DNA from: Candidatus Poribacteria bacterium
GTDB lineage: Bacteria > Poribacteria > WGA-4E > WGA-3G
Direction: 5' to 3'
Assembly (NCBI GenBank): GCA_022821965.1
Contig: JAJECN010000042.1
Location: 1 to 64,000 of the forward strand
DNA length: 64,000 nucleotides
Positions within the stretch are counted from its first letter, which is position 1; each line of letters begins with the position of its first letter. Below the pieces are notes generated by a model. The model made no database searches and was not told the DNA's origin. It saw nothing but the letters and a program-made list of their open reading frames with translations. Shown in pieces: positions 1 to 64,000 of this stretch. The position numbers and the translations under genes are program-made.

Positions 1-155
1 GACAACTGATAAAATATCCATTAGGTATCCTCTCCTATAAAAAGTTAAGGCTTTGTTGTTCTTAGGAAAGGATACCCCTTTTCCGCTTCTCTTTCAACAC
101 ATATCACTCAATACCCCCTGCCAAAATATTTACACACCCAACGGCATCTTTTTTC

Positions 156-184
156 TTGACAGATCCTGATAGTTAGCGTATCCT
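156..184 (+). promoter_or_regulatory. Sigma-70-type promoter for the TolB-like gene
   Basis: A perfect -35 box TTGACA (156-161) is followed after 17 bases by TATCCT (179-184), matching 4 of 6 positions of the -10 consensus. The predicted transcript would start near 190, leaving a leader of about 87 bases before the GTG at 278. The rest of 1-255 shows no gene. Confidence 0.5.
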
Positions 185-277
185 TAAATGAAAAAGGGAC
201 GAGATTTATCGGAATAATGCTTTTGAGCTGTTTTAGGTTTTTGTTAACATCCGGTATTGCAGTTAGAGGAACTTCTC

Positions 278-1255
278 GTGAAGTATAAATTGTTTACGCT
301 GTATTGTCTGATAAGCATGACCTTTGTGTGCACTGGCACTTCTTGTCTGTGGGCAAAAGCACCTGATACTCCTAAGATTGTTTTTTCAGCATATCGTGAA
401 GAGAATCGGGACATCTATCTGATGAATCCTGATGGACGCGATCAGATCAACATCACTCAGCACAAAGCACTTGATGGCTGGCCGGCCTGGTCGCCGACAG
501 GAGATCAGATACTTTTTTCCTCAGATCGAGGAGGGGTGCGGGATTTGTATCTCATGGATCCGGATGGTTCAAACGTGCAGAAGGTATTTGGGAAGCGTGC
601 GGATCGCACCCAAGCGACTTGGTCACCGGACGGAAAACAGATTGCCTACAGGCGGCGAGAGCCCGATGGCGCGTTCGTTTATATCGCCACTATAGATGGC
701 AAAAAGGAAGAGAAAGTCGCCTTTGGTAGCAGTCCTGACTGGTCGCCCGATGGAGAGGAGATAGCGTTTCTCACCGGATGGCCCAAACGCATGCAGATTA
801 CTGTTCTGGATGTTAACACGCGTAAACAGAAAATTTTCTTTCCCAAACCGGTCAAACCTTCGTGGATGACATCTCCAGCCTGGTCCCCTGCGGGTGGCAA
901 GATCGCGTTTTCCTGGATCCATCAGGTACCGTTAGTAGATTTCGTCAATGCCGAGACAATTTATATAATAAACCGCGATGGAACAGGACTACAACAGGTT
1001 ATTCAAGAAGGGGTGGCAACCTCGCCGATCTGGTCGCCGCAGGGGGATGTGCTCCTTTATAATCACCGCACCAAGGATAATAATCAGTTGCAAATCTATA
1101 AGATTGAATTGAATGGCGATGTTCCGCCGAAACGCCTCACAAATCCAAAATTTTGGCACGCTGTAGGGGACTGGTTTGACCCGGCGTTTGCACTCTCCGT
1201 TGCATCACAGATGCATTTACTAACAACAGTGTGGAGCCGAGTGAAGCAGGAGTAG
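278..1255 (+). CDS. Secreted TolB-like beta-propeller protein
   Basis: The protein has about 325 residues. An N-terminal hydrophobic stretch (roughly residues 6-25) reads as a signal peptide, so it is probably exported to the periplasm or surface. The body is built of repeated 'WSPDG..IAF'-type units (for example WSPTGDQILFSSD, WSPDGKQIAY, WSPDGEEIAF, WSPAGGKIAF, WSPQGDVLLY), the signature of WD40-like (PD40) blades in TolB-type propellers. These blades usually make protein contacts, and no catalytic site is visible. I chose the GTG at 278 because AGAGGAA lies 6 bases upstream; a longer frame begins at a TTG at 257 without an SD. No Pal or TolA gene is near, so a true TolB role is not supported. 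Confidence 0.8.
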   Translation: MKYKLFTLYCLISMTFVCTGTSCLWAKAPDTPKIVFSAYREENRDIYLMNPDGRDQINITQHKALDGWPAWSPTGDQILFSSDRGGVRDLYLMDPDGSNVQKVFGKRADRTQATWSPDGKQIAYRRREPDGAFVYIATIDGKKEEKVAFGSSPDWSPDGEEIAFLTGWPKRMQITVLDVNTRKQKIFFPKPVKPSWMTSPAWSPAGGKIAFSWIHQVPLVDFVNAETIYIINRDGTGLQQVIQEGVATSPIWSPQGDVLLYNHRTKDNNQLQIYKIELNGDVPPKRLTNPKFWHAVGDWFDPAFALSVASQMHLLTTVWSRVKQE

Positions 1256-1371
1256 CCTCTTTATTTATAAAGTGAGGTGGCGCGCTTTTTGTAGAGCAAG
1301 CTTGACCCATACGCCAGTCGTTATGGGGACCCTGGCGTTGACAAACAGGACCAGAAAGAGGATAAAGAATT

Positions 1372-3045
1372 ATGCCGAAAATGACAGGTGCTAAATTTAT
1401 TGCTGAAACCGTTCACGGGTATGGGATTACCCACGTTTTTTTTATGCCGTATATTGGACCGCGGGCTTTAATGGAGATGGAAAATCTTGGGATTAAGCGA
1501 GTTCAGACACATGGCGAGAAAGCAGCAGCGTATATGGCGGATGCGTACACTCGCGTGAACCGCGCCCCCAGTCTCTGTATGGCACAATCTGTCGGAGCAG
1601 TGAACCTCGCCGCCGGGTTACAAGATGCCTATCTTGCCTGCTCACCGGTAATTGCGCTCACAGGTAAGGAAAATCAAATTAATCAGCAACGGCACGCCTA
1701 TCAAGAGGTAGACCACGTTAATCCGTTTTCCGCTGTTACGAAATATAGTGCTTATGTCGCGACACCGGAGCAGCTGCCCTTCTATTTACGCCAAGCCTTC
1801 CGTGCTGCGACCACAGGAACACCGGGACCCGCGCACCTCGACTTTGAAGGCATCGCAGGATCGTCGGTTATTGATCGGGAAGGCGAACTTGAGGTCATCA
1901 TTGAAGAGGCGTTTACCCAACTCCCGCCGTTCCGACCGGAAGCAGAAGCAGAAAAGGTAACGGAGGCTCTCGAACGCCTCTCCAACGCGAAAAGACCTAT
2001 CATTGTGGCGGGTGGTGGCGTAACGGCTTCAGACGCACGCGCAGAACTCGTAGCACTGGCAGAAAAACTCTCAATTCCGGTAGCGACCTCTCTGAATGCC
2101 AAGGCGATGTTTCCCAGCGATCATCCGCTGGCAGTCGGAACTCCCGGTTCATACTCGCGGGCATGCGCCAATCAAGCGGTATGCGAAGCAGATCTCGTTT
2201 TCTTTATCGGCAGCCACACCGGCGGACAGGTAACCAACGGATACAAGATCCCGCCACAAGGGACACCGATTATACAACTCGATATTAACCCAGATGAACT
2301 CGGACGGAATTATCCAATTCAGTTGGGGATGCAGGGAGACGTGCGGAATACGTTGCGACGGATGCTTGAAGCCGCAGAAACCGCTACACCGCGCACCGAA
2401 TGGGTCAATCGTGTGCAAGAATTGGTGAAAAACTGGAGAGAAAGCGTCAGCGAAAAAGTGGATTCGGAACGGCTTCCAATGCTACCGGAACGTCTCTGTC
2501 GTGAACTGACAGATTATCTGCCGTCAGACGCGATTCTTGTGTCCGACACGGGGCATTCAGGTATCTGGACCGGCACTATGATAGACTTCAAACATCCCGA
2601 TCAGAGCTTCATACGTTGCTCAGGTTCGCTGGGATGGGGTGTCCCCGCGGCGATGGGCGCGAAGTGTGCACAACCCGACAGACCTGTGCTCTGTTTCACC
2701 GGAGATGGCGGCATCTGGTACCACATGACCGAACTGGATACGGCAATGAAATGTGGGATTAATGCTGTTATCGTTGTGAACAATAACCACTCGTTGAACC
2801 AAGAACAAGGCGGTGTTGAATCGGTTTACGGTGGTCGGACAGCGGGTTCTGATGAACTCTGGCTGTTCCCGGACGCGGATTTCGCGAAGATGGCAGAATC
2901 GATGGGATGTTTAGGGATTACCGTCAACAAACCGAGTGAACTCGCGAGTGCGTTGGATCAGGCGTTCGATTCGGGAAGACCGGCGGTTGTGGATGTGAAA
3001 ACACACGTGGAAGGAATTGCACCACGGACGTGGATGCCTTCCTAA
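1372..3045 (+). CDS. Thiamine-diphosphate-dependent enzyme (acetolactate synthase-like)
   Basis: 557 residues with the three-domain layout of the acetolactate synthase/benzoylformate decarboxylase family. The N-terminal pyrimidine-binding domain holds the conserved activating glutamate in 'THGEKAAAYMADAY' (E49). A central domain follows at about 190-330. The C-terminal diphosphate-binding domain has GDGG (about 444-447) leading to 'VVNNN' near 472, the Mg/ThDP motif. It probably makes or breaks a C-C bond next to a carbonyl, but the substrate cannot be read from sequence. No regulatory small subunit and no ilvC or ilvD gene is nearby, so a role in branched-chain amino-acid synthesis is not indicated. 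The ATG at 1372 is preceded by an AGAGGA SD. Confidence 0.85.
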   Translation: MPKMTGAKFIAETVHGYGITHVFFMPYIGPRALMEMENLGIKRVQTHGEKAAAYMADAYTRVNRAPSLCMAQSVGAVNLAAGLQDAYLACSPVIALTGKENQINQQRHAYQEVDHVNPFSAVTKYSAYVATPEQLPFYLRQAFRAATTGTPGPAHLDFEGIAGSSVIDREGELEVIIEEAFTQLPPFRPEAEAEKVTEALERLSNAKRPIIVAGGGVTASDARAELVALAEKLSIPVATSLNAKAMFPSDHPLAVGTPGSYSRACANQAVCEADLVFFIGSHTGGQVTNGYKIPPQGTPIIQLDINPDELGRNYPIQLGMQGDVRNTLRRMLEAAETATPRTEWVNRVQELVKNWRESVSEKVDSERLPMLPERLCRELTDYLPSDAILVSDTGHSGIWTGTMIDFKHPDQSFIRCSGSLGWGVPAAMGAKCAQPDRPVLCFTGDGGIWYHMTELDTAMKCGINAVIVVNNNHSLNQEQGGVESVYGGRTAGSDELWLFPDADFAKMAESMGCLGITVNKPSELASALDQAFDSGRPAVVDVKTHVEGIAPRTWMPS

Positions 3046-3058
3046 AGGTAGATTGTGT

Positions 3059-3090
3059 GGTAGTGCCAGGTCGCCATGCCTCGCACTACC
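3059..3090. terminator. Hairpin between convergent genes, possible bidirectional terminator
   Basis: GGTAGTGC (3059-3066) pairs with GCACTACC (3083-3090), and AGG/CCT inside extends the stem past a C.C mismatch. It lies exactly between the stop of the thiamine enzyme (+) and the stop of the PIN-like gene (-). The T-tract on the + side is short (CATTTT), so termination strength is uncertain. Confidence 0.45.
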
Positions 3091-3094
3091 CATT

Positions 3095-3526
3095 TTAAGG
3101 GCAGGTATCTTGTCTTAGCATACGTTGGGCATGTCTCTTTCGTGTATATACTCTACCTCCAACCAAATTCTTATCCCTAAAATCGTCAAACAAATCTCTG
3201 TCGCCTTCTCGGTAAGATACCAATACTTTCACCCCGGCTATCAGAGCCAAAGCAATGATATGCTCGTCGTTTGATGCGGTTTTACCTTCCAATTCATCCG
3301 CTTTTTCCTGTACACCTTCAGATACTAATTTGAGTTGACCCGCCCGCATCATCTGGTCTCTTAAGTGGCTCATTCCGCCTCTCTCCCATTCATTTTCAAA
3401 CTTCTCTGTATTAGAATAGACGATTTTGCCGTTTCTGTTATCCAACCATTTCCATACAGGTGCCATATCTTCATCGTCCGGGTTTTTGAATTTATGAAAA
3501 GTATTTGTATCCAAGATCACACACAT
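3095..3526 (-). CDS. PIN-domain-like putative nuclease
   Basis: 143 residues. The start 'CVILDTNTF' places an acidic residue (D6) followed by TN, typical of PIN nucleases. A further acidic cluster, 'SNDEHIIALALIAGVKVLVS', followed by 'DRDLFDDF', fits the other metal-binding acids of the fold. PIN proteins are usually Mg-dependent RNases, often toxins. The gene starts 4 bases after the stop of the upstream ATPase, and its SD (GAGGA) overlaps that stop codon, so the two are translationally coupled. Pairing with an OLD/DUF3696-type ATPase suggests an ATPase-controlled nuclease, perhaps an anti-phage or toxin module; that function is inference. The PIN assignment rests on motif spacing and could be wrong in detail. 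Confidence 0.7.
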   Translation of the reverse strand: MCVILDTNTFHKFKNPDDEDMAPVWKWLDNRNGKIVYSNTEKFENEWERGGMSHLRDQMMRAGQLKLVSEGVQEKADELEGKTASNDEHIIALALIAGVKVLVSYREGDRDLFDDFRDKNLVGGRVYTRKRHAQRMLRQDTCP

Positions 3527-3530
3527 TAAC

Positions 3531-4835
3531 TTAATCCTCGAACCCCATAAGGCGTTTAGACTCCTTCAGGAAAAAATCCCTATAATGGGGTGGAACACTG
3601 GTTAGGTTTGCCTCCTTATCAAAGCCTATATTATGCACCTTGACAATATTCCCTTTTGGTTCAAAATAGATTAGAGACACATCTTCAGGACGAATGGTTC
3701 CCTTTCTAATTTCAATTCGGGCGCGGTCAATCATATAGTCACTGTGCGTTTCAACAATGAACGACTGATCACCCTTGTTAGCCAATTTCACTAACAAAGA
3801 AGAAAGTTCTGCCTGTGCTTTTGGATGTAAGTGAACTTCAGGCTGTTGTAATAAAGAAAAAAATGACTGCATTGGATCATTCCCAGCATTCTTAGAAATA
3901 CTGGGATTTAAAATCTGCACTAAAATTGGTAGAATCTGACTGACACCGTAGCCGACATCAGTGATATTTGCTTTAGGACCGCGCACTTTGACCTGCAGTT
4001 GGAATGGCGCACCCAAGGAGTGTCCAAAGTTTTTTACATCTATGTTTTCAAATAGCCCAGAATTCCTGCCAAACTCGACTAAGTGTGTTTTCAATGCTTC
4101 CCAATTCTGCTTGTCGGTGGTTTCAATCCGCATTAAATACATAGGAACATCGCTGCCTTCTGGATCATCAAACTCCCTTGTCGGATCGTAAGTTCGTTTA
4201 GGGCGTGAACGGACTGGCGATGTACTAAATACGGACGTGTCTCGAAAGATATCCCACGGGCCGCACTCCAATTTGTAAGTCTTTTTCTTAAAATATTTTT
4301 TGAAAACTATTTCATCTTCAGATTCTCGTGTGAAAGGAGGCAAAAAGAAAACAGCAGAATACTCGTTCAATCTATCAGTATCACCAGCTATTCTATACCG
4401 ATTCTGTTTTTTATTACAGAAATCTAAACGGAATTTCCTACCCATTGCGTCTTCGGATTGAACAATAATTTCACCATCAGTGAGTTTCATTGTTATCGAA
4501 TTAACGATTGGTTCTACTCCTGCTTTTTTTTCAACGAACTCAACTGTTTCTTCAATATCTTCATTATTATATTTAGCAGCAAATCCAAGCTTAAATGTTT
4601 TTTCTTTTTCCGTACTATTTCTGACAATATCTCTGAAGGTCCCCATGGAATAGGGATCTGAATTAAAATCTACACCATCACCCCGCAAATAATTTGCTAA
4701 TACATGGAAACAGGCAAGTGCCGTTGTCTTACCGGTACTGTTTTCACCGACTAAAAAAGTCAGGGGACGAATTTCAAGCGTCTGCCGTTCGCTAAAACAG
4801 CGAACTTCTTCCATCGTGAATTGGGTAATACTCAT
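3531..4835 (-). CDS. OLD/DUF3696-type AAA ATPase
   Basis: 434 residues. The Walker A motif GENSTGKT (30-37) follows an N-terminal beta segment typical of SMC/ABC-like AAA_15/AAA_21 ATPases. A Q-loop/insert region spans about 60-290. The PE.HLHP signature appears as 'LLQQPEVHLHPKAQ' and is followed by the H-loop 'VETHSDYMIDRAR'. The C-terminal '..PPHYRDFFLKES' resembles the DUF3696 tail. In the usual family motif an acidic residue precedes the PE; here both positions are glutamine, which may lower ATP hydrolysis. The ATG at 4835 has a GGAGA SD. It is followed at 4 bases by the PIN-like gene. A miniature repeat (4850-4951) abuts the SD, so the promoter lies in or beyond that repeat. Confidence 0.85.
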   Translation of the reverse strand: MSITQFTMEEVRCFSERQTLEIRPLTFLVGENSTGKTTALACFHVLANYLRGDGVDFNSDPYSMGTFRDIVRNSTEKEKTFKLGFAAKYNNEDIEETVEFVEKKAGVEPIVNSITMKLTDGEIIVQSEDAMGRKFRLDFCNKKQNRYRIAGDTDRLNEYSAVFFLPPFTRESEDEIVFKKYFKKKTYKLECGPWDIFRDTSVFSTSPVRSRPKRTYDPTREFDDPEGSDVPMYLMRIETTDKQNWEALKTHLVEFGRNSGLFENIDVKNFGHSLGAPFQLQVKVRGPKANITDVGYGVSQILPILVQILNPSISKNAGNDPMQSFFSLLQQPEVHLHPKAQAELSSLLVKLANKGDQSFIVETHSDYMIDRARIEIRKGTIRPEDVSLIYFEPKGNIVKVHNIGFDKEANLTSVPPHYRDFFLKESKRLMGFED

Positions 4836-4849
4836 TCTGTCATCTCCAC

Positions 4850-4951
4850 AATATCATGTGGTTAACATTAGTAAACTGAGGCATCATTGATCGGTGTACT
4901 TAAGAGGCGAGGTTGAAAACCTCGCCAGCAGAGCGTTTACCACAAGATATT
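4850..4951. repeat. Miniature inverted-repeat element upstream of the ATPase-PIN pair
   Basis: The ends AATATCATGTGGTTAAC (4850-4866) and GTTTACCACAAGATATT (4935-4951) are inverted repeats matching at 15 of 17 bases. A central hairpin GGCGAGGTT-gaa-AACCTCGCC occupies 4906-4926. The same hairpin with a different loop is found at 57424-57444. No coding potential. Confidence 0.65.
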
Positions 4952-4966
4952 TTTTAATCAATTTGA

Positions 4967-5341
4967 TTATACCGTAAGTTCTTCTCGGTGTTTAGACTGT
5001 GGGAAGCGAAATTTTCCGAGTCGCCACTCTTTATAGATTAGAAAAACTCCAAGCAAACACAAAGATTTGTATAGTAAGGGTTTTATCAGGTCAACCATCC
5101 TCAGTGGGAACCCTCCGACATTTATGCTTTGCGTCAACCAATTGCTCACCTCACGCCCTACCCACCAATCCGTATATGGATTGAAGAACACCGTAAAAAT
5201 TGAATCGAAGAGCCCACTGGTAAGTAGAATAGCACTGATGAGTATCAACCCCTTTGACCTTGTTCGAAAACATAAAAACACCAGCAGCCCTACAATAGCC
5301 AATTGAGTAACGATATTCAAACCGGCAAGAATGTAAATCAT
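4967..5341 (-). CDS. Small integral membrane protein, unknown function
   Basis: 124 residues from the ATG at 5341, chosen because AAGGAG lies 9 bases upstream; a TTG 18 bases further out has no SD. It has three likely transmembrane segments: about residues 4-24 (IYILAGLNIVTQLAIVGLL), 30-48 and 82-100, plus a charged C-terminal tail ending KHREELTV. I do not recognise a family. It follows the 63-residue frame at 5372-5563 by 30 bases, so the two may be co-transcribed. Confidence 0.65.
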   Translation of the reverse strand: MIYILAGLNIVTQLAIVGLLVFLCFRTRSKGLILISAILLTSGLFDSIFTVFFNPYTDWWVGREVSNWLTQSINVGGFPLRMVDLIKPLLYKSLCLLGVFLIYKEWRLGKFRFPQSKHREELTV

Positions 5342-5371
5342 CGCTAAAGTCTCCTTCAAATGCGATTTTGG

Positions 5372-5563
5372 TTATACTCTCGTATTCATTAGGGAAATTA
5401 TATCATGAATTTCTTCATAATACCAGTTTATAGTTTCTATAGACATTCCGCCCTGCTGGGGTTGCACATCGGTGCATCCGAATTTATTTTTCTCTGAGTT
5501 GGTTTGGCATAAGGAACGTTGAGAAAAATCAGAAACGCTTTGAAAACAGGTCAGGCACCCCAT
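5372..5563 (-). CDS. Possible small cysteine-containing protein
   Basis: 63 residues. The ATG at 5563 has a GGAG SD 8 bases upstream, which is the main reason to take it seriously. Cysteines occur as CLTC near the N-terminus, with single cysteines at about 19 and 30. The last 24 residues ('MSIETINWYYEEIHDI...') look helical. No homology is recognised. It could be a chance frame in the 320-base gap between the vWA gene and the small membrane protein. Confidence 0.35.
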   Translation of the reverse strand: MGCLTCFQSVSDFSQRSLCQTNSEKNKFGCTDVQPQQGGMSIETINWYYEEIHDIISLMNTRV

Positions 5564-5661
5564 AGAAATTCTCCAAACTATAGCATAGTAGAATTAAAGA
5601 GGCATTGTAAAACAGTGAGGTGTGGACGCTTGATCAGTCAGCAAACCCCTGTCAATCAATT

Positions 5662-8238
5662 TTAACCTCGCTTGAAATCAACGCGACGCAACGCAATATC
5701 CACGAGCAACAAAAACAGGGCGGTGATAAGGAACGGTCGCCATAGGTGGATACGCAGCCCAACTTGCTCTTCAGGGGGACGGAACGCGTCCTCAACCGAA
5801 GCGTTAAACTTCCCTCCCGACACCGCCGCGAGTTGTGTAAGAAGCGCGTCATCGGCGTTGTGAACGAGGTATTCCTGTGGATACGAGACGACAGTGCCGG
5901 TCACCTGGGTATTGACGACTTCACCACCCTGTTTCTGCATGACGTTCAGGAAATAGGGGCCAACATCTTGCGTCGGAAAATCGAGTTCATATCGCCCGGG
6001 GGCGGTCTGTGTAACAGCGAGTTGCTTCTTCTTGAGGTCAGGCGAAATGAGGGAGACATCGCTTTCGAGTTGGTTCAGGAAATCTCCAGCGTCATCAAGC
6101 GCATCAATGGCGAGATGCGCCATCCCCTTCTCTTTCTTGATTTCCGCCTGAAAATTGCTGAGTGTCGCCTTTCGCATCGTATCGCGCACCAACTGTGTCC
6201 AGAACTTGCCGTAACCACCCCAATCCAACCAATCCGAAGCCCAACGTGCTTTGGCATCGGAGGTAAACGCGACAGATTTTCCCAAGCCGTACTGCCAACT
6301 CGCCAATAGCGGATCGCCTCGGTCAGAGACAAGGAAGACTTCAGCCGTAGGACGCGGTTGCGTAGCAACATAACCGAGCAGAAACGGTGCAAGTTCAAGA
6401 TCTATTCCGCTCAAGACCTGAGTGGGCTTGATACGCTGTGGAATGAAAGGCTCGTCAATGATTGCAGATTTGGAAGCCGTAACAGTCTCCTTCGCGAAAA
6501 TCTGAGGGATGCTATACGGGTCCTGCGTGAAGTAATCGCGTCCACCGCCCCAGTTAGCGAGGTTACCGAGGAGATTCATATCAGCCCCACTCCCGATGCC
6601 GACCGTTGAAATCGTGATACGTTCGTTCCGCATAGAACTGGCAATACCATACCAGTCCCCATCTTGCGACTGTCCATCGCTGAGAACGATGACATGCTTG
6701 AGCTTCGCAGTCGTTTCCGTTAGGGCGAAATATGCCTGTTCAAGTGCCGGATAGAGATTCGTACCACCACTTGCAGTGATTGAACCAATCTGATCGGAGA
6801 GGTACAATTTATCCGAAGCATCATGCATCTCCGCAATCCAGAACGGGGAACCGTCAAAGGCGACAACCCCTATTTTATCACGTTTCCCAAGCAGTTCAAC
6901 GGTGGCACGCGCTGCCGCTTTTGCTAACTCAATCTTGATACCGCCCATACTTCCAGATTTATCAATAACCAAGACAATTGCCAAAGAAGGCGTTTCTTTT
7001 TTCTTCTCTGTATCCGTGTGGACAGGCAAAATCGTTTCGATTGGTGTTTTGTAGTAGCCGCCGAGTCCGAAGCTGTTTTCGCTACCGAGCATCATGAAGC
7101 CGCCGCCGAGGTCTTGGACATAGGTGCGGATGAGTTCCATCTGATTTTGGGTGAGCCGGTTGGCAGGAACATTGCTGAAAATAACGAGTTCATAGTTTTG
7201 TAAATCAGCGAGTTCATTGGGGACACCCAATCCGTTGCGGACATCAACGCGAATTTTGGCATCCTCAAGCGCGCGTGTCAGATAGCGAGCTTGCGACTCG
7301 TTTTCATCGATGAGCAGTACCTTCGGTTTACCGGAAACCGAAACGATGCCGAGTGCTCGGTTGTTGTCATAGCGCGTGTCTTTCGTGGATCGGCAGAGCG
7401 CATCGTAAGTAAGTGTGCCGCTGTCCATAGCCGTCTCTGTAAATATTACCCGATTTTCACCCTCTTCAAGCCGAGCCTCCTGTTTCGCCACCTCGAATTT
7501 GTTCTTGAAGAGACGAATCTCTGCCACATCTTCATGGTTGCTGTGGATGAGCACCTCTACATTGAACGGAGCACCCTGTTTGACCTGTGCGGGCATATCA
7601 AGTCTCTGAACCATGACCTCCGGTTCATCGCTCGGATATATTGGCACCGTGTCGATTTGTATGCCGAAATCTTTCCCACGCAGTGCAGTGTGAACAGCGT
7701 CTCCCTGTGTCTCAACCCCATCCGTAATCAGGACGATGCGTTTATTCGCATTTGCGGGGAAAGTTCCCCATGCGGTCTCAATCGCCTGCGCGATGTTTGT
7801 TGTATCACCAGCGTCCTCATCTGTCTCCAGCCATGCCTGCTTGACTTCAATGAGTTCCAATTTCGCGTCAGGCTCATCTCCATTTTTCAGCAACGCCCGA
7901 ACGACCTCTGCCTTGTCTGTAAATGCGATGAGACCGCTTTGCTGGTTCCCGTCTTGTGATTTCAGTGCCTCGTTGACATAATCCGTTGCTTTTGTCAACC
8001 CGTCGTCCGAAATACTATCCGAAATATCTGCCAAAAACATAACCGCCAATTTGTTATCGGTTTTTAGGTACTGGACATCAGCAACGCTCAGAATCAGCAG
8101 AACAACGATGATGATTCGGACGATTAGACTAATGATCCGCTGCGTCCGTGACAAATCCACGAGGCTCCGTCGGTAACCGTAGTAAAGAGCCGGTAAGAAA
8201 AGTAGAAGTAAAAGTAAAAGTGGACGTGTAATTTCCAT
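5662..8238 (-). CDS. Membrane-anchored vWA / GATase-like domain protein
   Basis: 858 residues. Two N-terminal transmembrane segments (about 7-21 and 34-53) are followed by a first von Willebrand A domain with MIDAS motif DISDS (71-75). After a beta-rich region comes a glutamine-amidotransferase-like fold ('KVLLIDENESQARYL...', about 310-410) without an obvious catalytic Cys. A second vWA domain follows with MIDAS 'DKSGSMGG' (about 424). A C-terminal helix ('FLITALFLLLVDIALRR') re-anchors the protein. This architecture is known from uncharacterised membrane proteins near MoxR/DUF58/BatA genes. It is the last gene of the minus-strand cluster and probably binds metal and a protein partner at the membrane. 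No function is assigned. Confidence 0.85.
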   Translation of the reverse strand: MEITRPLLLLLLLFLPALYYGYRRSLVDLSRTQRIISLIVRIIIVVLLILSVADVQYLKTDNKLAVMFLADISDSISDDGLTKATDYVNEALKSQDGNQQSGLIAFTDKAEVVRALLKNGDEPDAKLELIEVKQAWLETDEDAGDTTNIAQAIETAWGTFPANANKRIVLITDGVETQGDAVHTALRGKDFGIQIDTVPIYPSDEPEVMVQRLDMPAQVKQGAPFNVEVLIHSNHEDVAEIRLFKNKFEVAKQEARLEEGENRVIFTETAMDSGTLTYDALCRSTKDTRYDNNRALGIVSVSGKPKVLLIDENESQARYLTRALEDAKIRVDVRNGLGVPNELADLQNYELVIFSNVPANRLTQNQMELIRTYVQDLGGGFMMLGSENSFGLGGYYKTPIETILPVHTDTEKKKETPSLAIVLVIDKSGSMGGIKIELAKAAARATVELLGKRDKIGVVAFDGSPFWIAEMHDASDKLYLSDQIGSITASGGTNLYPALEQAYFALTETTAKLKHVIVLSDGQSQDGDWYGIASSMRNERITISTVGIGSGADMNLLGNLANWGGGRDYFTQDPYSIPQIFAKETVTASKSAIIDEPFIPQRIKPTQVLSGIDLELAPFLLGYVATQPRPTAEVFLVSDRGDPLLASWQYGLGKSVAFTSDAKARWASDWLDWGGYGKFWTQLVRDTMRKATLSNFQAEIKKEKGMAHLAIDALDDAGDFLNQLESDVSLISPDLKKKQLAVTQTAPGRYELDFPTQDVGPYFLNVMQKQGGEVVNTQVTGTVVSYPQEYLVHNADDALLTQLAAVSGGKFNASVEDAFRPPEEQVGLRIHLWRPFLITALFLLLVDIALRRVDFKRG

Positions 8239-8277
8239 ATTTTTATTTCCGTACGGTCATGAACTTCTTCCATTATT

Positions 8278-9282
8278 TCACGCGACATTTACAGTAGCCG
8301 CAGCCTCTTCGATCTCAAATCCCTCTTTCCGTATCCGTAGATCAAAGTACAAAAGTGTAATGCCGATGACCCAAATCGGAAAAATAAGTGCCCTAACAAC
8401 GAAGCCGACCCACATCATAATTGTCAAGAACAGTGGGTCAACATCAATCGGTGTGTATATTACCAACCATTTGATGATGTCCATAGAACTTGCTGCACCC
8501 ACTAATCTTGTTAAGATAAGAATGAATCCAACTGCGATCTCTATGATACGCTGGATCGCAAAGCTTAATACGGAAAAGGAAATTAGTCCTCCCCAGACTC
8601 GCCACCATCTACCACGAGTCAGTTCGCTGCTCCTTCCAAAAGCACTTCGGATGGGAATCCTTTCAAGCAGAACAGCTGTGGTGGTGAACAGCCATCTCAC
8701 AGCAAAATAAACTGAGAAAGGCGCGAGAACTACCGGAATGAACTGGACCCACATCAATCCACGCCTTAGGAGGACGAGATACACTGAACTAAAGATGATC
8801 CCTCCCAAACGAATGGGAAGGCGAATTGAGAAAGGAACAGATAACAAAACGGAAACGAACAGGAGCAACGTGAATTCAAGGTCGATTACAAAAACTATAA
8901 GATAACCAAAACCCATGCGCGGTATCTCGAAGACGAAGCCCCATGGGAGCTGACATGCTAACATGTGCCAGAACCAATGTCCGGCTTGCTTCAACGCGGC
9001 ACGACTTGTAATATGCCCACCGAAATAGACTGTAGCCGTCGCTACGATTATCCCGCCCATGCTTACAAGTGTAAAAGGCATACTCGCAAGGTTTGTTACG
9101 AAGTCTTTTAGAAAAAAATTAGGGAGGAAACGGCCTAACAAATATGCCACAGAACTCCCGAAAAAATCGACGGAAATAATGCCCAGAAATAGCAAAAAAT
9201 GTTCTCGATAGAGACTAAAAGTTGTATCCAGAATCTCGGCAAATCTCATCGGTTGAGGTGTGAATGTATTGCTGTTGTGCAC
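8278..9282 (-). CDS. Polytopic membrane protein of the MoxR/vWA cluster
   Basis: 334 residues with several long hydrophobic segments (for example 'LLFLGIISVDFFGSSVAYLLG', 'FTLLLFVSVLLSVPF', 'VGFILILTRLVGAASSM', 'MMWVGFVVRALIFPIWVIGITLLYF'). The N-terminal 'PMRFAEILDTTFSLYREHF' resembles the start of membrane-domain proteins related to the glycerophosphodiester phosphodiesterase membrane region, but no phosphodiesterase catalytic domain is present. The frame opens with GTG at 9282 with only a weak SD; an ATG at 9249 is an alternative. It sits between the BatA-like and the vWA/GATase-like genes, so it may help anchor the complex. Confidence 0.7.
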   Translation of the reverse strand: MHNSNTFTPQPMRFAEILDTTFSLYREHFLLFLGIISVDFFGSSVAYLLGRFLPNFFLKDFVTNLASMPFTLVSMGGIIVATATVYFGGHITSRAALKQAGHWFWHMLACQLPWGFVFEIPRMGFGYLIVFVIDLEFTLLLFVSVLLSVPFSIRLPIRLGGIIFSSVYLVLLRRGLMWVQFIPVVLAPFSVYFAVRWLFTTTAVLLERIPIRSAFGRSSELTRGRWWRVWGGLISFSVLSFAIQRIIEIAVGFILILTRLVGAASSMDIIKWLVIYTPIDVDPLFLTIMMWVGFVVRALIFPIWVIGITLLYFDLRIRKEGFEIEEAAATVNVA

Positions 9283-9351
9283 CGATATATCCGTTCAGCA
9301 GGAAGTGTTCAGCGGACGCTGGGGTACGGCACGCGGCGTGTTCCTACTACC

Positions 9352-11403
9352 TTAATCGATTCGCCTCCGTTGATATAAAAACCATTCGACGACACTCAAT
9401 CCGACAGCGATGAATACCAAGTAAACCCACGGTGGGTACTGCAAAAGCACAGCACCACTCGGTAACACCGACTCTTCGAGCAGATCCTCAATTGCTGCGT
9501 CTGTCTTGATGTGGGACTCTGTTTCATCGGCGAGATTAACAGCCCACAAAGTTCCATTACTCTCTTCTGCCGAAGCGGCTGCTTCCAATGGTGAATCCCT
9601 CTCTCCTGTAGGCGCGGTTGCCTCCGATAGGGATTCATTCGTCCGTTTCAGTTCATAAAAACCGGCACGCTGTGTTTGATCAAAGAGTATCTCGTTCTGT
9701 TCAATAAGAATCTCCCATGTCTCATCTCCGGGTCCTGTGATTGTTACACTTTCTGGCACGTCTTGGAGCGAATCCGCTCCTGTTAGCGGTTCAACCCGCT
9801 GCTGTAAGACTTCCCCTGTTCGGAGATAGTATTCTTGGATTCCCGTACGCTGTTGAAACCACTGAATCGTGTTGGCAATAATTACCGGAAAGGCAATGCG
9901 AAGCGGCAGATCAGATTGCAGAATATCAATGGCTGCAAAGACGATTTTTCGGGTCGGTGCAACGTCAACAAACAACACAGGCGACTCGAATGAACGGGCA
10001 AGGACCTGTGCCGTCGTGGGTGGCGTAATCTGATACGCCTCCCCTATCTGAACATTTTCCAAATGGACATACCGCAGAATTGGATGTGTCCGCTCCCAAT
10101 CCGTGATAATCGGTGTCTCCAGTGATACCCCAATGTCCCATTTTAGTTGCGTGCCGGAAGTCTCTAAAGATGAGGATCCAGCGGGTGGATAGATAAACAT
10201 GTAATTCCCATCGCCAAGGGTCGGTGGGCTGTATCGGTCAAAGATGACAACCTGATAGGCACGCTCGTCTTCCGAGGTATGGCTTTCAAGCGGTGTAGTG
10301 GATTCATATACCGCTGGTGTGACAACGTTGAGATCGAGTTGCTCATCAACGGCGAGTGCTTTTTCAAGAAACGGATTTTCCTCTGTCACAAGGAGAACAG
10401 AGATACGCTCCCGCTTCGGGAGTGCCGCATAAGCAACATTGTCGGTGGAGAGTGCATCATCAATATCCAAAACGGCTTTGAGTTTTCCGCCTTCAAATGT
10501 GAAGTTGCTAAAAATCTCGGATTTGCTTTCGCCCGGGGCAAGCGTGTAAGGGCGCACGTCAAAGAGGTCCTCTTTGAAATAGAGTTCAACGTTGAACTGT
10601 TTCTCTTCCTCTGAAGCATTGACGACGCGCAAAAGCGTTTCGTAGTCAAAAGGGTTGACGAGACTCTTTCGGACCCGGAACTGCGTGATACCGACATTAT
10701 TTTTCGCTTCTCCTATCCTGACCAGACGGTGTTTGATTTCTGAGTCTGATTCTTCGGTATCCTCGTCCTGTTCTACTTTACTATCGAGTTTAGCAAGCAA
10801 CGATGCGGAAACAGACTGGAAATCACTGAAGATAACGATTTCGGGATTAGGCTTCGTTTGGGCAATTGCGGATGCTAAATCAAATGCTGGTTCAAGGTCC
10901 GTGCTGATGTCGGTTGGCTCGATTGCGTTAATCGCCTCTCGCAACGATCGCTGGTGATTGGTAAATGGACTGTGAATTACAGGTTGCGTATGGGAACTAA
11001 TCACGGTCATTTCGTCCATGAAACGGAGTCCGTCTACTGTTTGTAGGGCACTCTGCTTAGCATATTCCAGCCGTGTGCGTCCCTCGGAACCCTCAACGGC
11101 GTTCATACTCGCCGACCGGTCAATAATCAATACCAGCTGCCGAGCCGACTTCGTTAGAAACGCGAACTGCGGTCGCGCCACGGCAAGCACCAAAAGTGCC
11201 AGAAATAGGAGCTGCAGCAGGAGCGATAGGAGATGTTTCAGCCTCTGAAATAGTGAGGTCGTCTGTCTCTCTCTGAAAAGTTCTTCCCAGAACATCAGTG
11301 TGGAGACAGGTTCGCGTCGCCGACGCAGTCTGAGGATGTACAGTGCGACAATTGGCACAGCCAACCCAAATAGAAAAAGTGAAGTCGGGGATAAGAAATT
11401 CAT
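9352..11403 (-). CDS. BatA-like membrane protein with vWA domain
   Basis: 683 residues. The N-terminal 'FLSPTSLFLFGLAVPIVALYILRLRRRREP' is the BatA-type N-terminal region; a second membrane helix lies at about 57-77. The vWA domain carries the MIDAS motif DRSAS (95-99). A beta-rich middle region leads to a C-terminal helix ('WVYLVFIAVGLSVVEWFLY') and a basic tail. BatA-type proteins work with MoxR ATPases and DUF58 proteins, both encoded directly upstream. No SD is seen before the ATG at 11403, because a palindromic repeat (11411-11543) begins only a few bases away. Its translation may depend on coupling or another signal. Confidence 0.85.
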   Translation of the reverse strand: MNFLSPTSLFLFGLAVPIVALYILRLRRRREPVSTLMFWEELFRERQTTSLFQRLKHLLSLLLQLLFLALLVLAVARPQFAFLTKSARQLVLIIDRSASMNAVEGSEGRTRLEYAKQSALQTVDGLRFMDEMTVISSHTQPVIHSPFTNHQRSLREAINAIEPTDISTDLEPAFDLASAIAQTKPNPEIVIFSDFQSVSASLLAKLDSKVEQDEDTEESDSEIKHRLVRIGEAKNNVGITQFRVRKSLVNPFDYETLLRVVNASEEEKQFNVELYFKEDLFDVRPYTLAPGESKSEIFSNFTFEGGKLKAVLDIDDALSTDNVAYAALPKRERISVLLVTEENPFLEKALAVDEQLDLNVVTPAVYESTTPLESHTSEDERAYQVVIFDRYSPPTLGDGNYMFIYPPAGSSSLETSGTQLKWDIGVSLETPIITDWERTHPILRYVHLENVQIGEAYQITPPTTAQVLARSFESPVLFVDVAPTRKIVFAAIDILQSDLPLRIAFPVIIANTIQWFQQRTGIQEYYLRTGEVLQQRVEPLTGADSLQDVPESVTITGPGDETWEILIEQNEILFDQTQRAGFYELKRTNESLSEATAPTGERDSPLEAAASAEESNGTLWAVNLADETESHIKTDAAIEDLLEESVLPSGAVLLQYPPWVYLVFIAVGLSVVEWFLYQRRRID

Positions 11404-11410
11404 ATTTTAA

Positions 11411-11543
11411 TGGTTGTCAGTTGTCAGTACGGTTTTCTGCGAAAACCTTTCAGTTTTTAGTTAAAGAGTCGCTTGTGGCAGTCTGTTTTATCGTACCGAC
11501 CACAAGTCTTAACTGGTAACTGACAACTGATAACTGACAACTA
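11411..11543. repeat. Palindromic intercistronic repeat (TGTCAGTT family)
   Basis: The left arm has tandem near-copies of TTGTCAG and the right arm has AACTGACAACTGATAACTGACAACTA, read here as short alternating units, so the arms pair over most of the element. An internal hairpin GGTTTT-ctgc-GAAAACC is followed by TTTCAG. The element fills the whole gap between the DUF58 and BatA-like genes and ends at the DUF58 stop codon. Relatives lie at 13804-13894, 34353-34479, 45083-45143 and 46054-46138. Confidence 0.6.
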
Positions 11544-12431
11544 TTAAGAGACAAAGCCTCCCATCCTGAAAATGCGTAGGATGAGCTCCTCAAAGGGTGA
11601 TTCTGTCGTCGTCCGTACAAGGCTGATTTCGCGTTGTGTGCAGTATAAATCCAGATCGTCGCAATATTTTTGGAAAAGTGCTTGATACCGTTTAATATGA
11701 TTTTCGTTGATAGTGACTTGACGGAGCCGATCCGTTTCAACGTCAATGAGATGATAGTCACCGAGTAGGTCGGGGGTGACCTCTTTCTGATCAATGACCT
11801 GGATTACGAAGAGTTCATGCTTCTGGAACTTTAACACATTCAGTCCATTCGCAAACCCACTCGGATCAAAGAGGTCAGAAATTAGGACGACGAGACCACG
11901 GCGTTTGGTTGTATGAATGAAGTTGTGGAAGGCGTTCTCCAAATCCGTTTCGCCGGTACCATTAATCTGCTCAAGAAAATCAAGCACGGTGAAGATTTTA
12001 CCCTTGCCACGTTCTGTTGGGAGTCGATTCACACGTGTGTTGTTGAAGGCGGTAATGCTAATCCGATCGAGGTTGGACAAACCGATGTAGGCGAGTGCGG
12101 CGGCGACGCGTTTGGCGTAAGTCAATTTCGGCAACTCGCCATAGGTCATTGATTGGCTCGCATCAACGAGGAAATAAATGTGCAGGTCCTCCCGCTCTTC
12201 ATAGAGTTTCAGCAGGAGTTCATCCAAACGTGCGAAAGCGTTCCAATCAATATAGCGAAAATCGTCGCCTGCGGTATAGTTGCGATAATCAGCAAATTCA
12301 ACACTGACTCCTCGGCGTGTACTCCGCCGCTCTGCTTTGATACGTCCGGCAAAAATCTTTTTGGAGACGATGTAGAGGTATTCAAGTTTTTTGAGGAATT
12401 CGCTGTCGAAGGCAGATTGTGTATCATTCAT
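11544..12431 (-). CDS. DUF58 domain protein
   Basis: 295 residues. The diagnostic DUF58 block 'DDFRYIDWNAFARLDELLLK' (about 56-75) is followed by a vWA-like core with MIDAS DASQS (90-94). The family is found almost always next to MoxR ATPases, as here, with the MoxR gene ending 81 bases upstream. It is likely a cytosolic adaptor that the MoxR chaperone acts on; that role is inferred from the family. The ATG at 12431 has only a weak AGATG-type SD. Confidence 0.9.
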   Translation of the reverse strand: MNDTQSAFDSEFLKKLEYLYIVSKKIFAGRIKAERRSTRRGVSVEFADYRNYTAGDDFRYIDWNAFARLDELLLKLYEEREDLHIYFLVDASQSMTYGELPKLTYAKRVAAALAYIGLSNLDRISITAFNNTRVNRLPTERGKGKIFTVLDFLEQINGTGETDLENAFHNFIHTTKRRGLVVLISDLFDPSGFANGLNVLKFQKHELFVIQVIDQKEVTPDLLGDYHLIDVETDRLRQVTINENHIKRYQALFQKYCDDLDLYCTQREISLVRTTTESPFEELILRIFRMGGFVS

Positions 12432-12512
12432 CTTTTTTTAACTATTGGGTTTTCGCTCCGATTTTTCCGTTATTTAACCATAGAACCGCCGTGTTTCTGC
12501 CTCGCGACAAGG

Positions 12513-13493
12513 TTAAATCTCATTTAGCAAATGCTGAATGATGTCATCGGGATCGATCCCTTCCGCTTCGCCTTCAAAGCTAAGGATGAGACGATGCCGC
12601 AGGCTTGGCAAGGCAACAGCTTGAATGTCTTCACGGGCAACATTGTACCTGCCATCAAGAATCGCCCGGACCTTCCCGCCGAGAATTAACGCCTGTGCAC
12701 CACGCGGACTCGAACCGTAGCGGACATACTTTTTGGTGAGTTCTGGCGCGTCCTCTGCTTCGGGGTGTGTGCCCAATACTAACTTCAAGGCGTACCTACG
12801 CACGTCCTCAGCGACGAGAATATCGCGGACACTCTGTTCCAACATATTAATCTGCGCACCATCACAGACCTTATCAACAGTTGGCATCTCACGTCTCGTC
12901 GTACGCTCCATAACGAGATCGAGTTCATCAAGGCTTGGGTATTCAACCTTGAGTTTGAAAAAGAAGCGATCAAGTTGCGCTTCGGGTAATGGATAGGTAC
13001 CTTCCATTTCCAAAGGGTTTTGTGTCGCCATCACAAAGAAAGGCAGATCCAATTCCCGCTGCTGTCCTGCAACGGTCACCGATTTCTCCTGCATCGCCTC
13101 TAATAAAGCGGATTGTGTCTTAGGGGTCGCACGGTTGATTTCGTCGGCGAGAATAAGATTGGCAAATACGGGACCGGGCTGAAATTCAAAGAACTTGCGT
13201 CCCTCTTCATCCTCAGCAACCACAGTGGTACCGATGATGTCGGCTGGCATCAGATCCGGCGTGAACTGAATTCGGGAAAATTTAAGGTCCAGCACCTCGT
13301 GCAGCGTTCGGATCAGCAGGGTTTTGCCTAACCCAGGGACACCTTCTAAAAGCGCATGCCCGCCCGTCATGAGGCAGATCAGAACGCCTTCAATGATCTC
13401 CTTCTGCCCAACAATTCGTTTGGAAACTTCTTGCTGTATTTCCAGAAAAGTCTCACGGAATTCTTCATACTTCTGTTCGGCGTGTTCGGACAT
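12513..13493 (-). CDS. MoxR-family AAA+ ATPase
   Basis: 326 residues from the ATG at 13493, which has AGGAGA just upstream; a TTG 21 bases earlier extends the frame without support. Walker A is GVPGLGKT (51-58), Walker B 'LILADEINRATPKTQ', and sensor 1 'MATQNPLEMEGTYPLPEAQLDRFF', all intact. C-terminal lid residues include 'RYGSSPRGAQALI'. MoxR ATPases are chaperone-like and mature vWA-domain client proteins. Three vWA-type proteins follow in the same direction. A 400-base stretch of nested repeats separates it from the upstream gene, so a new promoter may lie there. Confidence 0.95.
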   Translation of the reverse strand: MSEHAEQKYEEFRETFLEIQQEVSKRIVGQKEIIEGVLICLMTGGHALLEGVPGLGKTLLIRTLHEVLDLKFSRIQFTPDLMPADIIGTTVVAEDEEGRKFFEFQPGPVFANLILADEINRATPKTQSALLEAMQEKSVTVAGQQRELDLPFFVMATQNPLEMEGTYPLPEAQLDRFFFKLKVEYPSLDELDLVMERTTRREMPTVDKVCDGAQINMLEQSVRDILVAEDVRRYALKLVLGTHPEAEDAPELTKKYVRYGSSPRGAQALILGGKVRAILDGRYNVAREDIQAVALPSLRHRLILSFEGEAEGIDPDDIIQHLLNEI

Positions 13494-13506
13494 GTTTCTC
13501 CTATAG

Positions 13507-13790
13507 TAACCCAAGTTGCCACTAATGAGTTTTTGAACATTTCAAGAAGATTCTTCAAGTGTTTCCCTACCCCGTAGGGGTAATATTGCTTCGCAGTGAG
13601 AATAGAAACAGCGTATCTAAGCAACCGCACCCCGTATGAAATTTAATAAAATATTTGGGTAATTCTACGCTCTCCCAAGCCCGGTAGGTGCGGTTTCCTA
13701 ACCGCACCGGACATCGGAAAAAATTACCCGATTAAATAGTTAATCTTCATTAGGGGTGCTATGTCTATGCATAGGTGGCAACTTACGTTA
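13507..13790. repeat. Dispersed inverted-repeat element, copy A, interrupted
   Basis: The ends TAACCCAAGTTGCCAC and GTGGCAACTTACGTTA pair at 14 of 16 bases. Inside are small palindromes (GAAGATTCTTC; CCCTACcccGTAGGGG). A related uninterrupted copy lies at 55185-55340. Copy A carries an extra 114-base segment at 13637-13750. The element begins inside the leader of the MoxR gene. Confidence 0.7.
13637..13750. mobile_element. Nested miniature element (TA-flanked) inside copy A
   Basis: This segment is absent from the copy at 55185-55340. It is flanked by TA (13635-13636 and 13751-13752), begins TGAA and ends TTCAT. It contains a strong stem GGTGCGGTT (13687-13695) with AACCGCACC (13700-13708), and an outer pair GGGTAATT (13657-13664) with AATTACCC (13722-13729). 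TA duplication would suit an IS630/mariner-type miniature element. No coding capacity. Confidence 0.6.
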
Positions 13791-13803
13791 TAGTATAGTT
13801 TCC

Positions 13804-13894
13804 AGTTTTCAGTCATTAGTTAAGAGATATGTTGTGGCAGCGGCAGAAAATGTTACCACTACAGAGATTAACTGACAACTGACGACTGAAAACT
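13804..13894. repeat. Palindromic intercistronic repeat (TGTCAGTT family)
   Basis: AGTTTTCAGTC (13804-13814) pairs perfectly with GACTGAAAACT (13884-13894). The inner core 'GTTAAGAGATATGTTGTGGCAG' region resembles that of the copy at 11411-11543. The right arm overlaps the stop codon of the gene at 13893-15377. Confidence 0.6.
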
Positions 13895-15377
13895 ATTTAC
13901 TACTCGGCTTAATCGATTCAAAGTAGCGTTTCACGTAAAACTTATAACCCAATGGAATCTGTTCTTGGGTGAGGACATCCTCGGAAAGCTTCTGATACTT
14001 CGTGTACGCGTCTTTATAACTCACAGCGGATTGCTGACCTTCTGCAGATGTCTTAGAGGTTTGGATGGTCGATGCCCCTTCACCTTGAACACCCGTAATC
14101 TGTTCAAGATTCAAGACAGAATCAAGAGATGTCACTTGACCGAGTTGACTCGCCGATGTTTTGTTACCCGCTCCATCGCTCGGACCGAGGCTCAGGGCAT
14201 GTGTCAACCCCGTAGCCTTATTAATTCCCGCGGCACTACAAGCCCCGGCGATACCTGCCTTACAAGCTTCACATTCGGAAAGTAACTCTGCTAACCGAAC
14301 ATTTCGATTTTTGAGGAGTGCGAGATCCCGGATTTTTTTGCTCGATGCGCGGAGCCGAACGCTTGCTCCTTCGATATCGGCACCAGCTAACCCTTCGCCT
14401 GCCGCTGATAATTCGCCTCCAAGTCCATCAAGATCAGTCCCTTTGAGGTGCTGTCCACCCCGTTTGAGTGCATCAGAAAGGTTTTGACGTTTCTCTTTGT
14501 CGGACTTCGGCAAATCTTTGGTTACGTCGTCAAGTTTCGTCGCTGCTTGTTGATAATCGCCACGTTTCAACTGGTGTCCGAATTCGCCGAGGTAGGGATT
14601 ACCGATGAACTGTTGCCCTAACCCCTTCATGAGTTCTTGCTGCTGTGCCATCTTGAGCGGATCAATCTTTGTCTTCAAGAGCGCGCTCAACTCCGTCATT
14701 CGGGCAAGTGCCTCTTTCGGGGCGATCTGCGGTTTCTTTAATTCCAATGCTCTTTTCTCAATTTCTTCCAAGAGCTCCTCAAGTTCTGTATCCTCGTCCC
14801 GTTCCGCTTCCTTCTTCACTTCCTCAATCCGCTTCAACAGTGTGTCCGCTTCGGCTGCGATTTGCGGCGAGAAGTCAATTTCGGTTGAAGTCGCTGAGGG
14901 TGCGAAAAATTCAACAAATGAAAAGGCAACGAGAAAAGCAGCGATAAGCACAATGAATTTCGTCTCGCGCGGGACAACGTAGCGAGCGACCTGCTTCACC
15001 GGTATTGCTTTTAACCTGTTAGAGGTATCCTGAAGTTGGAGAGCTGTCAAAGGTTCATCAATCCGCTGCTGAATTTGTTCCAAGCCACTCACGACGCGGT
15101 CCTTGAGGGAGGCATCTGTATCAATTCTCCGCGCCGTCTCGTAGAGACTCACAGGTCGAATGAGACGCACCACAAAGGCACCTACAGCAACACCGAGTGC
15201 CACCCAGAGAAAAACGAGGGGTGGGACGTTAAAAGATGTGACACTGTCAACAATAACTAAGGGAATGCACGCCAAAAATCCGTAGAAGAGGAACGTCGCG
15301 AAGGTCTGAAAATACTTTTGAATGTTCAGACGGTGGCGGACGCTCCGAATTTTTTCGAGAATTAATTTTTCGTCCAT
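13893..15377 (-). CDS. Membrane protein with coiled-coil region (MoxR cluster)
   Basis: 494 residues. Three likely membrane helices lie at about 22-45, 53-75 and 138-160, followed by a long charged, helical region (about 175-290) rich in Glu and Lys. A Gly/Ala-rich middle ('GGQHLKGTDLDGLGGELSAAGEGLAGADIEG') and a less ordered tail follow. The topology resembles DUF4175-like proteins found with MoxR/BatA clusters, but I cannot assign it firmly. The ATG at 15377 has AAGGAG 9 bases upstream. The stop codon (TAG) falls in a palindromic repeat. It probably acts as a membrane scaffold between the giant TPR protein and the vWA proteins; that is inference. Confidence 0.75.
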   Translation of the reverse strand: MDEKLILEKIRSVRHRLNIQKYFQTFATFLFYGFLACIPLVIVDSVTSFNVPPLVFLWVALGVAVGAFVVRLIRPVSLYETARRIDTDASLKDRVVSGLEQIQQRIDEPLTALQLQDTSNRLKAIPVKQVARYVVPRETKFIVLIAAFLVAFSFVEFFAPSATSTEIDFSPQIAAEADTLLKRIEEVKKEAERDEDTELEELLEEIEKRALELKKPQIAPKEALARMTELSALLKTKIDPLKMAQQQELMKGLGQQFIGNPYLGEFGHQLKRGDYQQAATKLDDVTKDLPKSDKEKRQNLSDALKRGGQHLKGTDLDGLGGELSAAGEGLAGADIEGASVRLRASSKKIRDLALLKNRNVRLAELLSECEACKAGIAGACSAAGINKATGLTHALSLGPSDGAGNKTSASQLGQVTSLDSVLNLEQITGVQGEGASTIQTSKTSAEGQQSAVSYKDAYTKYQKLSEDVLTQEQIPLGYKFYVKRYFESIKPSSK

Positions 15378-15420
15378 GAAGTTTGCTCCTTCTTTAATTC
15401 TTGTGTGTCTGTTCTTTCAT

Positions 15421-15542
15421 AGGACTTACGCATGCTGCTCTTTTGTAGCATAAACTTTTAGTTTGTGACACCAGAACGCTGTGTTTTCCCAAAAATCGCA
15501 TCTAACAGAACCAGAAACTACAGTCAAAATTGCGTAAGTCCT
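15421..15542. mobile_element. MITE with AGGACTTACGCA ends
   Basis: The 12-base ends AGGACTTACGCA (15421-15432) and TGCGTAAGTCCT (15531-15542) are perfect inverted repeats bounding 122 bases with no coding frame. A hairpin unit TGTAGCATAAACTTTTAGTTTGTG is at 15444-15467; the same unit occurs at 24552-24575. No clear target duplication is seen. The element ends 7 bases from the stop of the giant TPR gene. Confidence 0.7.
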
Positions 15543-15549
15543 GTTTCAG

Positions 15550-18500
15550 TTAATTCTCCTCCGACCCACTGAGTTTTAAATCTGTAAAAGGTTCTCCATC
15601 CATGTCAGTAAGCCTTAAATAGAATCCCAAACCGTACATGTTCTCACAACAAACTTTGACGAGAATACTGTTTTCACCTGCCTTGAGCGTTATCGGAATG
15701 GTATCCTGATCCATCGCGAGGTTATGAGAGTCGCTATGGGTGAAGACCTCTTCGCCGTTTACCCAAAGTTTCGCCTGAACACCACTGCCAAAATGGAGCT
15801 GGGCTTTCCGCTCGTCGGGTGAGTTCATAATTGTCCAAGCGTAAGCAGTACTCCAATTGACATTCTTGTCGAAGATTTCTCGCAAATCAACGAACCCGTC
15901 GAAAACATCATCCGCCTGCTTCTTCCAACTTACCTGCTCATCTACCCCATCATATTCCACTGTTGTGTCAAACTGCGTCTCGGTCTCCGGGATATAAACC
16001 TTATTATACCCGATTCCGTCCGCGTTGTCAAACGTACCAATGATCCACCACGCATTCTCAGGGATGAAGGCAGTTTTATCCATATACGCTTTTGCCTTTT
16101 CAGGGAGATCACGTTCATGATAGAATTGCGCCAGTGTCACATCGGCATATAATTTAGTTGTCGGATTACTGGAACGGAGATTTACCAGTTCATTCACCAT
16201 TTCAACGTAACGCTCTTCGTCCTTGGCATTTTTACCTGCTTGAGCAACGCGTGCCCAAAAACTTCTTCCCATATTTGAGTAGCTCTGACTCATGCTGCTC
16301 ATACCGCGTTTGAACTGTTGCAGTGCTTCCTCATACCGGTCATTCGTGACATAAGCATCCGCCAACGTTAAGGCGAAATCCCAACCACTCCGCATTTGCG
16401 AGGCGCGCTCAGCGATTTCCAACGCCACCTCCGGCATGATGCCCTTTTTCAGAAGCTGATCAGCGAGATAACGATAGTCCCACTCGCGTTGCGTCCGATT
16501 CACCTCTTTCTGTCGAATCGCCAGCCATTCGGCGTATACAGCGTCCGCTTTTTCCACATCCTCTGCTTCTTTATAGGCATCCCCTAACAGTTCAAGTAGT
16601 GTAGCATTTGTGCGTCCCTTTTCGTCAAAAACTATCTTCAATTCTTCAAGGACAGCGATGCCCTTGTCTTTTTGCTCCGCGTCAGCGTAAAACTCCCAGA
16701 TGCTCCGGAGGGCACCACTATATTCGTGATCCTCAAGGGAAATATCTAAGGCGCGACGGTATACCGCCTCTGCCTCGGATAACCGATCCGCTTTCACGTG
16801 CGTTTGTGCCAACGCCCTATAGAATTGATATGAACTCGGTTCAAGTTCAATCGCTTTTTCATAAGCAGCCCCCGCCTTCGCTAAGCGCGCTGCTTCGTCT
16901 GCCTGAGGCGATTTTTGAGTGAGGTCGCCGATTTTTTTCTGCCATTCAGCGTTGTCAGGTTGAAGTTCGGCAACCTTCTCGTATTGCGCAATTGCTTCGT
17001 CAACTTTACCGCTCCACTCATAAGTTTGCGCGAGCTCGAAGTGGGCATCCGGATCGTCGGGATTGTTTTCAACCCGCTGCAACTGTTCGGGAATTTGCTT
17101 TTCATAAAGGTTCCCTTCCCTATGCACTCGGCGCAAGGCTGCTTCTGCCCGATCCCGCGCATAATTGTGTCTGGAGAGGTTTACCATTTGCTGATACGCA
17201 TTGGCAGCTTCCTCGTACTGTTTCGTGCCCAAGTAACTCTTCCCAAGAATACCATATAAATCCCCGACACCGGACGAGAAACCACCGTATCTCGCACTTG
17301 CAGTGATCGCATCTTCAATGAATTTGATGGCAGCGTCATACATCTCACCTTCAAGACAGATAGATGCAAGTGCCGCGAGGAACCACATATCCCCGCTGCG
17401 GTTGTTCGCTGAAAGCGCGACTTCCCCTTGATCCATCAATTTTTTCGCCAGATCCGGTTGATCCGTTTTATAGAGAGCAGCGGCAGCATAGTAAAAACCG
17501 CGGACATTGCTGGGTTGTGCTTTACAGAGCACCTGATAGGCTTCCGCCGTCTTTTCGTGGTTGTTGTCATTCCGATAAATCTCAGCGATCATCTCAAGCA
17601 ACGCCGGATTATCCGCATCCGCTTCAAGTTTACCCTCAAAGATGTCCTTCAACGCTTCAAGTTTCCCTTGATTTTTATAGGCATTAATCAAGGTTTCGCG
17701 TGCCTCATCTCCACCGAACATGACTTTGATACCTGACGGACCGTGGTTGATTGACATACCCATCGAGCGGGACTGAGACTGCGTTTCATAGAGTTCCATT
17801 GCCAAGTCGTTTTCACCGAGTTGCGCGTAGACTTGTAGTAACTCATTGGCGAGGTGACCTCGCTCCCAGCTTTGGGAGGTCATATCCAACGCTTTCTTGT
17901 AAGTAGTGACCGCTTTTTCCAATTCGCCAGCGTTACGGTACTCTCGTGCGCGCTCCTGTTGCATTTCAAGCGTCAGCGTGCCTGCATCCTCTGCCTGCTT
18001 TAGCATCTCCTCTAACTTACCTTGACGACGGTAGAGATCCATGAGCTGCCGCTCAATATTCTGTCGTTCCCATTCTTGACCTGTGTGTTGAATGGCATCC
18101 TCAAACGCTTTTTCAGCAGCGTCAAGGTCATCTTTACGGAGGTAGAGCCGCGCCAACTTGAGATACGCCTCTCCATCGCCAGTCCCGAGTTCAATCGCTT
18201 TTTTATAGGTGTCAATAGCCGTATCTACTTGATCGTCGGCAGCGTAGAGTTCAGCAAGCCGGACATGGTGAACACTACTTTCCGGATCCGATGCAATATA
18301 TTGCTGCGCGAGTTCAAGTGCTTCATCGGTTTTGTCGGCATCTCGGTAGGTATCAACAAGTCCGTCCTGATACTTCGTATTCTCTGGGTCAGCTTCGAGC
18401 AAAGCACTCCAGATGTCAACCGCTTTATCGTGCTTATTTTGGCGTGAATAGAGCTTTGCCAGCTGTGCCCGTGATTCAAGGTCTTCAGGCATCACCTTTG

Positions 18501-21500
18501 CAATCTGCTCATAAATATCAACAGCCTTCTTAACTTCACCGCGCTGTGCATGTTGCTGTGCCAACGTTCGCTGCATTCCGACGTTGAACTTTGGCGTTTC
18601 TTCAGGCACCCGGGTTGTCGCTGTTGATCCATCGCGTCGCCGTTTAATCTCCGCCAACTGCCGCTGTGCCTGCTCCCGAGTCCACCGTTGTGTTGAGAAA
18701 TCATTGATGATTTCGGTAAAAATCACTTCGGCATCATCGAACATTTCGTGTTGCATGTATGTGTTCGCTATCTGCTCTTTTTCGTAGAAACCTCTCCCTT
18801 GCAACAGCCGGAGGGTTCCCATCTTACGGAACGCATCCTGTGCTTTCTCCTTCTCGTCTTCGCGAGCGTACACTGTGCCGAGTTTTTGGTAACTTTCCGA
18901 GAGACCCCACGTATCCTGTGGGTTCATCTTTGCAATCGCAGTCTCAAGCAGGCGGCGTTCACGGTTTCGGTCATTTGCGGCTCGATAGGCATCCGAGAGA
19001 CTGTTCAACCATTGGGTGTTCACTGATACGGCATCATCATCAAGCAGTCGGTCAACGAATGTTTTTGACCCTTCGAGATCGCCTGCAGCAATCTTCATTG
19101 AGGCAACGAGGTAGAGCAACGCCGGGTCTTCCGGCTTCTCAGTGAGTTTCGCCTCATATTCCGTTACCAACGTCTCTATTCCACCTGATGTTTTATAAAG
19201 CTCGGTAAGTTTCTTTACAATTTCGACTTGTGCATAAGAATCTTGTGTAAGTCCCTTATCCAGAGTGTTCAGTTTCTCGCGCAAGAACTGGATGGCTTTC
19301 TCTGGATCACCAGCAGCAGCGTAAGCAGATGCTAAATCGCGATACGTATAGTACTGGTTCGGTTGGACCTCAACAACCTTTTCATAGAGTTCAATCGCCG
19401 CTTTGGCTCTGTTATTATCCATACACTCGCGTGCTACGCTTCGAGCGAAATCGTTGCCGAAATTCCTGCCAACAGACGGCACGATCATCTCTTTTGCGAG
19501 CGAAACGAGTTCATCAACCTTGCCTGCCTGGAAGAAGGTTTCCATTACTTCCCAGTATTGGTAACCGATTGCATTCGGGTTGTCTTTGAGAAGTATGATG
19601 TATTGGGTAACAGCGTCTTTCGCCTGCCCGCTTCGCTGAAGCATCTGGGCGTACCGTTGTCGCGTCATGTTGTCCTTAGGTCGCAGTGCGAGTGCTGCCT
19701 CAAACGCGTCCGATGCCTTTTTCAGTTGATTGGTACTTTCGTAGAAGGTCGCCAGTTTGACGCGCGCCTGGAACGAATCCGGGTCGTTTTGGACGGCTTC
19801 AATCAATTGAGGTTCGCGCTCCCGTATGGCTTTGGAACGCCCGACCATTTGTGATGCTTGCTGAAAATGCCATGAATACAAACTCTGACCGTACCGGTCG
19901 CGTTGGTTGGCAAAACGCAGGGCACGTTCAGCAATAAGTGCTGCGTCCTTGCCGCGCCCTAAATCCTCTAAATGGCGACCTAAATCTATCAGGAAGTTTG
20001 GATCGCGTTGTGACATTGCCAGCGTTGCTGCTTTCTTAGCGACTGCGACTGCGTACTGCGTAAGCCCACTCTGTTGGAGCTTTTTCGAGAATTGATGCAG
20101 TTCCCGAACACCGATCGGCGAATTCAGTACTTTTGTTACCAACCCACGGACAGTGACGGTGTCCCCTGTATGTGCAGCAAGTTGGAGTGTGAGGTTATAA
20201 TATTGATGGCGGTTTCTTGGGTCTGCCGCAGCAAGTCCCTCAAGTAAATCTAACACCTCCGTATGCTGTCCCGTCTGCACAAGAACGAAAACGGTGTTGA
20301 GTTTGAGCGTAAGGTCATCAGGGAGTTCCTTTTGCAAGGCTGATAGGATTTCCTCTGATTTGTCGCGCTGTCCTTCCCACCAATAGCAGTAACTCAACGC
20401 TAAACCGGGATAGATGCGTTCCCTGCCTTTCGCGACATCCAATTCAGCCTGTAATTTGGCGTACAAAACGTCCTGCTGATTTGCGATCCACAACTGACTG
20501 AAAACCTGCTGGAGATACTGCAAACGGCTCTGATCGTAGTAAGTTGTGGGCGATGGGTAACTTGATTGAAGCGGTGTGTAACCACTGTAGGAGTGAGAGG
20601 CGCGTGCGATGTTTGAGACGCGTCGGGCACTCGCCGCGTAGGGTTTGGTTCGCTCAAAGAATGTCCAGAGTAGAGCAACAGCCTTGTCTGTCTGCTCCGC
20701 ACGAACGTAAGCACTGACGAGGCTTTGATAGATACCTCTATATTGGTTCCACTGTTGCTGCATAGGTGTCGGTCGCCCCATCGTCGAGGTTTGGGGTCCT
20801 GTGGAAAGTGCTGGTACTGGAAGTTGTGCCAGAATTCTCTCTGCCGCGTCGGTCCTGTTCATCTGCGCGAGAGTACTCACCAGCATTGAACCGGTGCGGA
20901 GGTCGGTTACCTCTGCTTCCTCAAGCTCCACCGCCAGTTTTTCAGCATCTACTTTCCATCCGCGACGATAGAAATCGCCAGCGTATTGAGCGACATACCA
21001 GAGTCGTGCCTCGGATGTCAGTCCGGTTATTTCATCAAGGGACTTTTTCAAAGTTTCGTAATCAACGTCCCGCCGCATTGTGCGACTCAATCGCAGACTT
21101 TGATAGAGAGGATCGTTCGGGGATACAGCAAGCAACCGATCAATAGTCTCTTTCGTCTTGTCGGTGTTTTCTGTCAAGATATAGATCTGCACCAATGTTT
21201 CAAGATTCTGGATGTTCTTCGGATTTGCGTCAGCCTCTGCTTCAAATTGTTCAATCAGTTCAGTCAATTTCCGCTGCTGTTGTGCGATTGTTGTCAACTG
21301 CACAAGCGCGCCTGCTCGCGCCTCCTCAAAACTCTTCGGTATCCATCGCTGTCCGCTGCTGCCCCCAAAGGGCTGTCCTTGAATATCCCAGATGAGGTTT
21401 TGCGGGAGATCGAATTTGCGTATGTTGATTCCAGGGGGACCCCATGATGAACTCGCAGTGACGTTCTGCGTTGCGCTATCAGCGGGTTCAGGCATGTCCA

Positions 21501-24360
21501 GAATCCGTTGGAAGTGTGATTGTGCGCGGTCAAGCTCGTTCATCTGAACCAACGCTGCACCGAGCTGATACAGCGCAATATGGGTATCTGTCCCCGTTAT
21601 CTTTTCCGCCGCGCGGTCAAGAACAGAAATCGCTTCATCAAGCAGTCCGTGACGAATCAACAAGGTCGCGAGCCGAATCTCTGCTTCAAGCGGTTGGTTC
21701 TTGGCGTGCAGCAATTTTGTCCACGCTTGAATTGCTTCCTGTTCGCGTCCGACATCAAATAGCAACTCACCGAGTCGCTGCTGATGGATGGGATCGGGTT
21801 GTACCTTGGCGAGTCGCTGTTGATAGGTGAGCGCCTCTTGGGTGTCACCAAGGTCAAGGCTGACTTTGACGAGTTCCGCCAACAGATCCGAGTTTTCACG
21901 CTCCTGATCCAATGCCCGCGCCAGTTGGAAACGTGCGCTTGGTAAGTCTCCCTCCATCTGATAAAGTGCCGCCAACGCAACCACAGGACCTACACCAAAC
22001 GTGTTCGTTTTCGACATCTGCTTCAATTTTTCTTCCAATTCACCCCGTCGTCCGAGGTCGTAATATACCTCAGAGAGCGGTTTGACGAATGCGAGTTTAT
22101 CATTCACGCTTTCGCTTAACTCCCAGCACCGCCAGTACTGCTCAATCGCCTGTCGGGGATTCCCCGAAAGTTTATAAACCTCCGCAAGTTCAGAGCGGAT
22201 GTCGGTTGCTTCCGGTCGAAGGCGAATCGCCTGCTTGAGGCTGTCAACAGCGGTTTCATAGTTTCCAAGCTGCTTGGCGATCTGCGCGAGCATTTGATGC
22301 CCTTCAGGATTGCGCGGACTGTGCGCCACTGCTTGTTTCGCAGCGTCTGTCGCGGCATCAAAATCCATAATGACCAGATGGGCGCGTGCAATGTTTGCAT
22401 AGTATTCCCGTGCATTCGCGCTGTCAATCTCAATCAAATGTGCGTAGATGGCATCGGCTTCATCGCGCAATCCCTGTCGGGTATAGACATCCGCGAGCCA
22501 ACGGTTGATGAGTATATCATCGGGTTGGAGTGCTTTCGTCTTCAAAAGCACTTCAATTGCGTAGGTGATATTCCCCAACTTGAGGTACATCTTGGCAAGC
22601 TGCTTCTGTTGGACAAAGGCATCAGCAGGGTTAATTCCTTGCTCGTTAAGTTCCGCCTCCAATGCCTCAATTTTCCCGACAAGCGTTCCTTGCCTCCGAT
22701 AGATTTCGATCTGCTGGTCAGCCATCTGTTCAGCGAAAAATTCGTTTGGAGCGAGTTTCTCCGCTTCAGCGTATTCTACCAATGCTTCTTCGTAGTTTTT
22801 CGTCTCTGTGAGCCGCTGCGCGAGTGCTTCACGATAGCGATAGGCATCGGGCATCAACGCGACTGCTTCCCGACTTGCAGCGATGGCTTCGGTGCGAAAA
22901 TCCTTGGCATCAAGCAACTTCGCCAATCGGTCATAGTTCTCAGCAGTTGCTTTGTCATCGGCAACCAGTTGATTCCATGTCTCCACAGTCTTTTGACGGT
23001 TGCCCTGACGGAAGTAGAATTCACCGAAATACTCAATATAGTCAAGATTGTTAGATTCAAGGGAAATCGCTTTTTGGTATGCTGCGATGGCATCGTCTAT
23101 CCAGTCATTCCCAGCATAAATTTCGGCGAGGATGAGGTGTGTTCCTGCGTTATCTGGATCCCGGTCAAGCATGCGCTGATATGTTGCCCTTGCCCTGTTT
23201 TCGTCTTCCAACTGCAAGTACAACTCGCCGAGTTCACGGTAGATGCCAAAATCGTCAGGTTGCTGCTCGCTGAGGGATTCATAAGCGGCTGCCGCGTCTT
23301 CAAATTTTTCAGCACTGCGGAGGGCGGTGATTAAGTTTAATCGGATGCCAGTGTCTGTCGGGGCGAGTTCTACTGCCTTCTGATATGTAGTGATACCTTC
23401 GTCTAATTGCTGGTTCTCAATGTATGCGGCAGCGAGCAAACCGATGAGTTCCGGGTCGTTCGGTGTGTCCTCAAGTTTCTTTTCATAGTGCCCAATCAGC
23501 CCTTCCCAATTGCCATCAGCGGCGTAGATACCGATAATCCGGTGTTGAAGGTCTTTCCGTAGCCAATTGCCTGGTGCTGTTAAAGCCATCGCAGTATCGT
23601 AACTTTGAATGGCATCCTCATAATCGCCTTTTGCCTCGTGAATGTTCCCAATTTCCCGACGACTCAAGCAGATCCGATACGGATCCTCTGTTTTAAGTTG
23701 AATAATCGCTTCATGTTGCGCGATTGCCTGATCATAGAGTTCCTGCTCTCGGAAAAGATCCGCGAGTTCAATACGGGAGAAGATGTTTTCCGGATCAAGT
23801 TCAGGGATTTTTCCCCACGCCGCAATCGCTTCGTCCACCCGGTCTCGGCTGAAGTAGGCGCGCCCAAGTGCTTTATATACATCCATCAACTCTTCAGGAG
23901 ATGCCGCCTGTGTTTCTTCCGATAATTCTGCTGCCTTCGTCAATTCACCGATCGCCTCTTCATGTCGTCGCAACGTTGCGTACATCTGTCCCAATGCAAA
24001 ATGCGCGTAATAATCGTTCGGAGCAAGTTCAACAGCGCGTTGATACGCTGCGACGGTCTCAAGGTCCTTTCCGAGACGTTTGTAGATGTGTCCCAAGATG
24101 AGTTGGATGTTTGAATCGTCGGGTTTGGCTTGTGCTTCTGCTTGATAGTCGGTTACCATAGCATCTAAACCCGTACCTTCCAGATAAAACTGGTAGAGTC
24201 GATCAAACGTACTCCCCTCTTTCGGATTGCGATTGAGCATTAACTTGTAGCGTTCAATGATTTGTTCGTCTTGGGCAAAACTAATTGAGGAAAGATAAAG
24301 GGTACAGGATATAAGATACAACACACATACGACAACTGAGAATTTTTCTCGTCCAAACAT
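15550..24360 (-). CDS. Giant exported TPR protein with C-terminal jelly-roll-like domain
   Basis: 2936 residues. A signal peptide occupies about 1-30 ('VVVCVLYLISCTLYLSSISFAQDE'). Tetratricopeptide repeats then run almost without break to about residue 2780, seen as 34-residue units such as 'AVELAPNDYYAHFALGQMY' and 'AIELEPSSYQFYRALAQTH'. Two short non-TPR insertions are visible, around 980-1010 ('GPPGINIRKFDLPQNLIWD') and near 2200 ('SINHGPSGIKVMFGGDE'). The last 150 residues are beta-rich ('WTIMNSPDERKAQLHFGSG', 'KLWVNGEEVFTHSD', 'LKAGENSILVKVCC') and resemble the jelly-roll of PA14/glycosidase-accessory domains. The ATG at 24360 has AAGGAG 8 bases upstream. As first gene of the cluster it may be a periplasmic scaffold for the Bat-type membrane complex. 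That is inference. Confidence 0.9.
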   Translation of the reverse strand: MFGREKFSVVVCVLYLISCTLYLSSISFAQDEQIIERYKLMLNRNPKEGSTFDRLYQFYLEGTGLDAMVTDYQAEAQAKPDDSNIQLILGHIYKRLGKDLETVAAYQRAVELAPNDYYAHFALGQMYATLRRHEEAIGELTKAAELSEETQAASPEELMDVYKALGRAYFSRDRVDEAIAAWGKIPELDPENIFSRIELADLFREQELYDQAIAQHEAIIQLKTEDPYRICLSRREIGNIHEAKGDYEDAIQSYDTAMALTAPGNWLRKDLQHRIIGIYAADGNWEGLIGHYEKKLEDTPNDPELIGLLAAAYIENQQLDEGITTYQKAVELAPTDTGIRLNLITALRSAEKFEDAAAAYESLSEQQPDDFGIYRELGELYLQLEDENRARATYQRMLDRDPDNAGTHLILAEIYAGNDWIDDAIAAYQKAISLESNNLDYIEYFGEFYFRQGNRQKTVETWNQLVADDKATAENYDRLAKLLDAKDFRTEAIAASREAVALMPDAYRYREALAQRLTETKNYEEALVEYAEAEKLAPNEFFAEQMADQQIEIYRRQGTLVGKIEALEAELNEQGINPADAFVQQKQLAKMYLKLGNITYAIEVLLKTKALQPDDILINRWLADVYTRQGLRDEADAIYAHLIEIDSANAREYYANIARAHLVIMDFDAATDAAKQAVAHSPRNPEGHQMLAQIAKQLGNYETAVDSLKQAIRLRPEATDIRSELAEVYKLSGNPRQAIEQYWRCWELSESVNDKLAFVKPLSEVYYDLGRRGELEEKLKQMSKTNTFGVGPVVALAALYQMEGDLPSARFQLARALDQERENSDLLAELVKVSLDLGDTQEALTYQQRLAKVQPDPIHQQRLGELLFDVGREQEAIQAWTKLLHAKNQPLEAEIRLATLLIRHGLLDEAISVLDRAAEKITGTDTHIALYQLGAALVQMNELDRAQSHFQRILDMPEPADSATQNVTASSSWGPPGINIRKFDLPQNLIWDIQGQPFGGSSGQRWIPKSFEEARAGALVQLTTIAQQQRKLTELIEQFEAEADANPKNIQNLETLVQIYILTENTDKTKETIDRLLAVSPNDPLYQSLRLSRTMRRDVDYETLKKSLDEITGLTSEARLWYVAQYAGDFYRRGWKVDAEKLAVELEEAEVTDLRTGSMLVSTLAQMNRTDAAERILAQLPVPALSTGPQTSTMGRPTPMQQQWNQYRGIYQSLVSAYVRAEQTDKAVALLWTFFERTKPYAASARRVSNIARASHSYSGYTPLQSSYPSPTTYYDQSRLQYLQQVFSQLWIANQQDVLYAKLQAELDVAKGRERIYPGLALSYCYWWEGQRDKSEEILSALQKELPDDLTLKLNTVFVLVQTGQHTEVLDLLEGLAAADPRNRHQYYNLTLQLAAHTGDTVTVRGLVTKVLNSPIGVRELHQFSKKLQQSGLTQYAVAVAKKAATLAMSQRDPNFLIDLGRHLEDLGRGKDAALIAERALRFANQRDRYGQSLYSWHFQQASQMVGRSKAIREREPQLIEAVQNDPDSFQARVKLATFYESTNQLKKASDAFEAALALRPKDNMTRQRYAQMLQRSGQAKDAVTQYIILLKDNPNAIGYQYWEVMETFFQAGKVDELVSLAKEMIVPSVGRNFGNDFARSVARECMDNNRAKAAIELYEKVVEVQPNQYYTYRDLASAYAAAGDPEKAIQFLREKLNTLDKGLTQDSYAQVEIVKKLTELYKTSGGIETLVTEYEAKLTEKPEDPALLYLVASMKIAAGDLEGSKTFVDRLLDDDAVSVNTQWLNSLSDAYRAANDRNRERRLLETAIAKMNPQDTWGLSESYQKLGTVYAREDEKEKAQDAFRKMGTLRLLQGRGFYEKEQIANTYMQHEMFDDAEVIFTEIINDFSTQRWTREQAQRQLAEIKRRRDGSTATTRVPEETPKFNVGMQRTLAQQHAQRGEVKKAVDIYEQIAKVMPEDLESRAQLAKLYSRQNKHDKAVDIWSALLEADPENTKYQDGLVDTYRDADKTDEALELAQQYIASDPESSVHHVRLAELYAADDQVDTAIDTYKKAIELGTGDGEAYLKLARLYLRKDDLDAAEKAFEDAIQHTGQEWERQNIERQLMDLYRRQGKLEEMLKQAEDAGTLTLEMQQERAREYRNAGELEKAVTTYKKALDMTSQSWERGHLANELLQVYAQLGENDLAMELYETQSQSRSMGMSINHGPSGIKVMFGGDEARETLINAYKNQGKLEALKDIFEGKLEADADNPALLEMIAEIYRNDNNHEKTAEAYQVLCKAQPSNVRGFYYAAAALYKTDQPDLAKKLMDQGEVALSANNRSGDMWFLAALASICLEGEMYDAAIKFIEDAITASARYGGFSSGVGDLYGILGKSYLGTKQYEEAANAYQQMVNLSRHNYARDRAEAALRRVHREGNLYEKQIPEQLQRVENNPDDPDAHFELAQTYEWSGKVDEAIAQYEKVAELQPDNAEWQKKIGDLTQKSPQADEAARLAKAGAAYEKAIELEPSSYQFYRALAQTHVKADRLSEAEAVYRRALDISLEDHEYSGALRSIWEFYADAEQKDKGIAVLEELKIVFDEKGRTNATLLELLGDAYKEAEDVEKADAVYAEWLAIRQKEVNRTQREWDYRYLADQLLKKGIMPEVALEIAERASQMRSGWDFALTLADAYVTNDRYEEALQQFKRGMSSMSQSYSNMGRSFWARVAQAGKNAKDEERYVEMVNELVNLRSSNPTTKLYADVTLAQFYHERDLPEKAKAYMDKTAFIPENAWWIIGTFDNADGIGYNKVYIPETETQFDTTVEYDGVDEQVSWKKQADDVFDGFVDLREIFDKNVNWSTAYAWTIMNSPDERKAQLHFGSGVQAKLWVNGEEVFTHSDSHNLAMDQDTIPITLKAGENSILVKVCCENMYGLGFYLRLTDMDGEPFTDLKLSGSEEN

Positions 24361-24533
24361 GGAAGGGTCTCCTTGAGTGAATAGGCAGCTTTGGAAAAGA
24401 ACTTAGAACTTTTGAGGATTTTAATCACTTGCCAAAAGCAAATTTAAATATCTGCTGTGTTACTTAATAGTGACGCACTTTAGGGGCAAAAATGGTGCAA
24501 TATTTTTGATTTCATAACGCAAGGATTTCTTAC

Positions 24534-24646
24534 ACCATTTCTGATTGAAATTGTAGCATAAACTTTTAGTTTGTGTCCCTTGTAGCATAGACTGTTAGTC
24601 TGTGCACTAAAGGGCGGTTAATGCGATATAAACTTTTAGAAATGGT
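24534..24646. repeat. Inverted-repeat region with two tandem hairpin units
   Basis: ACCATTTCT (24534-24542) is inverted at 24638-24646 (AGAAATGGT). Between them lie two 24-base hairpin units, 24552-24575 and 24581-24604, that differ at paired positions. The remainder of the 439-base gap 24361-24799 holds no gene that I can support. Confidence 0.6.
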
Positions 24647-24799
24647 ATTATCTTAAACCTTAGCAAATTGCGTGCCAGCGTGAATAATGCTATATTGGTG
24701 GGATTCTTGCCAAATGTCTGGAAAGTGCTGCACGAAAAGGTACATATTTTATACCCATCTGCACAAAATGGGGCAGACTTCACAAGGCATCAGTAGACC

Positions 24800-25210
24800 T
24801 TAATCAGATTCGCTAAAGACTTCCATTCCGGCGGAACCGTCTGCAATCCGTCGAATCTGTTTCTCAAAGCCCGGTGGTGAGAGCGTCCATGTGATCCAGA
24901 GCGGTTCATCGCCTGTGTTGACAAACCGGTGTTCGACATTCGGCGGGAGATAGATGACTGTGCCGGGTTTTAGGTCGGCGACTTCATCATCAACATACGC
25001 CTTCCCTTGTCCACCATAGACAAAAATAATCTCTTCCGCTTCGCTGTGTGAGTGCATAGGAATTTCGCTATTCGGGTCAACCTCTTCTAACCCCATCGAA
25101 AAGTGTTCAGTGCCAACGGTATTCGGTTCAACGAGGGTGTATAAGGTCCGCGGGGCTTCCCCTTCAATTCGCACGACTTCGGCATCTTCCTTGTGATAGA
25201 TATGTTTCAC
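24800..25210 (-). CDS. Small cupin-domain protein
   Basis: 136 residues starting at the GTG at 25210, which has GGAGG 7 bases upstream. A longer frame to 25372 reads through repeat DNA and is rejected. One cupin barrel is present: metal-ligand pattern 'MHSHSEAEEIIFVYGGQGKAYVDDE' (H, H, E) and later 'YLPPNVEHRFVNTGDEPLWITW' (H). It likely binds a metal and may act on or sense a small sugar-like molecule; the substrate is unknown. It lies 152 bases downstream of a HAD gene on the same strand, with degenerate repeat DNA between them, so co-transcription is uncertain. Confidence 0.85.
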   Translation of the reverse strand: MKHIYHKEDAEVVRIEGEAPRTLYTLVEPNTVGTEHFSMGLEEVDPNSEIPMHSHSEAEEIIFVYGGQGKAYVDDEVADLKPGTVIYLPPNVEHRFVNTGDEPLWITWTLSPPGFEKQIRRIADGSAGMEVFSESD

Positions 25211-25234
25211 TTTTTTTCCTCCAAGATTAAATTC

Positions 25235-25350
25235 ATAACTGACGTTGAAAACCCTCTTTGAGTTCGATAATAAAAATTCAAGAGGAGGTTCCCGTTCAAC
25301 CCAGAGAAACCCCCAAGCAAAAACACCTACGTGTCTAAGCCACACCCATA
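25235..25350. repeat. Degenerate copy of the GTAGGTTGGGTTGAACG repeat family
   Basis: Contains GAGTTCGATAATAAAAA (as at 57103 onward), CCCGTTCAACCCAG and ACCTACGTGTCTAAG, which resemble pieces of the element at 57097-57392 and the stretch at 39045-39095. The match is partial, so boundaries are approximate. Confidence 0.4.
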
Positions 25351-25362
25351 TTGTATAACGCT

Positions 25363-26172
25363 TTAGAGGCAATTTAGGTTTACATTGGCTAAAGTCGGTA
25401 GTCTTTCATGCAATTGGCTCAGGTTTGTAATCTGAACATCCGGTGTAACTTGATCCGCAGCATTATTTCCCGAGCGGTTCAGCCAAACTCCTTTGAGTCC
25501 AGCCCGTTGCGCTCCCAAAATGTCCCGTGTCAAACTATCCCCAACCATCGCCGTTTCAGACGGCGAAGCAGCAAGCGCGTCAAGTGCCAGTCTGAAGATT
25601 CGGCAATCCGGCTTTCCGACACCTACTTCCCCTGAAATCAGGATTGTGTCAAAGAATCGTGCCAAGTTAGCACCTTGAATTTTTTCACGCTGTAGGTCGG
25701 GCGCGCCATTGGTGAGGAGTGCCAATTGGTAGACCTCGCGAAGATGTGTTAGACTGTCTTCAACATCGGAAAAGAGTGTATGCCGCGCACGTCGTTCTAA
25801 CAGAAAGGTAGCAGACAATTCTTCAGCAAAGGATAAGTCGCTCACACTGTGGTCAGCAAGGGCACGGAACCATGCTTCACGTCTATAGATAGGAGCCCAT
25901 GTACGAAGACGCTTTAGATTTGGGTCGTTACCGAGAAAACGTGCCCACAGACCTTCCCACGAACTGATACCGATCGCACGACAGTAGGTAATGGTTGTAG
26001 ATGCACGCCACAACTCTCGCGCCCAGTAGCGAACAGATTGGTGAAGGACTTCTGGGTCAACGCCGTATTTCTCATAGGCACGTTCACACGTTGCCAGAAA
26101 AGCTGCGTCCGCAGCGGCACCCTCTACAACGAGTGTATCGTCCAAATCAAAGAGGATACTCTTGATTGCCAT
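25363..26172 (-). CDS. HAD-superfamily hydrolase
   Basis: 269 residues from the ATG at 26172 (AGAGGTGG SD; a GTG 9 bases earlier is less likely). Motif I is 'LFDLDDTLV' with the nucleophile and acid aspartates, motif II is 'LLTNGAPD', motif III is the lysine in 'GVGKPDCRIF', and motif IV is 'MVGDSLTRDILGAQRAG'. An alpha-helical cap lies between motifs I and II. It is probably a small phosphatase or dehalogenase-like enzyme; the substrate is unknown. A second HAD gene of similar layout occurs at 40563-41294. It lies 29 bases after the glycosidase-like gene, so the two are likely in one transcript. Confidence 0.9.
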   Translation of the reverse strand: MAIKSILFDLDDTLVVEGAAADAAFLATCERAYEKYGVDPEVLHQSVRYWARELWRASTTITYCRAIGISSWEGLWARFLGNDPNLKRLRTWAPIYRREAWFRALADHSVSDLSFAEELSATFLLERRARHTLFSDVEDSLTHLREVYQLALLTNGAPDLQREKIQGANLARFFDTILISGEVGVGKPDCRIFRLALDALAASPSETAMVGDSLTRDILGAQRAGLKGVWLNRSGNNAADQVTPDVQITNLSQLHERLPTLANVNLNCL

Positions 26173-26201
26173 AGATTCCACCTCTCATAGAAATCATATT
26201 T

Positions 26202-27593
26202 CTAAGCAAACCAGTAAGAATACAGACTTGCGTTCCTGAGTTGGAATCGGAGCCGGACGTCTTTTCCCTTAAGTGCCTCTAACGAATGGCTAAATTCGAC
26301 CTCAGCATCCAATTGATCTCCGACAATCTGCTGAGAGGTGTAATTCTCCAAAGGCGCACCTGTATCATCGGTGATAGCGACGGTGACGTAGCCTTGACTT
26401 GCCTCGGCGTTGAGGCGCAATTCCCTCCCATCAAGGGTCAAAGGTTTCGTCAGCATGTGCCCTTCGATTTCACCAGCATCCAGCGAGACAAACCCATCAC
26501 GACGCAACGTTGCCAAGCCGAGCATAGATTTGTGTTTGCGCTCGACCTGCTTGAACTTTCTGCCGGTGTGCGGCCCATTCACACCACCGTAATAGAAATA
26601 AATCTGATCGTTATGTGTGATGAAATTTTGACTAACCCGCGTCATGCCGTCCTCCCAACTTCCCAGTTCTCCGAGCGTCAGGAATGTTTGGCGATCCAAA
26701 ACCCGTTGCCAGTTGATGCCATCCCGGCTCATTGCGAGAGATGTGTCAATCGTGCCATCAACGCCTTCGCGATAGACCCATATCATACCGAGATAGATGC
26801 CTTCGTAGATGTTGATGGGCATGCCGTAAATCTGTGTGCCCTCCTCATCAACCTCATCGCATTCAAACACACGCTCTGGCTCGTTGAAGTGGATCGCGTC
26901 GGGACTCTCGGCACGAGCGGTTTTGCGCCCGCCTGCCCCGAACCGCCCAAACACAACATACTTCTGTATCTTCGGGTCCCACACTAAGGATTGGGTTGTG
27001 TCGCTACCCAGCGGAATGACCGGATTGGTTTCGCAGTCTGTCCAATGAACACCGTCCGGTGAAAACGACATCCACATGCCATCTCCTTCACCGTGTCCCC
27101 AGATTGTACGTCCTTCGTACTCAACAAAAGTGTCAATTCCGCCATGCTCCCAATAAAAGCCTTTGTAGCGACGCGCAGGGTCGGTCTCATGTTCATCGTA
27201 GAGGATAGCCGCACCCTCGCAGTTTGTGCGTCCGATGTCAACAAGGTTATTCTCGGTGCTTCCCTCGACATCAACCTGATTCAGAATAGGTTTCTCCCAG
27301 TGCACCCCATCGGTCGAAGTCGCATAAGCAAGGAGCGTTATATTGCCGAGCGCGTCCCGTTGACGGACTTTCACCATATCATCCGCGTAAGGTCCTGTGA
27401 GATACCACATTTTGAAAAGTGAATCCTGAGGATCATAGAGCACCGTGCCGTAGAGAGATGCGACACTCTCCCACGGGTTCTCACCGCGTAAAACAGGGTT
27501 ATCTGGATGCCGTTGAGGCTGGTGCATCCGGCGATACAGTCCCTCGATTCGGGTGATGTGCTGCAGGTCAAGGAAAAGATACCGGTGTTCCAT
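26202..27593 (-). CDS. Beta-propeller glycosidase-like protein, copy 1
   Basis: 463 residues. Repeated blade motifs such as 'ATSTDGVHWEKP', 'SFSPDGVHWTDCETNPVIP' and 'SRDGINWQRVL' recall the five-bladed propellers of GH32/43/68/117-type enzymes. The C-terminal part is a beta-sandwich ending 'LRFQLRNASLYSYWFA'. No signal peptide is seen. It is paralogous to the protein at 36078-37622: both share an 'R.LF.D' start, the 'STDGVHWEKP'-type blade and the 'Y.FWF' end. The ATG at 27593 has AAGGAG 8 bases upstream. Catalytic acids cannot be fixed by eye, so activity is inferred only from fold. Confidence 0.7.
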   Translation of the reverse strand: MEHRYLFLDLQHITRIEGLYRRMHQPQRHPDNPVLRGENPWESVASLYGTVLYDPQDSLFKMWYLTGPYADDMVKVRQRDALGNITLLAYATSTDGVHWEKPILNQVDVEGSTENNLVDIGRTNCEGAAILYDEHETDPARRYKGFYWEHGGIDTFVEYEGRTIWGHGEGDGMWMSFSPDGVHWTDCETNPVIPLGSDTTQSLVWDPKIQKYVVFGRFGAGGRKTARAESPDAIHFNEPERVFECDEVDEEGTQIYGMPINIYEGIYLGMIWVYREGVDGTIDTSLAMSRDGINWQRVLDRQTFLTLGELGSWEDGMTRVSQNFITHNDQIYFYYGGVNGPHTGRKFKQVERKHKSMLGLATLRRDGFVSLDAGEIEGHMLTKPLTLDGRELRLNAEASQGYVTVAITDDTGAPLENYTSQQIVGDQLDAEVEFSHSLEALKGKDVRLRFQLRNASLYSYWFA

Positions 27594-27729
27594 ACGTTGG
27601 CTCCTTAGACGTTTTGTAGCCTTTCTTTATCGGGGCATACTATCATAAATGTGAACCCAAGTCAATCACAACGAACGTATCAACGTATCCCATCTCTTAC
27701 CTATTAGACCCCACTCATTGCTCATTGGA

Positions 27730-28869
27730 TTACAAGACGCGCAATTCTTCAAATAGAGCTAACTGTTGGCGATAATCTGTCGGAAGGGATCGGATTTCTT
27801 GGTATCCCTCAAAGAAAATTGTCTGTTCATCCTCACTAAAATGGCGTGAAAGCGTCAGAATATCTGAGAGATAATAACCGAACCCAAATTCGCGCACGTC
27901 AATTGGGCAGGGCTGCCCGTCCGAGAGGATGATATTATGCGGTTCCAGATCTGAGTGAATCAGTCCAAAAACGTCTCGTCTTTCTCCGTGTTCCGCAACA
28001 AACTGTGAGAAGCGCGAAGAAAGTGAGGACAGTTTTGCCTGTTCCTCCGTCGAAGCATCCGTGTGGTCACTGGCAAGTGCCTCTTCAATTCGCGGAGTAA
28101 TCCAGTCTATGTCGTACCGAGGACGAATGAACCAGTCTGGTAATTCTAATGTTTCGGACACAGAGTGCATGCGTCCTACCACGGTCCCAAGACGGTGAAT
28201 CAGTTCTGGTGTTTTTTCTGCTGCGGAGAAGTTGTTAAGCGTCTCACCGGGAATCCAATCGTATACAGTCACATAGCGTGGCGGTAGGTCGTTTGGGGAA
28301 ATACACTGAATCATTTCGCCATCGCGTCCGGGCACAGGCGAGAGGGTTTTGACGCTCCCTTTGCTCCAAAGAGCCTCTAACCAATAGATTTTAGACCGAA
28401 TTTCATGGATAGAGGTTCCAGCGCGATGGAGTCTCAATGTGAACCGAGCATCCTCAGTATCTAAGAAAAACAACATATTCGCAACATCAAATCCAGCACC
28501 ACTAATTCGGAATGAAACGTCATTGAATTCATACAACATAACAGCAGCTTTTGCATAGTGCCAATCGGTGATAAGGTATTGCAAAATGTTTCTGTTATAA
28601 ACTATCAAAATGCCGTTGTCGCAAGCGTGTCGTGTTGATTCAGATATAAAGGTCCGTTGTTCATCATCAAGTGAATTCAGGAAGGCAAGGATGGTGGGAT
28701 CAATCTGTGGGGACGGATCAGAAATCGCTTCAAGCCAGTACCGCCTGCATTTCTCATGACAATCAATTCGGTAGACAGGTAGGGAAGGATCGCGGTACCA
28801 CTCTGGTGAACTTTCGATAGCGTATTCAACTGGAGTGCCACAAAATGGGCACGGCATTTTTTCCACCAT
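27730..28869 (-). CDS. Zinc-finger/APH-type kinase fusion, copy 1
   Basis: 379 residues. The N-terminus has a likely zinc site: CPFC (6-9) and CHEKC near 38-42. The rest looks like an aminoglycoside-phosphotransferase/SrkA-type kinase: N-lobe 'RFTLRLHRAGTSIHEIRSKIYWLEAL', hinge 'YVTVYDWIPGETLN', catalytic loop 'IHSDLEPHNIIL' (about 305) with the catalytic Asp and Asn, and metal-binding Asp in 'PIDVREFGFGY'. It would phosphorylate a small molecule or protein using ATP; the target is unknown. The ATG at 28869 has GGAGG upstream. A close paralogue lies at 30954-32093 in the same direction. Confidence 0.75.
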   Translation of the reverse strand: MVEKMPCPFCGTPVEYAIESSPEWYRDPSLPVYRIDCHEKCRRYWLEAISDPSPQIDPTILAFLNSLDDEQRTFISESTRHACDNGILIVYNRNILQYLITDWHYAKAAVMLYEFNDVSFRISGAGFDVANMLFFLDTEDARFTLRLHRAGTSIHEIRSKIYWLEALWSKGSVKTLSPVPGRDGEMIQCISPNDLPPRYVTVYDWIPGETLNNFSAAEKTPELIHRLGTVVGRMHSVSETLELPDWFIRPRYDIDWITPRIEEALASDHTDASTEEQAKLSSLSSRFSQFVAEHGERRDVFGLIHSDLEPHNIILSDGQPCPIDVREFGFGYYLSDILTLSRHFSEDEQTIFFEGYQEIRSLPTDYRQQLALFEELRVL

Positions 28870-28978
28870 GGGGCGTTCCTCCCGCGTTAACTCATTGAAG
28901 GATTAAAATCCCTTAGTAGATACGTTATCATAGATTTGAAGATAGGTCTATAGAAAATAGGGACGTTTCCCGTGCCGT

Positions 28979-29008
28979 TTGACAATCCAAAATCTGTCGT
29001 GTTATACT
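28979..29008 (+). promoter_or_regulatory. Sigma-70-type promoter for the WD40 gene
   Basis: TTGACA (28979-28984) and TATACT (29003-29008) are spaced by 18 bases, with TTATAC one base earlier at 17. The leader to the ATG at 29081 would be about 65 bases. Confidence 0.55.
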
Positions 29009-29080
29009 TTTGTATGAAACTTCGATTCCTAAACAAACTGCTACAGACAATGCTTTTGAAAAATCAAAAGGAATTAAAAA

Positions 29081-30823
29081 ATGAAACCTACACAACACCT
29101 CGCGCTCATACTATTCCTCATTTCAACCCTATTTATTCCAAACCTATCAGCAGAAGACTATAATCAATGGCAACTGCCTGAAGGTGCCAAATTTCGACTC
29201 GGAAAAGGCAACTTACACGACATCAAATATACACCAGATGGTAACCGCATAGCAGTCGCAACGGATATAGGCATTTGGATATACGACACGCAGACAGGAA
29301 AGGAACTCACCCTCCTGACAGGACACACACGTAGGGTTACCTCATTAGGTTTCCCCGCAAACGGACGCTTTCTCGCAAGTGGTAGCTTCGATAAAACAGT
29401 CCGATTGTGGGACATAGACACCGGCAAACAGACCGCAGTTTTCGCTGGGCATCGGGGTGGAATTGAAGCTATTGCTGTGTCTCCAGATGGAAAAACCGTC
29501 GTTAGTGGCGACACATGGAAAGGCACGCTGATCCTCTGGGACACAGAGACAGGCGAACAGCTTGAACGCCACACCACATACACGGACAACCTGATTCGCA
29601 GGTTCAAAATTTGGATTGATAAGCATAGAACCGTGACCTATCCGAACGCTGTTAAAGCACTTGCTTTTTCACCAGACGGAAAAATCTTTGCGAGCGGACA
29701 TTCGGATGGCATTCTGCGGCTCTGGAATGCAGAGACTGGACGAAAACTCTCAACCCTGACGGATCACAAACGGGGTTGGATTGACGGGTTGGCTTTTTCA
29801 CCAGACGGGAAAACCCTCGCCAGCAGTAGTGCAGATGACATCATATTACATAGATTTCAAAAAGGTAAACCCCAGACACACCTTACGATAAAGCATCCCA
29901 CGGACCACTTGGTGTTCTCTCCCGATAGTAAAACCCTCATCGGCTTCGACTGGCAGTCTTGGAAAGGGGAAAACGAAGACCTCCACGTATGGGACACAGC
30001 CACAGGTAAACGTCAGCAATCCATTTACACAAAGCACACGGATCAACATGAAGCGTTAGCGATCTCCGCTGATGGTAATACTATCCTAACCGGCAGCTGG
30101 GACGGCACAATTCACCAATGGGACACAGCAAGAGGAACATATCTCTCTACTTTCGCCACAGGACACGGTAGAGGTGCCAGTACATTGGAGTTTTCTGATG
30201 ATGGACAAACACTCATCAGTCGGCTTGTGCGTTATGGTACCGAAGATCAACTGCTGTTTTGGAATACAACCACGGGTGTCCAAATCTCAGCATCTGACCC
30301 TAAAGAAACGCTCGAAAAACGATCCCCGAATTTACCCAATCGTGCCATCACTGCCAAGATTGATGAAGATCGAAAGCACATTCACGTACAGGATGTCGCA
30401 ACCGGTCGCGAAATGTATCGAATTACTGAACATAAAGGCGATATCTGGACGTTCGCGTTCTCACCCGATAGGAAAATCCTTGCGAGTGGCAGCGATGATG
30501 CGACGATCCGGTTGTGGGATGCCATCACGGGTAACGAAATCCTTACACTCCCGACCTATACAAACCAAGTTTTCGCTGTGGCATTCTCACCTGATGGGAA
30601 AATTCTCGCGGGTGGAAGTGTGTACGACGGACAGTTAGGTAGATCAGACCTCATTCGTTTATGGGAAATTCCAAGTGGACGGATACTGACAACTCTCACT
30701 GGACACACGAGTACTGTCAGGGTATTGCGATTCTCACCTGATGGAAACACCCTCGCCAGCAGTGGTGATGATGGCACTATCTTGCTTTGGGATTTGGATA
30801 AGATCATTCAGTCCGAACGATAA
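29081..30823 (+). CDS. Exported WD40-repeat protein
   Basis: 580 residues. A signal peptide is at about 1-24 ('HLALILFLISTLFIPNLSAED'). Around eleven WD40 repeats follow, seen as 'GH...V..L.FSPDG..LASGS.D.T.RLWD..TG' units, for example 'LLTGHTRRVTSLGFPANG', 'SGSDDATIRLWDAITG' and 'TLTGHTSTVRVLRFSPDG'. This number suits one large or two adjoining propellers, typically a protein-binding platform. No enzymatic domain is attached. It is on the opposite strand to the two kinase genes that flank it. SD is AAGGA before the ATG. Confidence 0.9.
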   Translation: MKPTQHLALILFLISTLFIPNLSAEDYNQWQLPEGAKFRLGKGNLHDIKYTPDGNRIAVATDIGIWIYDTQTGKELTLLTGHTRRVTSLGFPANGRFLASGSFDKTVRLWDIDTGKQTAVFAGHRGGIEAIAVSPDGKTVVSGDTWKGTLILWDTETGEQLERHTTYTDNLIRRFKIWIDKHRTVTYPNAVKALAFSPDGKIFASGHSDGILRLWNAETGRKLSTLTDHKRGWIDGLAFSPDGKTLASSSADDIILHRFQKGKPQTHLTIKHPTDHLVFSPDSKTLIGFDWQSWKGENEDLHVWDTATGKRQQSIYTKHTDQHEALAISADGNTILTGSWDGTIHQWDTARGTYLSTFATGHGRGASTLEFSDDGQTLISRLVRYGTEDQLLFWNTTTGVQISASDPKETLEKRSPNLPNRAITAKIDEDRKHIHVQDVATGREMYRITEHKGDIWTFAFSPDRKILASGSDDATIRLWDAITGNEILTLPTYTNQVFAVAFSPDGKILAGGSVYDGQLGRSDLIRLWEIPSGRILTTLTGHTSTVRVLRFSPDGNTLASSGDDGTILLWDLDKIIQSER

Positions 30824-30879
30824 ACGTTGCGTTCATCTACAGCGACTTGCGGTTCGCAGGCACCTTCTTCTATAGACAT

Positions 30880-30905
30880 AGCACTCCGCTGGCGTGCGGA
30901 AGTCT
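30880..30905. repeat. Small hairpin between convergent genes
   Basis: GCACTCC-gct-GGCGTGC, one mismatch, within the 130-base gap between the WD40 stop and the stop of kinase copy 2. It may act as a terminator or be a dispersed repeat; no T-tract decides this. Confidence 0.3.
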
Positions 30906-30953
30906 GCTTTTCCTTTCCATCTGTTTTTGTTAGGACGAGACTTACCCGCTGGA

Positions 30954-32093
30954 TCACAGCAGACCTATATCATCAAATAGAGCAAACTGTTGACGGTAAT
31001 CTTTCGGTAGTGATCGAATTTCTTGATACCCCTCGAAGAAAATCGGCTGTTCGTCCGTATCGAAACAGCGCGAAACATTCAGAACATCTGAAATATAGTA
31101 GCCAAACCCTAAGTGGACCATGTCAATTGGACAGGGTTGTGTCTCCGACATAACAATATTATGAGGTTCAAAATCCAAGTTAATGAGTCCAAAAACGTGT
31201 CTACCTTCCCCATGCTCCGCGGCAAACCGCGAGAAGCGCGAAGAAACGGTGGAGAGTTTTTCGATCTCCCTCGATGAATAATGCCTGTAATCCTTCCCAA
31301 ATGCCTCCTCAACTTTCAGATTGATCCAGTCAATGTCGTATCGAGGACGGGTGAACCATTGCGGCAGCTTTAAGGTCTCCGAGATCGCGTGCATGCGACC
31401 CAGCATGTTCCCAAGACTCCGAATCAGTTCAGGCGTTTTTTCGTCCTCGGAGAGTAGGTTAAGCGTCTTGCCCGGAATCCAATTGTAGGCGGTAGCATAT
31501 CGCACCGGTAGGGCGTTTCCAGAGGGACATTGAACCAGTTCTCCGTCACATCCCTGCACCGGGGATAAAGTCTTGACCTTCGCCTTGTTCCACAATGCTT
31601 TTAACCAATAGACTTCAGAGCGGACTTTATTGATAGAAGTTCCAGGCTGATGAAGTCTCAGGGTCCATCGGTTGCCCTCACTCTCTACAAAAAACAGCCG
31701 ATTCTCAGCATCCAATCCGGTCCCGCTGACCTGGAAGGTGGCATTACGCCATCCATACAGTATAACAGCCGCCTTTGCATAGTGATAATCGGTGAGAAGT
31801 TGTTGCAACTCACTTCTGTCATAAATTATCCAAATCCCGGTATCACGAACACGCTGTGTTGATTCGGATATAAACATCCGTTGTTTATCACTTAGCCCAC
31901 CAAGGAAGGACAGAATAGCTGGGTCAATCTGTGGGTGCGGATCAGAAATTGCTGCAAGCCAATACCGTCTGCATTTCTCGTGACAATCGATTCGGTAGAC
32001 GGGTAGGGACGGATCTCGGTACCACTCCGGTGAACTTTCTATAGCGTATTCAACTTGAGTGCCACAAATCGGGCACGGCATTGTTTCTACCAT
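30954..32093 (-). CDS. Zinc-finger/APH-type kinase fusion, copy 2
   Basis: 379 residues, the same length as copy 1 and closely similar throughout. The N-terminal zinc site is conserved (CPIC at 6-9, CHEKC near 38-42). In the catalytic loop the usual His is replaced: 'GLINLDFEPHNIVM', with the Asp and Asn retained. The metal-binding segment reads 'PIDMVHLGFGY'. Similarity to copy 1 continues for about 40 bases upstream, including the SD (AAAGGAGG), so a duplication of gene plus leader is likely. Activity may differ between copies because of the His-to-Asn change. Function unknown. Confidence 0.75.
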   Translation of the reverse strand: MVETMPCPICGTQVEYAIESSPEWYRDPSLPVYRIDCHEKCRRYWLAAISDPHPQIDPAILSFLGGLSDKQRMFISESTQRVRDTGIWIIYDRSELQQLLTDYHYAKAAVILYGWRNATFQVSGTGLDAENRLFFVESEGNRWTLRLHQPGTSINKVRSEVYWLKALWNKAKVKTLSPVQGCDGELVQCPSGNALPVRYATAYNWIPGKTLNLLSEDEKTPELIRSLGNMLGRMHAISETLKLPQWFTRPRYDIDWINLKVEEAFGKDYRHYSSREIEKLSTVSSRFSRFAAEHGEGRHVFGLINLDFEPHNIVMSETQPCPIDMVHLGFGYYISDVLNVSRCFDTDEQPIFFEGYQEIRSLPKDYRQQFALFDDIGLL

Positions 32094-32202
32094 GGGGGGT
32101 GTTCCTCCTTTGTTAACTTATCGAAGGATTAAACCCGAATTCCGTTCTCTTTCTTCAATGAAAATAAAAATTTAAACAGGACTGTCGTCTCGAAAATTTT
32201 CA

Positions 32203-33474
32203 TCATCTTTGCGCAGACCTCGGTTCAGCCAATCGGAAAGTTAGCAGAAACCCGAACAAGACGAGAATACCACATCCGATAAAAACCGGTTCAAAGGCGA
32301 ATTCCTCGATTAACGTCCCAATCAGAGGGGAAACGAACAACGGAATCGCTTGAAAAAGGCTCATCACACCAAGATATTGGGGGTGTTTCTCCTGTGGTGC
32401 AATTTCAAGGGTGTAGTTTGTGACGATGCGGGCTGACACCGGTGTGAATCCCATAAGCGCAAAGATAATCCAATAAAACTGCGCACCGGAAGGCATTCGA
32501 CTAATACCAACCGCCAACAAGGGCATACAGGCACTGATTAATATCAGGATACGCAAGACGAATCGGTTCCCTGAACGGTCTGCGATGTTGCCCATGATAC
32601 CCGCACCGATAGCATTGGACGCATTTTGTGCAATTATCAACGTGACGAAACCAGAAGGAACTAACCCTAATGTCCGCTTTCCAAAAACCGTATAGTGTGG
32701 GAAAAGGGGCCAGATTGAGTAAAACAGCAGGATAACGATTGCAAATCGCCGAAAATTTCTGTCGTATCGTAACGATAGGAGCGCGTCGCCGAGAAATCTG
32801 AAAAAAGGTGCCGTGCCCTCTGGACGTGAAGGGAGTTCTCTAAACCAGAAACTGACTGCCGCTGCGACACCAAAGAAAAAGGCTGTTCCACTAAAGAGCA
32901 GCGCATAACGTGGAGTACTCCCAGAAAGCCAACGCGGTAAGAGGTAAAAAGCAACACCGATCGCAAGTGTACAACCGATGATATTGGAATAGGCGAGTAA
33001 CCTGCCCCGTTTTTCGGGACTGATGAGTTTTCCTTGTAGTGTTCCGGTAGCCAGATGATTGCAACCGACCGCGAGCCAGTGTAGGGTACACAGCAGGAGA
33101 AAAACAACAACAATGACGTTGGATGACCAGCGTGTCAGGGTTAACGTCGCAGACAACACAAACCACGGAATCGCAAAACCAAAACCCGTGAGAATAAAGA
33201 ACCCCTGCTTTTTCGGCATTCGGGCGACACGTTGCGCGACCAAAAACTGGGGCAAACTCTGCCCGATTCGCAGAATGAGCGGTAACAATCCGCGGATGGT
33301 TCCAGAGGAGGTATAGACATCAATAAACGCTGGAATGACCACAGACTCGGATTTGAACATCCAACCGAGACGCATCAGAATCTGGTTTAGAGCGAATACA
33401 ATTAAATTGCGCTTTTCATGCGGATAAGGCTCTTCCGAAAGGTCGTTCGTCTGATCTGGTGCGCTTTTATCCAT
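32203..33474 (-). CDS. MFS transporter
   Basis: 423 residues with about twelve hydrophobic segments and a charged, probably cytosolic, 30-residue N-terminus. Features fitting the Major Facilitator Superfamily include two six-helix halves and a basic loop after helix 2 ('AQRVARMPKKQGFF'), with an MFS-like 'GNIADRSGNRFVLR' in the second half. It is a secondary transporter in the inner membrane. The substrate is unknown, but the following aldo/keto reductase and glycoside hydrolases suggest a sugar or glycoside; that is inference. The SD is weak (GGAAT). Confidence 0.85.
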   Translation of the reverse strand: MDKSAPDQTNDLSEEPYPHEKRNLIVFALNQILMRLGWMFKSESVVIPAFIDVYTSSGTIRGLLPLILRIGQSLPQFLVAQRVARMPKKQGFFILTGFGFAIPWFVLSATLTLTRWSSNVIVVVFLLLCTLHWLAVGCNHLATGTLQGKLISPEKRGRLLAYSNIIGCTLAIGVAFYLLPRWLSGSTPRYALLFSGTAFFFGVAAAVSFWFRELPSRPEGTAPFFRFLGDALLSLRYDRNFRRFAIVILLFYSIWPLFPHYTVFGKRTLGLVPSGFVTLIIAQNASNAIGAGIMGNIADRSGNRFVLRILILISACMPLLAVGISRMPSGAQFYWIIFALMGFTPVSARIVTNYTLEIAPQEKHPQYLGVMSLFQAIPLFVSPLIGTLIEEFAFEPVFIGCGILVLFGFLLTFRLAEPRSAQR

Positions 33475-33530
33475 TGAAATTCCAGTCGTTTGTTAGCAAA
33501 TTCACTCGTTTCCTTACTTTAGCATCGGAT

Positions 33531-34337
33531 TTAAGTCAGCGCGCCTTCCTCGAGCCGCTGCGCCCCATATCTCTCCAAATTCGCTTGTTCCTCCGGTGTC
33601 AAGGTCTCTTGCTCGGAGAGTGCTTCTGCAATCCGATGGAATCGTTCAACGTCCCTCAATCCCATGATCGTTAGATTTACACTCTTATGACTGAGCACAT
33701 ACCGATAAAATTGCTCTGGAGATGGCGCATCAGCATCCCCAAAAAGTCTGTCATTACGCGAGGCGTTCATAATGACGACACCGGTATCATGTTTGTCAGC
33801 AGCGGGGAAAACTGTATCCTCCGGCGTTTTCATCGCACAGTTATACCAACAGAGAACGGTGTCGAAGAATCCTGTGTCAACAGCGTGCTGTATCTCAACC
33901 CAATCATGTCCGGTAACACCGATAAAGCGGATAAGTCCTTCATCTCGCGCCTTCTGAGCCATTTCCAGCGCACCGCCGGGTGCCAACGCTCGGTCTCGTT
34001 CCTCTTTCGAGTTCAGGTGATGCAGTTGGTAAATATCAATGTAATCAACGTCAAGCATCCGTAACGACGTTTCAAGTTCTGTCCGTGCGCCTTTTGCATC
34101 GCGCTTAGCGGTTTTTGTCGCAAGAATCAGCGCATCACGTTGCCCTTTTATTGCAGTCCCAATGACTTTTTCATCCTCGCCATCTCTGTAGGCTCGCGCT
34201 GTATCCATATAATTGATACCGGCATCAATCGCTTTCCGGTAACCATCAACAGATTCACAATACGCGCCCCCACTACCGAGTCGAGTGACCGTCAAACCTG
34301 TACGACCTAAAACTGTTCTCGGAATCTCATAAGCCAT
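33531..34337 (-). CDS. Aldo/keto reductase
   Basis: 268 residues from the ATG at 34337 (SD AGAGGTG; a GTG 9 bases earlier is possible). The catalytic tetrad can be read: Asp and Tyr in 'MDTARAYRDGEDEKVIG', Lys in 'ILATKTAKRD', His in 'IYQLHHLN'. The C-terminal NADPH-binding segment is shorter than in many family members. It should reduce an aldehyde or ketone with NAD(P)H. A second, longer member of the family is at 54155-55168. Confidence 0.85.
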   Translation of the reverse strand: MAYEIPRTVLGRTGLTVTRLGSGGAYCESVDGYRKAIDAGINYMDTARAYRDGEDEKVIGTAIKGQRDALILATKTAKRDAKGARTELETSLRMLDVDYIDIYQLHHLNSKEERDRALAPGGALEMAQKARDEGLIRFIGVTGHDWVEIQHAVDTGFFDTVLCWYNCAMKTPEDTVFPAADKHDTGVVIMNASRNDRLFGDADAPSPEQFYRYVLSHKSVNLTIMGLRDVERFHRIAEALSEQETLTPEEQANLERYGAQRLEEGALT

Positions 34338-34352
34338 TATGTTCACCTCTTA

Positions 34353-34479
34353 TGGCTATCAACAAGAATAGCCATCAGCAGTCAGGGTGGATTTTTTCAA
34401 AAATCCTTTCAGCAATTAGTAGAAGAGATTATCCTTTAAGAACACCTCTTTGCTGATGACTGATTGCTAATTGCTAATT
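34353..34479. repeat. Palindromic repeat (TGTCAGTT family relative)
   Basis: Starts with hairpin GGCTAT...ATAGCC, then TCAGCAGTCAG, an internal hairpin GGATTTT-ttc-AAAAATCC followed by TTTCAG, and a right arm of CTGATGACTGATTGCTAATTGC. The internal hairpin plus TTTCAG occupies the same place as GGTTTT..AAAACC plus TTTCAG in the copy at 11411-11543. Confidence 0.55.
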
Positions 34480-34532
34480 TACCCTTGAATGTTAGGAAGA
34501 GTATATGCTATTTTGCCGTAAGCGTCAACCTT

Positions 34533-36056
34533 TTAAAATGCGGGTGCCATCTCCCACGCCTGAACGGATCGGAAATGCGCCTGCCCACCGCGACTCACCA
34601 ACCTTACACCGATACTGTCGGCTCGTGTCGGATAGACGCGTTGTGTAATACACTGCCTACCGTTAGCAAACACTTCAACAACAGACTTATCGACATAGAT
34701 ACGGAGTTGAAGTGTTTCGCTGTCTTTCAGTGAGAACGGTGCGCGCTGTGCGTCAACAAACCGCTCCGATTCTGGTAATCTTGCATTGCCGCCTGCGTCT
34801 CGGTAGTGTGGATACTGAATGGCTTCGTTTAAGGTCGAGCGACTGATGTCAATTTTTACCGTTCTTTCCGCTGGAACATACAAGACACCGGTTTGTTCAG
34901 CATCATCTGGTGAGCAGAGCACCTGGACCCCAACTTCGGTTGCATAGCTGGGGTCAATTTCGACAGCCAACTCAAGGCAGTTCCCCTGAACCTCTTCTAA
35001 GTTCATCTCATCATCGGCGTTCAAGGTAATATTTTCACGGACTTTTGGGTTCATCCGTAGGCATTCCAACTCCGGCACCGGTTCAATCTGCAAACTACCG
35101 TCGGTTGCAAGAGAAAGAATTCGTGGCACTGTCATAACCCCCGACCAACCGGACGCACGTTCCTGTTCAACCCCGCGGATTTCTCGGATCCAATCGAAAA
35201 AGATACGCCGTCCTTGCGCGTCCAACAGCGAACGCGGTCCACCGAGCAACCCGCCTTCCCAACTCATCCGTCCATAGCTTTCGACATAATACCGCTCGTT
35301 TTCAAATCTACCGAGGTAATACTGCGTACCTTGCCAATGGCTGCAAAATAGCAGCATGTGCTTATCGCCTAACGGATAAAAATCAGGGACCGCGCAGTCC
35401 TCTTTTGCGTCTGTCCACTCGCGCCGTGATTGATAAAAAGAGCGCACGAATTCCCAATCCACAAGATTAGACGACTTAAACAGGGCAGTTCCGTCTCCAC
35501 TCTGTCCGGGGATCGTATTTCCGATGAGCGCGTAATAGGTATCGCCTTCTACCCAAGCACACGGATCAAACACGATATATTCACCGTGCCCTTTTTCACC
35601 GGGTTTTGGGACTGGAATCACCGGATTGGCTGGATGCTTATCCCACGTAATAAGCAAGTCATCATCACTCGTTGCAATACACGTTCCGTCAGGGACTCCA
35701 TGGTAGATGAATGTCGGGACATCTTCCAGATTCACAAGGGCACCGCCGCTAAAGCAGCCGTTACGGTCCGGCCCGTCGAGATCGGGCGTTAAAGCGATTG
35801 GATGATGCACCCAATGCACCAGATCAACACTCGACGCGTGTCCCCACTGCATCCATTTCCAATAGCCACCTTCGGGATTGTGTTGATAGAAGATGTGGTA
35901 TCGTCCCTTCCAAAAAATGGAACCGTTAATATCATTCATCCATCCAAATGGCGGGGTGAAGTGATAACACGGTCGATAAGGATCGTTTTCGTACATTGCA
36001 CCAAGCACGCGTCTGCTGTGAATAAGGGCTTCCGTTTTTTCAATGGCTGTGTTCAT
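34533..36056 (-). CDS. GH32 family glycoside hydrolase (invertase/levanase-like)
   Basis: 507 residues. The GH32 nucleophile motif reads 'FGWMNDINGS' (canonical WMNDPNG, here Pro to Ile). The transition-state Asp is in 'VFDPCAW' (canonical RDP, Arg missing), and the acid/base Glu in 'TDAKEDCAVPDFYPLG' (EC-type motif). A C-terminal beta-sandwich ('DKSVVEVFANGRQCITQRVYP') is typical of the family. It should cleave fructosides such as sucrose or levan. No signal peptide is seen, so it acts in the cytosol, consistent with import by the MFS protein. It follows the glycosidase-like gene by 21 bases. Confidence 0.85.
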   Translation of the reverse strand: MNTAIEKTEALIHSRRVLGAMYENDPYRPCYHFTPPFGWMNDINGSIFWKGRYHIFYQHNPEGGYWKWMQWGHASSVDLVHWVHHPIALTPDLDGPDRNGCFSGGALVNLEDVPTFIYHGVPDGTCIATSDDDLLITWDKHPANPVIPVPKPGEKGHGEYIVFDPCAWVEGDTYYALIGNTIPGQSGDGTALFKSSNLVDWEFVRSFYQSRREWTDAKEDCAVPDFYPLGDKHMLLFCSHWQGTQYYLGRFENERYYVESYGRMSWEGGLLGGPRSLLDAQGRRIFFDWIREIRGVEQERASGWSGVMTVPRILSLATDGSLQIEPVPELECLRMNPKVRENITLNADDEMNLEEVQGNCLELAVEIDPSYATEVGVQVLCSPDDAEQTGVLYVPAERTVKIDISRSTLNEAIQYPHYRDAGGNARLPESERFVDAQRAPFSLKDSETLQLRIYVDKSVVEVFANGRQCITQRVYPTRADSIGVRLVSRGGQAHFRSVQAWEMAPAF

Positions 36057-36077
36057 AGTTTTGTTGTTCCTTACAAA

Positions 36078-37622
36078 TCAGTCGGTAAACCAGAAGGCGT
36101 AAATTTCTGCCTCAAGTATAGAAAAGCGAAGACGCACGGTCTTACCGCGAAGTTCAGCAAGGTCAGCCTTCCCCTTCCAACGCATCGGTTCGTCAATACT
36201 ATCGACCATCGCCGGGATACTTTCGTCGAAGGTGTACCCCGGCATGGGTTGTCCGTCACCGGCATTGAGAATCTCTACCTTAACCCTGCCGCGCCAAGAA
36301 TCCACATTAACGTGCAGTGCGTTGCCCTCCACAACCATCGGTTTCGTCAACACCGAACCCCATTCAATGCCACCTTTGAGAGACACGAAACCGTCAACAC
36401 GAAGCTTGGCGAGTGCCATCGCAAAGTTGTTGAGGTATTTTCTGCTCATTATATCTGCCAAAGGCTGGCTACGGTGCCGAACCCCAAGATAGTAAAACCA
36501 CAACTCATTGTTGCGTTTGATGGGTCCATTGACAACCGAAATCTGCCCTGTATCGTAGGCACTGCCATCTCCGACAGGTGATAACTCAATAAATGGCGTG
36601 CGGTTCGCAACCCGCTCCCACTGCCGTAGATCTCGACTCGAAGCCAGTTCCACCGACTTGCGACTGTCCACGTTTTCGTACAGCGGCGGATGCTTCCCTG
36701 TCCAATGGTGCATCACTGGTAGTCCCAGATACATCCCCTCGTAGCGAAATACGGGAAAATTATAAACGTCGGTACGCCACTCTTCAGGTCGGTTGTATAT
36801 CGGGGTAAGATACTCAGGATCCTCAATGAATCTCTGTATTCGCGCTTCCCCGTTCTCCTGATCAATCTGGTCAGCGTGAAAAATCAGTTCCAATCCACTC
36901 CAGTTCTCAAAGTCTTCGCTGGTACTCAGACAGAAACTACGTCCATAAGGCGATCTGCCATCGGGTCCAGCGTGCTTGACGGTCGCGATAAATAGCCGCT
37001 CCTCTTGGTCATAAGAAAAGTGTGCCTCGTCGGAACTGGGAACAACTGAGGTATCAAGGTATGTCCAGTGGAGGCAGTCTGGTGAGACAGCTGGTGTCAA
37101 CCCGCCGCCCCCTTTTCCCCATCCCATTCCTTTGTAGCGACGTTGTTGATCAGGGTCGTGCGGATCGTAGATGGGTCCGAGCGGTACCCCTGTCGGTAGG
37201 ATGTTGTTCTCCGTGCCAATCGCGGTGCCTCGCCATGTAAGGGCATCATAATCCTGGAGTCCCAATGCCGGTTTCTCCCAGTTCACACCGTCCTCCGAAG
37301 TCGCGTAGCAGATAAAACTCTGTCCGCCAATCGGGGCACCGGTTACATCGAGTTTGACCTCTGAATTATCTGACTCTGAACTGGCATAGTAGAGCGTCTT
37401 GAAAACCGCTTCATCCGGCACCCAAGCGGGGGTGGTCCACATCATAATACCGCAGTTTTCCCAGCGATGTTCAGGTCGAAGCACAACGTTCTTTTCAAAC
37501 TTTTGCAGCGGGTGTAGTTTCCGGGCGAGATTGTCGATTTCCTCAACAACATGGTCATCAATGAATAACGCTCTGACAACTCCCACAGCTGAAGCAGTGG
37601 GGTTCTTTGATTCTTGCTTCAT
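36078..37622 (-). CDS. Beta-propeller glycosidase-like protein, copy 2, with IS-derived start
   Basis: 514 residues as read. Blades such as 'ATSEDGVNWEKPALG', 'VSPDCLHWTYLDT' and 'LSTSEDFENWSGLEL' and the ending 'RLRFSILEAEIYAFWFTD' match the paralogue at 26202-27593. The first 16 codons ('MKQESKNPTASAVGVV') fall in the right end of the adjacent TnpB element, which also supplies the GGGAGG SD and ATG. Native sequence appears to begin at 'RALFIDD', matching 'RYLFLD' at residue 4 of the paralogue. The insertion has therefore replaced the natural start and leader. Catalytic residues are not identified. Confidence 0.7.
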   Translation of the reverse strand: MKQESKNPTASAVGVVRALFIDDHVVEEIDNLARKLHPLQKFEKNVVLRPEHRWENCGIMMWTTPAWVPDEAVFKTLYYASSESDNSEVKLDVTGAPIGGQSFICYATSEDGVNWEKPALGLQDYDALTWRGTAIGTENNILPTGVPLGPIYDPHDPDQQRRYKGMGWGKGGGGLTPAVSPDCLHWTYLDTSVVPSSDEAHFSYDQEERLFIATVKHAGPDGRSPYGRSFCLSTSEDFENWSGLELIFHADQIDQENGEARIQRFIEDPEYLTPIYNRPEEWRTDVYNFPVFRYEGMYLGLPVMHHWTGKHPPLYENVDSRKSVELASSRDLRQWERVANRTPFIELSPVGDGSAYDTGQISVVNGPIKRNNELWFYYLGVRHRSQPLADIMSRKYLNNFAMALAKLRVDGFVSLKGGIEWGSVLTKPMVVEGNALHVNVDSWRGRVKVEILNAGDGQPMPGYTFDESIPAMVDSIDEPMRWKGKADLAELRGKTVRLRFSILEAEIYAFWFTD

Positions 37623-37760
37623 TATCCGATGCCTCCCTTGTGGAGGGCTGACTCAGACTCCACAAGCGTTTTGACTCTCCGCGTGTCCCGCGGCGAGATG
37701 TTGTAAATTGATAGCAGCATTAATATCACGATCTGCTGTGAAACCACACACCTGACAATG
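37574..37760 (-). ncRNA. Predicted omega RNA (TnpB guide scaffold)
   Basis: In known TnpB elements the guide RNA spans the 3' part of tnpB and the right end, and its guide is the flanking DNA. Here the scaffold would end at the right-end hairpin 37582-37601, and the guide would be the bases below 37574, i.e. the first native codons of the glycosidase-like gene. This is inferred from family organisation; the 5' limit is arbitrary. Confidence 0.35.
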
Positions 37761-38747
37761 ATACTGTCGTTCTGCCAATGAGAGTTCTTCTTTCTTCTGC
37801 CCGCAGCGGCTACACGTCTTACTTGATGCGAAAAACTGCGGTGCCTCTATAATAGGTATCCCAAGCACTTCTGCTTTGGCTTTGAGTTTACTCAGAAAAT
37901 CCCCTAATGCTGAATCCGATAAGGCTTTGGCAAGGCGTTTATTCTTTAGCAGGTTTCTCACCTTAAGCGTTTCTACACAGATACACCTCGCATTCTTGAC
38001 AATGTCTGTCGATGCTTTGTGGTGTGCGTCTTCTCGGAGACAAGCAATGCGATAGTGGATACGTTCGACTCGCCGTTTCTGTTTATACCAATTGTTGGAC
38101 AGAAACACCTTCTTGCTCAGTTTCCGTTGTTCCCGTTTGAGTTTCCGCTCGTAGCGTTTTAGGGGTCTTCGGTTCTCATACTTCTTACCATTATCAAGGG
38201 TTGCCAATGTGTTGATGCCAACATCTACGCCAATCACAGGGAGCCCACGGGTATCACGTGGCGCATTCGGTGTGCCTGTGTCAACGGTGATGGAGACAAA
38301 CCAACGATGGGCACGCCTTGATACTGTCACCTTGATAATCTCACCCACAAAACGTAATGCCTCAAACATACCAACCCACCCGCTTTTCGGCAGCTTTACA
38401 CGATTACTCTCTATTCTGACGGAACTCGGATCCGTGCTATACGACTGATGATGAGAGCGTTTCTTATATTTCGGGAAGTTGTTTTGCCCACTACGCCAAC
38501 GAGATATGGCATCCCCGAGATTTTTGATCCCAAACAACGCAGCACGCTGATCCATATCACCCGTCCACTCAATATCACGTTTAGCCGCGTTAAACAACTT
38601 ATTAAGTTCCTTCCAATGCCGTGGCGATTCCTTAAAAGCCGATAACGCATAATTATACGCAAAACGCGCATAACCGCATTGCTGCGCAAACCATGAACGC
38701 TGTGCATCTGTCGCATAAAGGGCGATCTTATGTGATTGTAATGCCAT
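37653..38747 (-). CDS. tnpB: TnpB RNA-guided endonuclease (IS200/IS605 OrfB)
   Basis: 364 residues, a normal length for compact TnpB. The RuvC catalytic residues look intact: D175 in 'GVDVGINTL', E259 in 'CVETLKV' and D341 in 'DRDINAAIN'. The zinc finger is complete: C312/C315 in 'CSRCG' and C331/C334 in 'CQVCG'. TnpB proteins cut DNA beside a short motif under guidance of an RNA from the element end and help retain the element. The ATG at 38747 lacks a clear SD, which is common in this family. The C-terminus ends 31 bases before the start of the downstream glycosidase-like frame. Confidence 0.95.
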   Translation of the reverse strand: MALQSHKIALYATDAQRSWFAQQCGYARFAYNYALSAFKESPRHWKELNKLFNAAKRDIEWTGDMDQRAALFGIKNLGDAISRWRSGQNNFPKYKKRSHHQSYSTDPSSVRIESNRVKLPKSGWVGMFEALRFVGEIIKVTVSRRAHRWFVSITVDTGTPNAPRDTRGLPVIGVDVGINTLATLDNGKKYENRRPLKRYERKLKREQRKLSKKVFLSNNWYKQKRRVERIHYRIACLREDAHHKASTDIVKNARCICVETLKVRNLLKNKRLAKALSDSALGDFLSKLKAKAEVLGIPIIEAPQFFASSKTCSRCGQKKEELSLAERQYHCQVCGFTADRDINAAINLQHLAAGHAESQNACGV

Positions 38748-38989
38748 TACGGTATATCTTGTATCTCGCTTTTACCGCTGACGACAGTCGGTCAGTGAGG
38801 AGACGCTTTCGCTTGCAGGCAGATAGTAAGTCCTCGCCACGGGATACTATAGCAAGTATACCCTAAGTTGCCTGTAACGTCAAACCTTTTCTTATGCACC
38901 CGCACGAAGCACGCGGGTTGGACCCAACGCTAAAGCATTCGGATTGTTAAGGAGGTCCCTTCATGGAAGCACCTCACATCAGATGGCAT

Positions 38990-39097
38990 CAATCAAATGA
39001 AAATAGAAGTAGACGACTGAAAGTCATTTTCTACATCCGATTTTTCGTAAGGTCTCATTCAACCTAACCTACGTGTTTAAGTAGAACCCACGTTATG
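38990..39097. repeat. Repeat DNA flanking the TnpB element
   Basis: Contains GACT-gaa-AGTC and, at about 39045-39095, CATTCAACCTAACCTACGTG followed by CCCACGTTATG, resembling the right half of the element at 57097-57392. Between 38929 and 38990 I see only a short frame of 34 codons after an AAGGAGG sequence (ATG at 38963), unconvincing as a gene. Confidence 0.4.
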
Positions 39098-40099
39098 CTA
39101 TATCCAACCATCCTCAATCATCAATGTTAGGGGTGATTCCATCTCTTCAAGCGGCAGCTGAATCCGTCGCCGTTTCCGAGATGACTCATAAATTGCCATG
39201 AGCAGTTCGTGGGTTGCGTATCCTTGATAACCACTTGAGCGGTGTTCCCGGTCCTCTTCAATCGCCGCAATCATGTCTCGCACAGGATTGCTTTCTGAGG
39301 GAAGTTCCGGTGTTACCCAATCTCCACCTGTTTCCGAGGTACGGTAGCGGATAGAGGGTCCACCCGGAGCAGCCAATTCAAGCTCGCCTTCCGTTCCGTA
39401 GCAGTAGATGTGGTGATAACCTGGAGCGGTGTCGTTGCCCGACTCAATGATAGCCCGAACGTTGTCTTCAAACTTGAAGTAGCCAATCGCGAAATTCTCA
39501 GAGTGTAGGTCGTATTTAGTCGGTGTGCCAATGCGTTCGATCTGACCGATCACCCAACTTACGGATCGATCCCCATAGACATACAGCATAAGATCAACAG
39601 TGTGTGTGGCATTGTCTTTTAGGTCACCGCCACCACAGACCCCGTGGATGCGAAAGATATCGCCGATAACACCGTCGGCAATCATCTGTCTTGCGGCTTC
39701 GTAGGGTGCGCTAAACCGGACTTGATGGTCAATCGCCAATTTCACGCCGTGTTCTGAACAGGTTTCCAGCATCTCCCGTGCCTGTCCGAGATTCTCTGCC
39801 ATCGGCTTTTCAGAGAGAATCCCTTTCACACCGTGTTTTGCAACCTCAATCGCCACCGGTGCATGCAGTTTCGGACGGGTACACACGGAAACCAGATCAA
39901 TCTCTTCTGTTTCGAGCATTTCAACGTAATCGGTATACTGTTTTTCGACACCGTACTGTTCACCGTATGCCTTCAACCCCTCTGCATTAATATCGGCAAT
40001 CGCAGCCAGAGAAGCCCTCGGTTCATTCACATACCATCCGGCGTGCATGTGAGAAATCCCACCGCACCCAACTATTGCAACGTTGTAGATTTTATCCAT
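39098..40099 (-). CDS. Gfo/Idh/MocA family oxidoreductase
   Basis: 333 residues. The N-terminal Rossmann motif 'VAIVGCGGISHMHAGWY' binds NAD(P), and 'GILSEKPMAENL' holds the family's conserved EKP. The C-terminal alpha/beta domain has 'GGGDLKDNATHTVDLMLYVYG', where the D..xH pattern is the usual catalytic region. Family members oxidise sugars, inositols or related polyols; the substrate is unknown here. The ATG at 40099 has AGGAG 8 bases upstream. Two other members occur at 57506-58552 and 60578-61633. Confidence 0.9.
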   Translation of the reverse strand: MDKIYNVAIVGCGGISHMHAGWYVNEPRASLAAIADINAEGLKAYGEQYGVEKQYTDYVEMLETEEIDLVSVCTRPKLHAPVAIEVAKHGVKGILSEKPMAENLGQAREMLETCSEHGVKLAIDHQVRFSAPYEAARQMIADGVIGDIFRIHGVCGGGDLKDNATHTVDLMLYVYGDRSVSWVIGQIERIGTPTKYDLHSENFAIGYFKFEDNVRAIIESGNDTAPGYHHIYCYGTEGELELAAPGGPSIRYRTSETGGDWVTPELPSESNPVRDMIAAIEEDREHRSSGYQGYATHELLMAIYESSRKRRRIQLPLEEMESPLTLMIEDGWI

Positions 40100-40108
40100 T
40101 ATGAACTC

Positions 40109-40519
40109 CTACCTAAATACCCAGAATATGTAAATCAATCCAAGCACCGCCCAAACACCCGCGACTATTTTCATCACACGACTGTTCCGCCCTGTTCCTG
40201 TGAAGTAAAAGGCAATATGATTGAGTAGTAACATCAGGGCAACCACCAGATTGACGTTGAGGTACTCATTAGAACCAAAATTTCTCCACTTGAGCAATTG
40301 AAACACGTTGAAAATAAGCAGGCAGAGAATAACCGCAAGCATACCGTATTTCCAGAAATAGTTTAACGAAAACCTTCGGAAAAGCCCCGTTTTTTCGGAT
40401 ACTGCTTCCAAGGTTTCCGGTAGATCAGGATGCATTTCTCGAAGGGTGTCCTGACGTTCTTTTTCGCCTTTAATTTTCCCCGCAAGCTGCTGTTTTTCAG
40501 TATCGGTTAATTGCTTCAC
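40109..40519 (-). CDS. Small two-part membrane protein, paralogue A
   Basis: 136 residues from the GTG at 40519, set by AAGGAG upstream and by alignment with its paralogues ('VKQLTDTEKQQLAGKIKGEKERQ'). A charged helical N-terminal third is followed by three membrane helices: 'YGMLAVILCLLIFNVFQLL', 'NVNLVVALMLLLNHIAFYF' and 'MKIVAGVWAVLGLIYIFWV'. Paralogues B and C lie at 41318-41695 and 41733-42146. I do not recognise the family. The frame upstream of the GTG overlaps the HAD gene and is rejected. Confidence 0.75.
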   Translation of the reverse strand: MKQLTDTEKQQLAGKIKGEKERQDTLREMHPDLPETLEAVSEKTGLFRRFSLNYFWKYGMLAVILCLLIFNVFQLLKWRNFGSNEYLNVNLVVALMLLLNHIAFYFTGTGRNSRVMKIVAGVWAVLGLIYIFWVFR

Positions 40520-40562
40520 GAAAATTATCTCCTTTTGGACGATTTGAGAGACATAATAACGG

Positions 40563-41294
40563 TTAAACACTTTCATTCGGTCTGCTATTCAAGCAGGACA
40601 AAACACCATATAAATTTGAGATTGAGTAATCCGGTCGTTCATCTGCCATTTTTGGTATCAGTTCATCTGATGTCCGATTGATGTGAACACTTGTCATATC
40701 TGCCCGGTTGGCACCAACGATGTCATTCTGAACGGAATCCCCAATGAACATAGCCTCCTCCAGTAAAACACTTGCCCGCTCACAAGCCATTTTGAAAATT
40801 CCAACCTTCGGTTTTCTGATACCGATTTCACCGGAAATTGTTAGCGATTGAATACGTTCACTGAGTCCCAGGTGTCGGACTTTAGAAAGTTGACTGTCGG
40901 TATGTTCATCGTGTGCGCCATTTGTAATGATACCGACATGGTATGCGTGTAGTTCCTCAAGAACAGGGACATCGTTGTAAAGACGCAAACTCGTGAGGTA
41001 GCGCGAACAGAAAAAGTCGCTTAATTCCTCCATAATTTTATCTATGGGTAGATCCAATTCTTTGAATAAACACTGGAAACGTGAGTCTCTTACGTCTGCC
41101 ATAGTACATTTCTCGGCATTAAGTTGTTTAAAGAGTTCCTGATGGACAGTTTGCCACGCCTCTGTAAAAGCCGCTTCCGAAACATCTGGATAATGCTTGC
41201 GGAAAAGTTGAAACATAGCTCTTTGCGCGATGTCCCATGCTGTATCTGAGTCGCAGAGCGTGCCATCAAGGTCAAAGAATACTGCTTTAATCAT
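40563..41294 (-). CDS. HAD-superfamily hydrolase
   Basis: 243 residues. Motif I 'FFDLDGTLCDSD', motif II 'IITNGAHD', motif III lysine in 'GIRKPKVGIF', and motif IV 'FIGDSVQNDIVGANRA' are all complete. A helical cap lies between motifs I and II. It resembles YjjG/pyrimidine-nucleotidase-like or related HAD phosphatases; no substrate can be given. SD GGAGGG precedes the ATG by 5 bases. It sits between two members of the small membrane protein family. Confidence 0.9.
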   Translation of the reverse strand: MIKAVFFDLDGTLCDSDTAWDIAQRAMFQLFRKHYPDVSEAAFTEAWQTVHQELFKQLNAEKCTMADVRDSRFQCLFKELDLPIDKIMEELSDFFCSRYLTSLRLYNDVPVLEELHAYHVGIITNGAHDEHTDSQLSKVRHLGLSERIQSLTISGEIGIRKPKVGIFKMACERASVLLEEAMFIGDSVQNDIVGANRADMTSVHINRTSDELIPKMADERPDYSISNLYGVLSCLNSRPNESV

Positions 41295-41317
41295 TTACCC
41301 TCCAAGCAATCTGATCC

Positions 41318-41695
41318 CTAAGCTGCTACCCAAAAGATATAAACCAATCCAATTACTATCCAAACTCGTGCAACGGCTTTCATTACACGGCTTTTCCATC
41401 CTGTTTCCGTGAAACTATATGCAATGTGATTAAAAAATAACATCAGAGCAATAACGAGATTTCCGTATTGGTCATAAGCAAAGTCTTGCCACTTTAGTAG
41501 GTGCATTACGCTAGCTGCCAGCAGATAAAGAGCGATCGCGAGTATACCGTATCTATAGAGATTGCTAAATATAAAATCAACCTCTGGTGATGCCGCTGCA
41601 GTGTTCGGATTCATTCGACGCATCCGCTGGCGTTCCTTTTCTTCTTCAACTTTCGCCGCAAGCTGCCCTTTCTCAGTTGGCGTTAATCGGCTCAT
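41318..41695 (-). CDS. Small membrane protein, paralogue B
   Basis: 125 residues. The charged start 'MSRLTPTEKGQLAAKVEEEKERQRMRRMNP' aligns with paralogues A and C, followed by the three membrane helices 'YGILAIALYLLAASVMHLLK', 'YGNLVIALMLFFNHIAYSF' and 'MKAVARVWIVIGLVYIFWVA'. The ATG at 41695 has AGGAGA upstream. It lies between paralogue C and the HAD gene and is probably co-transcribed with both. Function unknown. Confidence 0.75.
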   Translation of the reverse strand: MSRLTPTEKGQLAAKVEEEKERQRMRRMNPNTAAASPEVDFIFSNLYRYGILAIALYLLAASVMHLLKWQDFAYDQYGNLVIALMLFFNHIAYSFTETGWKSRVMKAVARVWIVIGLVYIFWVAA

Positions 41696-41732
41696 GAGAA
41701 ACTATCTCCTATTCATCCAAGCGACTCAATCC

Positions 41733-42146
41733 CTAAGCTACCCAAGAGATGTACATATAGACTAATACAAGTGCCATCCAAACCCATGCGACCGTTTTCA
41801 TCACCCAACTTTTCCACCCTGTCTTTGTGAAGTAAATAGCAATATGATTGAATAGCAGCATTAAAACTATCATGAGGTTGAGGTTGCTGACCTTTTTAGA
41901 GTCGGAATCTTGTCCCTTAAAAGATAGAAACACGCTGAAGGCAAGCAGGAAAAGAATAACCACGAGGAAACCGTATTTCCAGAGATACTCCGGCACAATT
42001 CTCCTCATACCCTGTGTTTCTGCCGATGCTGCTTTAAAAGATTCCGGTAGGTCCGGATTCATTTCTCGAAGCACTTGCTGCCGTTTCTGTTCTTCTTTAA
42101 TCTTGGCATCAAGTTGCTGTTCCTCAGCGTCCGTTAATTGTTTCAT
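41733..42146 (-). CDS. Small membrane protein, paralogue C
   Basis: 137 residues with the same layout as paralogues A and B: 'MKQLTDAEEQQLDAKIKEEQKRQ', a Pro-containing linker ('MNPDLPESFKAA', close to 'MHPDLPETLEAV' in A), then three hydrophobic helices ending 'MALVLVYMYISWVA'. The ATG at 42146 has no good SD but lies 6 bases from the GNAT stop codon, so translation may be coupled. Unknown function. Confidence 0.75.
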   Translation of the reverse strand: MKQLTDAEEQQLDAKIKEEQKRQQVLREMNPDLPESFKAASAETQGMRRIVPEYLWKYGFLVVILFLLAFSVFLSFKGQDSDSKKVSNLNLMIVLMLLFNHIAIYFTKTGWKSWVMKTVAWVWMALVLVYMYISWVA

Positions 42147-42152
42147 GAGAAG

Positions 42153-42656
42153 TTACTTTTTTTCTCGTGATTTAAGAGGCATGACAAAAGCCAAACACTT
42201 TTCATCACGTTCCATCGGTTCTACAGCAAATCCCATAGAGAGTTTGAACTGATGGTTTTCAGGATGATTCTCGCCACTAACCGATCGCACTTGGTAGCAA
42301 CCAAGCAACTTCGCTTGCTTGATAGTATATTCTTGAAGGGCAGTGCCGATCCCTTGCCGTCGGTATCCATCTTTCACACCAAACGCGAGGATTTTCGCCT
42401 CTCTCAATGTCTTTCCATTTATCTGAAGTGGTGGATGATCGCGGTCATGCGGACCGATGTCCCACACAACGAACATAAGGAATCCGACGATGGCACCGTC
42501 CTGTTTTGCCGCAAAAAAATAGCGTGAAAACTGCTCAAAATACGGGTTAAACGCCCAACCCTCTTGGTTTAATTCATTGACAAGCGTGACAAATTCCTGC
42601 CAATCCGGGTGGTCGGGTGTGAGTTCTTTAATAGAAAAGTGCTGTTGCTTGTTCAT
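42153..42656 (-). CDS. GNAT family acetyltransferase
   Basis: 167 residues from the ATG at 42656; a TTG further upstream would overlap the LamG gene. The acetyl-CoA binding motif A reads 'GYRRQGIGTALQEYTIKQA' (R-x-x-G-x-G/A type). An N-terminal beta-strand region and C-terminal 'MGFAVEPMERDEKC' match the GNAT fold. It would transfer an acetyl group to an amine; the substrate is unknown. It lies 8 bases after the LamG gene and 6 before paralogue C. Confidence 0.85.
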   Translation of the reverse strand: MNKQQHFSIKELTPDHPDWQEFVTLVNELNQEGWAFNPYFEQFSRYFFAAKQDGAIVGFLMFVVWDIGPHDRDHPPLQINGKTLREAKILAFGVKDGYRRQGIGTALQEYTIKQAKLLGCYQVRSVSGENHPENHQFKLSMGFAVEPMERDEKCLAFVMPLKSREKK

Positions 42657-42664
42657 CCGCAGCC

Positions 42665-43438
42665 CTACTTCAACAGCTTTATTGATCCCCAAGTGAGTGC
42701 CAATTTCTCGGTCGGTTCAACAGCAAGTCCTTCCGCTTCAAGATTCTGTTCAATTTCCTCTTGACTAAGTCCGCGGTTGTAGAGGCGAAGTTCATCAAGA
42801 AGACCGTTGTAAGGAAGCCCATCCGATTTTCTGGCACCCATCCAAAAATTCTCTCCGTTATGTTTGAGAGCACCCTCAAATTTTTTCTCATTATCCACTT
42901 CACCGTTAATATAAATAATGGCTTCGGAACCGTCGTAAACACCAGCGACGTGATGCCATTTACCTACGTCGGGCTGCTCCACGCTGTGAAAGGGCCATGT
43001 CTCTAAGGCACCGTTCCAGAGATTAAAATCAACCCGTGTTTGGTCCGACCACGCAATCACATAAGAATTATTTCCTGACCTTGATATGCCAGCGAAAATT
43101 GCCCAACCCGGTTTTTCAGGCTTTATCCACACCTCCAATGTAATCTGATCACCAATGTCGGTTAAACTCTTATCCGCTCCACAATCAACATGTCCACCAC
43201 TAAACTTGAGCGCCTCACCGACTTTACCGTCAACGACCGCAACATTCCCATCCATGGTTCCATCGTTAGCACCAAAAATGTCTTTAACCGTTTTACCCGT
43301 GACCGAATCCTTATTAAAGGACCAGTAACTTACCAGCCCATCGGTAACCGCTTGACGAGCGTGTGCTGCGTTTGTAGCCATTAAAACAGTCGCTACAACG
43401 GCTAAAACAAACTTATGTCTCAGAGTTCTGTTAATCAT
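42665..43438 (-). CDS. Secreted LamG-domain (concanavalin-like) protein
   Basis: 257 residues. The signal peptide is about 1-27 ('FVLAVVATVLMATNAAHA'). One LamG/laminin-G-like jelly-roll follows: 'GLVSYWSFNKDSVTGKTVKDIFGANDGTM', 'TLEVWIKPEKPGWAIFAG', 'WHHVAGVYDGSEAIIYINGE' and 'GLLDELRLYNRGLSQEEI', a classic pattern. Such domains bind sugars or proteins outside the cell. The ATG at 43438 has a GGGGG SD 6 bases upstream. It is probably the first gene of the transcript leading to the three small membrane proteins. Confidence 0.9.
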   Translation of the reverse strand: MINRTLRHKFVLAVVATVLMATNAAHARQAVTDGLVSYWSFNKDSVTGKTVKDIFGANDGTMDGNVAVVDGKVGEALKFSGGHVDCGADKSLTDIGDQITLEVWIKPEKPGWAIFAGISRSGNNSYVIAWSDQTRVDFNLWNGALETWPFHSVEQPDVGKWHHVAGVYDGSEAIIYINGEVDNEKKFEGALKHNGENFWMGARKSDGLPYNGLLDELRLYNRGLSQEEIEQNLEAEGLAVEPTEKLALTWGSIKLLK

Positions 43439-43514
43439 TTTGTCCCCCTGTTGTGGTAAGGGTTCCCTTTACTGAAAAACTGTCTACATATTTTCCGACT
43501 TTACTATAATTGTC

Positions 43515-43892
43515 CTACTCATCGTACTCAACGACAACATCATCGCCATCAACTTTGACGGGATAAGTTGCCACACGCAACGTTTCATCAACGAGGCACT
43601 GTCCGGTCGCAATATCAAACGTCCATTGGTGCCACGGACAGCGCAGCACCTCACCCAAACTGTCTACAGAGAGCGTCGTCCCCTGAAGTGAAGGCGGTGC
43701 ATCAGCGGCGAACCGACCGCTAAGTTCACCTGTACAGAGGGGACCGCGCTTATGGGGACAGATATTGCGGACTGCATAAAAGTTGCCATCAACGTTAAAG
43801 ACACCGATGCCTGCCTTGCCACGGAACGGCACGATGATTTTGCGTTTCCCCGGTGGAATCTCCGACACTTTTCCGACGACAACACGTGCCAT
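43515..43892 (-). CDS. Rieske-type [2Fe-2S] ferredoxin
   Basis: 125 residues. The two cluster-binding boxes are visible: 'ICPHKRGPLC' (CxH) and 'RCPWHQWTFD' (CxxH), with a 41-residue spacing and intervening insert. It has no membrane anchor, so it is a soluble Rieske protein, usually an electron carrier for an oxygenase. It follows the amidohydrolase by 2 bases, so it probably serves a partner in this operon; which one is not certain. PhyH enzymes do not need a ferredoxin. Confidence 0.9.
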   Translation of the reverse strand: MARVVVGKVSEIPPGKRKIIVPFRGKAGIGVFNVDGNFYAVRNICPHKRGPLCTGELSGRFAADAPPSLQGTTLSVDSLGEVLRCPWHQWTFDIATGQCLVDETLRVATYPVKVDGDDVVVEYDE

Positions 43893-43894
43893 AA

Positions 43895-45058
43895 CTAATT
43901 AGTCTCCAATCGAAGGATATCGAGCGCGTTCTGGGCGAAGATACGACGGTGTAAGTCTTCAGGGAGTTTCGGGAAAACCGTTACCGGATCGTTCCAGTCG
44001 AAATGCGGGAAATCCGAGCAGAATATTAATGTTTCATCTGCATGGAGCATCTCCAACATCTGGTACATCTGCTCCGGTTTTTCAGGTTCGTGCATCGGCT
44101 GTGATCCAATTCGGATATGTTCACGGAAATACTCACTTGGCAGGCGTTTCAACCACGGTGTCTGGTCGCGTAGTGCTTTCCAGTCAGTATCGAGATGCCA
44201 CATCACCGGCACCGCCCACATCTGTTGCGCTTCAATAAGTGCGAACTTGAGGTTGGGAAACTTCTCAAAGACCCCTTCACAGATCAGAGATGTCGCGTGT
44301 GAACTGGCGACGTAAGGTCGGCTCATCCGAGATTCCATGTAGTAGGTGGGATGTCCAACCGGAGTTGGCGTGTTTCGGGTTGCACCGCCGCCACCACCAA
44401 TATGGGACACGATGGGAAGCCCATGCGCCTCACACGCTTCCCAGATAGGGTGATAGAATCGGTTGCCAAACGGACGACTCGTCCCCATCGGCACCATGAC
44501 AGCAGCAGTGTCCTTACGTTGAGCGAGTCTGTTAATCTCTTCTACGGCTTGCGGCGGATCGGATGGAGAGATGAGAATCGCATTCACAACGCGTTCATCC
44601 TTATCAAGCCAATGTTCGATTGTCCAATCGTTAAAGGCGCGACAAAGCGCAGCCGCCCAATCCGGGTCCGGTAATCCAGAATATCCGTAGAATGGGGGAG
44701 GCCCTGTAAGCAGTGCGACATCAATATTCCAGACATCCAGATGCTCCTCTTGGAGGAACTCTAATGTGAAGTTGAAATCTCTCGGATCGCCGCCGGAGTT
44801 CTTAGGTGTCGATTCGATGGCATCTTCGACTCGCCCTTTGAGGTCTACGCGGTTGCTCCGAATAGGGATGTTGGGATACCCGCCGAGATGTAGCCCTTGG
44901 TCGAGGAGATGTTCTTGATAGAATTTTGACAGGTAAGGTAACAGTTGCGTTGGGTGACGAAAATTGTGGTGAACATCACAATCAACAATAGCGATACCAT
45001 CTTTCGGTTTCGCAGTCCAACCCGGCGCGGTCACAGGTGTTGATCCAATTTGACGCAT
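43895..45058 (-). CDS. Amidohydrolase-family metal-dependent hydrolase
   Basis: 387 residues from the ATG at 45058, which has GGAGGTG 6 bases upstream. A longer frame to 45127 lies in repeat DNA. The start 'IAIVDCDVHHNFRHPTQL' holds the metal-binding His region typical of amidohydrolase_2 (ACMSD-like) proteins. Later 'LPIVSHIGGGGG' and 'LIFCSDFPHFDW' supply further His/Asp ligands. The family decarboxylates or hydrolyses ring or acid substrates using a metal ion. Placed between a PhyH oxygenase gene and a Rieske gene, it may act in degradation of an unknown organic compound; that is inference. Confidence 0.85.
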   Translation of the reverse strand: MRQIGSTPVTAPGWTAKPKDGIAIVDCDVHHNFRHPTQLLPYLSKFYQEHLLDQGLHLGGYPNIPIRSNRVDLKGRVEDAIESTPKNSGGDPRDFNFTLEFLQEEHLDVWNIDVALLTGPPPFYGYSGLPDPDWAAALCRAFNDWTIEHWLDKDERVVNAILISPSDPPQAVEEINRLAQRKDTAAVMVPMGTSRPFGNRFYHPIWEACEAHGLPIVSHIGGGGGATRNTPTPVGHPTYYMESRMSRPYVASSHATSLICEGVFEKFPNLKFALIEAQQMWAVPVMWHLDTDWKALRDQTPWLKRLPSEYFREHIRIGSQPMHEPEKPEQMYQMLEMLHADETLIFCSDFPHFDWNDPVTVFPKLPEDLHRRIFAQNALDILRLETN

Positions 45059-45082
45059 GTAAACACCTCCTTTTTTAGCGGC

Positions 45083-45143
45083 GTTCAGTTTTCGGTTAAC
45101 AACACCCTCTTGTCCGATAACTGACAACCGATAACCGAGAATT
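45083..45143. repeat. Palindromic repeat (TGTCAGTT family relative)
   Basis: Arms TTCAGTTTTCGGTTA and CAACCGATAACCGAGAAT are approximate inverted repeats. The element lies between the PhyH and amidohydrolase genes and ends a few bases from the PhyH stop codon. Confidence 0.5.
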
Positions 45144-45148
45144 ATTAA

Positions 45149-46036
45149 CTAATGCCGGTACGTTTCACCGATTAGGTTATTGGCAGCACGAACGGGGCGG
45201 AAAAGGGTTTGCCGCTTGGCAGGCATCTCTTCAAGCAGCTTTGGATGCGGATCCCAATCGTGCCACTTGCTATTGACAGTGTTGTAACAACTGAAAATTG
45301 CGAGGCGATCGTTTTCCTCATTCGTCCAAGTATGCGTACTATGTGTCAACGCCTCCGTGAAAAAGAGGAGTGAGCCAGCAGGACACTCGTAGGTATCCCA
45401 GATAAGCGAATCCTGACTTCGGATTGTGTCGGGTGCTGTGTAGACAGCTTTATGGCTCGCCGTAATAAATAGCGTGCCGCCCTGCCGATATTTAACAGGA
45501 TTGAGTTCCCAAACGATGCGAGTTAATCCGCTATACCCTCTGCCCGGAATACACCGGTAGAGGTGCGAATCACCGGGAAAACGGAGCATCCCGTTTCCAT
45601 TGTGGGGTCCAAAGTTTCCATCGCCGACAGTGCGATGGAACAAGCTACACGATTCCATCCGGAAGCCATAGCACTCTTGGCTCGACAATGCTGGATGTGC
45701 GAGAAATTCATTGAGAAAACCGATGACATTCGGGTGGTCGGCAAGGCGTTGCATCGGACCACCGAGCGGGGAGCGTTCATGCTCCGGAATCGACTCCGGT
45801 TCGTGGCGGAGTTTATACCCGAACTCCTGCATCTCTGCGAGTTCATCGCCCGACAGCACACCGGGCACCAAGAGCCACCCACGCATATCAAAGAGGTATT
45901 TCTGTTCCTGCGTCGGTGGGACGACGGGTGTACCATCAGAGGTTGTTTCCGTGAGTTGTGCGTTATCAATGTCGAGTGCTGCGCCGAGGTTTTTATCTAC
46001 AATAAAAGGTTTTGTGTGATCTGTGACTTGTGCCAT
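45149..46036 (-). CDS. PhyH-like Fe(II)/2-oxoglutarate dioxygenase
   Basis: 295 residues from the ATG at 46036 (SD AAAGGA 8 bases upstream; an ATG 9 bases earlier overlaps the SD). Recognised by overall PhyH pattern: 'LFDMRGWLLVPGVLSGDELAEMQ' at the N-terminus, 'AGSLLFFTEALTHSTHTW' with the distal His, and a downstream Arg. The proximal ligand region reads 'FGPHNGNGMLRFPGD', where the canonical HxD is not evident. It would hydroxylate a small molecule using 2-oxoglutarate and oxygen if the iron site is complete. It lies between the aminotransferase and amidohydrolase genes. Confidence 0.8.
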   Translation of the reverse strand: MAQVTDHTKPFIVDKNLGAALDIDNAQLTETTSDGTPVVPPTQEQKYLFDMRGWLLVPGVLSGDELAEMQEFGYKLRHEPESIPEHERSPLGGPMQRLADHPNVIGFLNEFLAHPALSSQECYGFRMESCSLFHRTVGDGNFGPHNGNGMLRFPGDSHLYRCIPGRGYSGLTRIVWELNPVKYRQGGTLFITASHKAVYTAPDTIRSQDSLIWDTYECPAGSLLFFTEALTHSTHTWTNEENDRLAIFSCYNTVNSKWHDWDPHPKLLEEMPAKRQTLFRPVRAANNLIGETYRH

Positions 46037-46053
46037 AATAAACATCCTTTGTA

Positions 46054-46138
46054 TTGGCTATCGGCTGTCGGCTATCAGTAAAGACCTAAGCGTTCCAGAA
46101 ACGCTTTTCTTTGCTGACTGCTGATGGCTGATGGCTAT
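46054..46138. repeat. Palindromic repeat (GGCTATCGGC arms)
   Basis: Left arm TTGGCTATCGGCTGTCGG and right arm CTGATGGCTGATGGCTAT pair imperfectly; the centre is hairpin AGCGTT-ccag-AAACGCT. It fills the gap between the aminotransferase stop and the PhyH start. Confidence 0.55.
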
Positions 46139-46146
46139 TCTTCTTC

Positions 46147-47352
46147 CTATACGGCTTTTGCGCGTTTGAGGGCATCTTCAGAAACACTGAGTGTCTTCGC
46201 AACGTCTTCATCGGTATGCGACATGGACATAAACCAGATATGTCCTTCCGGCAGGTATAAACCACCGTCCAAGGTCGCTTCATAGAAGGTTTTGTTGAAT
46301 CGCTGTTGCTTTTCGTCATCACTATCGGCACTTAAACCGAAGAAGGGCATCGGTCCGATACCACCGACGCGGGCGTTATCAATACCGAGACGAGCGGTCA
46401 TCTCTCTGTAACCATCCAACAATTTCTGTCCCTGTTTCCACATAAAGGCGACACCGTCCTTCGCCTCAAGTTCCTCAATTGTAGCAATTGCTGCAGCGAC
46501 GAGTGATACTTCGCCGTGGAAGGTCGCGGCGACCCAAACATCGCTCACTTCATCCATGATTTCCTTTTTCCCGACGACGACAGCCGTTGCAAACCCGTTC
46601 GCGAGTGCCTTCCCAAAAACAGACATATCGGGGGTGACACCGAAGTATTCCTGCGCACCACCTAAAGAATAACGGAATCCCGTTTTGACTTCATCGAAAA
46701 TCATCAACGCCCCGTTAGCATTGACGAGTTTCTTTGCTTCTTCAAGGTATCCGTCTTTCGGGAGATCATGCCCGGAGGGTTCCATAATCAAACATGCAAT
46801 CTCATCAGGATGCGCTTTAAAGAGGTCGGCAAGTCCTTCAAGATCGTTGAAATCAACGCTGAGTGTCGCAGCAGCGGAGCCCGGCAGATGTCCGCGTGCG
46901 TGGCTACACCAATCGTGCCATCCGTGATACCCCGACCGAATCACCTTTTCCCTACCCGTATACGCGCGAGCGAACTTAATCGCGCCGGTCGTCGCGTCTG
47001 ATCCACCAACAAAGTAGGCGACTCTATCCGCCGACGGAATGATCTCCACTAATTTCTCGGCGAGTTCCACCTCAAGTGTATGCCCGAAATTATAGACATT
47101 CCCACGCTCCACGAGGTATTTCGTGACTGTATCAATCACGGTGGGGTACGCATGTCCAAGGATCATAGGTCCGTATCCCATCAGATAGTCAATATAGTCG
47201 TTTCCATCGGCATCCCAGAAATGCGCGCCCTTCGCACCTGCAATCATAATAGGTCTCGGTGGCTGGCTCTGTTTATGGGGTTGCCCACCGCCGACCAGTG
47301 CGGCTTTCGCGCGTTTCTGCCACGCAAGCGATTTTTCAAAACTCCGTCCCAT
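46147..47352 (-). CDS. Class-III PLP-dependent aminotransferase
   Basis: 401 residues from the ATG at 47352 (GGAGG SD 6 bases upstream). It resembles glutamate-1-semialdehyde aminomutase and related class-III enzymes: 'YFVGGSDATTGAIKFARAYTGREKV' near 115-140, 'ALMIFDEVKTGFR' with the cofactor-contacting Asp, and 'MSVFGKALANGF' with the PLP lysine. It would move an amino group between a small amine or amino acid and an oxo acid. No hem genes are near, so tetrapyrrole synthesis is not suggested. It is the first gene of a four-gene run with PhyH, amidohydrolase and Rieske genes. Confidence 0.9.
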   Translation of the reverse strand: MGRSFEKSLAWQKRAKAALVGGGQPHKQSQPPRPIMIAGAKGAHFWDADGNDYIDYLMGYGPMILGHAYPTVIDTVTKYLVERGNVYNFGHTLEVELAEKLVEIIPSADRVAYFVGGSDATTGAIKFARAYTGREKVIRSGYHGWHDWCSHARGHLPGSAAATLSVDFNDLEGLADLFKAHPDEIACLIMEPSGHDLPKDGYLEEAKKLVNANGALMIFDEVKTGFRYSLGGAQEYFGVTPDMSVFGKALANGFATAVVVGKKEIMDEVSDVWVAATFHGEVSLVAAAIATIEELEAKDGVAFMWKQGQKLLDGYREMTARLGIDNARVGGIGPMPFFGLSADSDDEKQQRFNKTFYEATLDGGLYLPEGHIWFMSMSHTDEDVAKTLSVSEDALKRAKAV

Positions 47353-47625
47353 GCTGAAACCTCCAATATTCATATCCTATGTGTTAAGTTTCGCTTTAAT
47401 TTTTAATAATTTTAACATAATTGTGGATTTGATGGGAGATTTTTTTCTGAGTGCATTAAAGGCATTCAGTTTTTAGAAAATATCGGTTTTTTTTCGTCTT
47501 TTTTTTAATCCAATGCGGTGTTTTTGCGGGCGTTTCTGTAAGGAAACTGCATTTACTGGACCTGGGGCGAAAACACGACCAAAGCACGGAAAACCGAATG
47601 GACCTGGTCAGCAACACCAACGCTC
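47353..47625. other. A/T-rich intergenic region with direct repeats
   Basis: Between divergent genes. Two runs of eight T (47487-47494 and 47499-47506) are separated by CGTC. TGGACCTGG occurs twice (47557-47565 and 47599-47607), just upstream of the toxin promoter, and might be operator sites for the antitoxin. No gene is supported. Confidence 0.3.
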
Positions 47626-47654
47626 TTGAAAATTTCTCGCCCGTGGTGTATAAT
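47626..47654 (+). promoter_or_regulatory. Strong promoter giving a probably leaderless toxin mRNA
   Basis: TTGAAA (47626-47631), a 17-base spacer and perfect TATAAT (47649-47654). The ATG follows the -10 box after only 6 bases, so transcription should begin at or next to the start codon, and no SD is possible. Confidence 0.65.
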
Positions 47655-47660
47655 TGTTTC

Positions 47661-47981
47661 ATGGATATACAGATTTACCAGGACGAAAACGGAAATGAGC
47701 CGTTTGAGCAGTGGCTTTCTTCAATCCAAGACAACCCAACTTGGGCACGAATCGACAACCGTCTCAAACGGGTCCGGTTAGGTCTGTTAGGCGACCATCG
47801 TTTTATAGGTGAAGGTGTGTTTGAGTTACGGTTGGATTTCGGTCCTGGCTACCGGATTTATTTTGGTAGAATCGGGCGTGAAAACATTTTGCTTCTAACG
47901 GGTGGAGATAAAAATTCGCAGCGGAGGGACATCGCGGTAGCAAAACGGTATTGGAAGCATTTTAAGGAGTCAATGCGATGA
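47661..47981 (+). CDS. RelE/ParE-superfamily toxin (HI1419-type killer protein)
   Basis: 106 residues. It fits the addiction-module killer family (HI1419-like): 'ENGNEPFEQWLSSIQ' near the start, 'RLKRVRLGLLGDHRFIGEGVFELRLDFGPGYRIYF' in the core, and 'ILLLTGGDKNSQRRDIAVAKRYW' at the end. Such toxins are usually ribosome-dependent mRNA nucleases. I place the start at the ATG at 47661 because a promoter lies directly upstream; the frame continues to 47598 without a start signal. It overlaps the next gene by 4 bases (ATGA), typical of tight toxin-antitoxin coupling. Confidence 0.85.
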   Translation: MDIQIYQDENGNEPFEQWLSSIQDNPTWARIDNRLKRVRLGLLGDHRFIGEGVFELRLDFGPGYRIYFGRIGRENILLLTGGDKNSQRRDIAVAKRYWKHFKESMR

Positions 47982-48295
47982 AAAAATACAGGAACTACGA
48001 AGAAAGCCTCAAGGAGCGATTGGTAGATTCGGCGTATGCCAAGGAGTATCTTGCCGTAGCACTTGAGGAATATGAGGAAGATGGAAACATCGAAGCGTTT
48101 TTGCTTGCAGTTAGAGACGTGGCAAACGCCCAAGGGAATCCATCAAAGTTAGCAGCGCATGTCCAATTGGATCACCAGAGTCTTCACGAAGAATTGTCCG
48201 AAAATGGGACTCTGCCATTTAATACAATCGGTGCGATTTTGCACGGACTCGGTTTTAAGTTTTCAATAGAGTCGCTTGAGAAAGGTCCCCAATGA
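47978..48295 (+). CDS. HI1420-type antitoxin with helix-turn-helix
   Basis: 105 residues. 'YLAVALEEYEEDGNIEAFLLAVRDVANAQGNPSKLAAHVQLDHQSLHEELSENG' read in pieces matches the probable addiction-module antidote family, with an Xre/Cro-like helix-turn-helix at about 50-90. It should bind and neutralise the upstream toxin and repress the shared promoter. The start codon overlaps the toxin stop (ATGA at 47978). Toxin-first order is usual for this family. Confidence 0.85.
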   Translation: MKKYRNYEESLKERLVDSAYAKEYLAVALEEYEEDGNIEAFLLAVRDVANAQGNPSKLAAHVQLDHQSLHEELSENGTLPFNTIGAILHGLGFKFSIESLEKGPQ

Positions 48296-48303
48296 TTTGG
48301 GTG

Positions 48304-48312
48304 TGGTACAAT
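48304..48312 (+). promoter_or_regulatory. Extended -10 promoter for the PhyH-HEAT gene
   Basis: TGGTACAAT combines a TG extension with a 5-of-6 -10 box (TACAAT). A -35 box at proper distance is not seen, which extended -10 promoters tolerate. The leader to the ATG at 48354 would be about 35 bases. Confidence 0.4.
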
Positions 48313-48353
48313 AAAATCCATAGCAAGCTTCAGAAAAGAGGAGAGGATATAAA

Positions 48354-49727
48354 ATGGCAGTACACCTCTTAAACGACGCGCAGATGCGACATTTCATTGT
48401 GAACGGTTTTGTGACCGTTACAACTGAGTTGCCCGCGCAATTTCACGATGCGGTCTACGAAAAGACGGTAAGCGTCTTTGATAAGGAAGGGAATCCGGGT
48501 AATAACCTTTTACCAAGGATACCAGAGATTCAGCAAGTCTTTGACGATCCGAACGTTAGCGGTGCCTTGATAAGTCTGCTTGGACCGGACTATTACATGC
48601 AACCGCACCGGCATCCACATTATAATCCGCCCGGTAGTAAAGGACAAGGCATGCACCAAGACGGCGGAAAACGCTGGTCGCACCATACACGTAGGCTGCT
48701 GGTCTTCTATTATCCACAAGACACGCCCATTGAATTGGGACCGACCGGTGTGGTCCCGATGAGCCACTACTTTAGTACAAGCGAAGGTTCGGGGGTCTCG
48801 CCGGAACAACCCATCACAGGCGAAGCGGGAACGGTTGCGTTCGCGAATTATGACCTGTGGCACCGCGCAATGCCTAACAGCAGCGAGAAGAAACGCTATA
48901 TGATGAAATTCCTCTACGCTCGGATGTCAGAACCGCAGGAACCCACTTGGGCGAATAAGGAAACGGATTGGGCAAATGGGACTTCTGTCGGACCGGCTGA
49001 ATATCAAGAAATGTTCCGACACCTTTGGGACTGGCATCAAGCGGTGGAAGATAGCGACACGAACGGAACATCAAATGGTGAATCGCTGTCGGGTTTAATC
49101 AGCGCGCTTAACAGCACATCGGAATCGACAGGGCTGCAGGCAGCTTACGAATTGCCACGATTTGGCGAGAAGGCAGTGCCTGCTTTGGTGCGGTGTCTGC
49201 AAGATGAGTCCGAGATGACGCGGCGAAATGCCTGTTATGCGCTCAATGCAGTGGGAACCCCGACTGTTGAGGCATTGCAGGAGGCGTTGAAAGATTCTCG
49301 TGAATACGTGCGCGATAACGCAGCAGAAGCACTCGGTGATTTAGGAAATAAGGCAGAACCAGTAGTGCCTGCGTTGGTAGAGATGCTAAAGGATGCATCC
49401 GGTTCCGTACGTTCGCACACGATAGAGGCATTAGGCACAACAAGCCAATCGAGTGCGATTGCAGTTCCGGGTCTCGTGAAGGCATTGGAGGATCCGCACG
49501 ATGGCGCGAGGCGAAATGCGGTATTCGCATTGGCGAGGATCGGTAAGGATGCCGATGGTGCAGTTGAAGGACTACAAAATGTGCTGTTCGATGACAACCG
49601 CTATGTCCGCGGCGATGCGGTTCACGCGCTTTACCGGATCGGGACACCGGCGGCAAAGTCGGTATTGATCCGCTATCTCGCAACGACGCGTTGGTGCCCG
49701 TTAACCTCAAAAGAAAGCACGTTTTAG
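48354..49727 (+). CDS. PhyH dioxygenase fused to HEAT repeats
   Basis: 457 residues. Residues 1-230 form a PhyH-type Fe(II)/2-oxoglutarate oxygenase: 'MHQDGG' gives the HxD facial-triad ligands and 'NYDLWHRAMPNSSEKKRYMMKF' the distal His and nearby basic residues. From about 245 on, at least five HEAT/PBS-lyase-type repeats follow ('AVPALVRCLQDESEMTRRNACYALNAVG', 'EALKDSREYVRDNAAEALGDLG' and so on), which normally bind proteins. Family knowledge says oxygenase plus iron; the HEAT part suggests a protein substrate or partner. The C-terminus ends just before repeat DNA. SD GAGGAGAGG. Confidence 0.85.
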   Translation: MAVHLLNDAQMRHFIVNGFVTVTTELPAQFHDAVYEKTVSVFDKEGNPGNNLLPRIPEIQQVFDDPNVSGALISLLGPDYYMQPHRHPHYNPPGSKGQGMHQDGGKRWSHHTRRLLVFYYPQDTPIELGPTGVVPMSHYFSTSEGSGVSPEQPITGEAGTVAFANYDLWHRAMPNSSEKKRYMMKFLYARMSEPQEPTWANKETDWANGTSVGPAEYQEMFRHLWDWHQAVEDSDTNGTSNGESLSGLISALNSTSESTGLQAAYELPRFGEKAVPALVRCLQDESEMTRRNACYALNAVGTPTVEALQEALKDSREYVRDNAAEALGDLGNKAEPVVPALVEMLKDASGSVRSHTIEALGTTSQSSAIAVPGLVKALEDPHDGARRNAVFALARIGKDADGAVEGLQNVLFDDNRYVRGDAVHALYRIGTPAAKSVLIRYLATTRWCPLTSKESTF

Positions 49728-49732
49728 AGAAA

Positions 49733-49797
49733 GATTGGAGGATTGGAAGATTGGAAGGGCATTCTTCCATTCTTCCACCCTTCCGTCCTTCGATTCT
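49733..49797. repeat. GATTGGAAG/CTTCCATT palindromic repeat
   Basis: Tandem near-copies of GATTGGAAG on the left and of CTTCCATT/CTTCCACC on the right form an imperfect inverted repeat in the 95-base gap between convergent genes. Similar in style to the TGTCAGTT family but with another unit sequence. Confidence 0.55.
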
Positions 49798-49822
49798 TTA
49801 TATCCGTGATTTTTCCGATCCG

Positions 49823-50539
49823 CTACGTAAAAAATTCCTCATTGTGCGGTCGGACATCCACCTCAAAAGTCCACGCGCTCCGTTCCTGCTGTACCAAAGC
49901 CCAATAGGTATCCGCAATCGCATCGGGTTCAAGGAGCGGTTCATTTTCACTGAGCTTATAGCGTTGTCGCACGCCCGGTGTATCAATAACACCATCAACA
50001 ATCACATGGGCGACATGAATGCCGTGCGGACCGACTTCGCGCGCGAGTGCCGAGGCTAAACCTCGGGTCGCATACTTGGCACTACTGAACGCCAACGCGC
50101 CTGCCCTCCCACGGACAGCAGAGGTTGCACCTGTAAATATAATGTCTCCGCCGCCCTTTTTAAGCATCCCCGGTACCACCTGTTTTGAACAGAGGAACCC
50201 ACCGAGGGTGCAGACGCGCCACGCCCCTTCAAACGCTTCAGGTGTGAGGTCTGCGAAACTTCCCCACGCAGCGTTCCCAGCATGATTCACCAAGATGTCA
50301 GGGTCTCCGAGCTCTTCTCGAATACGATCAAAACTTTGATCCACCTGATCAGGTTCGGTAATATCTGTTGGGATCGGAATGGCTGTGCGTCCGGATTTTG
50401 CCAATCGCGTGGATAGGTTTTTAATGTAGGCGGACGAGCGCGATAGGAGTGCTACGTTACATCCCTCTTCTACAAATTTACGGGCGAGTGCAGCCCCTAA
50501 GCCAGGACCGACACCGGCGATAACGGCTATTTTTTCCAT
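49823..50539 (-). CDS. SDR-family oxidoreductase with Phe in place of catalytic Tyr
   Basis: 238 residues from the ATG at 50539 (AAAGGA upstream). The cofactor motif reads 'VIAGVGPGLGAALARKF', a GxxxGxG variant, and 'NHAGN' takes the place of the usual NNAG. The catalytic segment is 'ALAFSSAKYATRGLASAL', where the usual Tyr of YxxxK is Phe, with Ser in 'FTGATSAVRG' and Lys retained. The related subfamily 'ELGP.GIHVAHVI.DG' is matched ('VGPHGIHVAHVIVDGVIDT'). The reaction is therefore uncertain. Convergent to the PhyH-HEAT gene. Confidence 0.85.
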   Translation of the reverse strand: MEKIAVIAGVGPGLGAALARKFVEEGCNVALLSRSSAYIKNLSTRLAKSGRTAIPIPTDITEPDQVDQSFDRIREELGDPDILVNHAGNAAWGSFADLTPEAFEGAWRVCTLGGFLCSKQVVPGMLKKGGGDIIFTGATSAVRGRAGALAFSSAKYATRGLASALAREVGPHGIHVAHVIVDGVIDTPGVRQRYKLSENEPLLEPDAIADTYWALVQQERSAWTFEVDVRPHNEEFFT

Positions 50540-50667
50540 AGTAATTCCTTTAGGACTCATGAAAATTTGGGAGTTGGTCTACCTTGCGTACAATATGTTC
50601 TATATAGACGAAAATTTAGAAATTGGGTTTCACTTGCGGTTCAATCCACCCTACATTCTTCGCGAAA

Positions 50668-50694
50668 AGAGGTGCGACCAGAAATCGCACCTCT
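50668..50694 (-). terminator. Terminator-like hairpin after the MacB-like gene
   Basis: AGAGGTGCGA (50668-50677) pairs perfectly with TCGCACCTCT (50685-50694), with a 7-base loop. On the minus strand the stem is followed by TTT. It starts 9 bases after the stop at 50703. The stretch 50570-50655 above it carries GGGTTTCACTTGCGGTTCAATCCACCCTAC, split here as related repeat pieces. Confidence 0.6.
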
Positions 50695-50702
50695 TGTGTA
50701 GT

Positions 50703-51914
50703 CTACTCATGTCTGAGTGCATCAATCGGATGAAGTTTCGCTGCTTTCCATGCTGGATAAGCACCGAAAAAGATACCTACCAACGCGCTGACAACAAAAG
50801 AAATCATTCCGTACATCGGAGAGACAAGGGTTCGCCACTCCCAGAAGGATGTCACCAGTTCTGCACCGGCTATACCGACACCAATCCCAATGATACCGCC
50901 TACGAGCGCAAGACTTGTAGATTCGACGAGAAACTGAGCGAGGATATCGGAACGCTGTGCGCCAACGGCTTTCCGCAGCCCAATTTCTTTTGTCCGCTCC
51001 GTCACAGAAACGAGCATAATGTTCATAATACCGATGCCCCCGACAACTAACGATACCACGGCAATCCCCAAAATCAGGTTCGTAAAGGTTTGATTTGATT
51101 CTTCAAGTGTTTCCATAAATTCCGCTTGGTTACGGATATGAAAATCGGGCTCCTTGTTTATTGGGATTTTGTGTTGCTTACGGAGAAGCTCGGTTACCTC
51201 AGTTTCTGCTGCTTCAAGGAGTTTACCGTCATTCGCCTGTATACTGATGCTCGATAGATAATCCTCTCCAAAAACGCGTTTCATGGCGGTCGTATACGGG
51301 ATGAAAACTTGATCGTCCGGGTTTCGCCATCCGCTCGCCCCCTTCTCCTTCATAACACCTACCACGTGGAAACCTACATTCTTAATTTTCACTGTTTGCC
51401 CGACCGGTTCCCTCTGCTCAAATAGATTGTCAACAACGCTTTTACCGAGGACACATACCCGATCGCGGTAGCGGATTTCGCTGTCTGTAAAAAACCTGCC
51501 CTTCTCAACGGTAAAGTTCGCGGTGACGAGGTACGCAGGGGATGTACCAACGATAGTTGTGTTCGTATTTCTATTCTGGTACTTCACCTGTGCGCGACTG
51601 CTGACCTCCGGTGTAACATACCCAAAAGTCGTTCCGCGTTCCTGTAGGGCTGCCATATCCTTAACAGTGAGACTCCTGCGTGCATCAGCAGAACCGCGTC
51701 CACGAAACCTACTTTGCCCTGGACGAACAGCGAGAATATTCGCGCCCAATGTCTGAATTCGTTCGGTGACATCGGCTTTCGCGCCCTCACCAATTGAAGT
51801 CGTCGTGATAATCGCACCCACCCCAATGATTACGCCCAACATTGTCAACATAGATCGGAGTTTATTTGCCAATAAGGCACTTAATGCATTTGTAAGACTC
51901 TCCAAGATACTCAT
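50703..51914 (-). CDS. MacB-like ABC transporter permease
   Basis: 403 residues from the ATG at 51914, which has AGGAGGAGA upstream; the longer frame to 51995 overlaps the adaptor gene and is rejected. Helix 1 ('LRSMLTMLGVIIGVGAIITTTSIG') is followed by a large periplasmic MacB_PCD domain (about 45-260) and three C-terminal helices ('ILGIAVVSLVVGGIGIMNIM', 'LVESTSLALVGGIIGIGVGI', 'ISFVVSALVGIFFGAYPAW'), the standard FtsX/MacB fold. It should work with an ABC ATPase and an adaptor in export. The adaptor gene is just upstream, but no ATPase gene is within the window. Confidence 0.9.
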   Translation of the reverse strand: MSILESLTNALSALLANKLRSMLTMLGVIIGVGAIITTTSIGEGAKADVTERIQTLGANILAVRPGQSRFRGRGSADARRSLTVKDMAALQERGTTFGYVTPEVSSRAQVKYQNRNTNTTIVGTSPAYLVTANFTVEKGRFFTDSEIRYRDRVCVLGKSVVDNLFEQREPVGQTVKIKNVGFHVVGVMKEKGASGWRNPDDQVFIPYTTAMKRVFGEDYLSSISIQANDGKLLEAAETEVTELLRKQHKIPINKEPDFHIRNQAEFMETLEESNQTFTNLILGIAVVSLVVGGIGIMNIMLVSVTERTKEIGLRKAVGAQRSDILAQFLVESTSLALVGGIIGIGVGIAGAELVTSFWEWRTLVSPMYGMISFVVSALVGIFFGAYPAWKAAKLHPIDALRHE

Positions 51915-51972
51915 AGCATCTCCTCCTATGCGTGGTTGCCTTCTTCCACACCTAAAAACTAACCGATAGTAT

Positions 51973-54033
51973 CTACCGTCCGCGACCTCCGCCACCGGTC
52001 ATTCGACGCATCGTGGAAGCGGGATTTTGCATCATGCGTCGCCAATTTTCACTACGGCCACCACCGCCACCAGGTGCAAAACCACCTATAGCGACGACCT
52101 CTCCTTCAGCAAGCCCAGAGATAACCTCGATTTTGTCGAAACTACTGACACCGGTCACGATAACTTGCGGGCGACCAGGTTGACCGTCTTCACCAACAAT
52201 CCGCACCATCTTCCTGCCTCGCATGTCAAGGACTGCCTCAGGTGGAAGGGTGAGAATATCTATTTTGTTGACAGCTGAGATTTGAACAGTAGCGTTCATG
52301 CCGGGTTTGAGGAACGGTATCTTTGCATCTTCAGTCTCTGCCGGTTCGGGTTGTGCGGGTGCTTCCTCAAAAAATCCGCCGAAAAGTCCGCCCCAATCGT
52401 CTTCTTCATCAGCCTCCTCTGTTTTCGCAACAGACGTTTCTTCCGATGGCTGCGCGGGTGCTGGGTCCGGTGCAGGGGTTGGTGTTTGCGCAGCACCGTC
52501 ATTTTCCGCTTGGCGTTGCTCGCGCATTGCCCGGAAACGTGCGCGCTGTTCATCCGTCATATTCGCCATATCGCCACGGAACCCGCCGCCCTGTCCTCTT
52601 CCACCCCCACGTCCGAAGCCTTGAGGTGATTGGGTAGCCTTGACGTTTTTCAACTCGGAGGTTACTTCAAAAGTCGTCACGTTCTGAATTGCTTGTCCCA
52701 GAGGAGCGATCTTCAAAACTTCCCCCTGAAACGGCGTATCGGGATAGGCTTCGACTGTGATGGTCACCGGTTGTCCTATCTCGACCTTGCCGATGTCGGT
52801 TTCATCAACCTCTGTTACGACATAGACAGTGTCAAGGTCTGCCATCGTGACAAGCGTCTGTCCTTCTTCTGAGGCGATTGAGGAGAGGCGTGAAGTAATC
52901 ACCTGTCCTTCTTCAACCAGTTTTTCAAGGATCGTTCCAGAGATGGGTGCCTTGATGGTCGTATCGTTATACTCAATTTGACGGAGTTCCAGCTGCGTTT
53001 CACTGCGTTTGACCGATGAGCGTGCAGTCTCCAGATCGCGCTCCCTACGCTCAATCTGTTTTTGATTTGCCATCGTGAGTTTTAAAGACTCTTCAGCCTG
53101 TACAATCCGTTGCTTCTGAAGTTCAATATCCATATCCCGCGTGGCTTCAGCCTCAACCCGTTCTCTGGCGACTTCATGGTTAAATTCTGCCTTCCTAATA
53201 TCGGCTTGTCCTAATTCAAGTTCAGCCTCAGTGGCGGGTTTTTCAACCAATTTCAGATTTTCTTCAGCAGATCGATGCCGCGCCTGTGCCGATTTAAGTT
53301 GTGCTTGTGAAGACTCTAATGCCGCTTGTGAAATGAGTTCTTTGTCGTAAAGTTTCTTATTTCTCTCATGTTCTGCCGTTACTAACTCTAAGTTTGCCTC
53401 TTCCTGCTCCAAGGAGTTTTTCGCGCGCTGCCTATTCTCCTCTCGGACCTCATCAGAAGTTAGCAGTTTATACCGAATGTTGGCAATTTTAAGACTGTTT
53501 TCAGCGTCTAACACACCGCGTGCATTCGCTATCTTTTCAAGACGGATCTGCTCCTTGAGTTGAACGAGTCGCTGCTCAGCTTCAGCGAGAGACTCCTGCC
53601 CTTGACGAATTTGGATTGCCGACTGCTCTCTTTGGAGTTGGATGTCAATCTCCGCCTGCTGTAGGCGTGCTTCCGCGGATTTCAAATCGGCTTCAGCCTG
53701 TTCCAAACTAATCTGCACGTAGGTCGTTTCAATAACCGCAATGATTTCATCCTTCTCAACATAATCACCAGCATCAACCCTGAGTTCCAAGATTTTCCCA
53801 CTGGCTTTGGAGCTGACCTTGACGATATTCAAGGGTTTGATAGTACCCGTTGCATCGATTGTTACAGCGATGTCGCCTCGCGCTACCGTTGCCGTTTTTA
53901 TGTCGGGTGCTTCAGCACTGTCTTTTCCGCCTGTTCCGGTAAATACGATGCGCCCTACAGCGACCGCAGCCACTACCAGTAGCACCACACCGACAATCGC
54001 AATAATTTTCCACTTCCCTAATTTTCCTATCAT
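51973..54033 (-). CDS. HlyD-type periplasmic adaptor with long coiled coil
   Basis: 686 residues from the ATG at 54033 (AGGAGGGG upstream). A single N-terminal anchor (about 9-28) leads to a lipoyl-like half ('VSSKASGKILELRVDAGDYVEKDEIIAVIE'), a long Glu/Gln/Arg-rich coiled coil at about 105-370, the second lipoyl half and beta-barrel ('VYVVTEVDETDIGKVEIGQPVTITVEAYPDTPFQGEV'). An insert rich in Gly, Arg, Pro and acidic residues follows (about 475-575), then the membrane-proximal domain. The C-terminus is a Gly/Arg/Met tail. Paired with the MacB-like permease it forms an export system. Confidence 0.9.
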   Translation of the reverse strand: MIGKLGKWKIIAIVGVVLLVVAAVAVGRIVFTGTGGKDSAEAPDIKTATVARGDIAVTIDATGTIKPLNIVKVSSKASGKILELRVDAGDYVEKDEIIAVIETTYVQISLEQAEADLKSAEARLQQAEIDIQLQREQSAIQIRQGQESLAEAEQRLVQLKEQIRLEKIANARGVLDAENSLKIANIRYKLLTSDEVREENRQRAKNSLEQEEANLELVTAEHERNKKLYDKELISQAALESSQAQLKSAQARHRSAEENLKLVEKPATEAELELGQADIRKAEFNHEVARERVEAEATRDMDIELQKQRIVQAEESLKLTMANQKQIERRERDLETARSSVKRSETQLELRQIEYNDTTIKAPISGTILEKLVEEGQVITSRLSSIASEEGQTLVTMADLDTVYVVTEVDETDIGKVEIGQPVTITVEAYPDTPFQGEVLKIAPLGQAIQNVTTFEVTSELKNVKATQSPQGFGRGGGRGQGGGFRGDMANMTDEQRARFRAMREQRQAENDGAAQTPTPAPDPAPAQPSEETSVAKTEEADEEDDWGGLFGGFFEEAPAQPEPAETEDAKIPFLKPGMNATVQISAVNKIDILTLPPEAVLDMRGRKMVRIVGEDGQPGRPQVIVTGVSSFDKIEVISGLAEGEVVAIGGFAPGGGGGRSENWRRMMQNPASTMRRMTGGGGRGR

Positions 54034-54154
54034 GGATCCCCCTCCTGATCTTATTAAAATAGTATGCCCTTTCGTGCCACCCTCATTCATGTGAAAGTGT
54101 TTAAGTTAGTCAGATCTGAAAGAGAAAAGTTCGGATTTCTGCTGCATTTGACTG

Positions 54155-55168
54155 CTACAACTGGGGCATATTGACAGCACTATCCCTGCGTTCGTGCATA
54201 TTCTTTTCCATGGATTCAGGATAACGATCCGGTAGATGTGAAACTTCGTTGAGTTTTTGGAGAGCGTCACCTTCAAGTCGCCACCTTGCTGCGCCGACGT
54301 TATCGCGCAAATGCTCCGCATGTCTTGCGCCGACAATCACTGAAGTCATTGCACGTTGTTCAAGCACCCAACGGAGCGCAACTTGTGCCGGACTCTGTCC
54401 AAGTTCATGGGAAACATCAAGGAGTGTCTGCAACGTTTCATCGGCGTTGTCCGCAAAATAGCGTTCAGGATATGCCCATCCCTCTTCGGATCGTGTTCCA
54501 CCTTGTGTGCGTTCACCGGGCTTGTACTTACCAGAAAGGAATCCACCCGCTAACGGGCTCCATACGACGACACCTAACCCTTTAAGTTCGCAGAGCGGCA
54601 CGATCTCCTGTTCTATATCCCGCACAACGAGACTATATTGCGGTTGATAGCACGCAAACCGCGTCCAATTGTTCGTATCGCTGAGCCACAATGCTTCGGA
54701 CAATCGCCACGCTTGGTAGTTACTACATGCCGTATAGCGGACTTTCCCTTGACGGACGAGATCGTCCAATGCTTGAAGCATCTCCTCTAATGGGGTTTGC
54801 GAATCAACGTGGTGAATATAGTAAATGTCTACGTAATCCATCTGGAGGCGTTGAAGGCTATCGTCAATCGCCTGCATAATATGGACGCGGGACATCCCAG
54901 AATCGTTGGGACCGGTGCCCATCGGATTGAAAAATTTGGTTGCGACAACCGCATCGCGTCGCCTACCTTTGAGTGCCTTCCCAAGCAGAACTTCGGATTC
55001 GCCATCACCATAAGAATTGGCAGTATCAAAAAAATTAACACCCGCGTCCAAAGCGAGATCTACCATACGGTTCGCCTCTGCTTCGTCGGCACCGTGCCCA
55101 AAGGTCATCGTGCCTAAACAGATTTCAGACACTTTAAGTCCACTCTTTCCCAGTCGTCTATATTCCAC
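54155..55168 (-). CDS. Aldo/keto reductase
   Basis: 337 residues. Starts with GTG at 55168, which has GGAGG 7 bases upstream. Catalytic Asp and Tyr lie in 'FFDTANSYGDGESEVLLG', Lys in 'VVATKFF' and His in 'IYYIHHVD'. The C-terminal NADP-binding part ('RAMTSVIVGARHAEHLRDN') matches the AKR fold of the YghZ/AKR14 kind. It reduces a carbonyl compound; the substrate is unknown. Its leader borders the dispersed repeat at 55185-55340. Confidence 0.9.
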   Translation of the reverse strand: MEYRRLGKSGLKVSEICLGTMTFGHGADEAEANRMVDLALDAGVNFFDTANSYGDGESEVLLGKALKGRRRDAVVATKFFNPMGTGPNDSGMSRVHIMQAIDDSLQRLQMDYVDIYYIHHVDSQTPLEEMLQALDDLVRQGKVRYTACSNYQAWRLSEALWLSDTNNWTRFACYQPQYSLVVRDIEQEIVPLCELKGLGVVVWSPLAGGFLSGKYKPGERTQGGTRSEEGWAYPERYFADNADETLQTLLDVSHELGQSPAQVALRWVLEQRAMTSVIVGARHAEHLRDNVGAARWRLEGDALQKLNEVSHLPDRYPESMEKNMHERRDSAVNMPQL

Positions 55169-55184
55169 GCTTTTTCCTCCGTTT

Positions 55185-55340
55185 TAACCCAAGTTGCTAC
55201 TAACGAGTTTTTGAACATTTTAAGAAGATTCTTCAGGTGTTTCCCTACCTCGTAGGGGTAATATATCTATAGAAACAGCGTCCCTAAGCAACTGCACCCT
55301 GTAGGGGTGCTATGTCTATGCATACGTGGCAACTTGCGTC
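55185..55340. repeat. Dispersed inverted-repeat element, copy B, uninterrupted
   Basis: Aligns with 13507-13790 from TAACCCAAGTTGC to GTGGCAACTT, without the 114-base segment present there; at the junction it reads CCCTGTAGGGGTGC. A further small deletion of about 8 bases lies near 55266. Outer arms pair less well than in copy A. Confidence 0.7.
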
Positions 55341-55351
55341 GTTTTAGTAGG

Positions 55352-57070
55352 CTAAATGTTTCCGAGTGGCTTTGCCTTTTCAGCAACTTCCAAAATACTA
55401 TCTAATACTTGGGTGACTTCAGGATCAATCTGGTCTGCTGGTACATACTGGACTAAAGTGTGATAATTTGTTTTTTGCATGAGGTTTGGTAATTCTAATT
55501 TGTTAAAAAAAGAGGTAAACAGTGGTTCAAGAAAGTCAGTACTTACCTTTGTATCCGGGGACCACGGTGACCCCTTACCAAGCGTCCTAAGCGCGTCCTC
55601 AATTTCCGTAATTGTATCCTGCATTATAGGTAACCATACAGACACCTTATTCCCCGCAAATAGAGGACCAACAGCTTGCTCTTCTGCCTCTGATCGTGCC
55701 CAGTCAATAAGAATTTCTTTACTAGATACAATGTAATTCTCAATTTCGCACCGTTTCCAAGCATATTCGACTAATTCGGGACGCGCCTGAAGTTCATCTG
55801 AAATTCGATCGAAGAGACAGAACCCAACAAGATCAGCCTTCGCTTCTTTCAATCCATAAAAACGATCACGGGCCCTTGTCGGTTGATTAGCAACGTAGTC
55901 TGTATAAGGACGCTCCAATACAGACGCAGCAGGGTGAGAAAGCTTCTCTGCAAATGCACGCAAGATTGCAAGATCCGTTGAACCTTCAAGATAGAGGACC
56001 CAGCCCCTTTGCTGCGCCTGATAATACTGCTCAAAACCGATTGTCCTGAGCGATTTTAATAACTGGCTACCCCGATCATTAATTCGATGGGGTGTGCCAA
56101 GAAAGGCAATAACAACATCACGGTCTGCTGCCTCGTTTAGAATAACCTCAGAATGGCTGGCAGCAACGATTTGACTACCATGTTCAGTTGCTGAATCCGT
56201 AAGCATCTGGTAAATCTGCCGCTGTCGAAGAATCTCAAGATGGGCATCTGGTTCATCAAGTAGAAGAACTGATCCGGGATGTGCAGCGATATAGGCGAGC
56301 AGCAGTAAGGTTTGTTGCAAGCCACGCCCTGATGAGGAGAGGTCTAACGAAATCCCAGACGTGTCACGATAGGTCATTGCGATCTCACCACGCTCCAGAA
56401 TGTAATCCGGCTTATCAAGTTGCACACCGAACAATTCGTCAATCTGCTCACAGAGTTCCTGCCATTTTTGGGCATCCTGTGAAATCTGATAGCAGAGATT
56501 ACGCAAAACCTCTGCTGTCCGTCCCTCTCCGATTCGGACATTGATCGCCCCGGGGTCAAGTCGTGTTTCATTGGAAGCAAGTCCAGACATTGCGGGAAGG
56601 AAGGCAACAGAAAGGTTCTCTGCCTCGTCAGGAATAGGCATCCGATTAGACACTTTTCCATCCTGTTCCGATGTTCTCAATGGGCGGCAGTAAAAAGATT
56701 CCTGATTGGCATAATCAAATTCCAAACCACACTTCCATGCCCTGCGATCTGTAACGCCTTCAACGATAATATCTATCCGAACATTTTGCGGATCACGAAC
56801 TTGTAAATCTCGCCAGAGCAATCGTGCACTCGGCACAGGAACGGAAATGAGATCAAGTCGGTTAATAGCAACACCCGGACGCTTTTCAGGGTTTGTGCTT
56901 CCTTTGCGGTTCTCATTCCACCGCTTGAGTCCTATCTCCCACAAAGCGAGTGCTTGTAACGCTGTCGTCTTACCGGAGTTATTTGGACCGATGAAGACAA
57001 CAGGATTCCCCAATTCAATCTCAACTTTGCCAAAGTTTTTGAAATTACGACAGATTAGTTTCGTTAACAT
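55352..57070 (-). CDS. AAA ATPase with C-terminal TOPRIM/DUF4435-like domain
   Basis: 572 residues. The ATPase half has Walker A GPNNSGKT (28-35), a signature-like 'LSSSGRGLQQTLLLLA', Walker B 'VLLLDEPDAHLE' and H-loop 'IVAASHSEVIL', all intact. From about 350 a second domain starts with 'GWVLYLEGSTDLAILRAFAEKL' (TOPRIM-like Glu), then 'ADLVGFCLFDRISDE' (acidic site) and 'WKRCEIENYIVSSKEILI', a pattern of DUF4435/TOPRIM effectors. This is the composition of OLD-family nucleases and, if split, of the PARIS proteins AriA and AriB. Anti-phage function is inference. The ATG at 57070 has no clear SD. Confidence 0.8.
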   Translation of the reverse strand: MLTKLICRNFKNFGKVEIELGNPVVFIGPNNSGKTTALQALALWEIGLKRWNENRKGSTNPEKRPGVAINRLDLISVPVPSARLLWRDLQVRDPQNVRIDIIVEGVTDRRAWKCGLEFDYANQESFYCRPLRTSEQDGKVSNRMPIPDEAENLSVAFLPAMSGLASNETRLDPGAINVRIGEGRTAEVLRNLCYQISQDAQKWQELCEQIDELFGVQLDKPDYILERGEIAMTYRDTSGISLDLSSSGRGLQQTLLLLAYIAAHPGSVLLLDEPDAHLEILRQRQIYQMLTDSATEHGSQIVAASHSEVILNEAADRDVVIAFLGTPHRINDRGSQLLKSLRTIGFEQYYQAQQRGWVLYLEGSTDLAILRAFAEKLSHPAASVLERPYTDYVANQPTRARDRFYGLKEAKADLVGFCLFDRISDELQARPELVEYAWKRCEIENYIVSSKEILIDWARSEAEEQAVGPLFAGNKVSVWLPIMQDTITEIEDALRTLGKGSPWSPDTKVSTDFLEPLFTSFFNKLELPNLMQKTNYHTLVQYVPADQIDPEVTQVLDSILEVAEKAKPLGNI

Positions 57071-57096
57071 TTTTGCTTCAAAGGAATGCTATGGTA

Positions 57097-57392
57097 ACGT
57101 GAGTTCGATAATAAAAACCTGAGGCAATGTAGGTTGGGTTGAACGGATCACCTCAGAACGCTTGTCCATCAAAAAACACTACTTGCCCTGGACAACTAAC
57201 AGTATCAAGATACCGAGTGAAACCCAACGATTTTCCGATAAGGTTTCGCGTATGACGTTGGGTTTCACTATGTTTTTCGGACATAAGCGGACATATTCGA
57301 TTTGACTCGTCTTTGAGGGACGACATCGAATTTTTTATCCCCGTTCAACCCAACCTACGGTGATACTTAAATCTTTTATCGAATTCACGTTA
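57097..57392. mobile_element. Compound miniature inverted-repeat element
   Basis: Outer arms TAACGTGAGTTCGATAA (57097-57113) and TTATCGAATTCACGTTA (57376-57392) pair at 16 of 17 bases. Inner arms at 57129-57146 and 57341-57358 pair perfectly over 18 bases (GTAGGTTGGGTTGAACGG). A third pair, AGTGAAACCCAACG (57216-57229) with CGTTGGGTTTCACT (57256-57269), sits in the centre. No coding frame is present. Confidence 0.7.
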
Positions 57393-57421
57393 TGGTAAAC
57401 CTATAATTAGTTCAACATTGC

Positions 57422-57448
57422 GAGGCGAGGTTCCAAACCTCGCCAGCG
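57422..57448. repeat. GGCGAGGTT hairpin repeat
   Basis: GGCGAGGTT-cca-AACCTCGCC (57424-57444) with flanking GA and AGC shared with the hairpin at 4906-4926. The remaining gap to 57505 has nothing else that I can support. Confidence 0.5.
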
Positions 57449-57505
57449 AAGGTGAGGAGCCTGCTCGTCGAATAACCGTCCATACATTCCAGATTTCAAC
57501 TACTC

Positions 57506-58552
57506 TTACATAACAGGGACAGTCTCGCCTTCCGAACGGAGTCCCGCCTCGTAGACCTTCATCACTTCCAGTGCAAACTCAAGCGACCCTTGCTCTGCCG
57601 ATTTGCCCTCCAGGATGCAATCACAGAAATATCGCATCTCTTGATAGAACCCTTGCACAAAAAGCCCTTTGTTCTCAAGCGTGCCGAGACTATATTGCGG
57701 TTCCCAGACGATGGCACCGCTATCAAAGCCTTCAGGCACATAACTGGTACTACCGCTATAATTGAAAGGCATGCCGCGTTGTAGCAGCACACGGTTATTG
57801 TTCCGAATTTCGGCGTGGCACCCATCTCCGAAGAATTGATACAGTTCGGAAGGCTGTCCGTGCCTGGCACCATCCGCCAAATGAAAGTTTCCGAGTGCCC
57901 CGCTTTCGTATTCCAAGATGCACGCGCCACCGCCCCGCTGCCCTCGGCGAACGGTCACAGCGGAAACCTTCCCGCCGACAGCCACAAACAACGACAATGG
58001 ATGACACCCGTTTTGGAGCCAATTCGTATGCTCTTTCTCACGCAGCACACGCTTTCCATCGCTCGGTATCTGCATCGGGTAGACCCCTAAAATACTTCGC
58101 AAGGGACCGTATTCGTCAGTTGCGAAAATCTCAATAATCTTCTGTGTAGCGGGCATGAACGCCTTTTTAAATCCGACAACAACGACGCGATCCTTCCGGT
58201 GCTGAATCATTTCCCTAACTTCATCAGCGAACATCCCCGGTGGCTTTTCCATCCAGACATGCATCCCCGCATCCAGTGCTTCGCAAGCCAATTCGGGATG
58301 AAGACGCGGCGGCGCGCAGAGAAAGATAGCATCCAATTCTTCGTTGCGAAACATCTCCGCCATACTCGGATAACACGCCTTAACAGCGTATTGCTCGGCA
58401 GTGATACGGGCACGGTCGATATCAAGATCGCACAACGCCTTAAGCCGAATCGGGAGAAACGTCAGTGTCGGTAAAATATTGCGATAACTGTGTGAACCCA
58501 CCCCAACGACAGCAACATTTAGCCGCTTCTCAAACTCTCTTTGATAACTCAT
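57506..58552 (-). CDS. Gfo/Idh/MocA family oxidoreductase
   Basis: 348 residues. The Rossmann motif is '[18 protein letters not shown]'; the conserved EKP is in '[15 protein letters not shown]'; the catalytic region is '[19 protein letters not shown]', with the His of the usual D..xH motif. It lies alone on its transcript with an S10 peptidase gene upstream. Sugar or polyol oxidation is expected from the family; the substrate is unknown. The ATG at 58552 has no clear SD. Confidence 0.9.
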
Positions 58553-58653
58553 ATTTTTAACTTACCTTGCGGTTTGGTCAGGTAAACTGGGGATTCGATG
58601 TTCCTTCTTTGGGACACTTCGCAACTTTGAAACTTCCGTCTAAGGCATAGGGG

Positions 58654-60132
58654 TTACGAAAGCACATCGTCAAGGAACGCGTCCAAATCGTCTTTCATTT
58701 TTTCCAATTCCGCTTGGTCAATGTACATCATGTGCCCCGCCTGATAGTAAGCCATCGTGATGTTATCCTGTAAGGATTCATCAAGTCCGAGGTGACTGAA
58801 AGTATACTCCGATGCCAGAAACGGTGTTGCTAAGTCGTAATAGCCGTTTGCGACAAAAACCTTCAGAGCAGGATTGACAGTCATCGCCTGGCGAAGTGTG
58901 TCGGCAACGTTGACGTATTCGTTTTGATGGTCGCTGTAGTCCCACGGATGAACACGCCGACTTAAAATCTCATAAGGTAAATCGGATTCAAATTCAAGTT
59001 CGCCGCGAACGTAATTGTTGAGCGCAGCAGTATATGCACCTTGCACCACAGCGGAACTCGGATCATACTCATAATTTTCACCTGCGGAATCGCGGTCAAT
59101 TCCCTTGTAACGGCTATCGAAACGTCCAACTGTGCGTCCCTCATCTCGGAGCAGCTCCTTGCAGAATCGCGCAATATTAATCCGCAAGTCCGTCCGTTCA
59201 AGGTATTCCGATGTCAGTCCGGTATATTTTGCGAGTTGTTGAACGATGTTCGCACGTTGATCGGCGGTTATATCACTCCCCTGCATCAAGGCAATGGTGT
59301 AATCACCAGTCGCGAACGCTCTTACTTCGTCCATGAACGCCTCAAATTCGGTATCAATTCCGTCTAATCTGTCATGATAAAGTGCAGTCGCTGCATAAGT
59401 CGGTAGGTAGAGGATATAGGGAAGATCGTTGCCCGGTGCAAACCGAATCGTCTGAAAGTTAAGCACAACCGAAACCAGCATAATGGCATTGAGGTAAGTA
59501 CCGTGCCGTCCCTGAAGATACCCCGCAAGTCCGCTTGCCCGCGTTGTTCCATAACTTTCACCGATGAGGAGTTTAGGGGACCCCCAACGTTTGTAGCGTC
59601 CCAAATAGAGCAGGATAAAATCACCAACCGATTCAATATCCCTTTTGAACCCGTGGAATTGCTTTGCCTCTTCACCGGGAACCGCTCTGCTGAATCCAGT
59701 ACTGACGGGATCGATAAAGACGAGATCGGTTTTGTCCAAAATAGAACATTCATTATTGGTTAGCGCATAAGGCGGTTGCGGCAATTCGCCATCTTCATCA
59801 GGTTTGACACACCGAGGTCCGAGGACACCCAGATGTAGCCACACTGAGGACGACCCAGGACCACCGTTAAAGGAGAACGTTATCGGACGTTTAGACGCAT
59901 CTTCCACATCGTCACGCGTATAGGCGATAAAGAAAACAGAGGCTTTCGGTTTTTCCCCTTCCTTGTCGATCTCCTCTTTCAGAACAAGCGTCCCTGTTGT
60001 CGCCGTATAGCGAATCTCTTCGCCATTAATCGTAGCGGTGTGGTGTGTAACTGAGATCTTATCTTCAGGTATCTCGGGTTTTTTTTCCTCATCTTTCGTC
60101 TCTTCAGACTCTTTTTTCTCTTCTTGACTCAT
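58654..60132 (-). CDS. Peptidase S10 (serine carboxypeptidase-like)
   Basis: 492 residues from the ATG at 60132 (GGGAG upstream); a frame extended to 60309 has no SD. A charged Glu/Lys-rich start is followed by the S10 fold: oxyanion segment 'FSFNGGPGSSSVWLH', nucleophile Ser in 'LIGESYGTTR', Asp in 'VANGYYDLATPF' and His in 'YYQAGHMMY', so the triad is complete. It removes C-terminal residues from peptides. No signal peptide precedes this start, so it may be cytosolic, which is unusual for the family; export by another route is not excluded. Confidence 0.9.
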   Translation of the reverse strand: MSQEEKKESEETKDEEKKPEIPEDKISVTHHTATINGEEIRYTATTGTLVLKEEIDKEGEKPKASVFFIAYTRDDVEDASKRPITFSFNGGPGSSSVWLHLGVLGPRCVKPDEDGELPQPPYALTNNECSILDKTDLVFIDPVSTGFSRAVPGEEAKQFHGFKRDIESVGDFILLYLGRYKRWGSPKLLIGESYGTTRASGLAGYLQGRHGTYLNAIMLVSVVLNFQTIRFAPGNDLPYILYLPTYAATALYHDRLDGIDTEFEAFMDEVRAFATGDYTIALMQGSDITADQRANIVQQLAKYTGLTSEYLERTDLRINIARFCKELLRDEGRTVGRFDSRYKGIDRDSAGENYEYDPSSAVVQGAYTAALNNYVRGELEFESDLPYEILSRRVHPWDYSDHQNEYVNVADTLRQAMTVNPALKVFVANGYYDLATPFLASEYTFSHLGLDESLQDNITMAYYQAGHMMYIDQAELEKMKDDLDAFLDDVLS

Positions 60133-60193
60133 ACTGAACTCCCTCTCTGATTTTTTGATTGGCAAGACTTGGATACATTGCCTTATTGAACGC

Positions 60194-60202
60194 ATTATAG
60201 CA
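60194..60202 (-). promoter_or_regulatory. Extended -10 promoter for the S10 peptidase gene
   Basis: On the minus strand TGCTATAAT, an ideal extended -10 box. The leader to the ATG at 60132 would be about 55 bases. Confidence 0.5.
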
Positions 60203-60324
60203 TATTTCGCAAAAACAGGTATCATAAAAATCATATCTTCTGCAGGAGCGATCTCATACACTGTCGCCCCGCTGATACTTACATTTGCGGACAGACTGCA
60301 GTTTCTCATCGGGAGAATATATTA

Positions 60325-60505
60325 AAGTCCCCCTGATAAGGGGGGTTTAGGGGGTTTCCACAACACAAAATCCGCGCAATCCGTGTCATCCGCGACAATC
60401 CGCGATTCAGACAAGAACATAAACATACCGCTTTTACAAGGTTGTATTTCTTCATCAACATCCATCCCGTAAATCCTATAAACCTGCAATCCTGATTCTG
60501 ACAAA
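60325..60505. repeat. Cluster of three dispersed-repeat types in a divergent gap
   Basis: A palindrome CCCCC-tgataa-GGGGGG (60329-60345) followed by TTTAGGGGG; then ATCCGCG-type units ending GATTCAGACAAG (60368-60416); then AATCCT-type units ending GATTCTGACAAAG (60470-60505). A related AATCCT...GATTCAGACAAGG stretch is at 62238-62281. The gap 60133-60577 otherwise holds only promoters. Confidence 0.5.
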
Positions 60506-60529
60506 GACCAACTCCTTACCCTAAAATAT

Positions 60530-60557
60530 TTGACATAATCTCAAAATGTGCTAAACT
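60530..60557 (+). promoter_or_regulatory. Promoter for the + strand Gfo/Idh/MocA gene
   Basis: TTGACA (60530-60535), 16 bases, TAAACT (60552-60557, 4 of 6). A transcript would start near 60564, with a short leader holding AAGGAG before the ATG at 60578. Confidence 0.55.
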
Positions 60558-60577
60558 CTATACAAAGGAGAAATACA

Positions 60578-61633
60578 ATGCAAAAACCGATTCGCTTAGG
60601 ACTAATTGGCTGTGGCGGAATTGTACAAATCACACACGCCCGCGCCTATCGTGCCATCACAGACACCGTTCAGGTGACTGCCCTCGCAGATGTCGTTCCC
60701 GATAATCTGGAAAAGATCGGCGACCAGTTCAACGTCCCTACAGAAAACCGATACACAGACTACCGAGAGATGTTGGAAAACGCGGCACTTGATGTCGTGA
60801 CGATTGCCACACCACATTCACTTCACGCCGAACAGGTCATCGAAGCCGCGAACGCAGGCGTGGCAGTTATCTCCGAAAAACCGATGGCAACAACGCTGGA
60901 AGAAGCGGATACTATTCTGGAAGCAGTCCGCCGCAACGGCGTGCCTTACACGGTGGTACATAACTATATCTTCACTGCTGGGATGCGGGCAGCGATGACG
61001 GAACTGGATGCCCTCGGTGAATCCCATTTCGGACGGAGTGCTGGGATGGGATTGAAACCTGCTGACTTCTCAGCGGATCACCCTACGCCTGCATTCGCAT
61101 GGCGCGCCAGCAAAGCGAAAGGTGGTGGTTGTATCATCGACACGAGTTACCATGAAATCTACTCCGTCTGTACACTGATGCGATCCCCCGTGCGTTATGT
61201 TGAAGCACGGGTACAAACACTACGGCTTGACATTGACGTTGACGACATCGCCATGCTGTTATGTGAACACGAAAATGGTGCTGTCACGACGGTTTCAGGC
61301 GCGTGGTGTGTGCCCGGTACGGATTCCGGCTGGTGTGAGATGCACGCTGAGCACGGTTCTCTACGGGTCAATCATCGCCACAACGTGGCAAATGCGCTCC
61401 GTCGTTTCACGAGGGCAGATGGGTGGCAACAGTTGGAACTCTCTGAATTTGACGAAGCCGAGCAGCAGGACGCGAGTGGACATGCCCGCTATTTCAAGGA
61501 GACCTTCAATGCGCTTGCGGCAGAGACAGCACTGCCAGTGCCTGCAGAGAAGGCGTATCACAATCTTGCGATTATTGAAGCAGCACGTAAAGCAACAACG
61601 GAACGTCGCGCCATTGAAATTCCACCACCATAG
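60578..61633 (+). CDS. Gfo/Idh/MocA family oxidoreductase
   Basis: 351 residues from the ATG at 60578 (AAGGAG 7 bases upstream). Rossmann motif 'LGLIGCGGIVQITHARAY', EKP in 'AVISEKPMATTLEEAD', and the catalytic His region 'KGGGCIIDTSYHEIYSVCTL' (D..xH pattern). C-terminal beta-sheet domain is complete. It is followed by a small secreted protein 16 bases later, likely on the same transcript. Substrate unknown. Confidence 0.9.
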   Translation: MQKPIRLGLIGCGGIVQITHARAYRAITDTVQVTALADVVPDNLEKIGDQFNVPTENRYTDYREMLENAALDVVTIATPHSLHAEQVIEAANAGVAVISEKPMATTLEEADTILEAVRRNGVPYTVVHNYIFTAGMRAAMTELDALGESHFGRSAGMGLKPADFSADHPTPAFAWRASKAKGGGCIIDTSYHEIYSVCTLMRSPVRYVEARVQTLRLDIDVDDIAMLLCEHENGAVTTVSGAWCVPGTDSGWCEMHAEHGSLRVNHRHNVANALRRFTRADGWQQLELSEFDEAEQQDASGHARYFKETFNALAAETALPVPAEKAYHNLAIIEAARKATTERRAIEIPPP

Positions 61634-61649
61634 GAACAGAGGAGTTGAG

Positions 61650-62081
61650 ATGAAAAGAGGTCTATTATTTCACGCTTTGGTTGTTTTGACGTTAGGACTG
61701 AGTTTGAACATGTCCTTGCATTGCTTAGCACAACAGAACCCGGTAGCCCTTGATGCAAAATCGGACGCTGAATACGATGCTGAAGATGACGTGAATACAA
61801 CGTTGTGGCTTGCTGCCGGTGGAATTTTAGGTGTGGCGGGTAATCTTCCGCTCGGTGCTGTGGCTGTCGGTGGGGCTTACTTTTATCAACCCGTCCCACC
61901 TGCAGAGAGGCTCCTTGGCAAACCCGCAGCATACGTCAGTGCTTATACAGATGCTTACAAGGCAAGCTCACGCAACCTGAGATTGAGTGCCGCCGCAAAG
62001 GGAGCGCTCGGCGGTGCGACTGTGTTCTGCCTATTAGGGATGATTAAGATAAAACCTTGGGCAGATTTTGTGGTCTGGTAA
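61650..62081 (+). CDS. Small exported or membrane protein, unknown function
   Basis: 143 residues. The SD AGAGGAG lies just upstream of the ATG at 61650. A hydrophobic N-terminus ('GLLFHALVVLTLGLSLNMSLHCLAQQ') looks like a signal peptide. A short acidic region ('DAEYDAEDD') comes next, then two Gly/Ala-rich hydrophobic stretches ('LWLAAGGILGVAGNLPLGAVAVGGAYF' and 'KGALGGATVFCLLGMI') that could cross a membrane. No family is recognised. A longer frame beginning inside the upstream gene is rejected. Confidence 0.7.
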   Translation: MKRGLLFHALVVLTLGLSLNMSLHCLAQQNPVALDAKSDAEYDAEDDVNTTLWLAAGGILGVAGNLPLGAVAVGGAYFYQPVPPAERLLGKPAAYVSAYTDAYKASSRNLRLSAAAKGALGGATVFCLLGMIKIKPWADFVVW

Positions 62082-62145
62082 TTTCAGTTTCCCTCAAACC
62101 CAATACGGGTCAATTTAGCGTGTTGATTCCTCAGAAAAACAACCG

Positions 62146-62281
62146 CCTCCCCTATCGGTAGGAGGGAATTCCGATTCCCGACTCTTTCCGGCTCCGATTC
62201 CCGATGCCTCAACTAATGGTGGTTGTATCATGTATATAATCCTGAAAATCCCAAAATCCTGTGAATCCTGATTCAGACAAG
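62146..62281. repeat. Repeat-rich gap
   Basis: A hairpin CCTCCC...GGAGGG (62146-62166), two direct copies of CCGATTCCCGA (62171-62181 and 62194-62204), and an AATCCT...GATTCAGACAAGG stretch (62238-62281) shared with 60470-60505. Confidence 0.45.
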
Positions 62282-62314
62282 GCACACACTCGACATTGAC
62301 CCGCTACGTTGTTA

Positions 62315-62345
62315 TAAAAAAAAGAGGCGAGTCCGAAGACTCGCC
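62315..62345 (-). terminator. Rho-independent terminator with UUCG loop
   Basis: On the minus strand GGCGAGTC (62345-62338), loop TTCG, GACTCGCC (62333-62326), then TCTTTTTTTT. It lies 25 bases after the stop of the SelA-like gene. Confidence 0.85.
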
Positions 62346-62369
62346 ATCACACTTTAAAAGACGAAAACA

Positions 62370-63491
62370 CTATCCACGCAAGAGATGCCGCAACGCGTTT
62401 GCGATGATATCCTCTTCCCCCGCATTGAGAGTATAAGCATTAATCACAACGGTTTCTTTACCTTGCGTGTTCACTTTGATACGCGGCGTACCAGCATCCA
62501 ATTCTTGAGCGACCTGCGCAGCATCTTTGCCGCTCTTAGCAGGGTCAAAGGTCACATGCAGATTCGAGAGCGTATGACTCTTTTCTTGGTAATGGACTTC
62601 GCACGACACACCATCGAGATTTTCGAGGTTTTCCGAAAGCACAGCATACCTTCCGTCCTGCTCCTTCGAGCGCACCTCATGGTTCGTCGATAGCCAGATA
62701 TCAATGGCAGTCACCAACCCGATAATCTCCTGCCGGTCTACCTTCATACCACGCCCAACAGGTCTCGGTCCGATGAACCCGTGCTTTCGTACGACTTCAA
62801 TGAGATCCTTTCTTCCACAGACGAACCCTGTAGAGTGCGGCGCATTGAAATACTTGCCACCGAAGCAGACGAGGTCGGCAGATTGGGCGTTCCGATAGAA
62901 GTACTCAAGCGGATAGATTTGAGAGGCAGCATCAGCAATCAGCGGTAAACCGTGCGCATGTGCAATCCCAATCGCCTCCTTTAACGGAACCGCGTTCCCT
63001 TGGTTGGGTTGGATGAGATACGCGACTGCGGCTGTGTTCTCGCCGATAGCACTATCCAACATTTCCGCGGTGCATCCGTTTTCGTCACCGACAGATATGA
63101 GTTTACTCCCCGGAATTGTAAACGCCCGGTCATAGGAGTAGTGTTGCATCTTCTGAAAAACGATTTCGTCCTTCAGTCCGGTGGTATCTGGAAGTTGTGC
63201 GCACTTGTCAGGGTCGTCTCCTGTCATAACCGCTGCGGATGCCAAGACGAGTGCGGCGTAGCATCCAGCTGTGATGTATGCGTCTTCAACCCCCAACTGT
63301 TCAGCGATGAATTGTCCCGATTTTTCGAGCAATTCTTCCATTTCGACGTAACTTTCATCTGCTTGGCGCATTGCGTCTCGGACGGTTGCAGAGGGTGTAG
63401 AACCGCCGCGGACAGTTTGGTTGCCAGTCGCATTAATGACGGGTCGTGCGCCGAGTTTTTTGTAGACATTTCCCCAACCTGTATTCGCCAT
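62370..63491 (-). CDS. SelA/DgaE-like PLP-dependent enzyme
   Basis: 373 residues from the ATG at 63491 (AAGGAGG 8 bases upstream); a longer frame to 63599 has no SD. It resembles the selenocysteine synthase/D-glucosaminate-6-phosphate ammonia-lyase branch: 'GARPVINATGNQTVRGGSTPS', 'YITAGCYAALVLASAAVMTGDD', 'PLIADAASQIYP' with the PLP-contacting Asp, and 'LVCFGGKYFNAPHSTGFVCG' with the PLP lysine. No selB, selD or tRNA-Sec is visible, so a lyase or transaminase role on a sugar acid is more likely than selenocysteine synthesis. Its terminator follows. Confidence 0.8.
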   Translation of the reverse strand: MANTGWGNVYKKLGARPVINATGNQTVRGGSTPSATVRDAMRQADESYVEMEELLEKSGQFIAEQLGVEDAYITAGCYAALVLASAAVMTGDDPDKCAQLPDTTGLKDEIVFQKMQHYSYDRAFTIPGSKLISVGDENGCTAEMLDSAIGENTAAVAYLIQPNQGNAVPLKEAIGIAHAHGLPLIADAASQIYPLEYFYRNAQSADLVCFGGKYFNAPHSTGFVCGRKDLIEVVRKHGFIGPRPVGRGMKVDRQEIIGLVTAIDIWLSTNHEVRSKEQDGRYAVLSENLENLDGVSCEVHYQEKSHTLSNLHVTFDPAKSGKDAAQVAQELDAGTPRIKVNTQGKETVVINAYTLNAGEEDIIANALRHLLRG

Positions 63492-63622
63492 GAGACAGCC
63501 TCCTTGTGTAGGGTTTCCCCATAACTCAAACGAAAAAGCGTTAACGGTTTTGAACAAGGAATCTAAGCGTACTCTAACAGGAAAAATAGAATGCGTCAAC
63601 CAATTTTCTACTGTATCCAGCC

Positions 63623-64000
63623 TTATAGAATCGTCAATTCATCTTCTTCACCACTCTCTTCTAAGACAACGCCTAATTCCTTCGCGACCGCACCGAACGC
63701 TTCGGATTGTGGTGATTCTGGATGTCCAGCGACAATCGGCACGCCGATGTCACCCGCAGTACAGACCTCAGCATCAAGTGGAATCTGCCCCAAGAACGCC
63801 ACGCCGAATCGTTCACTGGTGTTTTTACCACCATCCGCCCTAAAGATTTCCGTCTTTTCATTGCAGTGCGGACAGAGGAAATAACTCATGTTTTCAATGA
63901 TGCCGAGGATAGGGACACCGAGGCGTTCAAACATCGCAACACCGCGTCGAACATCGGCGAGTGCGACATCTTGAGGGGTCGTAACAATGAGTGCACCGGT
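63623..64000 (-). CDS. Mrp/NBP35-family ATPase, partial (N-terminal part beyond window)
   Basis: The last 125 codons are present; the gene continues past 64000. The visible part reads 'GALIVTTPQDVALADVRRGV' (Mrp switch region), 'GIIENMSYFLCPHC' with the CPxC cluster-binding pair, 'VAFLGQIPLD' and 'TAGDIGVPIV', a firm match to the Mrp/ApbC family that carries Fe-S clusters to target proteins. The P-loop must lie outside the window. Confidence 0.9.
   Translation of the reverse strand, partial: TGALIVTTPQDVALADVRRGVAMFERLGVPILGIIENMSYFLCPHCNEKTEIFRADGGKNTSERFGVAFLGQIPLDAEVCTAGDIGVPIVAGHPESPQSEAFGAVAKELGVVLEESGEEDELTIL

Follow-up and report, generated by a model that had tools for sequence, protein, structure and literature searches.

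Transposons of the IS630/Tc1-mariner group are the textbook case of insertion at TA only, and structures from the family trace this choice to base flipping at TA. Their DDE transposases join both 3' ends of the element to staggered positions of the target. Insertion sequences IS1397 and IS621 integrate into palindromic intergenic REP/PU repeats. For ISY100, the stagger corresponds to the 2-bp TA (PMC2170065). IS1272/TnSha1, members of the IS1182 family in staphylococci, select target secondary structure, that is, inverted repeats without a shared sequence (PMC5678879, PMC4923244). SMR-A of Haloquadratum walsbyi is an abundant repeat of about 110 bp with terminal inverted repeats that resides inside the palindromes of other mobile elements; according to the report, it generates no target duplication and its mobiliser is not known (PMC3119063).

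Here we analyse a 64,000-nucleotide stretch from a Candidatus Poribacteria genome (the window), in which a miniature element, I, sits inside another, O. By profile match of its transposase, by size and by its single gene, terminal inverted repeats and derived MITEs, the system to which I belongs resembles IS630 and ISY100. Whereas those elements insert at and duplicate TA (PMC2170065), this one enters hairpins at their 3-nt loop, duplicating one base of any kind. It targets structure, as IS1272/TnSha1 do, but these delete the stem-loop or part of the stem without duplication, whereas here the hairpin is kept, interrupted at its loop and left with a 1-bp duplication, and the transposase belongs to another family. 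As judged from its published description, SMR-A is similar in size, terminal inverted repeats, abundance and palindromic targets; what differs here is the 1-bp duplication and an IS630-type transposase gene enclosed by the same ends. IS1397 and IS621 likewise choose palindromic repeats, but theirs are defined by sequence and their transposases are of other families. An IS630/Tc1-mariner element with a hairpin target was not found in the literature searched, which misses most subscription journals.

Results

Two copies of the O element, one with a nested unit

An initial annotation of the window had proposed that two copies of a repeat, A and B, represent the states after and before the insertion of a TA-flanked segment with inverted repeats of its own. 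Both copies exist and align, with slightly refined borders (Table 1). The ends of O copy A (ACCCAAGTTGCCAC / ACGTAAGTTGCCAC) are inverted, and ACSCAAGTTGCYAC is typical of the inverted ends of O copies, of which the genome holds about 10. Target duplications of 7-9 bp, mostly AT-rich, accompany at least 10 copies and include TATAGTA (copy A), CGTTTTA (copy B), TAATTATTA, TATATCTTT, TATAATA, TACATATA and AATATTTA, among others. In two relatives (L175 and L177), the sequence at the locus orthologous to copy A is ...CTCCTATAGTATAGTTT..., containing one TATAGTA and no element. Since O and I are missing there together, copy A corresponds to an entire O insertion that is absent from these relatives. 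O thus displays the MITE features tested: inverted ends, 7-9-bp duplications and an empty orthologous site.

About 17% of the positions aligned between copies A and B are mismatched, and an 11-bp indel separates them in addition, so that they are not alleles; the two are paralogues rather than before and after states of one locus. The proposed before/after pair therefore holds insofar as B displays the uninserted target, but not as a single locus in two states, given that the orthologous loci lack O and I as a whole. A better stand-in than B for the pre-insertion state of A is its nearest sibling, L004, with 93% identity across the left part of O. No mobiliser of O was found in its own genome or, in further genomes, among the matches listed; the open reading frames of a candidate larger O-type element (C57:332004-334092) are not transposases.

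At other loci, in the related genomes G005, G020 and G015, O-type elements measure 280-293 bp and have 7-9-bp duplications of their own (L239, L240, L242, L244). In two of them, an I unit was recognised within this same hairpin of O; nested O and I may move as one unit, or the O hairpin may be hit repeatedly. Adjoining O copy A, the window carries an imperfect inverted repeat at 13795-13896 (AGTTTTCAGTCATTAGTTAA ... TTAACTGACAACTGACGACTGAAAACT), and comparable CAGTTTTCAGT-type repeats lie beside several I insertions (L020, L041, L217). A single open reading frame of 2,936 aa, very long for a bacterium, occupies 15550-24360 on the minus strand of the window.

Table 1. Positions of the elements, duplications and hairpins in the window
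Feature	Position	Strand	Properties and basis
O element copy A	13509-13788	+	280 bp including nested I; inverted ends, 7-bp duplication, empty orthologous sites
Left target duplication of O copy A, TATAGTA	13502-13508		Exact repeat at 13789-13795; single copy in L175 and L177
Right target duplication of O copy A, TATAGTA	13789-13795		Matches 13502-13508
Left arm GCACCCC (13627-13633) with loop bases G13634 and T13635 (duplicated base)	13627-13635	+	Sibling O copies lacking I: GCACCCTGTAGGGGTGC
I element, 115-bp miniature of IS630-family transposon	13636-13750	-	Ends ATGAARWTTWA / TTWATCTTCAT; own-genome copies; terminal repeats of the 1,241-bp copies
Core hairpin inside I, GGTGCGGTT-TCCT-AACCGCACC	13687-13708		Recurrent repeat; target of further insertion in relatives
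Duplicated T13751, loop base A13752 and right arm GGGGTGC (13753-13759)	13751-13759	+	Sibling O copies lacking I
O element copy B	55187-55339	+	153 bp, without I; CGTTTTA at 55180-55186 and 55340-55346
Vacant target hairpin in copy B, GCACCCT-GTA-GGGGTGC	55294-55310		Alignment with copy A

The nested unit recurs independently of O

The extra unit in copy A measures 115 bp (ATGAAATTT...AATCTTCAT), not 114 bp as originally given, and is accompanied by one duplicated T. It does possess inverted repeats of its own, as the initial annotation had stated, in the form of imperfect ends of 28-38 bp. With 97-99% identity to own-genome copies at C10:152575 and C26:45536, the unit is present in at least 10 other places of the 5.69-Mb assembly (E down to 2.5e-53). 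Most of these matches come without O, and I stands alone at about 10 loci, in unrelated hairpins. Its terminal inverted repeat pattern was detected in 42 of 60 related genomes, at up to about 50 places per genome, and the reversed pattern, used as a control, had zero matches across the same 60 genomes. Recurrence at such low E values, together with the blank control, means that I is not a chance similarity. Unit lengths cluster at 114-117 bp, with variants of 124 bp, 146-148 bp and others. I is a mobile family separate from O, and the earlier view of one mobile miniature element inserted into another is borne out, with I recurring on its own and empty sites elsewhere.

Empty sites indicate insertion into hairpin loops

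In copy A, the letters TA do flank I on both sides (13635-13636 and 13751-13752). On the left, however, the A already belongs to I as its first base, and on the right the A is the one with which the target loop ends. TA is therefore not what was duplicated; its presence is a by-product of the loop GTA and the first base of I. I instead entered the O hairpin GCACCCC-GTA-GGGGTGC and duplicated its T (T13635 and T13751). An uninterrupted GTA hairpin is carried by several O siblings.

Empty sites, mostly orthologous, were recovered for about 10 loci and consist of 3-nt-loop hairpins, the filled sites having a 1-bp duplication. The own-genome insertion L005 (GGCGAGGTTAT-I-TAAACCTCGCC, or ...GTTAT-I-TAAAC) is matched by the empty hairpins GGCGAGGTT-ATA-AACCTCGCC in L257 and GGCGAGGTT-AGA-AACCTCGCC in L256. 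In a third genome (L273), a different subfamily is found at the same base of this locus with the same duplicated T, which points to an independent insertion into the same orthologous hairpin. Further filled and empty pairs have the loops ACA (L197/L295), CAA (L230/L285-L286) and TCA (L236/L289-L291), or are represented by L237/L282-L284, L228/L287, L224/L277-L281, L189/L276 and L041/L264, as well as by L154/L294, in which the empty copy is paralogous. Every pair aligns best with exactly one base removed; in the L005 set, where the duplicated base was removed before alignment, no gap then remained at the junction. L216/L266 also supports a single duplicated base, with no good hairpin in the relative. 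A clean empty site was sought for L014, L020 and L225, and none was obtained.

The window itself contains vacant 3-nt-loop hairpins at 4906-4926 (GGCGAGGTT-GAA-AACCTCGCC) and 57424-57444 (GGCGAGGTT-CCA-AACCTCGCC), whose family is occupied by insertions at other loci (L005, L197).

A target rule from 83 insertions

We compared left and right flanks across a non-redundant set of 83 insertions. Clear hairpin targets were present in 58/83 (65/83 at a looser cut). Directly at the junction, the flanking bases were identical in 60/83 before the ends were re-anchored. One base further out, the flanks were unrelated (16/83 complementary, 23/83 identical), and from distance 2 onward they were complementary in 74, 67, 67, 65, 60, 61 and 53 of the 83 cases, the signal fading after about 8-9 bp. 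With re-anchored ends, at least 6 of 8 arm positions were paired in 58/83 insertions, whereas 2,000 partner shuffles gave 7.5 on average and 16 at most; the junction base was identical in 61/83, against a shuffled mean of 21 and maximum of 34.

Among the 49 cleanest cases, the duplicated base was C in 15, G in 12, A in 12 and T in 10. Loop bases 1 and 3 were complementary in just 3 of these 49, implying that the 3-nt loop is truly unpaired. The closing base on the 5' side was a pyrimidine in all 116 half-sites (116/116), and so was the second stem base in 91% of them; this YY-NNN-RR constraint beside the loop amounts to some sequence preference as well. Beyond the two closing pairs, stem positions have no fixed base and the arms, over 7-8 bp, are only complementary to each other. 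The target can thus be described as a hairpin of about 7-9 bp, with most stems reaching at least 7 bp and a 3-nt loop closed by YY/RR and entered at the loop centre. Judged from the sequences, insertion at the central loop base duplicates that one base, be it A, C, G or T.

Target duplication of TA was rejected as a candidate, with TA on both sides in 2 of the 83 insertions. The check suggested by the initial annotation, a search for the unit at other TA sites, found it in hairpin loops instead, with one base duplicated.

The rule has exceptions. About 10 well-formed hairpin sites lack an identical junction base (e.g., L161 and L207), and a few joined flanks (GGTTAG with GAAACC in L160) give a 4-nt loop without duplication. 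Although loop size varies widely among perfect hairpins of at least 8 bp in the window, the insertions are concentrated in loops of 3 nt, and part of the GGTGCGGTT family may have 4-nt loops. Several insertions, L003 (G000:C9:130922-131099), L186, L194 and L158, are flanked by halves of two different hairpins, one on either side, and look like recombinants of two element copies. Beyond these apparent recombinants, the set also includes other non-hairpin insertions.

Full-length copies encode an IS630-type transposase

On contig C117 of the related genome G043, two I-type ends lie 1,241 bp apart and enclose an ORF of 384 aa. Copies of this length, with ends ATGAAG...CTTCAT and a single gene, occur in L136, L158, L160, L161 and L162. 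The 384-aa protein scored 174 bits against NF033545 (the NCBIfam model of IS630 transposases; cut-off 100) and 79.6 bits against PF13358 (Pfam DDE_3). D191, D273 and E334 are invariant among its homologues and are likely to form the catalytic triad. Intact homologues with 63-81% identity are present in five other relatives (G016, G017, G007, G020, G001), and the homologue in G010 carries a stop; the relatives with a transposase belong to Candidatus Poribacteria. The own genome contains no transposase match at E<=1e-10, and so either mobilisation in trans has ceased here or the assembly lacks the gene. An AlphaFold model of the transposase had a mean pLDDT of 55, too low to draw on.

The distant homologue L253 (Singulisphaera, 35%) has ATGAA ends with T on both sides, as a single copy and with no clear hairpin. 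L254 and L255 match the transposase in its N-terminal part only, and a search for element ends there found none. Plasmid homologues are only about 27% identical.

Both L160 and L162 follow the loop-centre rule. Full-length L162 occupies the hairpin of O that is also filled in copy A, in an O with its own 8-bp duplication; full-length L160 lies in an I element, at its core hairpin, and this I is in turn inside another hairpin. The core hairpin of I has about 30 separate matches in the own genome. In L113 (G006:C4), one I is nested in the core hairpin of another (1553-1681 inside 1501-1744).

Short, non-coding and sharing terminal repeats and the loop-centre rule with the autonomous copies, I is, as far as sequence can tell, a non-autonomous MITE of the 1,241-bp IS630-family insertion sequence that has spread through Poribacteria. 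The DDE type of transposase, the length in the range of about 1.1-1.3 kb, the single gene and the terminal inverted repeats are those of IS630, whereas insertion at and duplication of TA are not shared. Nor is it an IS1182-family element of the IS1272 type, as the transposase matches IS630 models, the hairpin is retained and a base is duplicated. The element accordingly carries an IS630-type transposase yet falls outside the IS630 family in the target-site sense.

Discussion

How might an IS630-type element come to reside in the middle of hairpin loops? We put at roughly 80% the probability that I is a MITE of an IS630-type insertion sequence which enters 3-nt hairpin loops at their centre, its transposase capturing an extruded hairpin or cruciform. 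We envision that the transposase acts in trans on such a structure and is guided by the 3-nt loop rather than by base sequence. Both transposon 3' ends would be joined where loop base 1 is linked to loop base 2, in the hairpin of each strand. On the duplex, the two joints would lie 1 bp apart across the centre of the palindrome, and repair of the gaps would yield the 1-bp duplication. We infer that such hairpins are extruded in the cell.

The closest competitor dispenses with extrusion: a transposase dimer might recognise, in duplex DNA, dyad symmetry with a central YY...RR and make a 1-bp staggered cut at the axis. The strict YY-NNN-RR beside the junction is what one would expect of a dimeric duplex reader, and symmetry is inherent in a 1-bp stagger placed on a dyad axis. 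Beyond the two closing pairs, however, the arms have complementarity over 7-8 bp in common and no sequence, and the rarity of complementary loop bases 1 and 3 (3/49) is not required by a pure reader of symmetry, which makes duplex reading unlikely in our view. Far less probable still is that I is an ordinary TA-specific IS630 MITE whose association with hairpins reflects selection, insertions being tolerated in terminators and intergenic repeats. IS630-family elements studied in vitro do insert at TA (PMC2170065), and intergenic hairpins are safe sites, but A, C, G and T are duplicated with similar frequency (12, 15, 12 and 10), comparison with empty sites reveals no duplicated TA at the junction, and selection for safe sites would not single out the base at the very centre of a 3-nt loop.

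The initial annotation had itself named a reading that would overturn an insertion, namely that the segment is ancestral to O and was deleted from copy B between TA repeats. TA is indeed found on both sides in copy A, but in 2/83 cases only; about 10 loci of the same genome have the unit by itself, in unrelated hairpins, and several O siblings have the uninterrupted GTA hairpin in common. We consider an ancestral segment close to impossible, as it is already refuted by the empty sites at other loci in related genomes.

Insertion into extruded loops has a corollary: the MITE would bring along its own core hairpin, every insertion adding a new landing site, and nested insertions would arise for this reason. 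In a broader perspective, we lean towards the notion, with less confidence than for the entry into loops as such, that a branch of IS630/Tc1-mariner transposases has switched to structure-guided targeting, with a hairpin bearing a 3-nt loop as the target, the same loop bond attacked on both strands, and a 1-bp duplication and self-amplifying nests of hairpins as the outcome. If true, the catalytic core would be separable from the choice of target in IS630/Tc1-mariner, and nature would have supplied a sensor for hairpins extruded in living cells. It would also explain how Poribacteria genomes became filled with nested palindromic repeats. The same principle could account for SMR-A of Haloquadratum, and is a candidate mechanism for further small repeats that are mobile but lack a known mobiliser.

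Follow-up and report, generated by a model that had tools for sequence, protein, structure and literature searches.

GTAG-tagged REPs comprise 24 families in the available text of Di Nocera et al. 2013 (PMC3733652). According to that text, their common features are a GTAG at the 5' foot, a high copy number, an intergenic location and dimers with the GTAG outside; their stems span 6-13 bp, and their loops are often 2-3 nt long. The Poribacteria units described here share the common features and fit these dimensions. The GTAG REP families are also described as having GT pairs and alternative, complementary residues in their stems (PMC3733652, in the part available). Poribacteria was not among the phyla named there for GTAG repeats, with 0 occurrences in the text at hand. 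The REPINs of Pseudomonas fluorescens are similar in that inverted REP pairs serve as the spreading unit, and the accessible part of that account reports compensatory changes in the stretch between the REPs (PMC3116915). In contrast to these REPINs, as that part presents them, head-to-tail units in Poribacteria also spread, as MITE cargo. The GTAG-15 dimers of Anabaena variabilis regularly lie inside a larger inverted-repeat sequence, as seen in the text available for PMC3733652, and these REP dimers in long palindromes are a precedent for REPs within larger elements. Compared with GTAG-15, which that text describes in palindromes only, three Poribacteria elements with unlike ends share one REP family, and the elements add target duplications and, for two of them, empty sites. 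Each layer, namely the REP, the RAYT-like partner and the MITE, is of an already known kind. In the literature searched, we found no earlier account of this REP family, of its partner clade in the phylum or of the loading of three MITEs, and no paper on Poribacteria that dealt with a transposase and a MITE.

The window (the whole stretch of 64,000 nucleotides that was analysed) contains three units on the + strand, each built of GTAG, an 8-bp stem and a 3-nt loop, with a T.G wobble as the third stem pair. REP unit 1 (24553-24575) has a TTT loop and belongs to the AAACT/AGTTT subfamily. REP unit 2 (24582-24604), which is placed head to tail with unit 1, has a GTT loop and belongs to the AGACT/AGTCT subfamily, and REP unit 3 (15445-15467) has the same sequence as unit 1. 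An earlier note on this DNA had described the tandem hairpins, an A-T pair changed to G-C on both sides of the stem and a third unit, identical to the first, within a MITE. Our reading of the letters agreed on all of these points: the hairpins are CATAAACT-TTT-AGTTTGTG at 24557-24575 and CATAGACT-GTT-AGTCTGTG at 24586-24604, unit 1 has A-T and unit 2 has G-C as the fifth pair, and the third hairpin was found at 15449-15467 inside a MITE. We also observed that the first loop base differs between the tandem units and that GTAG precedes all three units; the tag lay inside the stretches delimited by that note, which passed over it without comment. Upon folding as single-stranded DNA, units 1 and 2 gave exactly this hairpin, at -3.0 and -3.6 kcal/mol, respectively, and for either unit 4 of 200 shuffles folded as well.

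The REP pattern occurred three times in the window, compared with 0.07 expected from shuffles, and 119 units were found in the genome at up to two mismatches, compared with 4 for the reversed-pattern control. To place the tag, we used 462 kb consisting of the window and 20 stretches of the genome. Among all 256 tetranucleotides directly 5' of hairpins with an 8-bp stem and a 3-nt loop, GTAG ranked first there with 46 occurrences, the next having 9; these figures are not genome-wide rates because most of the stretches were picked around REPs or RAYT genes. ORFs of at least 200 aa cover 77.5% of these mostly REP-chosen stretches, and only 1 of 46 REPs lay inside one. Codirectional, divergent and convergent gaps held 22, 13 and 9 REPs, respectively, in line with the gap lengths of 51, 24 and 17 kb. 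Inverted REP pairs with GTAG outside were present six times in the genome stretches examined.

The family was found throughout the genus. In the first search, it was present in 13 of 13 genus genomes, with 34-143 matches each, and a looser pattern was positive in 38 of 38 genus genomes, with 10-389 matches each. In other families of the order, two of eight genomes gave one match each, which is at chance level; the reversed control of G018 also gave one match. Among named genomes, the exact pattern was present in at least 112 stretches, all but one of which were titled Candidatus or uncultured Poribacteria. A MAG labelled Bernardetiaceae has an exact copy of the pattern, with a long ORF on either side (L187:3588-3610; JAFIER010000261.1), a finding that may reflect transfer, convergence or mis-binning. 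At L176:3814-4281 (OX639973.1, 1744001-1752000), 15.8 REP units with both TTT and TCC loops follow one another head to tail at a 30-bp period, and variants whose stem is approximately 11 bp long, of the CATAGGAAACC-GTT-GGTTTCCTGTG type, were observed in MITE A and MITE C (L372, L384, L390 and L418). As judged from their sequences, the hairpins are a REP family of the GTAG superfamily: they have an unpaired GTAG at the 5' foot, a high copy number, a mostly intergenic location and subfamilies with complementary stems.

Two RAYT genes of the window's genome scored over the NCBIfam cut-off, at C57 371234-371680 and 375908-376321 (L069), approximately 4.7 kb apart. Both were rejected as partners of this family, being bordered by other GTAG repeats of the GTAGGTTGGGTT and GTAGGAGCGATCTCC types, and none of the present REPs was found in the 19.9 kb around them. 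Because each of the two genes is bordered by its own GTAG repeats, the genome holds at least three GTAG repeat families. In relatives, we found a separate RAYT-like clade that is bordered by the present REP family, with seven members of 223-246 aa. A search with the alignment of these seven members (E 1e-20) revealed 23 genes in 18 of the 38 genus genomes, and none at that threshold in the window's assembly (95% complete, 62 contigs), so that the link between REP and RAYT rests on the relatives. Counted by one rule, REPs of this family were present in 23 of 23 clade loci, in 1 of the 27 loci that belong to other RAYT groups (L239) and in 0 of 11 control windows, and in 22 of the 23 clade loci a REP lay within 250 bp of the gene or inside it, the exception being L299. 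These associations point to this divergent RAYT/TnpA-REP clade of relatives as the likely partner of the REP family.

The three clade members scanned scored 66-69 bits with NCBIfam NF047646, below its cut-off of 80, and were also under the curated cut-off of PF01797. Among solved structures, the nearest was 4er8, the TnpA-REP of E. coli, which matched over the C-terminal part with E 2.7e-5. In eight aligned proteins, six of them from the clade and two being the RAYTs of the window's genome, H129-x-H131 and Y212 were invariant, and the clade Y212 aligned with chain residue 115 of 4er8, which we take to be the catalytic tyrosine. The clade motifs were NHVH, W followed by Q or H, and Y[VI]LNNP, mostly with V. 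By these motifs, the clade could be TnpA-REP subclass 2.4 or 2.7. The motifs given for subclass 2.4, or RAYT group 4, in the available part of PMC6006769 are NH[IFV]H, WQ and YIxNNP; NHVH fits these, whereas the clade has Q or H after W and mostly V where I is published. The subclass 2.7 motifs in the same text, [ND]HVH, WQ and YI[LR][NQ]NP, fit about equally well. An inverted REP pair was observed inside a RAYT-like gene at L288:1930-1952 and 1964-1986, where the reading frame is kept open. In this one gene, the two REPs cover residues 144-162, between NHVH (128) and Y (212); in other clade loci, REPs overlap the gene ends. A REP inside the gene between HuH and Y is a feature of subclass 2.4 (PMC6006769, as far as its text was available), and the REPs within the L288 gene therefore speak for that subclass. 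The residues between the motifs number 83 in L288, compared with a median of 88 in subclass 2.4, and the canonical subclass 2.4 REPs have three G-C pairs at the stem base, which the Poribacteria REPs do not have (both comparisons with the accessible part of PMC6006769).

The loop type differed with the RAYT-like gene. TCC loops were found with a supported clade of six genes, TTT loops with three other genes, GTT loops (some GTC) with a supported group of eleven, and GTT loops plus one ATT with three loosely placed genes; 6 of the 19 inner branches of the clade tree were well supported. Since the window pair combines TTT and GTT loops, its units appear to represent two subfamilies and not the products of local mutation in a single unit. 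REP number tracked clade presence weakly: the median was 74.5 in genomes with a clade gene (n=18) and 59 in those without (n=20), a difference with p = 0.026, kinship and completeness being uncontrolled, and the highest count, 389, was in a genome without a clade gene. An approximately tenfold effect on REP number has been reported for other bacterial strains (PMC2817692, in the portion available).

The tandem pair lies in MITE A, a 115-bp element on the + strand at 24533-24647. Its left TIR (24533-24542) is CACCATTTCT, with the consensus TACCATTTCT, and its right TIR (24638-24647) is AGAAATGGTA. Flank comparison of the copies placed a TTA target-site duplication at 24530-24532 and 24648-24650. 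The genome contains 24 full copies of 114-118 bp, 23 of which have identical 3-bp flanks of the form TNA. All 24 hold the ordered unit pair, the first unit being altered in four, and MITE A accounts for approximately 40% of the REP units in this genome. In the relative G035, the inspected sequence has the flanking DNA without MITE A and with a single TTA, which is an empty site; in G044, G001 and G008, matches break at about the same points, as judged from match coordinates only. As inferred from these sequence comparisons, the tandem pair is the cargo of one MITE A insertion at a TTA target, and the inherited unit is the entire element 24533-24647, not the two hairpins alone. The TTA duplication argues against an ancestral 24533-24647 block that was precisely lost in relatives. 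MITEs with 3-bp TNA duplications are known from the IS1031 group of IS5-type elements; MITE A resembles them in its TIRs, its 3-bp TNA target duplication and its lack of coding capacity, and none of the listed ORFs of at least 100 aa overlaps it.

Some copies of MITE A had a different content. L025 and L026, two more copies in the genome, have a single unit each, and copies in other genomes contain one unit, a longer-stem unit, a palindrome within the second unit or a GTAGGTGCGGTT-type REP. The last was seen between MITE A-like ends in L386 and, interrupted, in L388 (G031:C84 and G044), and REPs of this type border another RAYT group, for example at L247, L249 and L250. In L367, L369 and L370 (G023), the second REP of MITE A is interrupted near the loop by a palindrome of approximately 25 bp, as though a hairpin had been inserted into another one.

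The stem variants were compared across the family and within the MITE A copies. Two-sided variants in the family were AAA/TTT, AGA/TCT, AGG/CCT, AAC/GTT and AAT/ATT. The pattern leaves stem pairs 2, 4, 5 and 6 free, and pairs were counted in the 150 of 838 matches listed, from which the window's own genome is absent. Among these 150 matches, pair 5 was A-T in 91, G-C in 50 and unpaired in 9, and pair 6 was A-T in 58, C-G in 40, G-C in 32, T-A in 8, another standard pair in 4 and unpaired in 8. The Watson-Crick counts of pairs 2, 5 and 6 were reached by 0 of 2000 shuffles, copying being uncontrolled in this comparison; pair 4 was almost constant among the same matches, with no excess over shuffles and no two-sided change. 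When the 40 distinct 23-mers were counted once, the four free pairs showed 33 two-sided, 6 one-sided and 25 unpaired changes, and much of the count by matches thus reflects the copying of a few subfamilies. In MITE A, the stem changes of 86 gap-free units from 62 distinct copies were unpaired in 20 cases, one-sided in 7 and two-sided in 6. A total of 48 unit positions were excluded because they had no gap-free alignment, 10 of these 48 being from five elements also read on the reverse strand, and a repeat with stricter orientation gave the same counts. Eight of the 20 unpaired changes, all of them the same A-G at pair 2 of the first unit, may have a common origin. Among the six two-sided changes, two (L025 and L389) sit in copies with a single unit, a pattern to be expected if the second unit replaced the first by deletion.

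The earlier note had taken the paired change as a sign of selection on a DNA or RNA hairpin and had called for a covariation test on all gathered copies. The hairpin itself was confirmed, and the family is rich in two-sided changes; the test, run on the 150 of 838 matches listed, gave an excess over all 2000 shuffles at pairs 2, 5 and 6. The part of the claim that concerns selection at this place was not supported, because both units arrived as one block within a MITE, as evident from the target duplication and the empty site. Unpaired changes as frequent as paired ones had been named as the outcome that would speak against it, and in the MITE A copies they were more frequent (20 compared with 6). 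This excess leaves no sign of selection after the hairpins became MITE cargo. We read the covariation as a mark of the REP source families or subfamilies, which were probably kept pairable before spreading; in our reading, the fold matters for copies spread by a RAYT and not for residents.

Among the alternatives, we considered that the hairpins are RNA elements of the neighbouring genes, such as an mRNA stabiliser, a processing site or a weak terminator, and that the covariation reflects selection on the transcript. REPs can raise mRNA stability and cause termination, according to the available part of PMC6006769. The whole of MITE A folds well as RNA, with z scores of -5.4 on the + strand and -4.35 on the - strand, and a G.U pair is possible at the third stem position on the + strand. 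However, both flanking long ORFs are on the - strand, where the single hairpins fold poorly (z -0.42 for unit 1 and -1.59 for unit 2). The stem changes in the MITE copies are mostly unpaired, and REP placement follows the lengths of the codirectional, divergent and convergent gaps, which also argues against this reading. An RNA family was rejected, as no Rfam match reached the gathering score within the window. We regard the RNA explanation as improbable, and a DNA role, as a transposase substrate, fits better than an RNA role.

The same REP family was found in two further MITEs. MITE B (15420-15543, + strand, 124 bp), which holds unit 3, has the TIRs TAGGACTTACGCA and TGCGTAAGTCCTG, unlike those of MITE A, and is flanked by the 5-bp target-site duplication TTTCA at 15415-15419 and 15544-15548, as placed by flank comparison. 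Identical 5-bp flanks were found in 8 of 11 MITE B copies having two TIRs. The REP unit lay at the same place in 13 of 13 aligned copies, a count to be read with the unit being part of the query, so that unit-free copies may be missed; three of the 13 had an AACC/GGTT stem or one near it. One 2936-aa ORF, TPR-repeat-like by eye, was observed between MITEs A and B (15550-24360, - strand). The third family, MITE C, is approximately 155 bp long, carries an inverted REP pair and has a duplication of approximately 9 bp, which was exact at 9 bp in two copies and one base offset in several more; empty sites of MITE C were found in G008 and G001. A query of the inverted pair alone (approximately positions 30-92) gave many matches of approximately 62 bp in relatives. 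The two matches inspected whole, L430 and L435, had flanks common to both, and the C6 copy of the window's genome looks similar; these inverted pairs may represent a single old copy or belong to another element. In one orthologous stretch of approximately 9 kb in four genomes, no insertion of a bare REP or inverted pair with an empty site was found. Two REP sites of L073 were compared with relatives; one is part of MITE C, and at the other the relatives have a different inserted sequence.

These placements bear on a second alternative, in which the hairpins are structural parts of the MITE, for example binding sites of its transposase, and the likeness to REPs is secondary. Such a role is consistent with the constant position of the unit in all 13 aligned MITE B copies, obtained with a query that contained it, and with the fact that each of the 24 full MITE A copies has two units, the first being altered in four. 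The same units nevertheless occur in three MITE families with differing ends and duplications (3, 5 and approximately 9 bp), they also border RAYT genes and make up the 15.8-copy array, and MITE A-like copies exist with one unit, another REP type or other palindromes. We therefore consider this alternative very improbable. A local tandem duplication followed by a compensatory change in place, which would suit the head-to-tail units 29 bp apart and has a parallel in the tandem REP array of a relative, is hardly credible given that the same ordered pair is present in 24 of 24 full MITE A copies (four with altered first units), that both subfamilies occur alone elsewhere and that loop types in relatives differ with the RAYT subgroup. 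At this locus, such a duplication is contradicted by the empty site in G035. A CRISPR was rejected by eye, there being only two hairpin units, in dispersed elements.

Taken as a whole, the comparisons make it very probable that the hairpins are REPs of the GTAG superfamily that would serve a RAYT as single-stranded DNA substrates, that they came to sit within TIR MITEs and that the window pair reflects one MITE insertion at TTA. In the mechanism that we propose, a RAYT (TnpA-REP) would act as a Y1 HUH nuclease on REP hairpins in the form of single-stranded DNA. By analogy with other TnpA-REPs, the clade protein would nick beside the folded hairpin through its conserved tyrosine, and REPs or inverted pairs would spread through such nicking; binding of the single-stranded GTAG and hairpin, nicking by the tyrosine and REP spread are all extrapolated from PMC8266576 and PMC6006769, in the parts available. 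If what the protein reads is the GTAG together with the ends and the fold, copies that are still spreading might drift in mid-stem only in pairs, and paired drift of this kind could give subfamilies such as AAACT/AGTTT and AGACT/AGTCT. REPs would also have come to sit within TIR MITEs, and a transposase presumed to act on the MITE ends would then have spread the MITEs together with their REP cargo. A wider proposal, which we offer tentatively and to which we give less than even credence, is that the REPs of this genus spread in two ways, by their own single-strand transposase and as the standard cargo of several unrelated TIR MITEs.

The findings add a REP family and a candidate partner protein for Candidatus Poribacteria, a lineage of sponge symbionts. 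They would also explain the covariation without a functional RNA, as subfamilies of a mobile hairpin that are copied by a second mobile element can mimic compensatory evolution in place. If the two-way spread is true, one MITE frame could be loaded with REPs of different RAYT families, and MITEs would serve as shuttles, bringing REPs into genomes or epochs that lack a cognate RAYT, such as the genome of the window. REP-loaded MITEs provide a natural test of whether REP spread needs a RAYT.
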